Shown here: positions 1-64,000 of the stretch, piece by piece
Layout of the letters: the number at the start of each line of letters is the position of its first letter
Position numbering within the stretch: position 1 is the stretch's first letter
Source: Fomes fomentarius
Taxonomy: Eukaryota; Basidiomycota; Agaricomycetes; Polyporales; Polyporaceae
Direction of reading: 5' to 3'
Length of the DNA: 64,000 nt
Assembly (NCBI GenBank): GCA_022606135.1
Contig: JABYQN010000015.1
Location: 496,001-560,000, forward strand
Notes under the pieces: model-generated
The model's input: the letters and a program-made list of their open reading frames with translations, nothing else
The model's database searches: none
Told to the model about the DNA's origin: nothing
Position numbers and translations under genes: made by a program

Positions 1-1543
1 TATCAACAGCCGGTAAGAGAGAACCGATGTCTCACTTTAACATTCTGGATTTAACCGGTGCTTCGGTAGCATTATTGACTTACGATTGGCTACTGAGCAT
101 TGACCATGACGCCTCCTTTGTGTGGAACATGCGGCTCAACGCTACAAAAATCTTGTACATAGGAAACCGATTCCTCTGGCTGGCCACCACCATTCTTCAA
201 GTTCTGATGATCACTCCGGTAGGAGATGAAGTATGTAGCCCATGATCTGCACGACTGGCATATTGGCTGATGCTGAGTGGTGTTAGCTGTCAGTGTGCTC
301 CCGTCACAAATTGCTTCCTGTCTTAATCTTGAAGGCGGTGCCATAGGTGTAAGGCGCTCACCGTCATTCAAATTGCAAGTCCGATAGCTCGGTATATCCC
401 TTGGATTGGTTGGTACCTGGCGTCCGTTTTGAGCGTTGCTGAGCAATAATCTCACAACATCCATCGAAGTATTTTCAGGTCTCCGAGCATATGCTCTGTC
501 CGGAAGGAACAAGCTCCTTACCGGGATGATATGTTTCCTCTCCTCAGGATGGATAGCTCCCAATGTGGTAAGCACATCCGTACGCTCGCTAGCTCCTCTA
601 TGCTGATAATAACTCTTGCAGTACACGATATCCAACTCATGGACAATTGTTAATGATCCACCGCGCATCAACTGCGCAACTCACCTTGAACTCAATTTTG
701 GAGTGTTGCAAAACTGGTATGCTCCCATATCCTTGTTTACAAATTTACCTGACATCTTATGGCTGTGCTAGTGAGCTCATCGCCAATGAGCGACGTTGGG
801 GCTGACTGTAGCTCGCATCAATTTTCTAGTCGTCTATGTCTCGCGTGGAGCCCTGCTGCTCTCCGAGGCCAGCATTATTCTCTTGATGTGGAGAAGCTTC
901 AGATATGGGTACCGCGTCATGCATGGTCAGGGAGCACTTCAGCATGTGCTACTAGATAATGGCGAGTTGTAACCAGTTGCCCTGCAACGGGTACTGATCA
1001 CTAATAAGGCGTGATTCTCTAGGTGTACAGTGCTTCGTGTATGGCTTTACATTGTGACACGAACCCTATTACTTAACTGCTTCTTGCCAGCGCTCCAGCA
1101 GTATTAGCTATTGGCACGTTCTGCGCCGAAAGTCAAGGGGATGGAGGGTATCTAGTCGGAAAGATACTTGCTCAAACCAGGGATGGGTACGTCCTGACGC
1201 GATGTGGCAAGTAAGCTCCTCTCGAGCCTGATTATTGTTCGGCTTCAGGATCACCTCAGTCTTGATCTCTCGATTTCTGCTGGCCCTCCTCCGATGGGGT
1301 GGACGTGAAAACGTTCCGGATAATAGCCGTGCCCCCGAATTGACCACCCGTGTGGCCCACGATGATGTGACTGCATTATCCGAGGAATTCGAGCTGTCCC
1401 TAGCGGTGGATGGGTTATACCGACAGTATAGCGAGATGGAAAATCAGTACACCACCAGAAGCTCCCGCGCCCCGGTTCGCATGGAAGACATGTACCCGTA
1501 TCCTCCATGGAGGACTCAAGTTGACTCTGCCCTCTTGCCATGA
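1..1543 (+). CDS. DUF6533 membrane protein, gene 1 of 10 (5' end outside window)
   Basis: The 3' part of a multi-exon gene for a predicted multi-pass membrane protein with an N-terminal DUF6533 domain; function unknown. Exons I can place: 70-230 (LLTYDWLLSIDHD, then an NRFLW helix), a 2-base micro-exon at 287-288, 347-408, 470-567 (GLRAYALSGR), 622-716, a small exon near 772-794, 830-961 (VSRGALLLSEASIILLMW), a 16-base micro-exon at 1023-1038, then the last exon with the SVLISRFLLALL helix to a stop at 1543. Exon sizes 161, 62, 98 and 16 equal those of the other nine copies, which fixes the model. The exon ending at 961 is followed by GCGAGT, so a GC donor is likely. Exon 1 lies upstream of the window. 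The micro-exon here is CT, against AC or AT elsewhere, and is the least certain of the ten. Confidence 0.82.
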
Positions 1544-3542
1544 AAAGGATGTCCACAATCATACTTCTATGTACACAGAGCTCGGAGCTATAAATCAGGA
1601 CGTAGGAGTATTAGTGACTATCATCTATCGGCAACCTGCATCGAGGTCTTGGCACTTATCTACTGCCTCTAATAGGATTGAGGGTGATTTTATTGAATTG
1701 GAGGGGGATGGTAGTTCAGCCTCCCGAACATGGTTATACAGGGGCAATGCAGGGAGACTGCGACGACCCCAGCTAGAATGCACCATATATGATCTCCTTC
1801 CTGCCATAACGATCACATTTGGAATGTTCAAGACAGGCTCGGAAACAGTGAATGATCTGCTTCCAGTTTGGAAGTATGCTCAGACGCTCAGAGAGATAGG
1901 ATGATACTGGAGGTGAGGCTTTGACGTGCGCCGACGCGTGGGCGACGACAGCCCACGAGCCTTCTTCTGCGACGACCACGTCCCTCGCCTCGTCCACCTC
2001 TCAGTTGTTGCCTCTCGTACCTTCCAAGTTCTCGACAAGGTTATTGTTAACCCCAATCCACGGCTGCCATCGTACTACATTCTGAACGCCGTCAATGCCA
2101 TGTTCTGTGTCTGAAGAGAAGTCGAGAAACGCGACGCAGAGGGTAAGTACACCTCCCCAGTCATCCGCGATCGCCGTTCCCTTTCGTCTGCAACCCGAGC
2201 TCATACGGAACAGATGAGAAGTCGTTGCTCTTCTCTCAGGCTGTGAGCTCTACCCCTGATAGATTATAAACGTACGCAGCAATTCAAAGCGATATATGGT
2301 ATGTTTAGAATCAGATCTCGTTCGGGACGCTCGGCAAGCAGCTGCATCTGCCAACCTCAGACAGCAACGCTCGCACTTCGTGCGCCGGAACAGTTGGTGA
2401 TACATACGCTGAACTCGATTGAGTAACGACCTCAACTCGCATATATTCAGGAATCCGTCCTTGTACCGGAAAGCGTTCTAACGGCACACTTCCTTCAACA
2501 CTCGGTGATCTCATTGAATACCTAAACCCGACTATCCAATGCAACTCTACCCTCCGACGAGATGTTCACAAGCTGTCCGGCGTACCAGAAGGATACCAGC
2601 TGCTCAAGTATATATCTACACTTCTTCGTCGCAGATCTAACGCTTTGGAACACTTTGAAACACCCCGTTTATAGCAAGACTGTCGGGGCGGTCAACGCGA
2701 GGGGTTAGCTGTATGTCCACAACTACCCCCATTCTAATTACCGAGTACTATCTGACAGCTCCCGGCACTGCAGCAATGTGCCAGTACCTGTAAGCACGGA
2801 TGTATGCGGGACTCTACGCTTCAAAGGCCCTGAATTCGGAACGATCGCAAGGTGTAGTTCGAGTGCTGAAACACGACGCCAGGCACGAGGTCTTCGTGCA
2901 TTCCTCCAAAGACCAGTCACGCAATATATCTTGCACAATGGTGGGTAACTCCGCTTCTCACAAGAGACGGTCCGATTGGATATACCGCAACATGACATTA
3001 TCTTCGTCTCCGGATCAGTCAAAATATTAAACTTGAACTAAATCGGCGCTCGCAGCTGCTGCTGCCACATACCATGCTGCGAAATCGTCTTCGGAGGTGA
3101 ATTAGGACCGTCCGCGAAGGCCGCGATGATATTCAGAGAGACGAAAACTCACTATTGAGCGAGCATCGCTGTAGGCTCAAGCTTTCCCCGACTGGCCGTT
3201 GACGCTTTTCAAGTGCGCAGGACGAGCCGACGGGCCGAGTACCGAACGCCCGCAGGACCTCAAGAATTTGATTTCCAACAACTTGCCCATTCTTCGTCAT
3301 GGCACACGCCTTGCACACTGTTCGCCACGACGTCGGAGTTAACTCCAAATTTGTCCATGTTCATGTCCATGACTGTCATGGACTTCTCCCTGGGCGTCCC
3401 CACTGTCGCGAGAGCGCACGCAGACGACCACATCTCGCCTGACTCGACCCCGAGTCCTCTTCTTGATCTCTCAACTTTTGCGCTGACCACGAACAGCACC
3501 AGTCACAACGCTACCTCACTGCACTAGACCTATCGCGGCGCG
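1544..3542. other. Gene-free stretch with unassignable coding fragments
   Basis: Between DUF6533 gene 1 and the aminotransferase I find no complete gene. Short plus-strand frames at 1926-2114 and about 2456-2674 look protein-like, but no start, splice pattern or family can be assigned. They may be remains of a decayed gene. No repeat or RNA gene was seen. Confidence 0.4.
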
Positions 3543-5774
3543 ATGGCTCTGCGGTCCTCGTCTTTGACACTCTCACGATCCGTGTCTGCTTCTCTCACTC
3601 GTCGGAGTCCTGCCGGTGCTCTGCGTACATTCTCCGCTGGCAGTGCGTCTCGACAGCAGGATGGATCCGTTCCTACTACGGCGAAGCAGCTTACCAAGAA
3701 GCCGGAGTTCCCAGTCGCACAACGTCTGAGGGATGGACGTGCACTCTCACTCGATGTGTGGTCCATATTCCTGTGAGTATCTTTCGCCATCCTCCGTCAT
3801 GCCCACCTGTCCATGCATCACGTCAAAACATATCAGCAACATTAGCGGCACGCTAACGTACTGCCTGTCAGTGCTGTCAACCTTCCCAAGGACTGCATCA
3901 ACCTCGGACAGGGCTACATGAACTTCCCACCGCCAGAATGGGCGCGTGAGGAGGCGGAAAACGCACTCCGGACGACGGAGGCAAACCATTACGCGCCGGC
4001 GAAGGGTAAGCTGAGACTGAGGAAGGCGATCAAGGAGTTCTACGGGTCGCAGTTCGGCAACGAGCTCGACCCCGAGACGGAGATCATCGTGACCAGTGGG
4101 GCGAATGAAGGTGAGTGCGTCTTTCGTGTCGCTTTCCTGCAAGGTCTCCCCCATCCCCATGAATATCGCCTGTATGTGCGGGTGGGCATCCAAGCTCAGT
4201 CGGACGAAACGCCCCGGATCGGACGAGCACCATTCGGCTCTTGCTGCCCCTACGTAAAGAGCGGGTCGTGCCGTGGGATTCGGTTCTAACAGTCGGCAGG
4301 CGTGAGGTGCTCGTGCTGTGTGCGGCATAACTAAGAACTCGTGATATCTGGCATCCGGACCCACAGCGTGACTCGTGTGACGCATGCTGGAGGAAGTGAC
4401 GGCTCACAATATCCCTTTGCATCCAGGCCAGTATGCGGCGTTTACAGCGTTCATCGAGCCAGACGACGAGGTCATCATCTTCGAGCCCTTCTTCGACCAA
4501 TACCTCCCATCCATCGCGTTCCATGGCGGAAAATGTGTGTATGTGCCCCTACATCCCAGCACTGAGCCTGCGCCCGGAGTGAAGATCGGGCGAAAGTCAT
4601 GGAATATCGACTTTGATGAGCTACGGTAGGTGCTACCTTAGAGCTGTCCGGCGTGCGAAAGGCCATCCACTGACTGGGCTCGATGCGCCACACAGGAAGG
4701 CTATCACCGCTAAAACGAAAATGATCGTGCTCAACTCGCCCCACAACCCCGTAGGCAAAGTGTTCACGCGCGCCGAGCTTGAGAAGGTCGCACAGATTGC
4801 TGAGGAACATAATCTCATCGTCATGTCGGACGAAGTGGTAAGTTTTGACCGCTCTTTTCCGGGGTTCCCTTACACCAAGCTGATCCTTGGTATGTGCCAG
4901 TACGAGAGCCTGGTATTCGATGGGCTTGAGCACGTGCGGTTTGCGTCCCTCCCTGGCATGTGGGATCGCACTATCACGGTCGGCTCGGCAGGAAGTCCGT
5001 GTTCGCTGCTCTCCCTTGATTAGTGCATGGGAGAGTTCGCTGATCATCTCTGCAGAGCTGTTTGCCGCGACGGGCTGGCGCATAGGCTGGCTGGTCGGCC
5101 CGCCGTCGCTCATCGGACCTACGCTCGCAGCGACGACGCGCATCGTCTTCTGCTCAAACTCGCCACTGCAAGATGCGGCTGCGGCGGGGCTCGAACAAGC
5201 CCGCGAGCGCAAATTCTTCGAACAGCAGCTCGCCGAGTACGCCGAGAGGCGCAAGGTGCTCACAGATGCGTTCGAGAAGCTCGGCTTGGAGTACACGTGG
5301 CCCGAGGGAGCGTACTTCGTGTTGCTGGTATGTGATTGTCTGCATTTTTGATTTACCCGCGTCGTTCATTGTCTGTATCTATATCAGAATATCTCCAGGG
5401 TGCGCTGGCCTGAGGACTATCCCTTCCCGCCGACTATGGAGGGCCGAGGCAGGGACTTCAAGTTCGGATTTCTCCCGCTGTTCATCTGCTATTCAAATGT
5501 GCTGACGATCGTTCGCCGGTTGGTATCAGGGCTGCATGGTTCATCGCAAACGAGATCGGGGTCTCTTCTATTCCTGTCAGCGAGGTGCGTTCTTCCGCTG
5601 GTCGCAGTCTGTTGAGAGGCTCATGTTTCAAATTCCACGTACATGCTACAGTTCTATTGCGAGGAGCACGTGGGTATCGGCGAGAACTACGCGCGGTTCG
5701 CGTTCTGCAAAGACCTCGACACCCTCCGCCGCGCCGGTGAACGACTCCAACGGCTGCGGGAGTACATCGTTTGA
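3543..5774 (+). CDS. Kynurenine / cysteine-conjugate aminotransferase (PLP fold type I), mitochondrial
   Basis: Class I/II pyridoxal-phosphate aminotransferase of the kynurenine aminotransferase / cysteine-S-conjugate beta-lyase group (yeast Bna3-like), which transaminates kynurenine to kynurenate. Nine exons give a continuous frame of 475 aa: 3543-3772, 3872-4110, 4427-4625, 4696-4837, 4901-4994, 5056-5327, 5388-5461, 5530-5584, 5652-5774. Visible family marks are INLGQGYMNFPPPEW, VTSGANEGQYAAFTAF, EPFFDQYLPS, NSPHNPVGKVF, the SDEV strand and the PLP lysine motif TVGSAGK. The lysine codon is split by the intron 4995-5055. The first 35 residues are rich in Arg and Ser without acidic residues, as in a mitochondrial presequence. 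The C-terminus VGIGENYARFAFCKD is typical. Length and motifs are complete, so the gene looks functional. It converges on the small heat-shock gene downstream. Confidence 0.93.
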
Positions 5775-6165
5775 GTTCCTCCTGAGATGTAGATTCTTTT
5801 GGCCGTCGATATCGATTGACACGGCACTTGGACTTGAGGAGAAGAGAGGTTAGGGTTCGCTTAGTCAGCGAGGGGAGTACAGTGGGCCCAAGTACTTGTT
5901 GGACGTCCTCACCTCCTCTCCTTGCTCCAGCCTCTGGTGCAGTGTATAGTTGTCTACATAGTCATGACGGAATCGTGGGAACACACGATTGCGACGCTTG
6001 TGGTATGTCGGCTTCAAAGCACATAGCAAATCGACTCTAGTAGCTGCCCAGACTTGACGGAGAGCGTCCACGAGATCAAAGGCGATTCAACATTTTACGA
6101 TCATAACTAGCTACTTAGTACATGCATTGCGAGAGAGAGACCGCGCCATAAAGAAGACAGTGCAA
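5775..6165. other. Convergent 3' intergenic region
   Basis: This lies between the 3' ends of the aminotransferase (+) and the small heat-shock gene (-). It should hold both 3' UTRs. No coding signal, repeat or strong poly(A) hexamer stands out. Confidence 0.5.
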
Positions 6166-6759
6166 TCAAGAAATCGTGATCTTCTGAGGTGCCTGCTCCG
6201 GCGTCGTCCTCGGGAATGTGACGGTCAAAACGCCGTTCTCCATCGACGCCTTGATATCCTCAGGCTGCATTACAGGCTGCACGTCAGTATCACATCGATC
6301 TCTACAACCGGAGATCTCGACACATACCTTGATACCCTGAGGAACGGGCAGCGACCTCGAGAACTTGCCGAACCGGCGCTCGCGGACAGCATAGCCCTGC
6401 TCGTTATGCTCGTTCGAGATGGTCGACTCGCCAGAGACAGTAAGGACGTTGTCTCGGATGTCGATCTGCACGTTCTCCTTCGAGAGCCCGGGCAGGTCGA
6501 ACGTCGCCGTCACGAGGTTCTTATCCTTGTCCTCGTGCACGTCCATCCTGCGCATCGCTCGTCAGCTTTTCCGCTGTAATGAAGTCGTTAGGAGAGAGAG
6601 AGAGACATACCTTGGACGCAAGGGCCTCTGAGCAGTGTTTTCGTTCTGGCCCCGCGGAGCTAGTGTGGTGCCGGACGTGCGCGCGCTGAACGCCTCGTCG
6701 AAGAGGCGGTCAAAGTCGGCGAGGGAGTAGAATGGCTCGGTGAAGAAGGTAAGAGACAT
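6166..6759 (-). CDS. Small heat-shock protein (Hsp20/alpha-crystallin), copy 1
   Basis: ATP-independent holdase chaperone. Three exons read on the minus strand (6759-6611, 6547-6328, 6264-6166) give 155 aa. The N-terminus is the usual Phe-rich arm (SLADFDRLFDEAF). The alpha-crystallin domain runs from MDVHEDKDKNLV through DLPGLSKENVQIDI, NVLTVSGE and VRERRFGKFSRSLPVP to the A-x-x-x-NGVLTVTFP strand. The C-terminal tail carries KITIS, an I-x-I/V-like anchor. Exons 2 and 3 (220 and 99 bases) have exactly the lengths of those in the divergent neighbour at 7493, with introns at the same codons, so the two are duplicates. It shares a 733-base promoter with that neighbour; a TATATAAAA element lies about 90 bases upstream of the start. 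Confidence 0.94.
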
Positions 6760-6844
6760 GTTAGCTAGTATTAGCGGGAGATTGGTATAGCGATGTGCGT
6801 TTCGATGGTTTGCTGAGGACTCAACAGTCGACCGCTACCCGTGT

Positions 6845-6853
6845 TTTATATAC
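6845..6853 (-). promoter_or_regulatory. TATA element of small heat-shock gene 1
   Basis: On the minus strand this reads TATATAAAA, about 90 bases upstream of the ATG at 6759. Position and sequence fit a core promoter of a strongly inducible gene. Confidence 0.55.
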
Positions 6854-7058
6854 TTGCTGAGAGGACGATCGTCTGTTCGAGACGCATCGTGTCGCACGAG
6901 TATCCCCGGTGCTGTGAACGCAGAGTACACGCAAATGGTGAGGTCATGGAGTTCTCCAGGACCTCACCGATGATGCAAGCGATGGCCAGACTGTTGTAGA
7001 ATGAATAGCGTGATACGCCCAGAAACCTCTGGAATTTGACTCGGACAAACTTCCGGAG

Positions 7059-7066
7059 TTCGCGAA
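7059..7066. promoter_or_regulatory. Heat-shock element dimer (TTCgcGAA)
   Basis: A perfect inverted pair of the HSF unit nGAAn in the shared promoter of the two hsp20 genes. A further TTC at 7072 is nearly in phase. Confidence 0.55.
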
Positions 7067-7158
7067 GTGACTTCCAAGCCCCCTATCCTGACCAGAGCGA
7101 CAGAGGTGCTCACAGGTCCATAGTTCTGTGCTCTCTACAAGCAGTATTGAGGCCAGAG

Positions 7159-7166
7159 GAACATTC
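7159..7166. promoter_or_regulatory. Heat-shock element dimer (GAAcaTTC)
   Basis: A perfect GAAnnTTC pair between the divergent hsp20 genes, a second candidate HSF binding site. Confidence 0.55.
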
Positions 7167-7280
7167 TGTAACTGAGAGCTCGAACGAAATCCTTGAAGTT
7201 AGCGGCGGGGTGGTTCGCACATTGTTGATGTATGTTTGTCCGCCTTCCATTCCTGGCACGAACCTCTTCATGCGCGCTTC

Positions 7281-7293
7281 TTCTCGAATTTTC
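7281..7293. promoter_or_regulatory. Three-unit heat-shock element (TTCtcGAAttTTC)
   Basis: Three perfectly phased alternating nGAAn units, the canonical minimal site for trimeric HSF. It lies about 200 bases upstream of the plus-strand hsp20 ATG at 7493. It is the best match in the window and supports heat control of the pair. Confidence 0.75.
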
Positions 7294-7375
7294 GCCGTGT
7301 TTCCCGACCACGTTCTCGCCAAATGACATTCTCGACATGTCCAGTATTCTTCAGTATGCGACCCAGGACGTGCGA

Positions 7376-7386
7376 CGATAAAAGGG
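7376..7386 (+). promoter_or_regulatory. TATA-like element of small heat-shock gene 2
   Basis: A GATAAAAG sequence roughly 110 bases upstream of the ATG at 7493, a plausible TATA element for the plus-strand hsp20 gene. Confidence 0.45.
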
Positions 7387-7492
7387 TCTGCTGTCCGCCA
7401 CTGGGACTCCTCAGCAGTACCAACATCGAGCCTACTACCATCGTATACCTGCCACCACACTACTACTACTCCCACACTTTACTCTGTTCGCC

Positions 7493-8075
7493 ATGTCGCT
7501 CATCAACCTCTTCAACGACAACTTCTTCTCTGATTTCGACCGCATGTTTGACGACGCCTTCGACCGTCGCACTCGCGGTGGCCCCGGCGAGGTCCAGCGG
7601 CGTTCGGACAGCAACGCACCGCGCGTCCTGCGTCCACGGTACGTACTTCAGTGCGTAGTCATCCGCGAAGAGACATTGTACTGACTGAGAACCACAGGGT
7701 GGACATACACGAGGATAAGGACAAGAACCTCCTCACCGCGACGTTCGAGCTCCCCGGCATCAACAAGCAGGACGTCAGCATCGACGTGCGCAACAACGTG
7801 CTCACCGTCTCGGGCGAGTCCAAGTTTGAGTCGGACCGCAACGAGAGCGGGTACGTAGTGCGCGAGCGGCGCTTCGGCCACTTCTCTCGCTCGCTGCCCG
7901 TCCCCGAGGGTATCAAGGTATGTAGCCCCAGTATCAAAGCTCGTGTGTGTGTGGTGTTCTGACTCTATTTTCGCAGCCTGAGGAGATCAAGGCGTCGATG
8001 GAGAACGGTGTCTTGACTGTCACCTACCCGCGTCAGACACCTGAGCAGCTCCCCAAGAAGATCACCATTGCTTGA
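7493..8075 (+). CDS. Small heat-shock protein (Hsp20/alpha-crystallin), copy 2
   Basis: Paralogue of the divergent gene at 6166-6759. Exons 7493-7638, 7698-7917 and 7977-8075 give 154 aa. The N-terminal arm is NFFSDFDRMFDDAF. The crystallin domain has VDIHEDKDKNLLTATFELP, DVSIDVRNNVLTVSGE, VRERRFGHFSRSLPVPEG and ENGVLTVTYP, and the tail ends KITIA. Intron positions equal those of copy 1, so the pair arose by an inverted duplication or was inverted later. Three candidate heat-shock elements lie between them. A poly(A) signal AATAAA follows at 8234. Confidence 0.94.
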
Positions 8076-8233
8076 GGTGCCTGCATTATATCATCGGCTT
8101 TTTTGTATCTTGGAAGATTCTTGCTGTGGTGTACTATATACTGACCGCTCTCCTACGGTTGAAGTCAATGTATTCTTACCTATCCTGCATCATTTCTTGC
8201 TTCTCGACCCATATGTATATGTGAACTCACTTC

Positions 8234-8239
8234 AATAAA
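8234..8239 (+). terminator. Poly(A) signal AATAAA
   Basis: A canonical hexamer 160 bases after the stop of hsp20 copy 2, likely its 3' processing signal. Confidence 0.5.
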
Positions 8240-9096
8240 AATCCTTCTACATTCAATCTGCTGCCAGAGTGTAGTCTAGTATGTAGCCGCCCATACTAGA
8301 AAAGGAAAGGTCAACAACTGACAACAAGCCAGTGGCGCGGCTGGCACTCAGAATCACTACGGTCAAGACAGCTGCGGTGGTTGGTTGAACCGTTGAAGGT
8401 CGCGCGGTCCCCGACGGCCACGGCAATCGTGTATTTCATGTCTACTTACCTTCCCGTAGACATGTCTCACGCACACGCACATGGGGTCTTACAGCCTCAG
8501 ACAATTTACCACTCGGAGTCGACCAGCGGAAAAAGGTGAGTGTTGAACAGAATTGTGGAGTCTCACTTATTTCCCAGCATTTAGGGATTGAGGCTACCAC
8601 ATGTCTAGAAGCAAGCAATGTGTTCCCCCGGAGCCGAGGCGAGCGACTCTGACTGTGCCATGAGCAGCCTCAGGCTGTGTCATACTGCGCCCAATACGAG
8701 CTCATTTGATCTCGCAGTCCACCAGGTAGCAATTCCCCTGAAGCGCAAACGTGCGGCGCAGGGGTGGCAGTACTTATATTGACGTGCACACAAGTTCTTG
8801 ACCGAGCTTATGAATGAGTATGTAGTCTTATTCGATATTCGCCATCATCCAGGTTCCACGCGGGGCTACGCTTGCATTTGTAATTGGCGACCATTGGCGG
8901 TCCAAAGTACATTCAAAGCGCGACGCGTTTGTTTCGTGCTGCGAAGCCCGCCTCCCCGCAGCAGGTAATTATGGGCGATGCATACCTCTGGCTAGCCTGG
9001 TGAGTGCTTATACATCATGTCGGTCGACCTCCATCTTTCTCTTCATCCCTTCTAACCTTGTGTGCTTCTACTTCCTTGACCATTTGTCCCTTATTC
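8240..9096. other. Intergenic region upstream of the beta-lactamase-like gene
   Basis: No coding frame, repeat or RNA gene is recognisable. It should contain the promoter of the gene at 9097. Confidence 0.5.
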
Positions 9097-11215
9097 ATGC
9101 CCCGCTCCGGACGAATGTCGGTCAACGCGATCCTTCCCTTCTTATTCGCCGCCCTACAATCTTCAACAGTATTCTCATTTTCTCAGACCAATGGTCCGCC
9201 GCTCGCTCAGCTCGCAACGCGCACGGGGGTCGCCATCGCGCCCCAGATCTCCGCGCTCGCCCAAGGTCTCGTAGGCCAGGGCCTTGTCCCAGGAATGGCC
9301 GTTGCTGTCGTCGACCTCAGCAACGGCACCGTGTCAGCAGAGTTCGGTGCGTGGGGGAACAGGACTGAAGAAGGGGATCTCGCCACCCCAGAGGTGGGTA
9401 CCTGCGGTCTTAACTCGTCCACACTTGTGAAAGCTGACTCGCCAACGCTTCGCCAGACGCTCTTCCCTATCGGATCATGCTCCAAGGCTTTCATGGCCAG
9501 CGCATTCGGGATCCTCATGGATGACTTCGCTCAAGGACGGAACGCTACGCCGCTGCCCCACGGAATGCGCAAGTTCACGTACGAGACGAAGATCCAGTCT
9601 CTCTTTCCCGGAGATGAGGTCTGGAAGCTCAAGGATGAGTGGGCGACAAAGAAGGCCAACGTGCGCGATCTCTTGAGCCATGTTACCGGTGTGACTCGGT
9701 ATGTATACCCAACTTCTTGCCTTTGTCCATTGTGCGATGGATATTGATCTTCTCGATTGTAGCAACGAGTTTGCATACTCGACCACCGACACCGTGCTCG
9801 AGTTGGCGAAGCGGTTCAGGTATCTCAACCCCGGCTTCGAGTTCCGTGAAGAAGCCTCGTACATGAACCTCGTAAGAACCCATGCGTTTCTGTCGTCATA
9901 CACGAACTCATGTCCTTGATATATATAGATGTACTACTTCGGCGCACACATCATCTCGACGTACTCTAAGAAGTCCTATCAAGACTTCGTCAAAGAGCGC
10001 ATCTTTGATCCTCTGAACATGTCCTCGACCAACTACTCTCCGCAGGAGGCCAATGCGACCGGTCTCTTGAGTCAGTCGTGGGCTTTCGTTGGACGGCGCA
10101 TCCCGCTTGTCATTGAGGATCCTTCGACGGCCAACTTGATCGCCGGCGCTGGTGGTATTATCTCGAATGTCGTCGACATGGTACGAGCACGTTGATACTA
10201 TGTATGCGTTCTCGTCACTCATTCATGGTCTCCTCTAGGCGAAGTGGGCCGCCACCGTCCTCAACCGCGGCGTCGACCCAGTTACAAACAACACCATCAT
10301 CCCGAAGTTCGCATTCGACGCCGTGACGACTCCCCGAGTAATCGAGAGCGACGTGCCGAAAGAGGCGAACACGTCTATCGTCGGATACGGCATGGGCTGG
10401 GAGCGCAAGTACTTTTTGGGTCATGACGTTAGTTCTTTTCTATACACTCCTCCTTCCGGAATCGCTGACATCTGCGGCCTCTTTAGATGCTCAGTCATGA
10501 CGGCGGCTTCCCTGGGTTCGTCAGCCGAGTCATGGTCCTCCTTGATGACAACCTTGCGCTCGTCTCCCTCGCAAACACCGATCTCCCCGTACAAGCAATC
10601 ATCCCGCTCGCGATCATCCAATCCCTCCTCGAGCCCAACGCTTCCTACGATCCCCTCGCAGACCTGCCTACCGGCTCCTCCTCGTCCACTCCTCCCTCCG
10701 ATCCCAGAGCAAATTGCAGCTCAAGCCCGGCGATCCCGATCGAGCGCTTCGCGGGCACATATGTGAATCCGGGTTACGGCAACGTGACGTTCTGTGCTCC
10801 GTCGCAGGCGAACATCTCTTCGTACTGCAAGGACGCGCTGTTTGACTTCGCATCCATCAGCGCGGACGGGACGAACGAGCCTCACACCCTCGTCGCCGTC
10901 TCGCCGCGGATCGCTACACATGTCAGCATGCAGCGCACCTGTCTCCCCTGCTCCGCATCGGACGGACAGTTGCTGCAGACGGAGAGGCTTGTGCTTAACT
11001 TCCAGTCGATCTATTCGCGTGGGTACGGCAGGAATACCGCGCCGTTCACGGAGCCACGGACGTCGCTGTTTCCCCAAGCGGAGGTGGAGTGTGCGTTGGA
11101 CAGGGAGGGAGAGGTTACTGGATGCGGCTGGTTGAACCTCGAGCCAGGCAACAAAAGGGAGGGCGCGTTGCAGGAGAGGGCCGATGTGTGGTGGGACAGG
11201 AGGAAGCTATTCTGA
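9097..11215 (+). CDS. Secreted beta-lactamase-related serine hydrolase (PF00144 type)
   Basis: Serine hydrolase with the beta-lactamase/transpeptidase fold; fungal members act as esterases or peptidases of mostly unknown substrate. Five exons (9097-9698, 9763-9871, 9929-10180, 10239-10427, 10487-11215) give 626 aa in frame. The N-terminus is a signal peptide (SVNAILPFLFAALQSS after a basic start); the start could be 9097 or 9115. Catalytic motifs in order: SxxK in FPIGSCSKAF (nucleophile Ser), YxN in ASYMNL, and a HDGGFPG loop replacing the KTG triad. LLSHVTGV and NMSSTNYSP are typical of the family. A Cys-rich C-terminal region of about 230 aa follows the catalytic domain, as in many basidiomycete members. 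Nothing suggests inactivation. Confidence 0.9.
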
Positions 11216-11273
11216 TTAAGCTTTTGGTCTTACACAGCCGTCATGATTTCCTTCTAATCTGACTTGAACGACA

Positions 11274-11480
11274 GTGCTAGAATCGTGGTGGTTGCGCAAG
11301 GTTGTCCATGTGCCGGTCACCTATCCATCCTCAAGGAGACCGTCGAGGAGAACCAAGCTGTTGCCGAATGGATCTCCGCCTGCAGCCTCATTGGGGCGAT
11401 CACGGCGTTCTATCGACACCTCTACAACTCTCGGCAGTCTGTGTCCTGCTCATGCATGCGCTGGGAGACCCATACGGCCA
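11274..11480 (+). pseudogene. Decayed fragment of the F-box-like gene at 49920
   Basis: This aligns by eye with exon 2 of the F-box-like gene (about 50913-51125): both begin GCTAGAA-C-CGTGG-GGTTGC, share CATGTGCC-GTCA, ATCCATCCTC, GGGGCGATCACGG, the CCTCTACAACTCTC-GCAGTC run and TCATGCATG, with a deletion of about 20 bases and small gaps. The frame is broken relative to the parent and no upstream exon is present. It is a partial duplicate rather than a gene. Confidence 0.75.
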
Positions 11481-12829
11481 CACACGAGGCAAAGATTCGT
11501 CACACTGACATGCAACCGTGAGACGGATGGCTTAGAGAATTGAGGATCACCTCGGCCGAGTACATCTCGAATGCTTGTGGGCCCCAATTATGCTTCGGTT
11601 ATGGTAATCGGATGGTTACAACACTCCCAGACTCTCAGCAGACCGTCACGCATTTCACCATGTTTTTTTTTCTCTTGGTTCTTTCGTATCCATCGTAATT
11701 CGCAACATCGTCATGAATCTTCATCAACATCCATGGAGAATATTACATGCGTAGAGTACAGAATAGTATCGGAAAGCAGAGCTTCCGAAGGATAGGTTCG
11801 GTCGGAGACTCAAGCGCTGGGCAGCCGATCTCTTGCGGAGCGCACAAAAACTGCGCGGAGAATGCGGCTTGTTCCGAGCCTGGCCTGGTGCGCACGTAGC
11901 CCGCCCGGCCACCCGCCGGCTTTGACTGCACTTCGAAGAACCTCAACAAAAGTGTCCGGTATGTCAGATTGAGCTGAGAACCAGGTGGGATACTGATTCC
12001 GTGGCACCCCAGATGACCTGTGTGTTCGAGAATCCGAGCGACCTTGCGGTGTTTGATCGCGACAGGTGAGGGAGCCTACAAAAAGAAGTTCTCACAGCCT
12101 GAAAAAAAAAAAAAAACTGACGAGGCGGCCCTGAAGCACCTGACAGTACGTGATAGCAAAATCGAGAGGTGAGACACTCGCAGGTGAGCTGGCCAATAAA
12201 GAAGAAGGTAGGCTAACGTTACTGTGGTGCGACTGTACTCACGGCGTGCGTCCCCTGATATCAAGGGCATCGACCCCTTTGCAGTGGCCTACGTGTCACA
12301 GAAATGAACAAAGGGCTCTTTGTTCGATTCTGCGATATGTAAACTGTCCTAAACTTATCACGCAGGTTCAGGTGCCTTGACATCTTGGGATGCACGCCGT
12401 GGTGTTACAACACCTCGGTCATGGTTCGCATTAGCTGGAAATGGGGGATCTTCGGCCTGCTCCAATATGTTCGAGCGCCTTTCAATTAAGACTGTTATGA
12501 AATGCCGGGCCAGCTCATCCCCCCACACACTGTCCGCGGACCGTGCTAGTTTGCACAAGGTTCTCGTTGCCAGCACAACTTCGATGGCTTCTATCAGAAG
12601 CGGGGGTTTCTGAGTAAGTATTCCTCGTGCGGGGTTGCCAATTCGGGCCACTCGTTCATTTCTCTCAAGCGCTGAGAATCATTGTGTTCCGGTAGGTATA
12701 TACCCAAGGCTGCTGCCGACTGTTCCTGGCCTCCCCTTCTCTCTTCATACCCGATCTCTCTCAGATCACCGACCGCCGCGTACGATATGCAATCATCATA
12801 CCTAACAGGTCAAACTCTCACTATCATCA
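11481..12829. other. Intergenic region with a poly(A) run
   Basis: No gene identified. It contains a run of 15 A near 12101-12115. A minus-strand open frame at 12358-12651 (97 aa) looks protein-like in parts but has no recognisable family, start context or partner exon. Confidence 0.4.
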
Positions 12830-14478
12830 ATGACTAGTACGTGCTACCGTTCTGCTGTGGATACAACTAACTCACTGTATGTGAAGCCGTACAGCCCAAT
12901 TTTGCACGCTGGCCGCAGCAGGTGTGCTCCTTACAGTGCTATCATGATGACTACGCGGCTGATGGCTTTTTCCAGTGGTTCTGGTCTACGACACGTTGCT
13001 AACCCTTGGCCACGAAGTGCGATATATCTGGAGCCGGAGGCTGGGCGTTATGAGCGTGCTGTACCTCGTAAATCGATACGTCGAGATAGCGTCGTATATC
13101 CCCGCGGTAGTGCCTCTAACGCCCAAAAGTGATGCGGTTCGTGGAATCAACTTCATCGCCCCGTTAGCGTGCTCACCTTCGATCTCGCAGATGTAGGGTG
13201 TACTCCAAGGGTCTATTTTCATCGATGGTGCTCATGGTATGTCACTCCCAGATGTATTCTATGGAACGTATACCAAGATGCCTCCACATTACTCCCCTAT
13301 ATCTCATGGGCAAGTGAGTGACCATGTGCTTAGAGCCGACCATTCGCAAAGATTGATATATTGGCTCTAGTTTTTTCCGGGATCAGAGTGTACGCGTTAG
13401 CTGGGCGTAGGATGTATCTGGCTTTCATCGTATTTATCCTGAACGCTACATTTATCATACCGGACATAGTGAGTAGCCTTTGAGTCGACTGGTCTAGCCT
13501 GACGATCGTGCGTTCTTATTCGACATATCATCATAGTACGTGTACTCCAAGTTGCGGTTACCACAATGCGCCGCAGGCCCACTCCAAGCTAGGGAGTTAA
13601 CACCATGGTGAGAAAGCCTTGATCACGCTGATCCTCATATGTACCGTTGTTGAAGAACATTCTTCTGCTGCACCAGTACGCTCCGTAGCTATCATCACGT
13701 CCCGTACCAGTTCATACTCACTCTGAAACACCTTAGTGCTTGTGCTATCTCGCGTATGCACCCTCATAGGAGAAGCTATAGTGATCGCGGCGACTATCAA
13801 GTGCACACGCAAGCAAAGATCACGTTCATCTGTTCGTGTTAACACTTCTCAATCACTCAGCGATGTGCTGCTCAGTAACGGTACGCCGTCCCATTGCCTA
13901 CTGATGGTGATATCAACATGTTGATCCTCGTGTATCTATCAACAGGTATAACTTGCTTCAGGTAAGCAGCATATAGAGATCCCGATGAAATCCATGCTCA
14001 ACTAGGCCGTCTCTCAGCATCCCCCTGATATTGAACGTGCTCATTACGGTGTTGATTGCAAATGTGTGTTGCATTGCAATACGATTGGGGCATGGCTGAC
14101 CATCTGGCGAGCACAGGGCAGTGACGCAATAGACGTCGCTCGCATGGGTCTTACCACATTCAGAGACTCGTACGCACGTCTTCCTTATATACTCCGCGCT
14201 ACTTGTATCTGACACCCTTTATCACCTTGGCTTGGACAATCTGTCGGGTCAGATTGACCTCGATCTTCATCTCGCGCTTCTTCCTCGAGCTCGCGCAGCT
14301 CGCCGCAACTCAGAGCGCGAGCACTGCTATTCCGGGAGAGGCGGAGTCTAGTGTACTGACGACCCATTTTTCGTCTGACTTCTCGGGTGTAACATACACG
14401 CTAGAGCTTGACCGTTTTTCCGGAGACTTTGATGACCACGTTGACCATGCTGGCGTTCGATATCGGGGAGTAAATTGA
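12830..14478 (+). CDS. DUF6533 membrane protein, gene 2 of 10
   Basis: Predicted multi-pass membrane protein of unknown function. Exons placed by splice signals and paralogue lengths: 12830-12840 (start, 11 bases), 12887-12921 (35), 12976-13136 (161; VLVYDTLLTLGHEVRYIWSR), 13191-13192 (2-base micro-exon AT), 13252-13313 (62), 13371-13468 (98; GIRVYALAGRRMY), an exon ending at the CCATG donor near 13605, a probable 8-base exon at 13679-13686, an exon ending GSN at 13880 (LVLSRVCTLIGEAIVIA), 13946-13961 (16), an exon with PLILNVLITVLIA, one ending TFRDS, and the last exon with SIFISRFFLELAQLA to 14478. The frame stays open wherever I could check it. The intron before 12887 holds a clear ACTAAC branch site. 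It is closest to genes 3 and 4 (FRDS and LTSI-type last exons). Confidence 0.85.
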
Positions 14479-15882
14479 ATACAGGAATGTACGTTAGTGA
14501 CGCGGTACTTGCATGTACAACCGCTCCTCCATAACGCAGTGTGCTCTTTTTCATTTTGCAAGCCTCGCCTCTTGCGCTGCGGATAGGTCACCGCGAGGTC
14601 TATTGTTGTCGACGTCGGACTGATATGGCAGGTAAGCCGCGCACAGTCCAATCTTCGCATCGGCGTTCATCACTGTAACCGGTGTCGGTACAACTCTCAA
14701 TCCGTCGGGGAGGTGAAGCCTCAGCTTCTTCAAGCCTATTTGCTCCGGGTCTAGGTTCAACTTCAGGTCGCATGCTGCGCAGTGGCAACGCGTGGGTTGG
14801 GTTACCACAACCCCTGTCGTGGGGCACGAGGTAGCGGTGATGCCAACACAAACCTTGTGTGACGGCCAGCGCATGGGTGAGAGATGGATGGTCTTTAACG
14901 ACGTTGATCCGAGTGCCACCGTAAGGAGCTGTCAGTCCGGTAATGCTGAGAACCAGGTGGGTACGGTCATCCGGAACGCGGACGGATATGCTCTGACCAG
15001 TGCTGGTAAGCCCTGAGATGCGCAGATCATGCACCCTGTCACATTCAATACCAAATTGCTCGTGCACATGAGTCAAATGACCTGGAATCATTGCATAGCG
15101 CTATCACAGTTTTCAGTGACAAGGCAGGTCGACTTTGTTTTCGCATTCCTCTGTATTCGATGCAGCAAGTTGGGAGTGGCACGGGTCAGGCGGCGGGTCA
15201 GACCCGCTCGGGTGAGACAATGGGAACTACCGGGCTGCCAGAAGCCGTACCCGAGCCCGTAGCAAGCAAGTCATGATCACTACATGCACTAAGTAATCTG
15301 ACATCTGCTATTCCCGCGGCGACGGGTAAGGGTGGCTAACAGGTACGGACGAGGCACCCTCTGAGTGCGGCGGGTAAGACCCGTGCCACTGCCGCCTTAT
15401 CGTCACTACCACTGCCAGCAATTCAACTCAATCCCAAGCTTGACACTGCATTTCCAGACATTTACTGAACCTGAACCTGACGGTAGAAGACTCAGCATGG
15501 CTCAGCATTCCACGCTTAGTCTTTCCCCATGCCCACAAATGATCAACAGGTGACGGAATTTATAGTACTCGCCTCACCTGAATTTCAGATGACGCTGGTA
15601 GTCAACTCCCGACATTGTTCAGTGTGGCCGTTAGACATGTAACCATGCAAGTGTTCTGATGCTCTTCAGTTTATGCGGGTGACTGTGTTGCATGCGGATG
15701 CCTCAACACAGCCACTGGCTCAGGTATCATATGCTCTACTCGGGATGCGGAAAGAAACCTGCGCTTGTCACTGGTGATGACCGCCGGGGGCTCTATATCT
15801 CCTTGGCGGTAGTAGCACTTGTCTGCCACCATTATCTCCCTAACCCCGCCATCGTATATCATCTCGTATCCGCCCCCTGAAT
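14479..15882. other. Intergenic region between DUF6533 genes 2 and 3
   Basis: About 1.4 kb without a supportable gene. GC-rich GGGTCAGACCC/GGGTAAGACCC palindromes occur near 15200 and 15375. No mobile-element ends could be assigned. Confidence 0.4.
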
Positions 15883-17573
15883 ATGGAACTCTTTGATGAT
15901 ACTAGACAATCTATCCTCATCAGCGACGCCAGCGCGAAGTACGTACTCCCCTTCAGTGCGGCGTTGTTCATGCTGGCCGAGGCTTACGAGGAGTCAAAGC
16001 CGTACCTATCAGCTTTATACCATAGCGGCGGCGGGCACGTTGGAGTTCCATTCCTTGTCCATTATCCTAGCTCATCTTTCTGCAGTGATACTTGTGTACG
16101 ACGCAATTATCACGTGTGAGGACGAAGTTAGATATATCTGGCGACGGAGATTCGACATCACCACCGCGCTGTACATTGTGAACAAATATGTAGAGATGGC
16201 GGCATGTATATGTGGATTAGTGCTCTTGTTCCCTGTGAGCACAGAGGTATGCCTTTCTCGTTTAATTCACGCTCAGACGTCATTGTCTTATATCCTGATC
16301 TCACCTCTGCAGATGTATGACGTATTCCAGGTTCATCTATATCCACCACACTCATTGTCCGATGGTGCAGGTGCTATCGGTGGACCATATTTCAACTAAT
16401 CTGCTTACTCCTCCTCTTGATCGCCTGGGCATGTGAGTTTCTTCATGCTCCTCGAATGTATGCTGTCCAATAAGATTCTTATCTCTCTCGGTAGTCTTCT
16501 CGGGAATTCGAGTGTACGCCTTGACTGGACGCAAGAAGCTCCTAGCAACTGTGGTGTTCACACTGAGCCTCATGTTTATTGTTCCAAACTTAGTGAGTAA
16601 TCAATGAACGAACTCAAGCTTATACTCATGATCTCATTATATACAGTATCTGCTGTCGCGGGCGAACTTCGACATATTCAACCAATACCCCTACCCATCT
16701 AACTGTGGGGGGCTTGCTATCCGAGTTGGTGCTAGCAGTAGCACCCTGATTCCATGGTGAGCAAGCAAAGCTTTGATATTGCGTTACCGGACTGAAATTC
16801 CCTGCACCTTTATCTAGTATGCTTGCCGCTCTATGTGTCATGGTCGTATACTCATATCAGTAACTGCAGTGCTTCTGATAGCTCGTACATGCACACTGCT
16901 TGGAGAATGTATCGCAATTGCGATAATTCTAAGAGTCGGATATAGACAGCGTTCGTCATTGTCTGACTGGAATACTACTTCCCGGACCATTATCGATCTA
17001 TTGCTCATGAATGGTACATTCTGACACCGCTTCTGCGCCATTCATACCACTGATACCAACTCATAGGAGTATCCTCTTTTAGGTAGGCAATATATAGACC
17101 ATGTTTCCGATTCAATCTGAACTATAACATCGACAGCATCCCGCTGGTACTGAATGTTCTCACCACCGCTTTCCTCATAACGGTGTGTATCAGTTGCCCT
17201 CCCATCTGCGCTACTTCAAAGCTTATCCACTTGAAACAGGATACACATGATGCAATTTTCGCAAGTGAAAGTATCCGGGCATTTCGAGATTCGTACGAGA
17301 CCCATTCGATACCGTGACTCAGTGTCGTGTCCGGCTGACTGTATCTTCTCTCCCTCTAGACTTACCTCAATTCTCATATCGCGCTTTCTCCTCGATATTG
17401 GGAGGCTCGCCGAAAATCATATAAATAATGCTGACAGAAGAGACAGCGGCGTTCTTACGACGCATTTTGCATCCGAGCTATCAACCGCCACATACGCCGC
17501 GATGGATCCTGACCAATCCATGCAGGCAGGCAATCAACTGAGGGATGTTCTTCGATTCCATAGGACCTGGTAG
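15883..17573 (+). CDS. DUF6533 membrane protein, gene 3 of 10
   Basis: Same architecture as its neighbours. First exons 15883-15938, 16000-16034 (35 bases) and 16086-16246 (161; LVYDAIITCEDEVRYIWRR, NKYVEMAACICGLVLLFPV), then the 2-base micro-exon AT at 16313-16314, the CYRWTIF exon, the exon with FSGIRVYALTGRKKLL, the NCGG exon ending at a CCATG donor, LLIARTCTLLGECIAIAIILR, the 16-base exon 17067-17082, PLVLNVLTTAFLIT, the AFRDS exon, and the last exon (LTSILISRFLLDIGRLA) to 17573. Exon 2 is followed by GCACGT, so a GC donor is predicted; the conserved 35-base length and the reading frame support it. The junction before the LLIARTC exon needs a short, uncertain intron. Confidence 0.85.
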
Positions 17574-18194
17574 CGGACGCATATATACTTTTATGCTGTA
17601 TAACCAGTATAGTATACTACGATATATTTAGCATTGAGTAGAAGCATGCGATACCTGAGGCCTGAGAACCAAGCGAGTGAGACGCTTAAGCGAGTGAGAT
17701 AGCAAGTGAGCCAAATAACTGTATGCACTGATGTCAGCCATGATCTGAGAGGTATCATCGCGCAAGCTTGAATATGCCGGGGCAGTGACTGCAGCAGCGC
17801 AAAGGAAGACTAGAGTCCCGGTATGTTGGGTTCTCTTGCCAAGTTCGGAATGGCTGTACTTATAGCATCCACGCCGCCGGTGCGGCGTACCGCCGAAGCG
17901 TCTTCTACCATGAGGCTACTTTGATGCACAAGCAATCTTTCCACAACATGCAGTATCAAAACCGATTACGGGTGTAATTCATAAGCTCCATACGAAGTTC
18001 TCCACCCGGGCAACTTAGGTCCTGTCTCAGAATCACGAATCTCGCAACTTATGCGGCCGGTTCTGCCTTAGTCTGTGCTGGGCCTGCGCTGACAGATATA
18101 TAGGAATAGTGAAGAGTAGGTCCGCCCCCTCGCACCAGTCCCCCCCCTTTCTCATCTCATTGAAGCTCCAGCCGGGCTATCATTTATACACAAG
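17574..18194. other. Intergenic region between DUF6533 genes 3 and 4
   Basis: No gene. A GC-rich short hairpin (GCCGCCGGTGCGGC) lies near 17873. A TATATA element about 100 bases before 18195 may serve gene 4. Confidence 0.4.
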
Positions 18195-19809
18195 ATGGCA
18201 TCATCCGATGAGCTCTGGGAGCCTGTCGCTGCAAGGTCAGCTCTCAAAGCTCCCTCTCAACAGTATGCGGCGCTCATATCTTCAATGAAGCCACATGCAG
18301 CACCTTTGTACGATAGCCGCAGCTGGTCAGTCCATCATTGAATTGCTGGCTGCGTTCTTGTCTGACCTTTCGCCAGTGGTATTGGTGTACGACACGCTTT
18401 TGACATTCAATGATGAGATCATGTTCATCTGGCGACGCAAGCTTGGAGTCATCAGCATTGTGTACTTTGTCAACCGATATGTTGAGATATTGGCATATAT
18501 TGCCGACATACAACTCCTCTTTCCCTTGAACATTTCTGTACGTAGTGATCTGGCCATCTTTGGTGTCCAGTCACCTAATTATTTGATCGATCTCACACCG
18601 TCCCCAGACGTAGGTAATCAACACTCCTCATATCTTCATTGTAGTTATATTAAGCTATAGGTGCGCCTTCTGGAGTACATTCGAAGATGTATGTACCGTG
18701 ACTCCATATCTGGCTTGGGCATGTACGTCATCAGTTCTACCCAATGATTCTCCTTATATCAATTCATTGCAGTTTTCTCAGGATATAGAACATATGCTCT
18801 GTCTGGTCCCAGCAAACTCCTCGCAATTCTCGTCTTTGTCCTCACTGCTACATACATCGTACCGGACATGGTGAGTTGCCGTGGCTTCGATGCATGTCTC
18901 AAGCATAGTCATTGAACCATTTATAGTACCAGTATTCCCATACAAAGCACTTCATCGAACCATATCCGTATAACTGTAGAGATAAACTTGTGCCCAGTAC
19001 CGTTCTGCTTCCATGGTGAGCACTGACCTGCCGCAGGCATTCATCTATATATTGCATACTGACCCTGACTATTGTTTCGCAATAGTGAGAAGGACTCCTT
19101 GTCTCATGTACCGAAGCTCACCACTACGATAATAGTACTCCTAGGCTCTCGCGCCAGTACCCTGCTAGGAGAGGCTATTGTCATTGCTATAACTCTCAAG
19201 AAGACATACAGACTGCAAAGGGCGTCATCATACAGTGACGACAGTTGTTTACACCCTCTCGTCCGTGTACTCCTCAGCAATAGTATGTCCTAGTGTCGCT
19301 TTTACATAGCACCGTCTGATAAGCACTCTACTCGCATACAGGCATCTTGTGCTTCAGGTGTGTAGATGCCTAATCAGGTTATTGTAAAAGCTTACAATAT
19401 ATGTAGTGTCCCGCTGATATTCAATGTCCTCGTTACCGTTTTATCCTTAGTGGTGCGCGATGTGTTCTAAATCGTTTTCCATGGACTCACAGTCATGCAT
19501 GCACTCACAGGAAAATCCGGTTGCATTCTCTGTGGGCCAGAGCCTTGCGGCATTCAGAGACTCGTAAGCATTTATTCCGTCTCCTATCCTTCGCCCTGAA
19601 GATCTGACCTCATGTGTCTCACTTCCAGACTCAGCTCTATACTTGTCTCCCGTTTCCTTCTCGATATCGGCAAGCTCAGCGTAGACGGTAGCTCTAACAA
19701 CGTGGACGGTCTACTCTCAACACATGTAGTGTCTGACTTCTCCGGTGTCACGTACACACTGGATTTTGACCAGTCGACGGAAGGCTTGGAGCAGAGCGAC
19801 TACGCCTAA
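18195..19809 (+). CDS. DUF6533 membrane protein, gene 4 of 10 (complete reference model)
   Basis: Twelve exons form an uninterrupted frame of 325 aa: 18195-18235, 18291-18325, 18377-18537, 18608-18609, 18661-18722, 18773-18870, 18927-19015, 19086-19282, 19342-19357, 19407-19449, 19511-19563, 19629-19809. The DUF6533 core is in exon 3 (VLVYDTLLTFNDEIMFIWRRK, NRYVEILAYIADIQLLFP). Hydrophobic stretches in exons 3, 5, 6, 8, 10 and 12 suggest about six or seven membrane segments; the C-terminal 45 residues are polar and probably cytosolic. The 2-base exon 4 (AC) is required: without it the frame of exon 5 (CAFWSTFEDV) is lost. All introns have GT-AG ends. No catalytic motif is visible and the function is unknown. 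Confidence 0.9.
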
Positions 19810-20639
19810 TGACTTCACTTCTTACCCTGCTTCATACTACCATAGTATCCTGATTATTATTCGAGCTCGGACCCCCGTTGTATCCCTATGTACACTATAC
19901 CTAGCTGGAACGCTCTGCCCTCTAGACTGTATTTCCTCAATGTGAATAAAAAGCTCACATCTGTGCACGTAAAGTCTCTAACGACTGTAGAAACAAGATA
20001 TGATATGAAAGACTCATTAAGGATTCTGCGTCGCCTAGGCAAGTGCGTAGCACCTTCTTATACTTGAGTGCAATATTATTTCTGCTCCTAGACACAGCAT
20101 CAGCTCTACAGGCTGTTCATTCGTCACAATGAGATTGTGCTCCGGATGCGACATTCATTATATGTGACTTAGAAAATGTCATGTGAGCACTGAGCACTGA
20201 GTGACTTCTTGGCCTAGCGCTATTCGCCAGCTGCAGGCACTCAAAGATTTGCTCGACAACACAGTGACTAGCTTCGCGTCATGGAACTGGTCGTGGAGAC
20301 GACTGTGTGTGTGGCACGGGAGGAACAACGACAGGCGCCGATTTCGGTGGGAGCGCTCCGACTCATCAACTTGGTAAGCTACGGCAACCGCGGTCTTTCA
20401 CCGTTCGCTCCCTTTGTCCCCAGTGCGTGTTCAACTTCTTCTTCCTACCCTTTGCACTCTCTCTGCTGCTCTCTGCGCCCCCTCTCCCTGGTCTCCAGCG
20501 GCGATTGAATCGATAACGGCTCAAGATGGAATCTCACGCTCATTCTGGAAAGGCGAAATTCACCTGGTCGAGGCTGAAGACGAAAGTAGCAATGAAGATG
20601 AATAAAACGCAACAGGCCTCAGACCAATTCTATATCTGA
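19810..20639. other. Intergenic region, possible small two-exon frame
   Basis: A minor possibility is a 62-aa product from 20281-20373 plus 20425-20517, joined across a GTAAGC...CCCCAG intron and ending in a hydrophobic helix. Another frame ends in an acidic tail at 20605. Neither matches a known family, so no gene is called. Confidence 0.3.
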
Positions 20640-21902
20640 TAAGCATCCCGCATGCATAGTTCAAGCGCCGTGGAACGTCCCATACACACGACCTCATCGA
20701 GATACGGACGATCATGTTTGAGCTGTTGGTGGTCATGTTTGAGCTGTTGGCGGACCCGTATAGCCCAGCAATGCTTCTACCCCTCCCTACTATCTGCAAA
20801 AAGCTTCAGATGGAAGCAGAAGCTATCTTATACTGTCGAGTTTGGCTTGGACGTGAAGTTGACCAACTCCACGCGTTCTGCTTGGGCATCTTGAGAAATA
20901 CTCGCCGTCGAGCTTCCGCGCGCGCCCTCCTTCTCCACATACCTGTCATATGATTTGAAACCCGGCCGCAATACGTGCGGCACGCGGAGGCAATTATTGG
21001 CATGCTCAAGACGGGTGAGTATACACCTTGCATTGGCACGCAACTCTATATGGGGCTGCCTTCTGCGGTGAAGGAATCGCTCGTGGATGCGATCCGCCAA
21101 ATGGATAATCATCAGGAACTCTCCTTCAGTACTCTTCCAGCGTATCCAAGTATCTTATTCTGCACCTACGCCACATAACCACGACCGCGAGGGCCCTGGG
21201 ATGCCTGCGATTTGACGCCTCACATTTGCCACACACTCACGCTAAGCATGCAGTACCAATCGCCAACCATGTCCGACCTAGGTCAGCTAGCTACGTGGGA
21301 ACGCACATCGATATCATTGGTTTTCGCTATCTAGAATCTGGCAATACGACCTCCCCGACTTGCCGGACCTCGTCTCCCTCACAAGTGTGATGGAGCCTAG
21401 CCGCTCAATTGTCTATTATTGGGTGGTTCGCCTATGGCCCACCCTGATATTCGAATCGGGAGAACTCCCGTCACTCCGATATTTCGAGATCTACGAGGGC
21501 TAGTTAGGTTTCGGATACGTACGTGCCCTATGAACCATAGCTGCTACAACACTGTCTCACTATGTTTCGTTGTAGCCATACACTCCGGACGACGAATTGT
21601 ATACTTTCGACACGAACTTCGACAAACTCAGACTCATATGTCTCGGGCCTACGACGTTTGTGTGGCTCCTGTCACAGTACAGCCATAGGCTGGCGAAAGA
21701 CACAGACTCTCGATTACACCAATCACTGGTCCAATACACCAACGCGGGGTTCTCACTGTTGCCGATGTTGACGCGCTTTGTACGACCGAAGCTAGAGAGT
21801 CTCTCCGTTTAAGAGAACGCGGAGTGGGTCGTCTCCCAGCGTGAGGAAGACGATTCCATCGTTGATATTTTGGATGGAAGCGGGCTCGGTAAGATGCAGT
21901 AG
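20640..21902 (+). pseudogene. F-box/LRR-type protein gene, broken by in-frame stops
   Basis: The plus-strand frame from about 20714 encodes a segment typical of basidiomycete F-box proteins (ICKKLQMEAEAILYCRVWL, then an R-x-x-A-x-x-LLLHIP repeat edge). It continues in the same frame past a TGA at 20951-20953 into RHAEAIIGMLKTGEYTP. A later exon (about 21590-21902) encodes LRLICLGPTTFVWLLS and RPKLESLSV. It is cut by a TAA at 21810-21812 and then continues in frame with ENAEWVVSQREEDDSIVDIL to a TAG at 21900. The coding quality beyond each stop argues for decay by nonsense mutation, though an intron could remove the first stop. The N-terminal F-box itself is not recognisable. Confidence 0.6.
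20711..20752 (+). repeat. Two tandem 21-base units
   Basis: TCATGTTTGAGCTGTTGG-GG occurs twice head to tail with one mismatch, in frame (MFELLVV/MFELLAD) at the start of the F-box pseudogene. It looks like a replication-slippage duplication. Confidence 0.8.
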
Positions 21903-24380
21903 TAGTACTAGTACAGTAACTCTAGCTCGACAATATACACAGGTACGGAAATACGTTCAGCACGCCTTTTATCAATGGTTGCACTGCCCTCTGTTCATGG
22001 CTACCACAGGCTGCTGAAATCACACCATCTCTGCACTACTGATGCACTCAAAGCTACGGTTTCCTCTTGATTTTTGCGATGCGTGCGGATATCATGTGAG
22101 TCTTCATAGTTGCCGGACTTGGAGTACCTTGGCTTCAAATGACGACTCGCCGGGTACTGGCGCAGTGCGGCCCTGCGTGCCTATATACGCCATTGTAAGG
22201 CCTTGATAGTTCTCCGCGTATTAATCTTGCATTCATAAAAAATGTTAGGCCGACAACTCTGGGGCCTGAGGAAGCAACTAGAGTGCGGGCTGTGGATACT
22301 TTCTACAACTCCGAAAATCATTTGCCAGACGCCCACGCTGGCGTTGAGTTCCCGATATGGCAGGAGGACCAAGCAAACATCAATAGCCAGCCGAGTTCGG
22401 AGTTACCCGGATGTTGAACTCATCCCTGATGTTCATCTTGCGCCGACATGGTAAACAATCTAAGAATCGCGAAAGAAGGTAAGTCTGAGTAGACGGCCAT
22501 TAGGTCGTCTAGGTCGTGCAAAAACCCATAACAGCAGGACTGTTGGGACTGCCGTTGCATGATGCTAATGTTGCCTTGATTGAAGACGCTCACACGAGGC
22601 AACGACGCTTCAATTCTTCCACGCTCAGTCGGTCGTCTTGGGGCACATATACATATACACAGAAGGATGTAGATATCAGCTGTCTCTCCGACACCACGGA
22701 ACTGTAGTACCACAGCCCAAGCCTCATAGATGACACCCTCCGACTGTCCGGGCGACAACACTGAGTAAGTGTTGATCTCTTTGACAGTTCGGTGTGCTCC
22801 AGTGCTCTATCCGTGGTTTGATCCCCGAGCTAACTATTTATGTAGACCACTGTGTGTGCCTTGGGCATAGGCAGCTGTCGGGGAACACCTCGTTCAGAGT
22901 GGTACGTGACAGGGGTAGAGCCTCTAGAGCACTGCCCTCGCTACACTTCTCGGCAGCTTGCACGAGGCCGCATCTCCATCTCCATTTTTAGACACCCTCG
23001 AAAGACAGACCGTTGCCGTCAAGGATTGAGTCTCTGCATATATTGACAGGATCGTTCCAGTATCAGCGACTGTCACCGCAAGTATGCCAACCTCAGGTTG
23101 AAGTGGTAGGACCCATACCCTTACAGTCAAGGTCACACTAGCCATCCTGCACTGGTCATAGCCCTGTCGCTACCTGACGCGTTGATTGTGGCAATATTCG
23201 TCTACGTTGAGCGGTGATCCATCCATTACCACACGGTGAGTCTAATATAGCACCCGCTTTCATCTGATATCTCAGTATGTCAGCCCACATCTTTAAACCA
23301 TGCACAACTGACCGCAATCACGTCAGAGCGGAGCTCTCAGGAAGAAGGCTAGACCAAGATCTGGATGTGCCTCCTCTATGTGAGGTCAGTCAGATGTGGC
23401 TTGGGCGATGACTAGGTCACCGTCTGGGAATATCTTGCCGCATGAGGTGACCATTCTCTTCGACCCTGCACACAGCATGGTATCGGGTTCTCATCTTTCC
23501 GCCTCAGCAGTCATGAAGGATGTGCGATACCTGCCATGGCGAATATTCGTCACTACGTCCAAGGGCGCCGATGCGGTACATTTCCATCTCTCATGCTTAA
23601 TCCGTGAAGGCCACAACAGTTGCAGCATCGGGGAGGAGACATTACCATGGTCACCGCCCAGGTGAGCTGATGGTTCCCGTCTTGCTTCTTCCGTCCGGGT
23701 TCTTCCAATCAACATCGACGGCTGCAGTCCCCATGCCTTCTACTCATCATACTCGGAGACCAATCATTGTTATGTTCCATTCACAGCAACATGTTCCCCC
23801 ATCGAGGAACATTTGAATGATTCCAGCCATCTAGACTACGGTGCGTCCCGCATTCCTCGCCTCACTATGGCTAATGATGGATCCTAGGACAGCTTGTGCG
23901 ATCTTTCCTCCCTTCCGACGGTAGCTACTTGCACAAGTCGGGGAGAGAACGCACTCCTCGGGCCCGTCCGGTGTCTGAAACACGTTCCTCGCTGATATCT
24001 CCATGGAACTGCCCGCTTCCAGTCAGTGACACCACCACGCGAAGCCGCTCACACGAGCCAACCCATTCAGTGTGATTTTCAAATCGACACAGCCACTGGG
24101 CGGGATACCGTGCGCGCAGTTCCCAGCTCGTTTCAATCCCAGCAACCGGCGCAGGCCACGGCTCATCTGGAAGTGAAATCGATGACATGACCCGACCACC
24201 CACGGCCAGAAGCAGGCAGCCAGTTCGGAGAAGCGCAAAGCGTTCAAGATGTCGGCAGATGCCACAGCTCAGGCCCTTATTATCCCATGTCTCACTCCGG
24301 CGGTCAGGCACGCTCCCGTCCTTCTCTCAGCTCGTATATTGTCCTCTGTCTCTGTCTCTGAGTGCTGCCTTCTGCCCTGA
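21903..24380. other. Gene-poor region between the F-box pseudogene and DUF6533 gene 5
   Basis: About 2.5 kb with only short, inconsistent frames on both strands, the longest being 128 codons on the minus strand at 23925-24311. None has a recognisable domain or splice partner. It may hold an eroded array member, but I could not align any exon with the ten intact copies. Confidence 0.4.
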
Positions 24381-26019
24381 ATGTCTTCTAGCGACTATGC
24401 CGATATCATCAGCTATGTGGCCTCTATGTGAGCTACATCGGTCTGTGCCGACACCGGTTAGCTGACTACATATTGACCATGAAGTCTCCCATACGAGCTA
24501 TGCCTCTTCTCCGGAACAGGTGAGAGGTGGTGTTTAATCTGGCTGGTCTTTTCGAAGCTAATATGAACGTGACCATAGCTATCCTACTATACGACACCCT
24601 CATCACCCTTGATGTCGAGGTTGAGGTCGTCTGGACCCGCAAATTGAGTATCTTGGGCCTTCTTCACGTCTTCAATCGCTATACAGCGATAGTGGCGTTT
24701 ATTGAAGCGCTCATACTGCTCTTCCCTGTGAGCGATAGCGTAAGTTCATCAACATACACGTGCCCAGCGTCCTCCGACACTGACATAAAGAGCTGACTCC
24801 TTATAGACGTATGTAGCGAGGCAAGTCGATTGGCTCCAGACTGCTGACGTCGTTCTACAAGATGCCACGCAGTAGGACTATCCGAAGCTATATTTACCAT
24901 GTTGCCTTACCTTTCTTGGGCAGGTAGGTCGACCCAGACTATCCTGCGCTCGCCTTTGCTGTGCTGATCAGCGCCCCGCCTCTGCAGTCTTCTCCGCCTT
25001 CCGAATGTTCGCTCTGACAAATCGCAATATCCCCCTGACAACTCTTGTATTTTTACTGAACGCAAGTTACCTCCTGCCAGATCTGGTAGGTTGTTCTTCT
25101 TGGTCTGCGTTACACTGCTGACATATCATCCGGGCAGTACAATGATGCTCATACTAGATACGTGAATGATGCTCCCCCATACGGCTGCTATCAGAGCGGT
25201 GCGAGGGATAATACAATTGTATCATGGTGCGTTCAGACAACTGTATACAGTCAACAGCTGCTGATTAGCTCCGTTCTTGATCAGTAAGTATCCGAACTCA
25301 TCGATCTTCTGGTGTTTGACCAGCGTTGATGGAAGACCGCTCATCAGTACTCTGGGTATCACGGGCCGCCTTGCTCCTTGGAGAGTCCATCGTACTCGTA
25401 TGGACAATAAGGAAGACTTATCAAACGCGGAATCCTACGTTACAGTGCAAATGCAGGCCGAGAACAATTGTCTGGATACTCTGCAAGAATGGTGAGAGTC
25501 GCCCCTCGCACAGCTACAGGTCTGGATGACTGGACTGACGCACCAACAGGCATAGCGTGCTTCATGTGCGTGAATGTCGACAATACGAATTGCTCCTAGC
25601 ACTGATACTTGTCTTAGATTTCCCTTGGTCATGAACGCAGTAACTCTGGCTCTGAATGTAGTGGTGCGCCAGGCGTCCTTTCAGACACACGTCATGATGT
25701 GCGCTCTGACCGGACTTTGATAGCAGACAGAGGGCGCAGCGTCAATGGGGCAGTGCATTATTGTGTTCCGAGACGCGTGCGTCGCGCATATTAACCTTTC
25801 CCCTCTGATCCTGCTGACCCGCGCGCCATACCTGCCAGAATCACCACAATCCTCATATCGCGCTTCCTCCTTGACCTTGGCACGCTAAGCGCGCGGTCAA
25901 ACTCAGAGTTCGACAGCTTGGGAACGGCCCCTGACACACTCACATCGCATTTTTCGTCCACTTCTTTCGAGACCTTCGTATCCCCGGACGTGGCCAACAA
26001 CATCAGTTGGTCGGCTTGA
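24381..26019 (+). CDS. DUF6533 membrane protein, gene 5 of 10
   Basis: Exons at 24381-24427 (MSSSDYADIISYVAS), 24485-24519 (35), 24579-24739 (161; ILLYDTLITLDVEVEVVWTRK), 24807-24808 (2-base AC), one ending in TMLPYLSWA, one with FRMFALTNRNIPLTTLVFLLN, 25138-25226 (89; PPYGCYQSGARDNTIV), one ending at 25491 (LWVSRAALLLGESIVLVWTIRK), 25550-25565 (16), one with PLVMNAVTLALNVV, one ending IIVFRDA, and the last with ITTILISRFLLDLGTLSA to a TGA at 26017. First of the gene 5-8 subgroup (MSSSD start, FRDA and LTTI/ITTI last exon). The short link between the exon ending at 25226 and the LWVSR exon could not be resolved in frame by eye. Confidence 0.85.
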
Positions 26020-26432
26020 GCCCGAACACCCAATCCGGGGGTTTTCCTTGTGAACATGCGTTCGTCCTGGACAATGGACACAGGTAGCATTCATCTTGAG
26101 CTCGTAATATACACTATTCCAACATACAGTAATGAGCTCAAGCACTCACCATGAGCTAGTTTGACCACGGTATCGCGGGCGGCTGTCAGGTACCGAAGGT
26201 TTCCATCCCGGTAAGCGTCGACTCTCACCTTGGTGGTCATAGTGCGAGAATTGGCCCGACTGCAGCCGGGGACGATCTTCTCTTCAGGTTCGGGTGCATG
26301 TGGCTCCTGTAGGTCGCTCGTGGGTATCGTGCTCTATTAAACTCTATCCGGCTTCTCGCCCCCTCTTCTGCTGCACATCGCCCTCACTCGCTGTGCCTCG
26401 CTGTCCTCCTCCCTACACTCAACTGGCTCGCC
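26020..26432. promoter_or_regulatory. Upstream region of DUF6533 gene 6, with TATTAAA element
   Basis: Non-coding. TATTAAA at 26335-26341 lies about 92 bases before the ATG of gene 6, followed by a CTCGCCCCC-type stretch. The same arrangement precedes genes 7 and 8, marking a shared core promoter. Confidence 0.55.
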
Positions 26433-28122
26433 ATGTCTAGTAGTGACGATAACGCCCTTGTCGTGTATGTCGCAACTATGTGGGTTTTACTACTTCGGTT
26501 TGAGTCTGTTGAAACGAACTCTGCGAACAGTATGCCATATGAATATTGCCTCTTCGCAGGCACTGGTGAGTTTCGTTCTTCCTTTCGCAATGTCGCGCTT
26601 GGGGCCGACTGACTGCTGAATCCCTCACATCCCCAAAAGCGTTGCTTCTGTACGACACGGTCCTCACATTCGGAACCGAAGTCAATGTCATGTGGCGCCC
26701 TAAGCTCAGTGTCAAGGCTCTCATCCACATCCTGAATCGCTACGGCGCGATCGCGGCATACATCTCTGCCGTGGTACTGTTGTTTCCTGTCAATGACCGA
26801 GTGAGTCTTTTTTTGAGCTTGCAGTGCTTAAACTGACTATGCTCTCTGACGAAGACGTATAGTGAACTCATCCAATACAGAAGCTGGCGGGGGATTCACG
26901 CATTTTGTCTCCTATTGCAGGTGTCATACCCTAGGCTTATTCGAATCCATATGTACAGTGCTACCCTACGTGGCCTGGTCCTGTGCGTATCACACGGTCG
27001 GCGTTCATCTTGAGGACCCTGGGCTGATAATCTGCGAGCAGTATTCTCTAGTCTGCGTATGTACGCACTATCAGATTGCAACATCCCGCTCTCCATCTTC
27101 GTCCTCGTCCTCAACATGATGTATATCGTACCAGACATAGTGAGTCTTGTGCCGTGATTCATACTCCGAGCACACGCAGGTTTCTGATCCTATAATTGAA
27201 CAGTATAATGACTCGGTCTGCAGCTTTTTCAACGATCTGCCTCCTTACGGTTGCTATCAAAACGCAGTGGAAGACAACGTAATAGTGCCATGGTGAGTCT
27301 AAACGCACCCGCAGTCGAGAATTCGCTTAACTCTTCTTCCCTCCCAGTGAGTTACGGATCATTTATTCCTATTTCTTAAGTAATCGAGCTCTGCTAGTGT
27401 TATGGACATCGAGAGGGACATTGTTACTCGGAGAAACGATAGTCCTCGTTTGGACTTTCAAGAAGACCGTCCGGTGGCGATCAACACGCCTGATCCGCCT
27501 GTATGGTTCATCTCAAATGCTCTCCGAGGTGCTCTTCAACAACGGTCTGTCTTCGTCCTTCAGGGCTGCTTCATATGACTGATCCGCACAATTTATAGGT
27601 GTCGCATGCTTCGCGTGAGTGGGCCTCCGCATAATCGGATACGTATCGAGGTTCTGACAGGCGCGGGGTACCGTGGACAGCGTACCGCTCGTATTCAACG
27701 TGATCACACTAGCTCTCACACTCGTGGTGAGTGCCGTGCCTGGCTCTGGTCTTGTCGCACACTCCCATACCATACATACCACAGGATACCGACATGGCCG
27801 CGAGCATAGGGCAATGCGTTGTTGTATTCAGAGATGCGTGCGTCATCTCTCTGCTCGGATTCTGTTCCGTTATTCCACTTAACACGCGCGCTCCAGACTC
27901 ACGACGATCTTGGTCTCGCGGTTCCTCCTCGACCTAGGCGCGTTCGGCGTGCATCCGAACAATGGAACCAACGCTTCGACTGAAGGCGCCGGAACTGGCA
28001 CGATGCGGTTCGCGTCGGAGCTCTCGGACTCGCACGCGGAGTCGGAGGGCTCTGTGAAGCGCGAGACGACGTGGATGCGTGGGGACGAGTATGAGTTGAG
28101 GGTGCGCTCACAAGACTCATAG
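26433..28122 (+). CDS. DUF6533 membrane protein, gene 6 of 10 (complete reference model)
   Basis: Twelve exons give an open frame of 343 aa: 26433-26479, 26531-26565, 26640-26800, 26855-26856, 26921-26982, 27042-27139, 27204-27292, 27348-27544, 27599-27614, 27681-27726, 27785-27837, 27897-28122. The core LLLYDTVLTFGTEVNVMW sits in exon 3. Membrane-helix candidates include AIAAYISAVVLLFP, SIFVLVLNMMYIVP, GETIVLVWTF, PLVFNVITLALTLV and LTTILVSRFLLDLG. The C-terminal tail is acidic and Ser/Thr-rich (FASELSDSHAESEGS). Exons 4 (2 bases) and 9 (16 bases) are micro-exons needed for the frame. Closest relatives are genes 7 and 8, with which it also shares flanks. Function unknown. Confidence 0.91.
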
Positions 28123-28825
28123 ATGGGAGTAGGACTATCTATGATTGACAGGCTATGTAACTTTGATACAAGGATTTCTTACGCTCCTATCTCTCGAGTC
28201 TTAGAGTGGAACTTACTTAGCTGGGAGGGACACAGTGTCGCTGATATGTTATGGATGCAAAGGGCACACAGAGCAGGAACCAATCCTGCGACAATGGTTC
28301 ACTGCATAATATTACATAATACCTCAGTCGTCCAAACGAGTCGCGGCCATTGCCTATGAGTGACCTTGAATGACCGTGGAAAGCATTGACAGGACACTCG
28401 ATGGCCATGATTGATCATGTCTCTCTATGACATGAACATGCGCAGCCATGCCAGACGAGCATATCTCCCCAGGGATATGACTGGCATGCTCGGCTGGGAA
28501 CAGTCTCAGTGACGCGGATTCACTGAGAGGCCTTCCGGCTGACACGCCGCTCGGCCACGCAATGTCTCGCGGATGTCCGATGGCCCGCCACCGTCAGCTG
28601 CTCTGCCAGGCATGGGCGGAGTTTGACCAGCATGGCCATGCATCCCCATTCGCTGCATGGATCACCGACGCCGTCGTCGTGCGAGAATGGATCTTCCCAA
28701 AGTTGGCTTGGGTGGTGCACTATTAAATACTATCCGGTTCCTCGCCCCTCCGCTACACACCAATATTACTTGTCGTACCTCGCCGTACCTCGCTGTCCTC
28801 CTCCCTGCACTCAACTGGCCTCGCA
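28123..28825. promoter_or_regulatory. Intergenic region 5' of DUF6533 gene 7, duplicated 5' of gene 8
   Basis: Bases from about 28340 align with about 31300-31748 (shared CCTCAGT-GTCCAAA, TGATTGATC-TGTCTCT-TATGACATGA and AGCCATGCCAGA-type runs). TATTAAA at 28721-28727 lies 99 bases before the ATG. Several CATG-rich short inverted motifs are present. No coding. Confidence 0.6.
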
Positions 28826-30476
28826 ATGTCCAGTGACGATGACGTCCTTGTCGCTTATGCCGCGTCTATGTGAGTGTTACTATCTTGATTTGATTCTGTT
28901 GAAATCAACTCCGAGTTTGCAAACAGTACGCCATACAACTATAGCACCTTTGCAGGAGCTAGTGAGTTGCGTTTTTTCTTTCGCAACTTCACGCTTGAGG
29001 CTGCCTGACTACTGAGACTTTCACAACCCCGAAAGCGTTGCTTCTGTACGATACAGTCCTCACGTTTGGGACCGAAGTCAATGTCATATGGCGCCGTAAG
29101 CTCGGTGTCAAGACTTTCATCCACATCATTAATCGCTATGGGGCGATCGCGGCATACATCTTTGATATAGTACTACTGTTTCCTGTCAATGACCGAGTGA
29201 GTCTTCATTTGAGCTTGTAGTGCTTCAACTGACTATGTCCTGTGACGAAGACGTATGGTGATCACGCTCAATACAACAGCTAGTGAGGGGTTGACGCGTT
29301 TTTTCTCCTGTCGCAGGTGTCACAGCCTGAGCATGATCCAAGCCATCTGTGAAATGCTACCCTATGTAGCCTTGTCTTGTGCGTTTCACAAGGTTGGCGT
29401 CCATCGTGAGGACCATTTGCTGATACTCTGCGAACAGTATTTTCTAGTTTGCGTATATATGCCCTGTCAGGTTCCGACGTTCCTCTCTCCATCCTTGTAT
29501 TCATCCTCAACGTGATGTATATCGTACCAGACATAGTGAGTCATGCGCCATAAATCATATTAGAGCACACGCAAGTTTATGATCCTGGATTCGCACAGTA
29601 TAACGACGTCGTCTCTCACTTTGTGAATCGTCCACCTCCTTACGGTTGCAATCAATATTTAGCGGAAGACAATGTATATATCCCATGGTGAGTCTAGACG
29701 CACACCGCAGTTGAGACTTCGTTTTACTCTTCTTCCCTCCTAGTGAGTTACGGATCAAATTCGTTGCTGTTTCTCTGACAGAGATCAGTGTTATGGACAT
29801 CAAGAGGGACCTTTCTACTCGGAGAAACGATAGTTCTCGTTTGGACTTTCAGGAAGACCGTCCGGTGGCAATCAACATTCCCAATCCGTATGCATGGATC
29901 ATCTCAAATGCTCTCTGAGGTGTTTCTCAACGACGGTCTGTCATCATCCTTCATTCACAGGCTGCTGCATATCACTCATCCACACAATTGATAGGCGTCG
30001 CCTGCTTTGGGTAAGTGGACGTCTGCATGATCGGAGATGCATCGAGGCTTTGACAGGCTCTGAGTATGATGGCCAGCGTACCACTCGTATTAAACGTAAT
30101 CACGCTCGCACTCACTTTCGTGGTGAGTGCCGTACCGCTCTACTCTCACCACACACTCTCATCATACCATACCACAGGAAACAGACACGGCCTGGAGGGT
30201 AGAGCAATGCATCGCCATATTCCGAGATGCGTGCGTTGTCTCTCTACTCCAAATTTGTTCCATATTCGCTCTCAACACGCACGCTCCAGACTTACGACAA
30301 TCTTGATTTCGCGGTTCCTCCTCGACCTAGGTGCGTTCGGCGCGCATCCCAATGGAACCAACACTTATTCCGAAGCCGGAACTGGCACGATGCGCTTCGT
30401 GTCGGAGCTCTCGGCCTCGTACCCGGAGTCGACGGGCTCTGTGATGCGCGATACGACGAGTGGGGATGAGCATTAG
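28826..30476 (+). CDS. DUF6533 membrane protein, gene 7 of 10, possibly frameshifted
   Basis: Very similar to genes 6 and 8 at DNA level. Recognisable exons: start at 28826 (MSSDDDVLVAYAAS), the exon with LLLYDTVLTFGTEVNVIWRRK, the 2-base micro-exon AC at 29251-29252, the CHSLSMIQAICEMLPYVALS exon, one with LSILVFILNVMYIVPDI, 29599-29687 (89 bases), 29744-29935, 29995-30010 (16), PLVLNVITLALTFV, QCIAIFRDA, and the last exon to 30476. The exon at 29744-29935 is 192 bases against 197 in genes 4 and 6. This 5-base deficit, before the LWTSRGTFLLGE helix, breaks the frame, and no believable small intron restores it. The rest is intact, so the copy is either recently disabled or spliced in a way I cannot see. 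Confidence 0.75.
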
Positions 30477-31748
30477 TTGGGCACGCACTCATATGTAGTA
30501 GAACTATCTAAAATCTCTGGGCTAGTGTAGAGAATTTGTCGCATGCACTTCGGAGATGGAGTAGGGTAGGATGCACTGGATCTTGTTACAGACGATGCAA
30601 CATTGTTATACAGCTTTTTTACCCTCCTATCTCTCCTACAGCAGCAACGCACGAGTCGACCCTCGGTTCGGCTGTCACTGAACCGCAGCCATTCTCCAGT
30701 GTGCATAGAAGAGAGATGCAATCTCAGCAACGTTCACAGGTTTGTACTGCAAGGAGAAGGATCAGTTCTAGGAGGGGCATCAAAGACGCAAAAAATATAG
30801 GATGGGCCGTACCAAGAGTGCGATACCACCATGCGTCAACGACGTGACTCCAACTCAGGTGAGACTCCGAGACAGGTGGAATTCCGACACAAGTCATGCC
30901 ATCTGAGGGAGCGGTGCTCCTGACGAAGGCGCTACTCTCGCACACAGAGATCACGTCCATCGCTCTGCACAGCACCAGGAAGCTCGGTGGTTGTCACTTC
31001 CATACCGATTTCTGGCAAACGCTGTATGCCATCCATCTGACTGCTGAGGGTGCGACGAGATAGGAGGCTGTATCCCCCGTCGAACTACTACGCAGTCTTG
31101 ACTTTTCCTTGTTCACTATCGTCCTCGCGTCGTTATAGTATCGCCTCCGAGCTCTCCTGACCCTCCGGGTCGGTGCTCACCGTGCTCCGCTCCAGTGTAT
31201 GTCGTCTCCGAGTGACACGTACCTAGCTGAAGGGGACACAGTCGCTGATATGTCCTGGATTCAAAGGGGGAATGATGACATCACAGCATCTTATCGCATA
31301 ATGCCTCAGTAGTCCAAAGGAATTACGGCCATGACTGCCTTTTGGTGACCTTCCATGGCCATGCAAAGCATGAGGACACTCTTTGGTACGACTGGGTATG
31401 ATTGATCGTGTCTCTTTATGACATGACCATGCCCAACCATGCCAGATAAGCTTGTGATATGACCATGCATTGCCATGCTCGGCAATGGATAGTCACCGCA
31501 GTCAGCGCCGTGGACACCGCTCTGCCACGCATAGCTAGGAGCATGCCCATAATTGCCCATTGGCTACATGGATCCCTGATGTTGTCATTGTGCAAGATGG
31601 GACCGCAGCCAGGAAGGATCTTCCCGCAATGCACTCGGGTGGGTATCGTGCGCTATTAAACACTGTCTGGCTCCTCACCCCTCTGCTCCACACCACCCTA
31701 CCTCGCTGTACCTCGCCGTTCTCCTCCTTGCACTCAATTGGCCTCGCA
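30477..31748. promoter_or_regulatory. Duplicated 3' flank of gene 7 and 5' region of gene 8
   Basis: About 30490-30800 aligns with the 3' flank of gene 8 (about 33440-33775), and about 31300-31748 with the 5' flank of gene 7. The duplicated unit therefore covers a gene plus its surroundings. TATTAAA at 31654-31660 is 89 bases before the next ATG. No gene inside. Confidence 0.6.
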
Positions 31749-33434
31749 ATGTCCAGTGACTATGACGCCCTTGTCGCCTATGTTGCGTCTAAGTGGGTAT
31801 TACTACTCATATTTGGTTCTGTTGATACCAACTCCGAGTCTACAAACAGGATGCCATACCAATACTCGCTCTTCGCAGGAACTGGTGTGTTTAGTGTTTT
31901 CTTCCCCCCTTTGCGCTTGAGGCCGCCTGACTGCTGATGTCGTCCAAACATCCCCCAAGCGTTGCTTCTGTATGACACGGTCCTCACATTCGGAACCGAA
32001 GTCGATGTCATATGGCGTCGAAGGGTCGGTATCAAGACTCTCATCCACATCTTGAATCGCTACGGCCAGATCGCGGCATACATCTTCTACGTTGTACTGT
32101 TGTTTCCTGTGAATGATCGAGTGAGTCAAAATATGAGCTTGTGGTGCTTCACTGACTATGCTCTCTGACGAAGACGTATGATGGTCAAACTCAATACAAT
32201 AGCTGGTGAGAAGTTGACGCGTTTTCTCTCCTGTCGCAGGTGTCACAGCCTGAGCATCTTCCAATCCATCTGTGGACTGCTACCCAACGTGGCCTGGTCT
32301 CGTGCGTTGCACAAGGTCAGTGTTCATCTTGAGGAGCCTGGGCTGATATTCTGCGAACAGTATTCTCTGGTTTGCGTATGTATGCGCTATCAGATTGCAA
32401 CATTCCCCTCTCCATCTTCGTCTTTGTCCTCAACGTGATGTATATCGTACCAGACATAGTGAGTTATGTGCCATGAATCATGTTCTGAGCACTGGCAAGT
32501 TTCTGATCCTTGAATCGCACAGTACAATGACATTTTATCTGGCTTTTTCAACGATCCTTCTTATGGTTGTTTTCAAAATCTCGTGGAAGACAATGTGTTA
32601 GTGCCATGGTGAGTCTAGGCGCACCTCGCAGTCGAGACCTCGTGTAAATCTTCTTCCCTCCCAGTGAGTTACTGATCAAGGTGTATTGCTGTTTGCATGA
32701 CATTGTCAAACCTTTCCAGTGTTATGGACATCGAGAGGGACGTTGCTACTCGGAGAAACGATAGTCCTCGTTTGGACTTTCAAGAAGACCGTCCGGTGGC
32801 AATCAACACCCCTGATACGTATGAACTATGGATCATCTCAAATGCTCTCCGAGGTACTCTTCAATAACGGTCTGTTTTCATCCTTAAACTACGGGTTGCT
32901 GCATATAACTGATCAACTCAATTCTATAGGGGTCGCGTGTTTCGCGTGAGTGGGCCGCCGCATGATCGGATACGTATCGAGGTCTTAACAGGCTCGGGAT
33001 ACCATATACCAGCGTACCACTCGTATTGAATGTGATCACGCTAGCATTCACTCTCGTGGTGAGTACTGTACTGCTCGACTTTCACCACACTCTCATCATA
33101 CCATACCGCAGAACACCCAGATCGCCAGGAGCGCGCACAATTGCCTCATCGTATTCCGAGATGCGTGCGTCGTCTCTCTGCTCGGATTCTGCTCCATATC
33201 TCCACTCAACACACATGCTCCAGACTTACGCCGATCCTGATCTCACGGTTCCTCCTCGACCTAGGCGCGTTCGGCGCGCATCAGAACAACGGAACCAACA
33301 GTTTGTCTGAAGGCGCCGGAACTGACATGATGCGCTTCGTGTCGGAGCTCTCGGGCTCTCACGCAGAGTCGACCGGCTCTGTTATGCGCGAGACAACGAG
33401 TGGGGATGAGTATGAGTTGGGGGTGCGTTCATAA
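31749..33434 (+). CDS. DUF6533 membrane protein, gene 8 of 10, one junction uncertain
   Basis: Exons 31749-31792, 31850-31884, 31960-32120 (LLLYDTVLTFGTEVDVIWRR), 32174-32175 (2-base AC), 32240-32301, 32361-32458 (VFVLNVMYIVPDI), 32523-32608, then 32665-32869, 32930-32945 (16), 33013-33058, 33112-33164, 33224-33434. All phases agree except in 32665-32869, which is 205 bases instead of 197: 3 bases are an in-frame insertion (MNYG) and 5 break the frame ahead of LWTSRGTLLLGE. Splicing out an unusually short 29-base intron (32691-32719) would restore it and give 329 aa. Without that, the gene is a pseudogene. The C-terminal tail (FVSELSGSHAESTGS) matches genes 6 and 7. Confidence 0.78.
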
Positions 33435-33825
33435 GTGGTAGTAGGACTGTCCACGATCATCGATTGACCTGAGGCTAGTGTATCAGTACAGAGAGTTTGT
33501 CGCATGCACGTCGGGGACTCAGATGGAGTATTAGATCTTCTTGGAGATAATGCCACTTTGATATACCGTTTTCTCACGCTCTCTTTCAAGCGCTTTCAGC
33601 AGCAACACACGAGTCGACGCTCGATTCCGCTGTCACTACACGACAGCCTTTTGTGCTTGGAGAACTACGTTGAGAGATGCAATATCAGCATCGCTCACAG
33701 GTCTGTACTAAGAGGAAAATGATCAGCTCGATGACGGGCATCAAAGACGCAAAACTAATCGGATAGGCCGTACCAAGAGCGAGCTACTTATACGCGTCAA
33801 CGACTCGCCCATCGTCAATACCAAC
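33435..33825. repeat. 3' flank of gene 8, copy of the 3' flank of gene 7
   Basis: Shared blocks with 30490-30800 include GTTTGTCGCATGCAC/ATTTGTCGCATGCAC, CAGCAGCAAC-CACGAGTCGAC and GGGCATCAAAGACGCAAAA. They are remains of the tandem duplication that made genes 6-8. Confidence 0.65.
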
Positions 33826-34779
33826 TCAGGTGGGACTCCGACTCAGACGCAAGTCATGCGATAGGCAGCGGTAGTCTATACCTCCTCCAGGTTTGAAGCT
33901 CCAGTGCGGTAGTCGGCGCGATCGCTCGAGGCCATCCATCTGAGGGCACGACGAGATAGCGTTCTTCTGTCCTCCGAGTGTATCCGCAGCGTGCGGAGGG
34001 CGAGCATCAACGACAACGCAGCATTGTATAGTGAAGATGCTCTGGTGTATGGGTATGGCAGCACGGGAGCCTGTAGTGACCGTGAGGATGTGCAGCTCAT
34101 GATAAAGTGTGAGAAGGGGCGTGCCGACGGGCCTGCCATGACACCACACAGCCTGAGAGGCAATGATGAGACGGTTTTGAGCTGGGAGAAGACGGTATCC
34201 AGAGCGATGATGAAAAGGAGGTGCTCGGTCTGTCCAGAAGGCGTGAGAGCGCCAACGTAGACTGCCCATCTTCCAAGACTGAGATCGCTCTGGAAGAACG
34301 GACGGTCATCGGGTAGGTGTCCAGGTGCATGCACGAGTTTTAGGTAGACGACCTCACAACTTCATATTCTGGCAATGAGATTCGGGATCCATGGGGACTC
34401 TGTATAACGGCAATCCCGTATCCGAGCGCGTAGCTTCAGGGGACGAGTGGGGACGGGCGGGTCTCCTGGTGGGCTATCGATCATGCCAGCGAAGTTGCAT
34501 TCAATCTTGTACTGCAGTTGAGCATCGCTGCATACGAAGGTATACAGCGCATGGCAACCCTGTGAAAATCAAGTTCATCAATACTATCTGTCAAATATCT
34601 CTAATAGCACCGGTGCGCACCCGTTTACATCTTGTCGAATCACCAACCGCCAGATACGCAAGGACCTCAAGCAACAGCTCCTGTGGAAAATCACAAAGGA
34701 GAGCACTTGGAGATGATGAGCGCATGTTGAGACGTGCTGAGTTTGAGGGAGGAATCGAAACTGGGGGACTCATTATCAT
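33826..34779 (-). pseudogene. F-box protein gene, probably damaged
   Basis: Read on the minus strand, exon 1 (34779-34621) contains an F-box (LCDFPQELLLEVLAYLAVGD, then STRCKR). A GTGCGC...CACAG intron joins to exon 2 (34559-34362) with ALYTFVCSDAQLQYKIE and FAGMIDSPPGDPP, the usual continuation in basidiomycete F-box proteins. Exon 2 runs into a TGA at 34362-34364. Further protein-like pieces follow in two different frames down to about 33826 (one with the dipeptide-rich PAQNRLIIAS strand, one with a GRWAVYVGALT segment), which suggests a frameshift or a missed intron. I treat it as a damaged substrate-adaptor gene. It sits inside the DUF6533 array on the opposite strand. Confidence 0.6.
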
Positions 34780-35141
34780 TAGCGCCCGGTCTTGATTGCC
34801 GCCGTCAACGTAGACTCTCACAACATTTACTTATAGCCCTTCCCCACATCCATAGATCATGATCCATACAGGCTGCCGTGGTCGTAGAAGAAAAATGTAT
34901 CAGCCTCAGGCCTCAACGTTCAACCTTTCACCCTGCTCTACCACTATACTTCACTGGCTCCTGCCGAGTTATCAATCAAAAGATGGGGCGGCATTAGAAG
35001 CAATGTGAGTGCGCTGCGATCATCATGCATACCTCTTGCTGGCAATGTACAAGGTGACCGTCATGGTTCCTCGATGGGTGGCCCCTTGGCGAAGTTTCCA
35101 TTTCAAAGTGGCAGTCTTCGTCCCTTCGTTTCCTTACCACC
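34780..35141. other. Shared upstream region of the F-box remnant (-) and DUF6533 gene 9 (+)
   Basis: Short divergent intergenic region with no recognisable element beyond pyrimidine-rich tracts before 35142. Confidence 0.4.
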
Positions 35142-36801
35142 ATGTCTTCCGAGTACAACTACAATGATCTTGTGAGCTCCTTAGAGTCCTCGTAAGCAGT
35201 GTTCAACGTTTCAGTCATCATACTTTCTTACTTACACCAGGACGCCATAGCTATGTATATAACCTCTGCCTACTTTCCGGCCTTGGTGCGCGTCAAGCCC
35301 ACAGTCTGCTGTCGCATCTATTAATGACTAGTACTCTGCCTGTAGCAATGCTACTATACGACACTACTCTTACCCTGGCTACTGAGATTCGCGTGGCATG
35401 GCGCCGAAGTTTCACCTTCGCAGGTTTTCTCCACATAATCAATCGCTATGTCCAAATCACAGCATATATCGCCGCACTGGTCATTACCTTTCCAGTGAGC
35501 AACCATGTGAGTTCCCCATCCCCTCAACACCCCCAGACTCTTGCATTCTTTCTGGCATTACAATGCTTACAGCTTTTACCCTGTGCTTTCATTTCAAGAT
35601 GTATGTATCTCATATGATGCCTTGTGCGGCAGGAAGACCATTACGTGATTCATCTTCGGCGTGACATAGATGCACCTCCTTCGGCATATTGGAGGAAATC
35701 GCTACACTGCTACCTTATATCTCTTGGGCTCGTATGTGTCATATCTACCTGCATGAGAAGTTCTTGAGTTGACTTCGTTCAGTATTCACAGGTCTGCGCA
35801 TGCATGCTATCTCGGATGGGAACAAGGTGCTCTCAGTGTCTGTATTCGTCTTAAATGTGGCCTACATCCTTCCGGACCTGGTAGGTGCCTCAGTTAAGCA
35901 CACTCAAAGTGCCGAGCTGAGACGTTTTGCAGTATGAAGATACGCATATGGCATTCATCAATACACCTTTACTTGGCTGTTATCAAGCAGGCACTGCCTC
36001 AGAGTCAATGATCGCTTGGTGAGTCTTATAAAGCTGCGATGTCGATCAGTCGAGACCGCTAAGCCCTTGTATTCACTAGTCAGTCATTGAGTCAATTGGC
36101 TAGTTCGGTTAACCAACTACTCATCGATTATTATATAGTACTGTGGACGTCGAGAGGCACCTTGCTACTGGGAGAGTCCATTGTGCTGTTTTGGACGGTG
36201 AAATTGACCTGGTCGCAACGCAAGAACACTCCTTCTGTGTTTGGTAGAAGGGAGACACTAGCACAAGTGATGCTGACCAACGGTATGCATGCATCCCATG
36301 ATTGATCATGCAGGCGTTCTTACTCATGAGAGCTCAGGAACCATGTGCTTCATGTAGGATTACCAACCAACCTGTGTATTTCCATGGCACGCTGACCTTT
36401 TTTAAGTGTACCCCTCCTATTCAACGCAACAACTCTAGGCCTACAGATTACTGTACGTCCCGTGATGCTCTACCCGCTCGATAACTCCGTTGACTCGAGC
36501 TTCTATAGGGGTCGGACAACGCCATGAGCGTAGAGCAGTGCATTATATGCTTCCGGGACGCGTACGTCAACCCCAAGGATTGAGATGTCTTACGACATGG
36601 GAACCTGATGCGGTCGTCTCTAGGCTCACCACCATATTGATATCACGGTACTTGCTAGCTCTCGGAAAATTTGGCAGAAGAGGTGAAGACGAGCTGTATA
36701 GCACAAGCAGGGCGTCCATGGTGGACCTCGATCCTACGTTCATTTCGCCCGACCCCGTGCCAGGGCAGAGAGATGATGGTGATAGTACCGACTTCGCATG
36801 A
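35142..36801 (+). CDS. DUF6533 membrane protein, gene 9 of 10
   Basis: Exons 35142-35191, 35251-35285 (35), 35346-35506 (161; MLLYDTTLTLATEIRVAWRR), 35599-35600 (2-base AT), 35670-35731 (62; ILEEIATLLPYISWA), one with GLRMHAISDGNKVLSVSVFVLN, one with LLGCYQAGTA, 36080-36282 (203 bases, a single open exon with VLWTSRGTLLLGESIVLFW), 36338-36353 (16), one with PLLFNATTLGLQIT, one ending IICFRDA, and the last (LTTILISRYLLALGKFG) to 36801. The 203-base exon is 197 plus 6, so it is in frame. Its nearest relative is gene 10 (ISRYLL variant). It has no sign of damage. Confidence 0.88.
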
Positions 36802-37700
36802 CGATCTATAGCCGTATTCACAATCTAACGTCGGTGCAAAGACGCTTGTCCTGTGTAGCAGCCGTATGGAGCTAAGCCTAAACAGCAGACGCTTGACTCT
36901 CCGGTGCCCGCATCAAGACGACTGTGACTACAATGGTATGTTGGTAATCCTAGATGTTTACGCGACCTATATGCCGTCGTACAGTATGTAAGTGAAGGTG
37001 AGCAAACAGGACCCATCAAGAATACAGTGTCTTCTCACAGCTGTCCCGCATCTGGCGAAGTACTTACTAGTAGTACCTCCTCCCTGCCTTCGAACCATGA
37101 TGATGTCTCCATCAGCGATGGTACACACTCAGGCTATGGCAGTTCGTACCTCTTCTTCAGCTATTAATAGCTACCCATGATACAATTGCTCCACAATGGG
37201 AAGAGATAGCCTACCACATAGGCGGCGCGCTCTGCCACTCGGGCGAGATCAACCAACCGTGCGACTTGATCATAAGTACTCAAGTACTCATGCATCCGAA
37301 TGCATCATGATCATAGAACTTCCGATGGCGTGTGAGTTCCTCGGTCTATCATAATAACACCAAGTCAATGACCTCGAGCCTCTGCTCGTCCATCTTTCTC
37401 TCGCGGTACTATTACTAAGTATGGAATTCGAATTTCATACCACAGGTGTGCCACCCGGGCGCTCCGAGTGGCTTGCAAAATTTCAATTGAGTTATGTCAA
37501 CCCATCAAGATGCGAAACCCGGCGGCGCGTGTGCCCGACATTGTTGTCCCTTGACACACACGAAGCGAGGATGCAGTGCTTATAGCGATGGATATGAATA
37601 GAGGATGTTCTGCGCCTCCGACGGTGTCCAGTCCACGCCCACCCATCCTTTCCCACCCCCTCCGGCAGGTCGACACGCTGCATTCCTCGAAGCCCGGACG
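36802..37700. other. Intergenic region between DUF6533 genes 9 and 10
   Basis: No gene or element recognised; only short accidental frames. Confidence 0.45.
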
Positions 37701-39380
37701 ATGTCTTCGGATCTGGACTATAGCAACGCGGCACTTGTGAGCTTCATTGGATCCAAGTAAGCGACATACTTCGTTTCCGGGGAGTCACTAGCACGCTTGA
37801 CTGAGAAGCACAAGCTATCCATTCAGACTATGCTTCTTCTCCGCCCTCGGTGAGCTCTTAGACCTTATCAACTCGATCTGTTGCACTGTTGACTAACCAG
37901 ACCGATGAATGGACTTAGCAATGCTTGTGTATGATACAGTTCTCACACTGGGCACCGAGATAGGCGCAATCTGGAGCAGGAGGATAACGCTGGCGGGGTG
38001 TCTGCACATAGTCAATCGCTATGCTCAGATAGGTTCGTTCGCTTCTGCATTGATTCTAAACTTCCCAGTGAGGAGCTATGTGAGTTGACGTCATTCTGAA
38101 CCTATCAGAACACAATCCTCATTCATTTCCTCCAGACGTTCGTGTCTATCCTTCGCAACCCCTACGCACCGCAAAAGTAATGACTCTCCTGAATGTGACT
38201 CAACACAGGTGCAGATCATTAAGCATATTCATGGAGATTGTCACGCTACTACCATACATTGCTTGGGCAGGTATGTAGACTCGTCGGCCGCCCGAATGTC
38301 ATGTCGGCAACTAACCGGCGCATGCAGTGTTCGCAGGTCTCCGCATGCATGCCCTGTCAAACGGAAGCAAGGGTATGGCCAGCCTTGTATTTCTGTTGAG
38401 TATATTCTACATCGTCCCACACCTGGTGCGCGTTCTCGCTGCGTAGCTGATGAGCAAGGAACGCTGATGCTGTGAACGTGGGCAGTACAACGACTCACAG
38501 GAAAAGGCAGCGATGAACGAGCCGCGCCCATACGGCTGTGTATTTCTCACATCCTCCTCGAAGGTGCTGACACCATGGTGAGTTCCGACCCTTAGTAGGT
38601 CTACATCACGGATATCTGATGCTCAACCCATTCTCTTATCTAGTCAGTTGCTCAGTCATGTATTCGACTGACCACGCCTTGCTCACTCGGCTTCTAGTAC
38701 TAGCAACATCTAGAGGTGCCCAGATGCTTGGAGAACTCATAGTCCTGGTATGGACGTTCAAGGTTTCCTGGAGGCGATGCAACAGTGCTTCGCCTGCGTA
38801 TGGACGAAGTCAAGCCCTAGCAACACTGATGCTGACCAATGGTATGCGATATGTTTCAAACTGTCGAGTGTACTATGTCGTCGTGCTCATCAACAAAATT
38901 CTAGGGATAGCTTGTTTTATGTAGGGAGTGCGACGGAATCACCTTTTGTTTGATTGCTGAGAACCCTGTCAGTGTACCTCTCTTGTTCAACGCAACAACT
39001 CTGGGTTTATTCATTGCTGTATGTGCCAGAACGATCACCCACGTCACCCGTTTACTGGCTAATGTTCTGACAGGCTTCCACTTCCGACCAAGCACAGAAC
39101 GTGCAGCAATATATTGTATGCTTCCGGGACGCGTATGTCAATTTCGCGATTGCTCTGTTGTCTTGAGTCACCCGGGTCTGACTCCGGCATGATCTCCCAC
39201 AGGCTGACCACCATCCTCATCTCACGTTACCTGCTAGACCTGGCGGAATTCGGGAGACGGAAAGGTGATCAGCAGAATACTTCCAAAAGAGCGCTCACGA
39301 CGGATTTCGACCCTATATTCATCACTCCGGACATTTCGCCGGAATCAATGGACAATGGCGACATGACTCACTCAACATGA
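37701..39380 (+). CDS. DUF6533 membrane protein, gene 10 of 10
   Basis: Last array member. Starts MSSDLDYSNAALVSFIGS at 37701; exon 2 is 23 bases (12 fewer than usual, in frame); exon 3 is 37919-38079 (161; MLVYDTVLTLGTEIGAIWSRR). Then come the 2-base AC at 38136-38137, the CRSLSIFMEIVTLLPYIAWA exon, the one with GLRMHALSNGSKGMASLVFLL, 38486-38577 (92), a probable 11-base exon at 38644-38654, the exon ending at 38841 (LATSRGAQMLGELIVLVWTF), 38905-38920 (16), PLLFNATTLGLFIA, CIVCFRDA and the last exon (LTTILISRYLLDLAEFG) to 39380. The 11-base exon and its 43-base intron are the weakest part of the model. Confidence 0.85.
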
Positions 39381-40254
39381 CGGACAGAGATGCACGAGAG
39401 CGCTTTTCCCATGACAGCAGTCACAGCACCGAGTTGCGGTACTACAAATGTAACTGCGATAGTTCAGAACATGCACATGTCAGCTCAAGTCGTTGCCTAC
39501 CTCGACTGAGCTGAGACTATCGATCAGACGAGTCGCAGCATCAACGCGTACATAGAGAACCGTTGATAGCGGGAAGGCAGCACGCACCAGGGCTCCAGCA
39601 TTGAGAGAGACGTCCTTATGGAGGTGGTCGATGTCGTTGTAGTTGTAGCTGTCTATGACCTCACGCAAGAGAGCTTATGGTTCGATGGTTAAGTCATCTA
39701 GTTATTGGTCGTGAGTACAGACACGCAGTTGCTGTGATGCGGCTATCCACTCACGTCGCCTGAGATGAGATGGCTTTGAGATGACCCAGCGGGAGCGCTG
39801 GACCTGAATATGCCACAACGACCCCGAACCCCGAAGCCCAGGGAACCAACTGAGTGCCATGCTGCGAGTCAAGCCGGTACACGCATACCGTCGAAAAGCG
39901 CCTGGTACCTCGCCGCGTTGTAACCCGTTGTCGTCAGCCTCCCATTCTGTCGCACAATGACCATGATATCGCACCCCGAGACTCTGGGAGAAAACCTCTG
40001 CGCAAGATAGTCAAGGCAAGAGTCCCGGTGAGAATTGCATGAACCGACCTACCGACCGACCTACCCTGCGAGGCTGCGACAGCCCACGTCTACCACTAAC
40101 AGCATCTATAAGATAAGCTGGATTACATGGAGATCTAACGTACGGTCCCGGCATCCCAGGTGTCTACGTGTCCATGATGTCCGAGTCCAGTCCAGACTAC
40201 GAGGTTCGAAGGAGAAAGCCCAGAGCCAAGCCAAGAGGTAGTGTACCGTGTACC
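39381..40254. other. Intergenic region after the DUF6533 array
   Basis: A minus-strand frame of 62 codons at 39480-39668 (ALVRAAFPLSTVLYVRV, LIDSLSSVE) looks protein-like and could be a fragment of an F-box/LRR-type protein, but no neighbouring exon supports it. Nothing else seen. Confidence 0.35.
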
Positions 40255-43034
40255 TCACAGACTTGACGACGCAACGAAGAAGGCGACGGCAAACCCGGCG
40301 GCCACCACACTCGACATCCACGGCCGCGCTCCCGCAACCGCAGAAGACTGCTGCGATCCAGTCCCAGTTCCCGTTCCCGTTCCAAGACCTTCGCACCCAG
40401 CGTCACCAAGGGCGGACGCAGGCAACAACACCTGCAACACACGAATCGCATGTCAGCACGTCATCGTCACATCAGGGTATCCAGCCCAGAGAGAGAAGTG
40501 GAGGATGGGGGAATACGAACCTGCGGACTTCCACCCGACCCCGTCGCAGAAACGCCACCGTTCGCATCGGCGGTAACCTTAGAGCAAGAGATGATGTCCA
40601 CGAGCTCCTCGTTAGGCTTATACCCCGCCTCGGGAACGTCCCACTTCGGGGATGAGCTGCTCCCTCCGTTCGTCAGCAGTGCGAGTAGGGGTGGCTTCGA
40701 GACTGCGAGTGTGGACCCAGAAGGGGTGTATAGCTTCACCTGTGCAAGGAACGCAATACATGTCAGATGCGTCGTCAGTTGGAATAGGGACGAAAGATGA
40801 TAGGGTACGAACAGGAGTAGTGAGGAACTTGCTGTTCGCCGCGACCGCCGCTTTGCGCGCGCCGTTGAGCTTCTTGACGTGCTGCACGAGCGGCTTGTCT
40901 TCGAAGTAGCTAGACAGCCAGAGCCTGAATTCTCCCGTGAGCATACACAAGTCAAAACTGAGAGTGCTTTCAGAAGCACGCTCACGCTTCACGGTTCGCC
41001 GGGTCGGCACCACCTTGATAGCCCTGCTCTTGACCTGCACGAAATCAGCTACCCAGCAAACTCGCACAATCAGGGGAGGGGGCACACCATAATACAGAAT
41101 CGGAATGCCATCCTGCACGAACGGCCAAGTGACCGCATTCTTCACTAACTATGATGTTACCCTAACGTTAGCTGTCAATCCAGCCTCGTATCAAACAAGG
41201 ACGTACTGCATCGTCCTGCACCATAGACTGGAACCGCGGCTGGTCGTGGTTGTCCAAGAACGAGCCTGTGAGCAGCTCACCGCCCTTATACGCTGACTGG
41301 CTTGCTGCCACAGTCGCCGCGAGCGCCGATAGGTTCCCGCTGGTGGACTGGAACGCGGAGACAAGCGAGAACCACGTTGGGTAGTCAAGCACACTATCCA
41401 ACACCTCTGCAGGCAGGTCAGCAGACGGCACTGGATGCATCGGGATACACTGTGTCAGCTTACCAGTGTAGGGCGCGAGGTAGCTCGTCTCGTTGTGCAG
41501 AACCTCCGCAATCGTGAACACGCCCGCAGCCTTCGCAAAGTCCGGCCAAAAGTCCTTCCGGACATGCTTGACGGTATCAATCCGAACCCCATCCACGCCA
41601 TACTCGCTCACAAGGTTTTTTATCCACGCATTCATCGTCTGCACGACCTCATCATCTTCGGTGTTCAAGTCCGCGAGGGGCAATTTCGTGTCCCCAAGCC
41701 AGCACTGCTCGACGTCGGTCTGGTTGTCGTAGTTGGCGATGAAGCATTCCGAGTGGAATTTCGACTGGTCGGAGAAGGGTGCGAAGCGCGAGAAGTCGGG
41801 CGGGTTCGTGGAGGAAACAAGGTGGTTGACGACGACGTCGACCATGAGGTACATTCCGCGCGAGTGCAACGCGGAGCTCAGTGCCTTGAGATCGTCGGCG
41901 GATCCGAAATGCGAGTTGAGGGAGTTGATGTCTTCCGGCCAGTAGCTGCGTACAGGTGGTCAGTATGAAGCGTTCTGATTAGAAGAAAGCAGATAGAAAG
42001 GGATGTTGAAGGCAGTACTCGGTTCATTATCCTCCCGTCTTACTATCTAGCTGGAGAATGAAACCGACAGGACTCATAATTGGGCGGCGCCGCGCACTGA
42101 GACTACGCGCTACCCCGCCCAATATCTAACAACTATAAGAACTGGCTATATGCACCTCAAGTTTCCTTTGTGGGGCTCTTTGTCTTCGCGGCTTTCAACC
42201 ACCCTTATGTATGCGCGACACCGCGAGCCTGCAAGAGGGAACAACGACGTAGCAACGCACCCAGAGGAAGCCGGACGAACTAGAGACTCTAGTCCCACTA
42301 TCTATCAATCTAAAGGATGAAGGTAGGTGGGCCCTTCCATTTTAAATATTAACGCATCAAAGCGAGAAGACGCGTCTACCCGCTGTTCGCAGAGTACGCC
42401 GCCGCGATGATCACGAGCATCCGTCCATTGAACGGCAGGGGCCTCGAGTCCCATCACAGTGAGGATCGAGGACATGAGCTGCGTATATGCGTCTCGAACG
42501 GCCTGCCATACCCGCATTGATCGCTGGGCCGCATTTGGAGGCGCATATAGACACGGTCGCAAGACTTGAGACTCCAGAGGACCACGATACAAGGCAGCAG
42601 CCGGAGAGGGAAGCAAGCATATAACGACCCCTTGCACTAACGTAGAGCCACAGCTGGTAGTAGGTACTCACCCATGGAACGCCTCCCCATACTCTGTCGC
42701 ACCCTCCACGTTCTTGACAACGGGAGAGATCCAAACGGCATCAAAACCCATGTTCTGGATATAGTCCAGCTTGGAGACGATGCCCTTCCACGTCCCGCCA
42801 CAGTACTTCCTGTCGCCCGTGTCGCAGGACGGCCCCGAGCCGTCCGAGGTCGCGAAGCGGTCTGTTACGAGCTGTGTGGGACCGTCCACGCTCACCTCAG
42901 CACCGGTAAGGATTTGGGAGAAGGGGGAATGGGGAGCGTACTTGATAGATTGCTCTGTTCTGCCAGTCCTCTGCGGACGCGGCCAAGGCGGATGTCACCG
43001 AGAGGGACGCGAGGATCCAGTTGAGAGCTAACAT
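40255..43034 (-). CDS. GPI-anchored alpha-amylase (GH13), copy 1
   Basis: Secreted alpha-1,4-glucan hydrolase. On the minus strand it starts at 43034 with a signal peptide ([18 protein letters not shown]), then exon 42871-42672 ([31 protein letters not shown]). After a long 726-base intron come the catalytic exons. GH13 regions: [18 protein letters not shown] (nucleophile Asp), III FTIAEV (acid Glu, with Ala where Gly is usual), [23 protein letters not shown] follows, then domain C. The last exon ends in a Gly/Thr-rich linker, a short polar cleavage region and a hydrophobic tail ([18 protein letters not shown]), the pattern of a GPI-anchor signal. There is no starch-binding domain. It is a tandem duplicate of the gene at 43658 with the same intron positions. 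GPI-anchored amylases in other fungi act in cell-wall alpha-glucan handling; that role here is inference. Confidence 0.92.
42079..42124. repeat. GC-rich inverted repeat inside intron 2 of amylase copy 1
   Basis: ATTGGGCGGCGCCGCGC and its imperfect reverse complement (GCGCTACCCCGCCCAAT) form 17-base arms with three mismatches around an 11-12 base loop. It lies inside the oversized 726-base intron and may belong to an inserted element. Confidence 0.6.
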
Positions 43035-43657
43035 CTTCAATCCTCGATTTCAAGGCTTCACAAGAGTTGGTCGTTCGTTATTGCTGCAGCTAGCGCAAAG
43101 ATGCGCGCGCAACGTCCAAAGTGTCAAACGAGTGTGTCGCGGACGTGTCGCGAGTCGTGGTCGTGTCGCCCGATGTGGAGGCAAGCCCGGGGGATTGAGA
43201 TTCGGAGTGGAGGGTAAGAAAGGGAAGAGATGGCCGTCTTGGCCGCTGGAGTGGGACCCTCGGAGGAGATATACGCCGCCATGTCAATGTCATATTCTGA
43301 TTGTCTAGAGTCTAGACTGTCAAGCGCACTGTGATTGTAGGTATAGCCGCATGTGCAGTGAAGGGTTTGGAGCCGGTAGAAGTGAAGAGCAGCTTGACGA
43401 CGTCAGTGCATCCCAGCGGAGCAGGACCACCAGACGGGATGTCAGGGGTCCCGAAATGGATCCACTCGGGCCGCCGGCATCCCGCCCACTTGAAGCACAA
43501 CTTGATTTGGAAGAAAGGAAAGTCAGGATAGATAGAGTGTGGATAGCTACGGATACAGCGCGAGATACATAGGATTACACACAATACGATAATACGATAC
43601 GGTAACCACACATCTCTCAAATAGGGACCTGAGGCTAGTTACGTCCTGGGATGCCGG
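43035..43657. promoter_or_regulatory. Region between the tandem amylase genes
   Basis: Contains the promoter and 5' leader of amylase copy 1 (both genes read leftward) and the 3' UTR of copy 2. A TATAT element on the minus strand near 43266-43275 is a candidate core promoter. No coding. Confidence 0.45.
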
Positions 43658-46069
43658 TCACCTAACCAGCAAACTCGAATGACTTGCAATGAACGCCAGC
43701 GCGAGTGCAAGCCCAATAGTCATTGCGTCCGCAATGACCTTCGAGGTATGCGGCCGAGGCCCGGAAGACCCAGACGACGCTTGTCTGCCCGCGGTGCCCA
43801 TGTTCGAGCACAGACTCCCGTTCGGGCTCAGCGCGGACGGTGGTAGTAGTATCTACCCCCATGATGTCAGCGTTTCATGCAAACGCAAGCTTGGTGCGGA
43901 GAACGGAGATGAGAAGGTGGAGCACTGGACAATGACAACGGGATAGAGAGGGGAGAAGAGGAGAGAAGAAAGACGCACCTGAGGCAGTCCATGAGATCCG
44001 TGCACAAGCACCCCACCATGCGTGTCAGCATAGACCGTGTTGCAAGTGAGCACATCAACGAGCTCCTCGTGCGGCGCATATCCCGCGTCGGGAACGTTCC
44101 ATGTCGGGCCGTCAGAGGCGTAGCCAGTGTTGGTGAGGAGCGCGAGCATAGGCGGCTTTGACACGGCGAGCGTCGAGGGGGTGACCGCATAAAGCTTGGC
44201 CTGCACGCGATTGATATGCCATATGTATGTAGGCGATGAGATATGAAAACGAGGGAATGGACGTACAGGCGTGGTGAGGTAGCTGCTGTTCGCTGTGATG
44301 GCCGCGCGACGCGCCGCGTTGAGAATTTTGACGTGCGTTACGAGGGGTTTGTCTTGGATATATCCCGATAGCCAGAGCCTACCAGGAGGATGTGAGTACG
44401 CCGAAAGTCAGAAGTACAACGAGAGACACTGCACGCACGCTTCGCGGTTCGCGGGGTCTGGGCCACCTTGATAGCCTTGCTCTTGACCTTCGTATCTACC
44501 TTGTCAGTAAATGCTTCTAGTGTCGTTCCATACCACTCACCGTAGTACAAGATAGGAATCCCGTCCTGGACGAATGGCCAAGCCATCGCGTTCTTAACAA
44601 GCTACGACGCCCGAGCTCCCTGATGAGTGACTGTATGCGGGCAAATGGAAACTGAACACGCACCGCTTGGTCGTCCGTGAGCGACCCGAAGCGCGGCTGG
44701 TCGTGGTTCTCGAGGAACGATCCAGTCATCATTTCCCCACTCTTGTATGCCGCCTGAGCAGCCCACACATTCGACGCGAGCGCCGTCAGGTTTCCGGTTG
44801 CGTTCTGGAACGCGGAGACGAGTGCGAACCAGGTTGGATAGTCGAGGACACTATCCAGGATCTCTGAAAGAGTGTTCAGTGTCAACGTTGGCAACAGATA
44901 CGCAGCCCGGAACTCACGAGTGTACGGCGCGACATAGTTGACATCGTTCTGCTCGATCTCGCCCAGAGTGAACACGCCTGCCGATTTCACGAAATCCGGC
45001 CAGAAGTCCTTCCTGATATGCTTGACAGTATCGATCCGCACTCCATCAATACCATACTCCCCAACTAGCTTCTGGATCCACGCGTACAGCGTCTTCACCA
45101 CCTCGTCATCTTCCGTGTTCAGATCGGCCAGCGGCAGGTTCGTGTCCCCCAGCCAGCACTGTTCGATCTCTGTCTGGTTGTCCCAGTTCGAGATGAAGCA
45201 CTCGCTGTGGAAGCTCGATTTGGACGAGAACGGCGAGAGCGCAGAGTATTCGGGCGGGTCGGAGGAGGAAGCCATGTGGTTGGCGACGACGTCGACCATG
45301 AGGTACATGCTGCGGTTATGCAGCGCAGTGCTGAGCGCTTTGAGGTCTTCATCGCCGCCGAAGTGGTCGTTCAGGGAGTCAAGTTCCTGTGTCCAATATC
45401 TATCGCGGCCAGTTAGCCAGAGGGTTAGATTACCTCGCCCGAGTGTAAGTGGCACGGGTCTGGTCTCCCGCGGACGGCGGTTACGAGTACGGGTACGGGT
45501 GAAGTACGTCCCATATCGAATGCCAAGTGGGGTCGATATGTGTGCTCAAATATATTTGACACAACCCAGCCGGATGTCGGGCACAGCTGGCATTAAAGCT
45601 GGCCCCCATTCTGTTAGACCCACGGACGGGGCCCAGCTCTGTACTAGCTGTGCCCCATGTCTGACCGAGCCACGGCATGTGGAACCGTGCCACTCCCTCA
45701 CCTCGAGCACAGGGGATTGATGAGCTTACCCGTGGAATGCTTCGCCATAAGATGTGTTCCCCTCGACATTTGCGACAACGGGTGATATCCAGATGGCGTC
45801 GAACCCTAGGTCCTGGATGTAGTCTAGCTTCGAAATGACGCCCTTCCATGTTCCGCCGCAGTACTGCCTGTTGGAGGTGTCGCATTTGGGCCCCGACTCG
45901 TCAGAAGTTGCAAACCGGTCGGTGACCAACTAGCGAGCGGTTCACTTATAACGTACGGGGACGCGTGGGAGGGTGAACGCACCTGATAGATAGTTCTATT
46001 CCGCCAGTCGTCCGCCGTCGCCGCGAGAGCACAAGTCACTAGTACTGGAAGTGTAATCCAAGACCGCAT
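43658..46069 (-). CDS. GPI-anchored alpha-amylase (GH13), copy 2
   Basis: Nine exons on the minus strand (46069-45983, 45929-45730, 45399-44918, 44863-44664, 44601-44541, 44487-44439, 44378-44267, 44200-43979, 43852-43658) give a continuous 535-aa frame. A signal peptide (MRSWITLPVLVTCALA) is followed by the GH13 barrel with regions [21 protein letters not shown] and [29 protein letters not shown], and a domain C ending DAGYAPHEELVDVLTC. The C-terminus has a Ser/Gly-rich linker and a hydrophobic tail (IADAMTIGLALALAFIA), so a GPI anchor is predicted. All catalytic residues are present, with the standard GEI in region III, unlike copy 1. Intron 2 is 330 bases, far longer than its other introns. 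Confidence 0.94.
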
Positions 46070-46537
46070 TCTTTAGGCACAGTACGCCCACCAGCGAAGG
46101 GTTTGTCACTCCCGTATGGGCAGGGCTGGGACTGTTCCGATGGTCTTACGTTCAAGTTGTTGAAGGGTATCACGGTTAAGCGGTTTGAGGGAGATGAAGT
46201 GGAAAAAAGGGAAATAATCCATGTTGGACGGCCGGTCGAGAGACTTTATACTCCGCGGGAGAGACAACTCGTGTGTGAAGGAACTGGAAGACATCGTCGT
46301 CGTCCAGGAAAGGCAGCCAAACGTCCACATTTGGATGCGACGATCTGGATCTGAAATGTGCTTATGTAACACAGCATGAGCGTTTCATATTCACAGTCAC
46401 TGGCTAGAACTTCTCCTTCTTTTCTTTCGTCCGCCTTCTCTCTCGACAACATCGTTTTGTCACTTTCTTAGTTCTGCATATTGCGCTACACCTAGAAAGT
46501 TATAGCGTTTCTTCTGGTCGCTCCCCACACGGCGACC
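46070..46537. promoter_or_regulatory. Divergent promoter of amylase copy 2 (-) and RNA exonuclease (+)
   Basis: Non-coding region with both 5' flanks. No specific operator was identified. Pyrimidine-rich leader sequence precedes 46538. Confidence 0.45.
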
Positions 46538-49155
46538 ATGAAACGCCCTAAAATGTCCTCACCTCCTTCAAGTTCCCAGGACCATCCAGACAAGAGACAA
46601 AAGATTTCGGACGAAAACCTGTCGGAAGATGGTGAGGGGTGGCAAAAGGTTGAGAGGAGGAAATCAAAGAAGCAGAAGAAGCAAGAATTGAAGAGCGAGG
46701 TACGTACTCCACCTGACTGACTACTACCAAGTTCCCCACACTCTCATGTTGCAGGCGAGCCCTCCCAAGTTCATGTATGCGAAAGGAGAGATACTCAGAC
46801 GACGCGAAGCAGTCGGGATAAATGTGAGTTACTCTCCCATCCTGATCCTCCTACGAGGGGCCGAAAGAGCTTGGAGACTATGCCGTGACTGCCTGTGGAG
46901 TCCCGGAGAGACGGGCGGGAGATCCTTGAATGCAGTACCTCTATAGTAAGATTCCCGGGGAAGATGCGTTGTATCTGGTTTCGTTCTTCGGACAGGGATT
47001 ATATGCCCAGGCCCGCTCCAGCAGTTCTGTCCATCCCTCCTCCGTCTCTCCAACAAATATTCCATCGCGTTATGTAGGAGAGAGTATGCGATGTGTCTCG
47101 ATAGTCATAGCGCGAGCTCAGGACAGGCGGACGGTCCTTTAATCAACTCATCTTCCTCCTCGCTTGATTGTCACTCATCATAGTTTAGGACGTACGGGAA
47201 TTAGTGTTGCATCTCGTAGCAGACGCGCCACCGCCCAGCTTCGTGAGAGTCGAGGTAAGTCTCTCGACCGACCGCAATCTGTACGAATTCGCGAACATTC
47301 AACAGAACTCCCGCTCTATCAACAAAGTAGTCGCGCTTTTAATCCCTGGACTGACACCAGACCTATTGTCCCTACCTCCGCTCCCGACTTCCGCGACTTC
47401 CAACCCGAACCTCCCTCTCCAAGTGCCTCTACCCTCTACCGACGCGGGCACATCACCTGGTGTCCCCTTCATCAACTCCACCTTCACCTACGCATGTCCA
47501 ACACGTGCGCCTGGCGATCAAATGCGCATGCACTCCGTTCTCAACGCGTTCTTCCAAGGCCCTGTCACTGGAGAAGAGAAGAAGAGGCGTCTGACGGAGC
47601 GCTTAACGTGTGAGCGCTGCAGCTGCGTGCATACCATTTCCAGTGCTTAGTCCGCGTTGGTGTAGCAGAACGAGCTCAAGAGAAAAGTTCTGTGCGATAT
47701 CTCCTAACGCTCGAACAGATGATCGAGAACGGCTACCCAATACCTTCGTATCTGGCGGAGACGTTTGAAAAACCGCTTGGCTGGGTCGAGACGAAGGTCG
47801 ACGTGGTGGATGACGCTCTGCTTTCGCCGTCGACGAGCAGCGCACCGCGTATATTCGCCATGGACTGCGAGATGGCGAGTCCCAGCCCGCATATTCATCA
47901 TGACATGAGTTAACCCTTTCGCAGTGTCTGACAGCAGACGGGAAACAACTGGCGCGGGTATGCTTAATTGACTACACCTCCGGAATCGTCGTCTACGACC
48001 AGTTCGTAAAGCCCGGTAAGCCCGTCGTCGACTACCTCACCCGCTGGTCAGGTATCACCGCCGAAGCTCTGAGCAAAGCCACGGCCTCTTTCGACGACGT
48101 GCAGGCGCATATCCTCTCCCTCCTCTCTGTCACCCCTACCCCGATATTACTCGGGCATTCGCTCGAGTCCGATTTGCATGCACTGAAGATCTGTCACCCG
48201 AGGTGTATCGATACGGCGTTGATCTTCCATCATCCGAGAGGACGGCCGCTTAAGCCGGGACTGGCGTGGTTGACGAAGAAGTGGTGTGGGAGGGAGATAC
48301 AGAACCGAGGTGAGGGCGGCCATGATCCCGAAGAGGACGCTAGGGCATGTTTGGACTTGCTCCGGAAAAAAGTCGAGAACGGTACGTGGTATGCCCTCGC
48401 AATCATATTCATTCTAGCGTGTGTTGAATGCTACGTGCGGTAGGACCGGGATATGGCGAGTTCAAAGTCGACACTGAGTCCATTTTCGAACGCATGTCGC
48501 GATCGCGGCAGCAGGGTGTTGCTGTGACGAGCGCGGTTGTCGACCATGGCAACCCTGGCGCGTGGCACGGGCAGAAGGCGACGACGTGCGTGGCATGCAA
48601 GAGCGACGCTGAAGTCCTCGATGGGCTGCTGACGTCGATGGAATCGCACCACTTCCTGTTTGGTCGGTTTACCGGGCTGGCGGACGCTCGTGGATGTGCG
48701 TATTCCTCATAAGACTTCTTTCTGCTCATCATCATCCCTGCGACTTCCTCTGACATGTGCATGTGACTTGCAATTCAGGGATAACGCCAAAAGCAACCGG
48801 GGACCCGTCGCTCGATGCCACCACACCAGCCCCAGCCCCATCATCGTCCTGTCCTCCAACCGACCCGGACCTCAGCACCGTTCTCGTGACGCTCGACACC
48901 CACCTCCGCCAGCTGTACGCTGCGCTGCCGGGGCGCACGGCGCTCGTGATCTTTACGGGCCACTCTGACCCGCGCAGGATGGCAGAGCTCAACGCGCGCA
49001 AGGCGGCGTTTGAGGGCGCGCTGAAGATGGGGAGGAGCGCCGAGGAGATCGCTGCAAGCACAGGGACGAGGTGGACGAGTGTGGACGGGCGGGAGTTGGA
49101 GGAGGAGGTCGAGAAGGCTAAGAGGGGGTTGTTGTTCCTCGGTGTGAAGAGCTGA
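46538..49155 (+). CDS. REX1: RNA exonuclease of the REX1/RNH70 type (DEDDh)
   Basis: 3'-5' RNA exonuclease, in yeast a nuclear enzyme that trims 5S rRNA, 5.8S rRNA and tRNA 3' ends. Eight exons (46538-46699, 46755-46823, 47189-47254, 47306-47609, 47651-47874, 47925-48381, 48444-48695, 48779-49155) sum to 636 aa in frame. The N-terminus is lysine-rich (RRKSKKQKKQ, nuclear-signal-like). The REX1-specific pre-domain has DVRELVLHLV and INKVVALLIPGL. The exonuclease domain shows FAMDCEMC (D, E), GHSLESDLHALK (D) and HDPEEDARACLDL (H, D), a full DEDDh set. The intron 47875-47924 starts GCGAGT, a GC donor placed exactly between DCEM and C. Intron 2 is 365 bases and may contain an insertion. The 41-base intron 4 is the least certain. 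Confidence 0.92.
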
Positions 49156-49919
49156 GTTGAACGTGTCGAGGTGTCGGATGGATCTAGGGGGGCTGGGATA
49201 TAGGTATATCGTACTCGGTGCGTGGTTTTCTCAATGGGGCGTAGGGCATGTTCTGATCCATGATGGATAGCAGCTTCATCTCCATGCTTGTTTGTTGCTC
49301 GCCCAAAAGTCGCTGCTGGTGGACTTATGTACTCGTTCACCATAGTTTAAACCTTGGCCATGATATAAGACTGAGTCCGATGCTAACTCGATTGTGGTGC
49401 TTACGTCGACCATTTGCACTATCATCTAGAAAGGAAGATGTTCCATAATCTCCGCACTGCTGCATCTTCGAGCGTGATGTCAACTTATATTCATTTCACT
49501 AGAGGCCCAGTGATAGCTCCGACCGCTCCTGCCGTTGGATGGGTAATATGAGGCTAGGGCTCATCGTCGCAGCGCGACTCCTGCGTCCGTCGCTCGGTAG
49601 AACTGTACCAGGTGCCAAGGTGTCTCTCGAAGCTTTGATGTACAACGCACTGCACTCCTTTGCTTTCTGAGACATTCCTCTTCTTCCTGAGACAGCTACG
49701 ACTCGAGGGCGCACGAGGGCTAACACGAGGCACACGGCATTCTCCGACGGCGTTGATACTTCTTCCGGGGTATACGTCTCCTTCCGGCATCTCGCACTCG
49801 GGTCTTATGTAGTCCATACTCAAGGTCACCGCGTCCACTGGATCATCTCGAGCCACTCTTCCTTCTTGCCAACGTTAGTGACTCTCATTCATCCACCCTT
49901 ACTCACTGACTGACATGGC
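49156..49919. other. Intergenic region
   Basis: No gene, RNA or repeat recognised between the exonuclease and the F-box-like gene; short opposite-strand frames near 49500-49850 lack any family signal. Confidence 0.45.
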
Positions 49920-51412
49920 ATGTTTCAGATGACTTCTGCCCAACAATCTAGCTTCTCTCATCGCCATGATGAGCGTTTCCCCGTGACTTCAGCACACAAC
50001 GTCATGGACAAGACCCTGACACTCTCTGGCGAGGTCGTAGACAACATCGTTGACCATCTCTACGACGATATCTCTTCACTCAAGGTCTGCGCCCTCGTAT
50101 GTCACGCTTGGTTGCCATCCTGTCGCTACCATCTACTCTACACCACCATCTGCTTCCCCGGGACGCCCGGGAAGACGCATTTCGACCTCATCCGCTGGTC
50201 ACAGAACCACCAGGAGGCTGCCCTATACGTCGTGCGACTCTGCATCGAAGGTACGGCCAATTTCAGGGAGCTTCCTTGCGGTAGCGAGGTCGCTGTCGAA
50301 GACATTGAGCTCCTCCTCCCCCTGCTCCCGAATTTGCAAGAGGTCGTCCTCCGCGGCGTCACCTTGTCATCCTATCTGCCGGCCGACGGATCCCATATCC
50401 CGTCCTGTTGTCGCCGAATCCGAGTACTAACAGTGGCTTTCGGTGCGACGGGAGACACAACATTTCGCCCTCTGTGCCACCTTCTCTTGCTCTTTGCCCA
50501 GGTCACGTCCCTGATTGTTTCCCATATTCAGTGTCAATGGGACCCGTCCTTTGGAGACAGCCTTCTATTTTCCGCATTGCGCTCCGCTCTGCGAGTCGAA
50601 GATCTTCACGTACATTCTGATCACCCTGCACAGTCCTGCAGCGGCTACCTTGGCATACTCGAACTGTATCGTCAAGCGCAGCCTCGATGGCCGCTTCGAA
50701 AACTGGAGCTCGGGTTGCCTCGGATGACGTCGGAGGATTCTTTGAACGATATCCTCGGTGGTTGTGCGGAGACCCTCTCGACCCTCGTGGTATTTTCGTC
50801 CGCAACCATCACGCAAGATGCACGAGATACTCCTACTCTAACAACTTTACGTACGTCAGTTGCTCTCAGTGCGGTATCCATGTACCCAAACCCAAGCTGA
50901 CTTTGGCGAAAGCGCTAGAACCGTGGCGGTTGCCCAATCTCCGCATGTGCCAGTCATTGCAGCTCTTATATCTGCCGCTCTTGACAATATCCATCCTCGA
51001 GGATACCGATCGAGCTGTTTCCGATTGGCTAGAATATAGCATCGGGGCGATCACGGAGATCGTTTTATCATCACCTCTACAACTCTCCGCAGTCGGTCTC
51101 CTGTTCATGCATGTGGGCGACCCTTACGACACCCGAGTGACAGAGAGACTTGATCAGGTGTCGTGCTGGGAACGTTTGGACGATGCGGTCGCCGGCTTAC
51201 CTGGAATAGAGGAAGCCGTCTGCTTCATCTCGAAAGACTCTGACCGCGTCCTAGACCGTGCGGCGGAAACGGTGATTCGGCACGGAGCTACGCCGTACTG
51301 TAAGACGTCCGGCCCCGACGTCGAGGAGGATGATGTTGTTGCTCTCCTGAAGAGGAAGTTGCCTCGGACGCACGCTGCGTATGGTTTGCAATTTGTGTTG
51401 TGTTGTGTGTAG
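49920..51412 (+). CDS. F-box-like protein, intact
   Basis: Two exons (49920-50850 and 50913-51412) joined by a 62-base GTACGT...AAAG intron with a GCTGAC branch site give 476 aa. Residues about 35-75 form an F-box-like helix set (LSGEVVDNIVDHLYDDISSLKVCALVCHAW, here split for reading: LSGEVVDNIVDHLYDD then SSLKVCALVCHAW). Leucine-rich strands follow (LPNLQEVVLRGV, RIRVLTVAFG, ALRVEDLHVHS, LRKLELGLP), as in basidiomycete F-box adaptors that recruit substrates to SCF ubiquitin ligases. The start may be 49920 or 49929. A decayed copy of part of exon 2 lies at 11274-11480. The substrate is unknown. Confidence 0.82.
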
Positions 51413-52325
51413 CGCGAGCTAGTAGTGACAGCTTGTTGAAGGTAATAGCAGGGACTGTCTATCGCCGTATGTCAAAACTGGCGTGGATGTCGAGTGGGAC
51501 TTTGTTCTTGTCTCGTGAAGAAAGTTGCGTGGAACAGACCCTGCTCTCCAATTATGTTCGAGCTGTCGGCTGTGTAGTACAATTTGGGGAATGGAAATGT
51601 GACAATGCGGGAATCGAACATCTGACCTTACCGAGGTGCGGCTGGATTACTCCTCATCGACATCTGTGGCTGCTTCTTTCTTCTTGACCACATCATTCCT
51701 CCTGAGTTGTGGACCCGGCGATATTTCCCAAAATTGTGTAAAAGATAGCGGACAACAACCAATGCAATCACCCTGTTGACCGCCGCTCGTGGCCTCCTGA
51801 ATGTCTCGTTGGTCTCCGATCTTGACCTCTTTCAACTTCTACCGTATACATCTTGTCGCATTGTACAATCAAGTAAGTCACTCGGGCATGGACGGCGTGT
51901 GCATGCATTACATCCAAGTCACAGAGGGCATCTGCGGTTCAGGTTTCGTCACGAGATGAAGAATATCAAACGGCAAGACGACCCATATGCACTCTCGTCC
52001 CCGTCCTGGTTTGATGTTCCCTACATCGTTGTCGGTTGTTGGTGCTATCTGTATTTGTATCGCTGGCCGTTCGCTGCTGTCACTGGCGTTCTGGGGGACT
52101 GCTTCATAGATAGTACGGATTCTACCTGGAATTCTCATGCGTAGATCGATTCGTTTTACCTCGAGCTCAAGGAACTTCGTACATCGCGACTGCATTGGTC
52201 TGGCTGTGATCTTTGGTTGTGAATGATGCGTTCTGATATACATGGAATATACAAGCGGTAGTTGGCGTATAGTGGTGCCGAATGGATGACAATGCCAGCA
52301 ATGTCGTCACATACAGGTGCAACGT
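51413..52325. other. Intergenic region with a tRNA-like B-box remnant
   Basis: No gene. On the minus strand near 51600-51620 the sequence GTTCGATTCCCGC resembles a tRNA T-arm, but the arms do not pair and no acceptor stem exists. Frames at 51776-52144 (+) and 51908-52243 (-) are unassignable. Confidence 0.4.
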
Positions 52326-53554
52326 TCAACCCCGGGCCCTGAACCCCACCAGGCGGAAAATTACGCTCTTCACCCGCTCCACAATATCCTTCTTGCACGT
52401 GCTGTTGATGAGCGTGACGCTTCCATCGGCGGTGAAGAAGCTGGTGGGCGTGCTCCTCGCCGACAAGTACCTGGTAGAGGTGATGGCCTGACCGGCCAAG
52501 CGTTGCTCCCTCGCGAGCTGGCGCGCACGTGTGTTCGGCGCCCAGCTGAGGTTGAGGATCTCGTTCTCGGATGCCAACGTCGACCTCATCATCTCCACGG
52601 CAAAGGCCCCGACGCCGGGGGCGTTGTCGACAGTGCGGTAGAAGGTCTCGATCTCGGTGACCCATATGCGGACTTGCGGCAGGCGAGCACGGATGCGGGT
52701 GTTTGCGCGGAGCATGCGGCGGATGAGCCGGTTTGTGCCTTCGGAGATGGGGAGGGAGTCCATCAGGAAGCGGGGGTTCTCGACGAAGTAGACGTAGACG
52801 GCGTTGTCGGGCGTCGCTCGGAGCCATGGCAAGTTCCCGGACAGCATGACGACAAAGATGAGGCCCAGGGCCCAGGTGTCGCTTTGCGCGCCAGAGCGAA
52901 AGTAGCGGCCTTCAGCTTTGAGACACTCTGCGAATGTGGTGTGAGCATCTTGATGGTCATTCTGTGCTGGTCGAGCACACGAAGCTCACCTGGAGGCATG
53001 TACCCGAGAGTACCGCAGGGTTGATCATAAGCGGTATCCTCGCTCGCGAGCCCAAAGTCCGCGACAAACAGCTGGGTGCCGTCCTCGCTCACAAGGATGT
53101 TATGCGGCTTGAGGTCGCGGTGGTAGATCTTCTTGGAGTGGAGCCAGTCCACTGTGTCCACAAGGGTGAGGAATGCATTTCGGAGCCTGGTCTCGTCGCG
53201 ATAGGGACCGTGCGTCTCGATATACGTCGAGAGGTCTCCGCCGCCACAGCAGTCCATGACGAACACGAACCACTCGTCGTCCTCGTACGCGTCGTGGAGG
53301 GTGATGACGTTCGGATGCTCCGACGCGAGCTTGTGAATGGCCATCTCGCTGCGGAAGGACTCGCACCAGGAGGAGTTGCGACCTCGTTTGCTCACGAGCT
53401 TGACGGCACGCTCCCGGTCTCCGGGCGTCCCCTCGAGGTCGACGGCTTTGTAGACAACGCCATAGGAGCCCGAGCCGAGCAAGGTGGTGAGTTGGTAGCG
53501 CTTGTGGAAGACGACGCCGGCGAGGTTAGGGAGCTTGAGGGCAGCGCTAGGCAT
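52326..53554 (-). CDS. Serine/threonine protein kinase (Ran1/Sks1-like)
   Basis: Complete eukaryotic protein kinase in two exons (53554-52990 and 52927-52326, intron 62 bases), 388 aa. Motifs in order: glycine loop GSGSYGVVYKAVD, VAIK-type lysine in RAVKLVSK, catalytic loop HRDLKPHN, DFGLAS, GTLGYMPPECL (APE replaced by PPE), then SDTWALGLIFVVMLSGNLPW for subdomain IX. The layout, with MAIHKLASEHPNVITLHDAYED and a DTVDWLHSKKIYHRDLK segment, resembles the Ran1/Pat1-Sks1-Vhs1 group of fungal kinases that act in nutrient or cell-cycle control; the exact role is inference. The C-terminal 100 residues have no recognised domain. It is transcribed toward the F-box-like gene. Confidence 0.92.
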
Positions 53555-55308
53555 GGTGCGTGATGAAGAGTGGTGATGTGGTTAGAGGATGATGTTCTCC
53601 AGGAACAACGAAGGGAGGGATAGGGAGGGATTAGAACTTGGGGGGGAGATAATTCGAGCTCCTTATATACCTGAGAGGGGCCCTTTCCGAGTTGCCTTCG
53701 AGCAGTAGAAATTGAAATCGTAGCCTTCATGGACGGACTGGATATCCGAGACAACCGTTTGTCGGCACAGTGGGCTACGACTGTTGTGGCTTGACCATCG
53801 GAACACAGCCCGTATAGATCGAGCCCTCGACGTCCTCCGAGTTTGGGATGACCGACCCGAGACCCGAGACGGAAGTAACAGAACAGACCGGACTGGCGTT
53901 GGATGGTGGTGCACCAGGGAGACGCCTGGCTATAAGGCGCTACAGCCGTAAGTTCAAAGTCGGCCCGTCACGTGCACGTGAACTTTGATCGACACCCGCC
54001 CGGCGCCCACATTCCCGCTAAGTAATACAGAGGGTTAGTAATCAGAACCATCGCTCTAGGTAGTTGGCAATATGCATCAGAACTCGTGGGGGATTCTACA
54101 GGTTGCTATATGGCCTTATAGGTCCCGTAGGTCGCGTTACGGTAGTACCTGTGGCAAAAGATCAGGAGATGACGAAGGTAGATCACACATACTCGCCATC
54201 GTACATGCCACCAAATCAACCTGTCCCCCTCCTCAATGGAGCACTGTATCTGCAGGTCGGATATTAGTAGGGTCCAGTACACGCATGTTTCGACAGGTAC
54301 ATACGGCAGTAGTAAGAACGAGCGCAAGCACGGGTGGGAGTCCGACTCGTCAGGGGGAACTTGAATGGCTCATGTGACGCACTGGCAGCACGACGCCATC
54401 GTCGTTGAAGTAAACTCGATTGATTACCAGTGCCACAAGTTGAATGTTTTCGGCTTCGTAGAGATCGTTATGCTCGTCGGAATCAGCCTGAGAAAGAGTC
54501 CAGTGGAGAATTGAAAATGGTGTCACGCTGTGACACAGCGTATGTGTGAAAGCGCTTCAGGCTTGGTAACAACTTAAGTTCTCGACATCGGATCGTACAC
54601 ACCATGAACAAGAGGTCGTGTCTATGTCGCGACCTTGGACAGTCGAGGTTCCCTTCAAACTAGTATGTCTCGGATGGTCAATGTTGTCGGCCCATCCGTA
54701 GTCGTTGGGTGCAGCTGAGGATGTTCCAATACAGCAGGCATTGGTCCAGAATGGGTAGCCAGAAATGTTCGGGAAAGCTCCGTCGCATATAGCCTTCAGT
54801 GGAGATTCTGGGTGGATATCATGTCGCATTTTACCTTTCATTCTCTTGTAATTTCAATGTAATTATCAGTCAGAACAAAGGAGAAATTACATAGAGTCAT
54901 CTTTGGCACAAAGAAAGGCTCGCGATGGGTCACATTTGACACAACCGGTAATTGGTCCCAGAGAAGGTCACCTTAATTGGTGTAACAAAGTCTAGTAACA
55001 CCATATAGGTGACCTATACCAATCATTATTATACCCCATGAAGGTGACATTCAAGGGGACCCCTTTATGGCCGTTGGGTAGGTTTCCTTTTTCATCCATT
55101 CTGCATTGCACCTTATCTCACTCCTGAGGTTTCCTTTCAGGCTGACTGAAATCTTACATGAATTTCCCCCAAATGACACCTTTGAGGGAATCACAAATGT
55201 TGGCTACATCTTCACCAAAGGCCAACTCCAACTGAGTTTACCCAAACATTTCTGGCACCCGGTCCATTTTTCTTTACCACACCAACGCGCCCTGCAACAT
55301 GATAGCTC
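53555..55308. other. Intergenic region with transposon relics
   Basis: No supportable gene. A minus-strand frame of 94 codons at 54557-54841 lacks any family signal. From about 54940 the sequence is AT-richer, with a hairpin-forming inverted repeat and a short gag/pol-like frame fragment (55106-55333) that look like older mobile-element debris. Confidence 0.4.
54967..55014. repeat. Imperfect inverted repeat (GGTCACC / GGTGACC arms)
   Basis: GGTCACCTTAATTGGTGTAAC pairs with its near reverse complement GTAACACCATATAGGTGACC around an 8-base loop. The palindrome TATAGGTGACCTATA lies at 55004-55018. It may be the end of a small non-autonomous element. Confidence 0.6.
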
Positions 55309-55343
55309 CATCAGGAATATGTCATGCTCTTGAGGGGTACTTG
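55309..55343 (+). repeat. Left terminal inverted repeat
   Basis: Begins CATCAGGAATATGTCATGC and continues CTTGAGGGG-TACTTG. Matches the reverse complement of 63182-63217 at about 31 of 36 positions. Confidence 0.85.
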
Positions 55344-55560
55344 ACCAAGTCTTGTAAGTTAGGTCAAGTACGATAAGTAGAGTAAGTCCAGTAGTTGAAT
55401 CAAACTGAGTGGGGTCTCTGGACTCAAGTACCTACACTTGACAAGTACTGTAAAGTGTCGTAAGTATGTAGTCAAGTACAGACATATGTTATAGTAAGTG
55501 CAGTCGAATACATAGCACCACCCCTCTGGCAGGCACATGGAACACGAAGCCAGTCTGAAT
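55344..55560. repeat. Left subterminal repeats (TCAAGTAC/GTACTTGA)
   Basis: At least five copies of TCAAGTAC or near variants in both orientations within about 200 bases of the left end, the arrangement expected of transposase-binding sites. Confidence 0.6.
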
Positions 55561-55919
55561 TCGACTCGATTGACGTATTCGAAACAAAGTACATCAACTA
55601 ATCCTACTAGAACCAAGAGTCTACAGCGGAATGGGCAAGTGGTATAAGCTGCAGGACATGATCTAGGGCCTGGCGGGAGGGGCCAGCAGCCTAAACACTC
55701 CATATTGGGACAGAATGGACTCACTGGGTGATTATAGAAGACGGTTAACAACATATGCATGATGAGAGCATAGGTGGGGCATAGGTAGGGCATAATCAAA
55801 CGGCATACTAGAGGCGGTGATGAGACAGTCGGTGGAACGAAGGAGTGGGATATGATGGACCTAGATGAATATAGATTTCGATGTGAGACTACGTGCATGT
55901 GTAGGGGTGATTCACATAC

Positions 55920-58879
55920 CTAATCGGAGGATGCCATGACAGGGCGTTCATCGAGGTTGACGATGCAAGCATATTGATTCATGACCTTTTTCTTGTGTAT
56001 CTTGAGATGCTGACGAGCTGTCGCAAGCATGCTGTCCCAACAGGCATTGTCAAATGCCTGAGCATGCTCAAAATGCGACAAGACCTTGACTTGCATTATG
56101 CATTTCTTTGGGTCGTCAGGGTCACGCATCTCCTGATCTCCCCAGTTCTCTCCTGAGAAATGTCCATCAGTGGAGGAAGGGATTATCTTCTTGCCAGTCC
56201 TCCAGTACGTCAGAGCAAATTCAACCTAGTGCAACAGCAGTGAGTATAGAGTGAACTGCTCCAGACAGCCGACAATTACTGATGGCAAGAGATGCCATGA
56301 CCAGGGCACCGGCTGGTTTAGGAGTGTTGAAGACGTCGTTGAAGACATCAATCACTTCCTCGGACACCTGATTGATTGCAGTAAGATGAGCGAGACCGAG
56401 GGTTTTGAGAATGAGAGGGTTCTCGAAATGCCCCTGGAAATGCGTGAGCCAGGCTCTTGATTGAGAACAAGAGCTTACTAATTTGTCATGGGCATGGTTC
56501 CACTTGTGCCAATAGAAGGGCACTCGCATCTGCTTCAACTTGTCACGACGAGTTGACTCATTGTTGTCAAGCGCCAGCATTCGGATGCAATATGCGGCAC
56601 GCTGTTCCAGAGATGCCAGATCCTTTGTATTGTCAAAATGCTCATGGAGAGAGCTGAGCGCGTACTTGCGGAACGCACTTTGCCAGTCACTGGTACGGTC
56701 CTTGATCTAGCGTATGTTATGTTGAACATCAGTGTGGGTCGAGACACAGAAATTGAAGGTTGAATAACTGCCATCTGGTAGAATATGTCGTCGTCCGAGT
56801 CCATGACCTTGTGGTCGTATTCAGGGTATGCAATATCAAAGAGGCATTGACACTCTTCAATGGTGAGCTCTGTGAAGGGCTGACGAATGCCGTGGTACAG
56901 TCGGATGAAGGGCGCGAGCTTGTCGTGATAATCACAATTGCATCTCAAATGGGATATGGAATATCTTTGACCATGAAGCGGCCCTCCAAGTCTTTCTTAT
57001 TGCCCTTTGCCCCCTTCTGATGACCCAAAGCGGCGGGTGTGTTGAGGTCGACATGCCTGACAGCTGCTAGCTTGACCGCCTGTCCAAGGAGTGAGGTTCT
57101 TTCATGTGTCTCAACTCTGTTCGATATCTTTGACAACTCACTCGCTTCAGTATCACTACATCTGTACTCTCCTGGGCACCAGATGAAGGTCCGTTGATCA
57201 ATGGGTGGTAATGGCATGAGCAGTAGGTTGATTCATGCATGGGATGCCCATCTTCATCATTGGAGAGGAGGTTGTGAGCAACATGGTTATCGATCCACGT
57301 AAGTGCAGCATCTGCGTCGTCCTCAAAGTTGTTAAGAGCCTTATCGAGGTCTTCATCAGCCATGCCACCTGTGAACTCGTTGATGTCGATAGGGCCACCA
57401 TCCCCATCAGGTCCCTGGCTGGATGCTCTATTTGCAGATACTGGAGGCGAGTTGGGCATGCAGATTGGCTTGAGAGCGTGCTCCTTACCCTTCTGCAACT
57501 TTGAGAGCTTGACAGGTGCAGCATGAGTGAGCAAATTCATAGACATGTCAGGACAAGGGGTCTTCAAAGGTGTTTTGAAATGTTGAGCGAAATCGTGCCA
57601 GATGCCCCTGGTAATAGGCACGGTCTTGGTCTTCTTGTGAGGTGGGCTACAGCAGAGTGAGTATATTTGTCAGTAGTAGTACCACGGTGCAGACAGACAA
57701 TATCAATTCATGGTTCAATGAGGCAAAGAGTGACATCGGAATGCGGACGATGTGTGAGAAGTGGTGTGAGAGGATGACTTACTTGTAATTGCTGGGTATA
57801 TCTGGTATCGAAAGTCATGTGTGTATGCGGAAAGTTAGTTGTGTGTTGAGTATGGTATCACAGTAGACAGTCAGTAGAGTGCAGGCACCGAGCGAGAGCA
57901 GGACATACACGGTGTTATCGCAGTTCCCTGAAGACGTGGGTGCCGCCTTCCTCTTTGGTGCAGAAGCTTCTGCCTCATGTGTTGCTTCATGTGTGGCTGT
58001 GACGTGGGTGCATCACACACATTTAGAGTTTTGCGTGCGCTTATGGCACGTCTGTTTGACTTCATCTTCATCAACATCCATGCAATCTCCATCTACACTG
58101 CTCTCAGTGTCATCAGCATCACCATTGGATTCAAACTCTGAGCTGGTGCCATCACTCTTCCAACTGTGTTTTGGTGTCTCGCTACGGTCCGACAGCCTCG
58201 ATGGATCCACCTCAGGTTGAAGTTCAAGGGCTGGTGGTGGGTTGGAGGATGACGGCATTAGGTCATATCGTCATGGTTGGCACACAACTTGGACTTACCT
58301 TGATTGTGCGACTGACCCTCATGACTTTCAGTGGTCACATGACTCACATTGAAGTGCACCTGAGAGCTGGTAGTCGACGATTTAGATGCTGTGACTTCGG
58401 TAAGCAAAGCGTGTCATTCATTGTTTCTCTAGTGGTTCAAGGAGGAGTGCATGGCACATACCAGCCGAGTTTTGCTCAGTGACAGAGGGCTTGACAACAG
58501 GCCTCGGCTGGGTTTTCTTCTTTGGAAGTGGGGCAGGAGGGTTTTGCCAAAGATTGGCAGCCAAAGCATCTTTGTTTGCCATCTTTTCCAGCAGCTTGGC
58601 GGCGCGTTGCGTTGCAGCGTCACGGTTAAGCTGGGCTACTGTTCTTGCGTCCTCAGTGGCTTGTCTGGCTGCATGGACCTTTGCGCGGTGCTCTGGAGGG
58701 GGAGTAGGAATGCACAAGGGGTTGTCTGGGTTGTAGCGAGGCAGGTCGAGGAGTCCTGGGTCCTTGTCCTTGTTCGTTGGACGTGTGTTGGCACGCACAA
58801 TCGCTGCAGTATTTGGTGCTTGTTCTGCAGGTTCGTCTGCACCATTGGGGGTCCTTGGGGCTGCTTTTTTTCTAGCCAT
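55920..58879 (-). CDS. Second gene of the Plavaka element, unknown function
   Basis: Minus-strand, multi-exon gene inside the terminal repeats, divergent from the transposase. Starts near 58879 (MARKKAAPRTPNG) with an Ala/Pro-rich, basic N-terminus; the frame stays open upstream to 59032, so the start is uncertain. Further exons encode an acidic low-complexity region (SSEFESNGDADDTESSVDGD), then DEDLDKALNNFEDDADAALTW, a Cys/His-containing stretch, FHIPFEMRCNCDYHDKLAPF, ECQCLFDIAYPEYD, a helical region (RRDKLKQMRVPFYWHKWNHA) and a last exon ending MASSD at 55920. I do not recognise a domain. Its position suggests an accessory protein, comparable to the second gene of plant CACTA elements, or a captured gene. 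Exon borders were not all resolved and it may be partly degenerate. Confidence 0.55.
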
Positions 58880-59375
58880 AGAATGAGGTGGGGAACACGA
58901 ATGGTGTATGGGGTGGAGGAGATGGTGCTGGAGGGAGTCAAACAGGGCGCAAACCTTAGCAACCACCTCTGCAGAGACTCCCTGTTTGTCTGGCTGCCAA
59001 TCAGTGACAAACCCGAGCGCTCCTGAGGCCAAGTTGTTTTTCTTACTAAGATCGAATCTGATATAACTGACTTTTGATTGTGAACCTCAGGCCAGTTTGA
59101 AACAATGTTGAACAGCATCCCGATTGTGTCTGCACAAATAGTCTCGCGACATTCGCATCCAAGCTCTCGAAGAGTCACAAGCCTCCTTCCCTTCATTTTT
59201 CCCACTTCCAACTGCTCTCTCCTTCACATTCATTCTCCCCAATTTGTCTCCGCCGCCACCCCTTCAAGATCGCCTGTCCCTTCAAGTTTGCACAACAAGT
59301 ACAGTCGATCAGATTATCCTACAATGTAGGCTCGTAGCTACTTATGAATACATGTGTCTATCACTGTATTGCTTG

Positions 59376-62300
59376 ATGCTGTTACCCTCAGACAGACATG
59401 TTCAAGCACCTATTTTGCCAGAAGAGAATCCCTTGCACCTCAGAGGGTGCATGGTGTATTTCAAGACAGTCGCTGGGTGCAAGCAACATATTGCCGCCAT
59501 ACATGACCTTGAGGCCCAACTGCACGGTGCAACCCTGGACCCTCCACCACTCTATCACCCCAGTTTCATCATACCCCACCAGGACAATCACGCCATCAAC
59601 ATCAATGCAGGCAATGGTGATGGACCAGGTCCCAATGCTGGAGGCGTTCAACCGGAGGATCACCAGCCAATCCAGACAGAGGTATCTGTGGAGACGCATC
59701 CCCACCTCACCAGTAAGTGTCCCTGTGCTGCTACGCACCCCAAGACTCATCATACATTCAAAGGTACTCCCTGCGACCCCACTGGGCAGCCACCCCCCAC
59801 AGGTGCACCTCCGTCTGCAAGGCCAGGCCCTCGGAACAATGATTACAGGCCATACAAGTCACACGCCCAGTTCCAGATTGCTGACTTTCTGTATTGCGAG
59901 GTCCAGATGTCTGGCAATCATATGGACAAGTTGATGAATCTGTGGACTGCATACAGTGACTCATCGCCATTCACAGATCATCAGCACATGTACTCCACCA
60001 TCGATGCAATCCCACTCGCTGACATAAAGTGGCATGCTTTTGTTGTCACATACACAGGACCACGCCCTGAAAGCAAAGTCCCTGCTTGGATGGAGGCTGA
60101 ATACTTGGTATACTACTGTTGTCCCCGGCAGGTCCTCCATGCGCAACTCGGTAATCGCGAGTTGAATGGCGAGGTGGATTATGTCCCTAAGAAGATATAC
60201 CATGGTGACAAACGCATCCTGCAGAATTTTATGTCAGGTGACTGGGTATGGACGCAGGCAGTATGTGATCATTTCAACTACAAGGTGTACCTGCTATTCA
60301 ATACTATATCCTCCAGGATGAGATAGCACAAGATCCTCGAACACATGGATCGACATTCTGCCCAGTGATACTAGGTAGCAACAAGACCACTGTTTCAGTG
60401 GCGACTGGGCAAAATGATTACTGGCTGCTCTATATGTCCAACAGCCTTGTTCACAACACTGCCCGATGAGCTCAACGTAATGCAGTTTCCCTCATTGCCT
60501 TTCTGGCTATCCTGAAGAGTGAGTACGCCTCTGGGTCCCATACAGCAACTCTATACTCCCTCCCTGAATGAAATCACTGACTCCTGTTGCAGCCGACCAC
60601 GAGTTTGCCGACGATGCAAAGTTTCGCAAGTTCCACTGGCAGCTCTTTCACACATTGCTACACACTATTCTTTGCTCGCTCAAGCTGGGAATGACTGTGC
60701 CTGAAGTTGTCCGCTACCCCGACAGGCATTTCTGGCACACAATCTATGGCCTTGGACCCTACATCGCTGACTACCTAAAGCAGTCTCTGCTTGCTTGCGT
60801 CGTCTATGGATGGTGTGCAAAGTAAGTTATGTTTCCACAAACCCATTTGTCCCCCTGCCGGTTTCTGGCACGGCTATACGCTTTCTCATGTTTCAAGTTG
60901 GTGACACCATTGCAGGCCGTACCCTCTGATCCACTACTGAGGGTACACATCTGTTTCACTTGTCACCTGATCACTCTCTTGCTCCTTCGAACACTCTTCC
61001 TCTTCACCATTGTCCATGTGAGGTGTCTCATGAATACCTCGCAGATGTGACACACCTAGGCAAGACCTTTATAGTGGTGGAACATGATGCTCTCATGCCA
61101 TCACCAATGCGCTGCTCAACAGCATGGACCTCAAAGCCTTGTGGGACGACTACGGGATTGTAGGCGATCTCCTCGTATGTCTGCCAGTGCTGTTACTACT
61201 TCATCACCTCGCCGCACCTGACTAACCACGTTAACCGATCTAGCCCTTCACTGTTGCATTCCGTTGAGCCGATATCCATGAGATGCTGTCTCTGGACCTG
61301 CTGCATCAGGTGATCAAGGGTACCTTCAAAGATCACCTCATCACCTGGGTGGAGGAGTACCTGGAGCTTGAACATGGCAAGGCCAGTGCCACAGTCATAC
61401 TTGCGGACATCAACCGTAGGTCTGTCGATCATCAGGATCTCTTTCTCAAATCTGAGTCCTTACTGTAACCTGTCATAGGATCGCAGCCACACCACACTTC
61501 TCAGGCCTCCGCCGATTCCCTGAAGGTCGGGGCTTCAAACAATGGACTGGCAACAACTCCAAGGCCCTCATGAAGGCAAGATCTCCCTTGTCTTGAGCAT
61601 ATTTTAAGTCACTCACCGCGTCAATGAATGATACTAGGTGTACCTTGGCACAATTGTTGGCTATGTACCACCTCAGATGGTGCAATGTATGAGCGCATTT
61701 CTAGAATTCTGTTATCTCGTTCGCTGGGACACAATCACCACTTGGACACTACTTCAAATCGAGGATTCCCTGCAGTGTTTTTATCATGACCAGGTCATCT
61801 TCGAGATGACAGGAGTCTGTACCACCGGATTCTCGCTCGCCCGTCAACACTCGCTTGAACATTACCCACTTCTCATACAGAATTATGGTGCACCTAATGG
61901 CCTGTGCTCTTCCATCATGGAGTCGAAGCACATCAAGGCCGTTAAGGAACCTTATCGCCGATCCAATTGTTTTGGAGCCCTTAGCCAGATCCTTTTGATT
62001 AACCAATGACTCGACAAGCTCGCTGCCGCCAAACAGGACTTCACCGCTCGTGGCATGCTGGCTGGACCTTGTCTCCCAAGCATCGACGAGGACAACATCT
62101 GGGATGGACTGGACCTTGAGGAGGACCTGAATGAAGAGGCCACTGTGCGAGAGGAGCAACATGCAATCCTGGATGAGGACAAGGATGGAGGGCTGGTGGA
62201 GGACAACCGGGTGCTGAGCAAGGTCATTCTTGCTAAATGCAAAGGCATGTACAGTGTCTGAATTCGCAGTTATTCTAGTCAGACAACTCATGTTACCTCT

Positions 62301-62967
62301 GGCAGCACATGGTTATCCCAGCTGGCTGCTTGAGCTTGCAGATACTGTCAATGTCCCGCATCTCCCTGAACTAATCCACCGATTCCTTTACCTGCAGATA
62401 CACCCTGACTCCCTGATCCCAGAGGAGCAGATCCAGCTTGATCACTGCCCACTGGCACCGTCACGTGTCTCTGTGTTCCCCTTGGCTGTTGCTGTCTTCT
62501 ACACCCCAAGTGACCTGTGTGGTTCATATGGTATGCAGAAGGAGCGCATACAAGCTATTGGGTCCTGGCGTGGGGGACCCGCATGGTACGGCTGTGCATA
62601 TGTCGTAGATGACGACAAATTGCCAGGCTTCCAAGGACTCAATGTTGTCTGTGTTCTCCTTTTCTTTTCTTTTAAGTCTGATGACAATGTATACCCATGT
62701 GCACTTGTGTCATGGTTTGTCAATGTGAGTGATTGGCCATGTGAAGAGACTGGCATGTGGATGGTGGAGCCACAGGTCGATTCTCATGGTCGGCGTGTAG
62801 TCTCTGTGATACATCTCGACTGCATGCTCCGTGCTGCCCATCTACTATCTATCCCCGGTTCAGATCCTATCCCTAGTCGTCTTAGGCATACAGATACATT
62901 AGATGCTTTCAACGCTCTCTATGTAAACAAGTATGCAGACCATCATGCTCATGAAATAGCTTTTTAA
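59376..62967 (+). pseudogene. Plavaka transposase, inactivated by nonsense mutations
   Basis: Transposase of the fungal Plavaka group. The N-terminus holds a C2H2-like zinc finger (C-x12-H-x4-H in CMVYFKTVAGCKQHIAAIH) that seems to lack its first Cys. Then follow HMDKLMNLWTAYSD, the conserved FMSGDWVWTQA, HGSTFCPVILGSNKTTVSVA, KFRKFHWQLFH, YGLGPYIADY, LLHQVIKGTFKDHL, RFPEGRGFKQWTG, PPQMVQCMSAFLEFCYL, GFSLARQHSLEHY, SIMESKHIKAVKEP, the acidic LDLEEDLNEE region and the C-terminal VFYTPSDLCGSYGM, IGSWRGGPAWYGC and DTLDAFNALYVNKYADHHA. In-frame TGA codons at 60467-60469, 61265-61267 and 62007-62009 stand where the family has Arg. The coding sequence otherwise reads through several short introns. 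Confidence 0.85.
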
Positions 62968-62974
62968 TGCTTCC

Positions 62975-63181
62975 AAATTCAAGTACTAGTGTCCTCCGAG
63001 TACCGATCGGATTATCATCGACGCATATGTACTCAAGGCTAGGTACGTACTAGAGTGACAACCTGCATCTCATTGCTTTGGACTCGCATTTCACAGACTG
63101 TCAAGTCCACTCAAGTTGTTGTAAGTACTTTGACCTTGAGGTCAAGTTTGTCTACTTGTCAGAAGTAGCTAAGCTTGAGCA
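62975..63181. repeat. Right subterminal repeats (TCAAGTAC/GTACTTGA-like)
   Basis: Copies of TTCAAGTACT, ACTCAAGG, GTCAAGTCC, CTCAAGTTG and TACTTGTC within 200 bases of the right end mirror the left subterminal zone. Confidence 0.6.
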
Positions 63182-63217
63182 CAAGTGGCCCTTCAAGGGC
63201 ATGACATATTCCTGATG
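63182..63217 (-). repeat. Right terminal inverted repeat
   Basis: Reads on the minus strand from 63217 as CATCAGGAATATGTCATGC, then CCTTGAAGGGCCACTTG. It pairs with the left repeat at 55309 with few mismatches. Confidence 0.85.
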
Positions 63218-64000
63218 TCACAGATCCCTGCAGGCACGCGATGGTTCAGCGAGGGTAGATCCCTCTGCAAGCCGCATGCCAGCGCCAACCCATTACAACT
63301 ACAAGCCAAGCAATCACCCTGACGACAACCTCCCCCTCGCAAGCAGACCCCACCTCAACGCAAGACGAACGAGCTCCCTGGTTCCGCCCGCGGGCACATA
63401 ACCACAGCACTGCACGCAAGACCGGAGAAGCAGGAATTTTCTTCGTTCTCTCTCTCTCTATACCGGCCTCCTGCAAGCTACCCTACATACCACGCATACT
63501 TACGATACCCATTACGATAGTTTCCTCCCTCTATTACTGTACCCTTGGAGTCCTGGTCCGTGTGTAAATCATCTGCAGTGGCAACATTGGCCGTGCCGGC
63601 CTCGTGCCACTATAAAATCGGAATATATCTATCTATCTAGCAAGGGGTAATATTGTCCACTGGGATCGATATCTTGTCCATGGAAACACCGATTCAGTCA
63701 GAGGTAATTATCAGTATATGGTCAACACTCATATAATGATGTGGTCAACCTCGGGGACTGGTTTATGTCCTGCTTTCCGGAGGTAATCTGTCCTAGTATC
63801 CCGGCGCTATTCTGTCCCTATGGTTCACCTTTCCTGTCTGCACTTTTACCCAGCCTCCCCTTCCTAGCCTACCACCGGGAAAAATTGGAAAGCACACTCA
63901 CGGTACTCTTTATAATGAAGGAGAATTATTCCACACGTTGTACAGTCCCTGATGTTGAATGTATGGCATGATTTTATGGGTGGCCCACACAGGCGCCCAA
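63218..64000. other. Right flank of the transposon, no gene seen
   Basis: Contains a TATAAA at about 63611 followed by TATCTATCTATCTA repeats, and a CTCTCTCTCTCTCT run near 63448. No supportable coding frame. Confidence 0.45.

Follow-up and report, generated by a model that had tools for sequence, protein, structure and literature searches.

A strongly inferred two-base exon recurs across the DUF6533 gene family of Fomes fomentarius

Exons of a single nucleotide have been described in plants and in one fungal gene family. Arabidopsis APC11 contains a proven 1-nt exon (PMC4674806), and this type of exon is reported to be conserved in plants, with VPS55 as a second case (PMC8831610). The 1-nt exon of Fusarium CYP621A, supported by SRA reads, was presented in 2026 as the first such exon in fungi, in a report that also refers to earlier examples of 2-5 bp exons from Arabidopsis, Drosophila and humans (PMC12940212). 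The shortest exon reported for the P450 genes of Phanerochaete measures 6 bp (PMC1184071).

The DUF6533 genes of Fomes fomentarius, in which two bases appear to form an exon of their own, resemble these systems to different degrees. As in the published accounts of plant APC11 and VPS55, a tiny exon lies between two complete introns, is required by the reading frame and is mis-annotated, and relatives that have lost an intron keep the base or bases in a fused exon. The plant cases, however, comprise one base in one or few gene copies and are proven by cDNA and RNA-seq, whereas the DUF6533 exon comprises two bases, occurs in at least about 130 copies and is deduced from genomic sequence. CYP621A, as reported, is likewise a fungal case with short flanking introns, was found by a frame mismatch and has a conserved junction motif. 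There, an intronless relative serves as length marker, in the place taken here by relatives without intron 2. CYP621A contains one base, with an identical candidate exon (AGGGT) in 24/24 genes, while the DUF6533 exon has two bases, ten different dinucleotides and variants of 8 and 11 nt. The Phanerochaete P450 genes share with DUF6533 the combination of fungal microexons and short introns, although their reported minimum is 6 bp instead of two bases. Trichoderma Xlr2 also contains a fungal microexon, but a regulated one with two isoforms (PMC11121469). Two consecutive splicing reactions at one place are described for stwintrons (PMC9024468, PMC12403724) and recursive-splicing exons (PMC6224609) as well; in the stwintrons of these accounts a splice site is interrupted by an internal intron, with no exon in between, whereas DUF6533 genes have to retain two bases. 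SNB1 of Coprinopsis cinerea, a seven-transmembrane protein, belongs to the same DUF6533 family, and the part of its description considered here does not treat exon structure (PMC10949477). In the open-licence PMC literature searched, no report of a 2-nt exon in fungi or of DUF6533 exon structure was found. The kind of exon is already known from 1-nt examples, and the new aspects are the two bases, the whole-family scale and the natural variants. As 1-nt exons have already been published, "among the smallest known", as the initial annotation of this locus put it, is fair wording.

The window, i.e., the whole stretch of DNA analysed, comprises 64,000 nucleotides and corresponds to bases 496001-560000 of contig C15 in the 40.9-Mb assembly of F. 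fomentarius. The initial annotation had proposed a two-base exon at ten positions, which is confirmed by direct reading of the window sequence: AG-NN-GT with the proposed letters is present at 10/10 positions, the two bases being AC in six genes, AT in three and CT in gene 1. All ten genes are located on the forward (+) strand and share the same anatomy, in which a 161-nt upstream exon, preceded by AG, is followed by intron 1 (53-92 nt), the two-base exon, intron 2 (51-71 nt) and a 62-nt downstream exon, which in turn is followed by GT.

In gene 1, these elements are the upstream exon at 70-230, intron 1 at 231-286 (56 nt), the exon CT at 287-288, intron 2 at 289-346 (58 nt) and the downstream exon at 347-408. 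Gene 2 has its upstream exon at 12976-13136, intron 1 at 13137-13190 (54 nt, donor GTTCGT), AT at 13191-13192, intron 2 at 13193-13251 (59 nt) and the downstream exon at 13252-13313. The upstream exon of gene 3 (16086-16246) precedes intron 1 (16247-16312, 66 nt), AT (16313-16314), intron 2 (16315-16370, 56 nt) and the downstream exon (16371-16432). Gene 4, the site of the original finding, carries AC at 18608-18609 between intron 1 (18538-18607, 70 nt) and intron 2 (18610-18660, 51 nt), with the upstream and downstream exons at 18377-18537 and 18661-18722. For gene 5, the order is upstream exon 24579-24739, intron 1 24740-24806 (67 nt), AC 24807-24808, intron 2 24809-24861 (53 nt, acceptor AAG) and downstream exon 24862-24923. 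Genes 6, 7 and 8 all contain AC, followed in each case by a 64-nt intron 2. In gene 6, the upstream exon (26640-26800), intron 1 (26801-26854, 54 nt), AC (26855-26856), intron 2 (26857-26920) and the downstream exon (26921-26982) follow one another; the corresponding elements are found at 29036-29196, 29197-29250 (54 nt), 29251-29252, 29253-29316 and 29317-29378 in gene 7, and at 31960-32120, 32121-32173 (53 nt), 32174-32175, 32176-32239 and 32240-32301 in gene 8. Gene 9 has the longest first intron (35507-35598, 92 nt), located between the upstream exon (35346-35506) and AT (35599-35600); intron 2 (35601-35669, 69 nt) and the downstream exon (35670-35731) follow, and the residue encoded at the two-base exon is present in the published model C8Q74DRAFT_1307119 (P0004). 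Finally, gene 10 consists of the upstream exon at 37919-38079, intron 1 at 38080-38135 (56 nt), AC at 38136-38137, intron 2 at 38138-38208 (71 nt, donor GTTCGT) and the downstream exon at 38209-38270.

The upstream exon ends in phase 0 in all ten genes, and the first base of the downstream exon completes a codon, after which a Cys codon comes next. Consequently, the frame requires two bases, or a number that exceeds a multiple of three by two, between them, and with the exon borders given, the frame fails to close without the two-base exon in 10/10 window copies. The phase argument of the initial annotation, according to which the 62-nt exon wants exactly two bases after the 161-nt exon, holds for 10/10 genes. 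In the predicted mRNA, the two bases supply the first two bases of a codon and the third base starts the next exon; this codon specifies Thr in six window genes, Ile in two and Met and Leu in one each, and Cys follows it in 10/10. The conserved Cys would mark the start of transmembrane helix 3 in the predicted structure.

Two genes were also expected to stay open over their full models, gene 4 with 325 aa and gene 6 with 343 aa. Gene 6, which has eleven introns, is indeed open across 12 exons and encodes 349 aa with the first exons as chosen in this analysis; its model matches DUF6533 (PF20151) at 46.3 bits, compared to a Pfam gathering score of 24.1. Gene 4 has internal exons of 161, 2, 62, 98, 89, 197, 16, 46 and 53 nt, which recur with the same sizes in gene 6, and has an open frame throughout the modelled 258 aa (the internal part, with the first exon and the end outside the model), while the length of 325 aa was not reproduced. 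Further 3', a 16-nt exon is common to genes 4 (19342-19357) and 6 (27599-27614), and the exons around it are equal in size between the two genes (197, 16, 46, 53). Elsewhere in the window, open frames match a Plavaka transposase (59244-60326, +), an alpha-amylase (44517-45455, -) and a protein kinase (52763-53554, -).

A PF20151 profile search of the whole assembly returned 215 candidates, of which 150, the maximum, were scored; six of these are located in the window and the other 144 were fetched. The loci contain at least 154 DUF6533 exon copies, including the ten window genes, a number drawn from 150 of the 215 candidates. The "ten copies" of the initial annotation are all confirmed, but the count of copies that allow the two-base exon is at least about 130 in the genome. 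Many of the at least 150 DUF6533 exon matches in the genome are clustered, on contigs C3 (about 2.5-3.4 Mb), C13, C6, C2 and C15. The downstream acceptor was placed in 137/154 copies; 10 of the 137, which the 20-codon profile had missed or scored too low, were set by hand with the expected structure known. The 17 dropped copies can be divided into three groups: seven paralogues with intron 1 and without intron 2 (L055 on contig C11; L109, L118, L124, L127, L128 and L133 on contig C2), three with a downstream exon that is broken or mutated as judged by eye (L007 +, L029 and L031), and seven without assignment (L005, L015, L030, L068, L095, L103 and L131). The downstream exon of L031 is apparently broken by the insertion of an inverted repeat, in which a stretch precedes its own reverse complement; by eye, it is located about 210-330 bases past the start of the NRY codons. 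Cys is the first codon in 137/137 copies, which is partly built in because the downstream-exon profile favours Cys at this position. As the family copies are related, the counts below are non-independent events.

AG-NN-GT is located 45-85 nt 5' of the downstream exon in 118/137 copies, while 200 dinucleotide-preserving shuffles yield a mean of 22.9 (sd 4.8, maximum 37). AG and GT are separated by 1, 3, 4, 5, 7 or 8 bases in 26, 12, 33, 19, 22 and 41 of the 137 copies, respectively; spacings of 0 and 6 are also frequent (58 and 65 of 137), due to the letters AG/AG/GT and to donors of the type GTNNGT. When an open frame is demanded and GC donors are allowed, an in-frame 2-nt parse is found in 130/137 copies, compared to 26.0 (sd 4.1, maximum 34) in 40 shuffles of the introns. 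Exon lengths of 1 and 3-8 fit only 11-32 of 137 copies under the same demand, so the proposed two-base exon is supported as the sole recurring solution. Although 8 nt would be possible in frame in 32/137 copies, this length was assigned to three copies only. When a combined score of 12 bits or more is required of the splice sites, the 2-nt parse is present in 102/137 copies and in 6.2 (sd 2.2) after shuffling. A first parse of 142 copies, based on splice-site matrices for which other DUF6533 family introns had served as training set, gave 2 nt as the best two-intron parse in 115 copies, a different length in 9 and none in 18. Seven of the 137 copies are without a 2-nt parse: L043, L076 and L106 with 8 nt, L082 with 11 nt, the pseudogene-like L036, L125 and L136. 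The 8- and 11-nt exons still correspond to a multiple of three plus two.

Among the 130 parsed copies, the two bases are AG in 65, GG in 23, AC in 19, AT in 11, GC and AA in 3 each, GA and CG in 2 each, and TG and CT in 1 each, and the resulting codon mostly encodes Ser, Gly or Thr. When the letters are AG, the third codon base is C or T (Ser) in 60/65 copies, which fits selection on the intron-split codon, the related copies being non-independent. The identity of the two bases is 0.84, versus 0.756 in the adjoining intron, a weak test with 153 non-independent pairs from 53 copies, on which no conclusion is based here. In the same pairs, the exons are no more conserved than the adjoining introns (upstream 0.752, downstream 0.727), and this low conservation would point to very fast evolution of the DUF6533 family or to many decaying copies in it.

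The frame could in principle also be kept by a single intron whose donor or acceptor lies elsewhere, in which case AG-NN-GT would be a chance or decoy motif. In-frame one-intron parses do exist for individual copies, and the frame of some published models seems to have been patched by such means (P0002, P0006, P0007 and P0010). A script that charged the extra intron with a handicap of 10 bits selected the 2-nt parse in 92/154 copies, another parse in 49 copies, including window genes 2, 6, 7 and 8, and none in 13. However, the raw score of these four window genes is higher for the 2-nt parse, and the one-intron alternatives, tested with donor shifts of -24 to +30 and acceptor shifts of -50 to 0, vary from copy to copy, with the commonest donor in 18/130 and the commonest acceptor in 11/130. 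The 2-nt parse, by contrast, fits 130/137 (shuffled 26.0), and a one-intron reading leaves the in-frame two bases of intron-2-less paralogues unexplained. A single intron is thus a quite improbable solution. The automatic choice with its fixed 10-bit handicap was too coarse, its winners elsewhere being idiosyncratic, and it was replaced by the spacing, alternative-recurrence and shuffled-parse tests.

In all probability, the two bases represent a genuine exon that no productive mRNA of these genes can lack, flanked by two short introns of ordinary type that are spliced successively, and we strongly infer that the two bases are included in the mRNA. The median lengths of introns 1 and 2 are 57 and 57.5 nt (130 copies), and a branch-site-like CTNAY is present near the 3' end of 107/130 first introns (shuffled 39.7) and of 83/130 second introns (shuffled 35.7). 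The two-base site is located between the 3' and 5' splice sites of two complete introns (118/137 for AG-NN-GT; 130/137 for the in-frame parse). Fungal introns of such length are generally recognised as units. Both flanking introns would each be recognised whole, by intron definition, and the size of the exon between them would thus be irrelevant for recognition. With acceptor and donor only two bases apart, the splicing machinery presumably cannot bind both at once, so that the introns would be removed one after the other.

Stepwise splicing, which the initial annotation had offered as an option, would hence be an apt description insofar as the two introns cannot be dealt with simultaneously. 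A special recursive mechanism is not needed, because neither intron is of unusual size and the branch-site-like motif is enriched in both. Alternatively, the site could be a twin intron or a ratchet point of recursive splicing that leaves no bases in the mRNA. The sequence AGAGGT offers some basis for this, as in 53 AG-type copies with a GT donor it also constitutes a zero-length AG/GT site, but such a site is absent there in copies with other letters. Addition of zero bases leaves each parsed copy two bases out of frame, and in 41/130 a stop appears inside the downstream exon. Zero-length use as in recursive splicing therefore breaks the frame, and a stwintron, from which all intervening bases leave, is at odds with a frame that keeps two bases in every parsed copy. 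Removal of both bases is therefore scarcely credible, and a retained two-base exon is the preferred reading.

The donor 3' of the two bases is weaker than that of intron 1 (median 4.8 versus 7.6 bits). The intron side of this second donor has a median of 3.4 bits when the two bases are AG, 7.1 bits for GG and 4.6 bits for AC. AG is the best exon-side match to U1. The weaker intron-side donor in AG copies hints at compensation, but it may also reflect ancestry.

The seven paralogues without intron 2, five found by script and two (L055 and L124) read by eye and then joined, preserve the two bases in the same frame at the start of the downstream exon in 7/7 cases. The two bases are followed by N-TGY in five copies and by N-TAY in two; in L128 and L133, Tyr replaces the otherwise conserved Cys after the two-base codon. 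L055 reads tag/AG-C-TGC and thus spells the commonest 2-nt exon (AG) together with its neighbour. Among the family copies of the F. fomentarius genome, no copy without both introns was found, and a search of the same genome for a copy spliced through the junction gave 18 weak matches, judged from the match table, and no clear retro-copy. In a tree of 141 short sequences, the six intron-2-less copies of contig C2 form one group (SH-aLRT 95) and L055 stands apart. The best tree implies two changes for the intron-2-less state, of which well-supported branches force only one, and four changes for the four 8- and 11-nt copies, of which two are forced; the tree is unrooted, contains many forks without support and does not separate gain from loss of intron 2. 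Together with the at least about 130 copies, the ten dinucleotides and the rare 8- and 11-nt forms, the intron-2-less states suggest with good confidence that the two-base exon is an old, family-wide feature of DUF6533 genes.

Three protein searches yielded 85 proteins, and seven F. fomentarius models among them span both flanks of a copy's junction. Five of these seven carry exactly the residue or residues predicted from the DNA, with the caveat that a gene finder might pick a 2-nt exon to rescue the frame: Ile in P0004 (window gene 9), Gly in P0022 and P0061, Ser in P0033, and Asn-Leu-Gly in P0031, as predicted for an 8-nt exon. P0010 has four residues at the junction, and P0008 (locus L033) has Ser, versus Gly predicted from the genomic GG; a canonical splice path giving this Ser was looked for at L033 and none was found. 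Of the three window-gene models that reach the flank of the exon, P0004 includes the two bases, while P0001 (gene 6) and P0005 (gene 5) do not. Judged from the protein sequences alone, models in Daedaleopsis (P0002, P0007), Earliella (P0006) and Cerioporus (P0018) appear to be patched at the junction. A loose pattern, in which one residue precedes Cys and a run of fixed length leads from there to Trp/Pro-Ala/Gly/Ser, is present in 27/85 proteins, some patched ones among them. P0071 is an uninterrupted 350-aa family member encoded on a 1,576-base JGI contig, in which a single residue (Gly) precedes the Cys and the run from this Cys to Trp-Ala counts 20 residues, in agreement with the exon model. 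Because gene 6 has eleven introns, P0071 looks like a transcript, with an intronless gene as the alternative. P0009 and P0085 were also considered as possible short-contig transcripts and rejected as genomic read-through.

P0001 corresponds to the skipped form, in which the downstream exon of gene 6 is read out of frame. This raises a variant of the best explanation, compatible with it, in which a real 2-nt exon is often skipped and serves as a frameshifting off-switch. Skipping two bases always shifts the frame, the weakness of the second donor would favour it, and alternative isoforms around 1-nt exons are reported from some plants (PMC8831610). P0001 is a published model only, and the APC11 exon is described as constitutive (PMC4674806), so that frequent skipping of the DUF6533 exon seems unlikely.

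How the spliceosome handles an exon too short to bind has so far been studied on a handful of genes. If correct, the set described here would exceed all other known sets of ultra-small exons in size, and it would constitute a natural experiment indicating that no lower limit of exon size matters when introns are recognised as units. A single genome would provide at least about 130 natural variants of a 2-nt exon, differing in letters, donor strengths and neighbours, together with intron-2-less relatives. Public RNA-seq mapped to the JGI reference genome of F. fomentarius exists (PMC11827164). Inclusion, skipping and the order of intron removal would thus be measurable together. This reference genome is presumably the assembly analysed here.

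The finding also concerns the DUF6533 proteins themselves. The alignment-based predicted structure of P0022 suggests a GPCR-like fold, with Ste2 (class D) as the best realigned match; a single-sequence fold of the same protein (pLDDT 36) was discarded in its favour. If this fold is correct, DUF6533 would represent a very large receptor-like family. The two-base exon of DUF6533 genes is often missed by gene-finding programs. As only one of the three window models contains the exon and models in three related genera are seemingly patched, this large family with its GPCR-like predicted fold is probably in part mis-described in polypore genomes.
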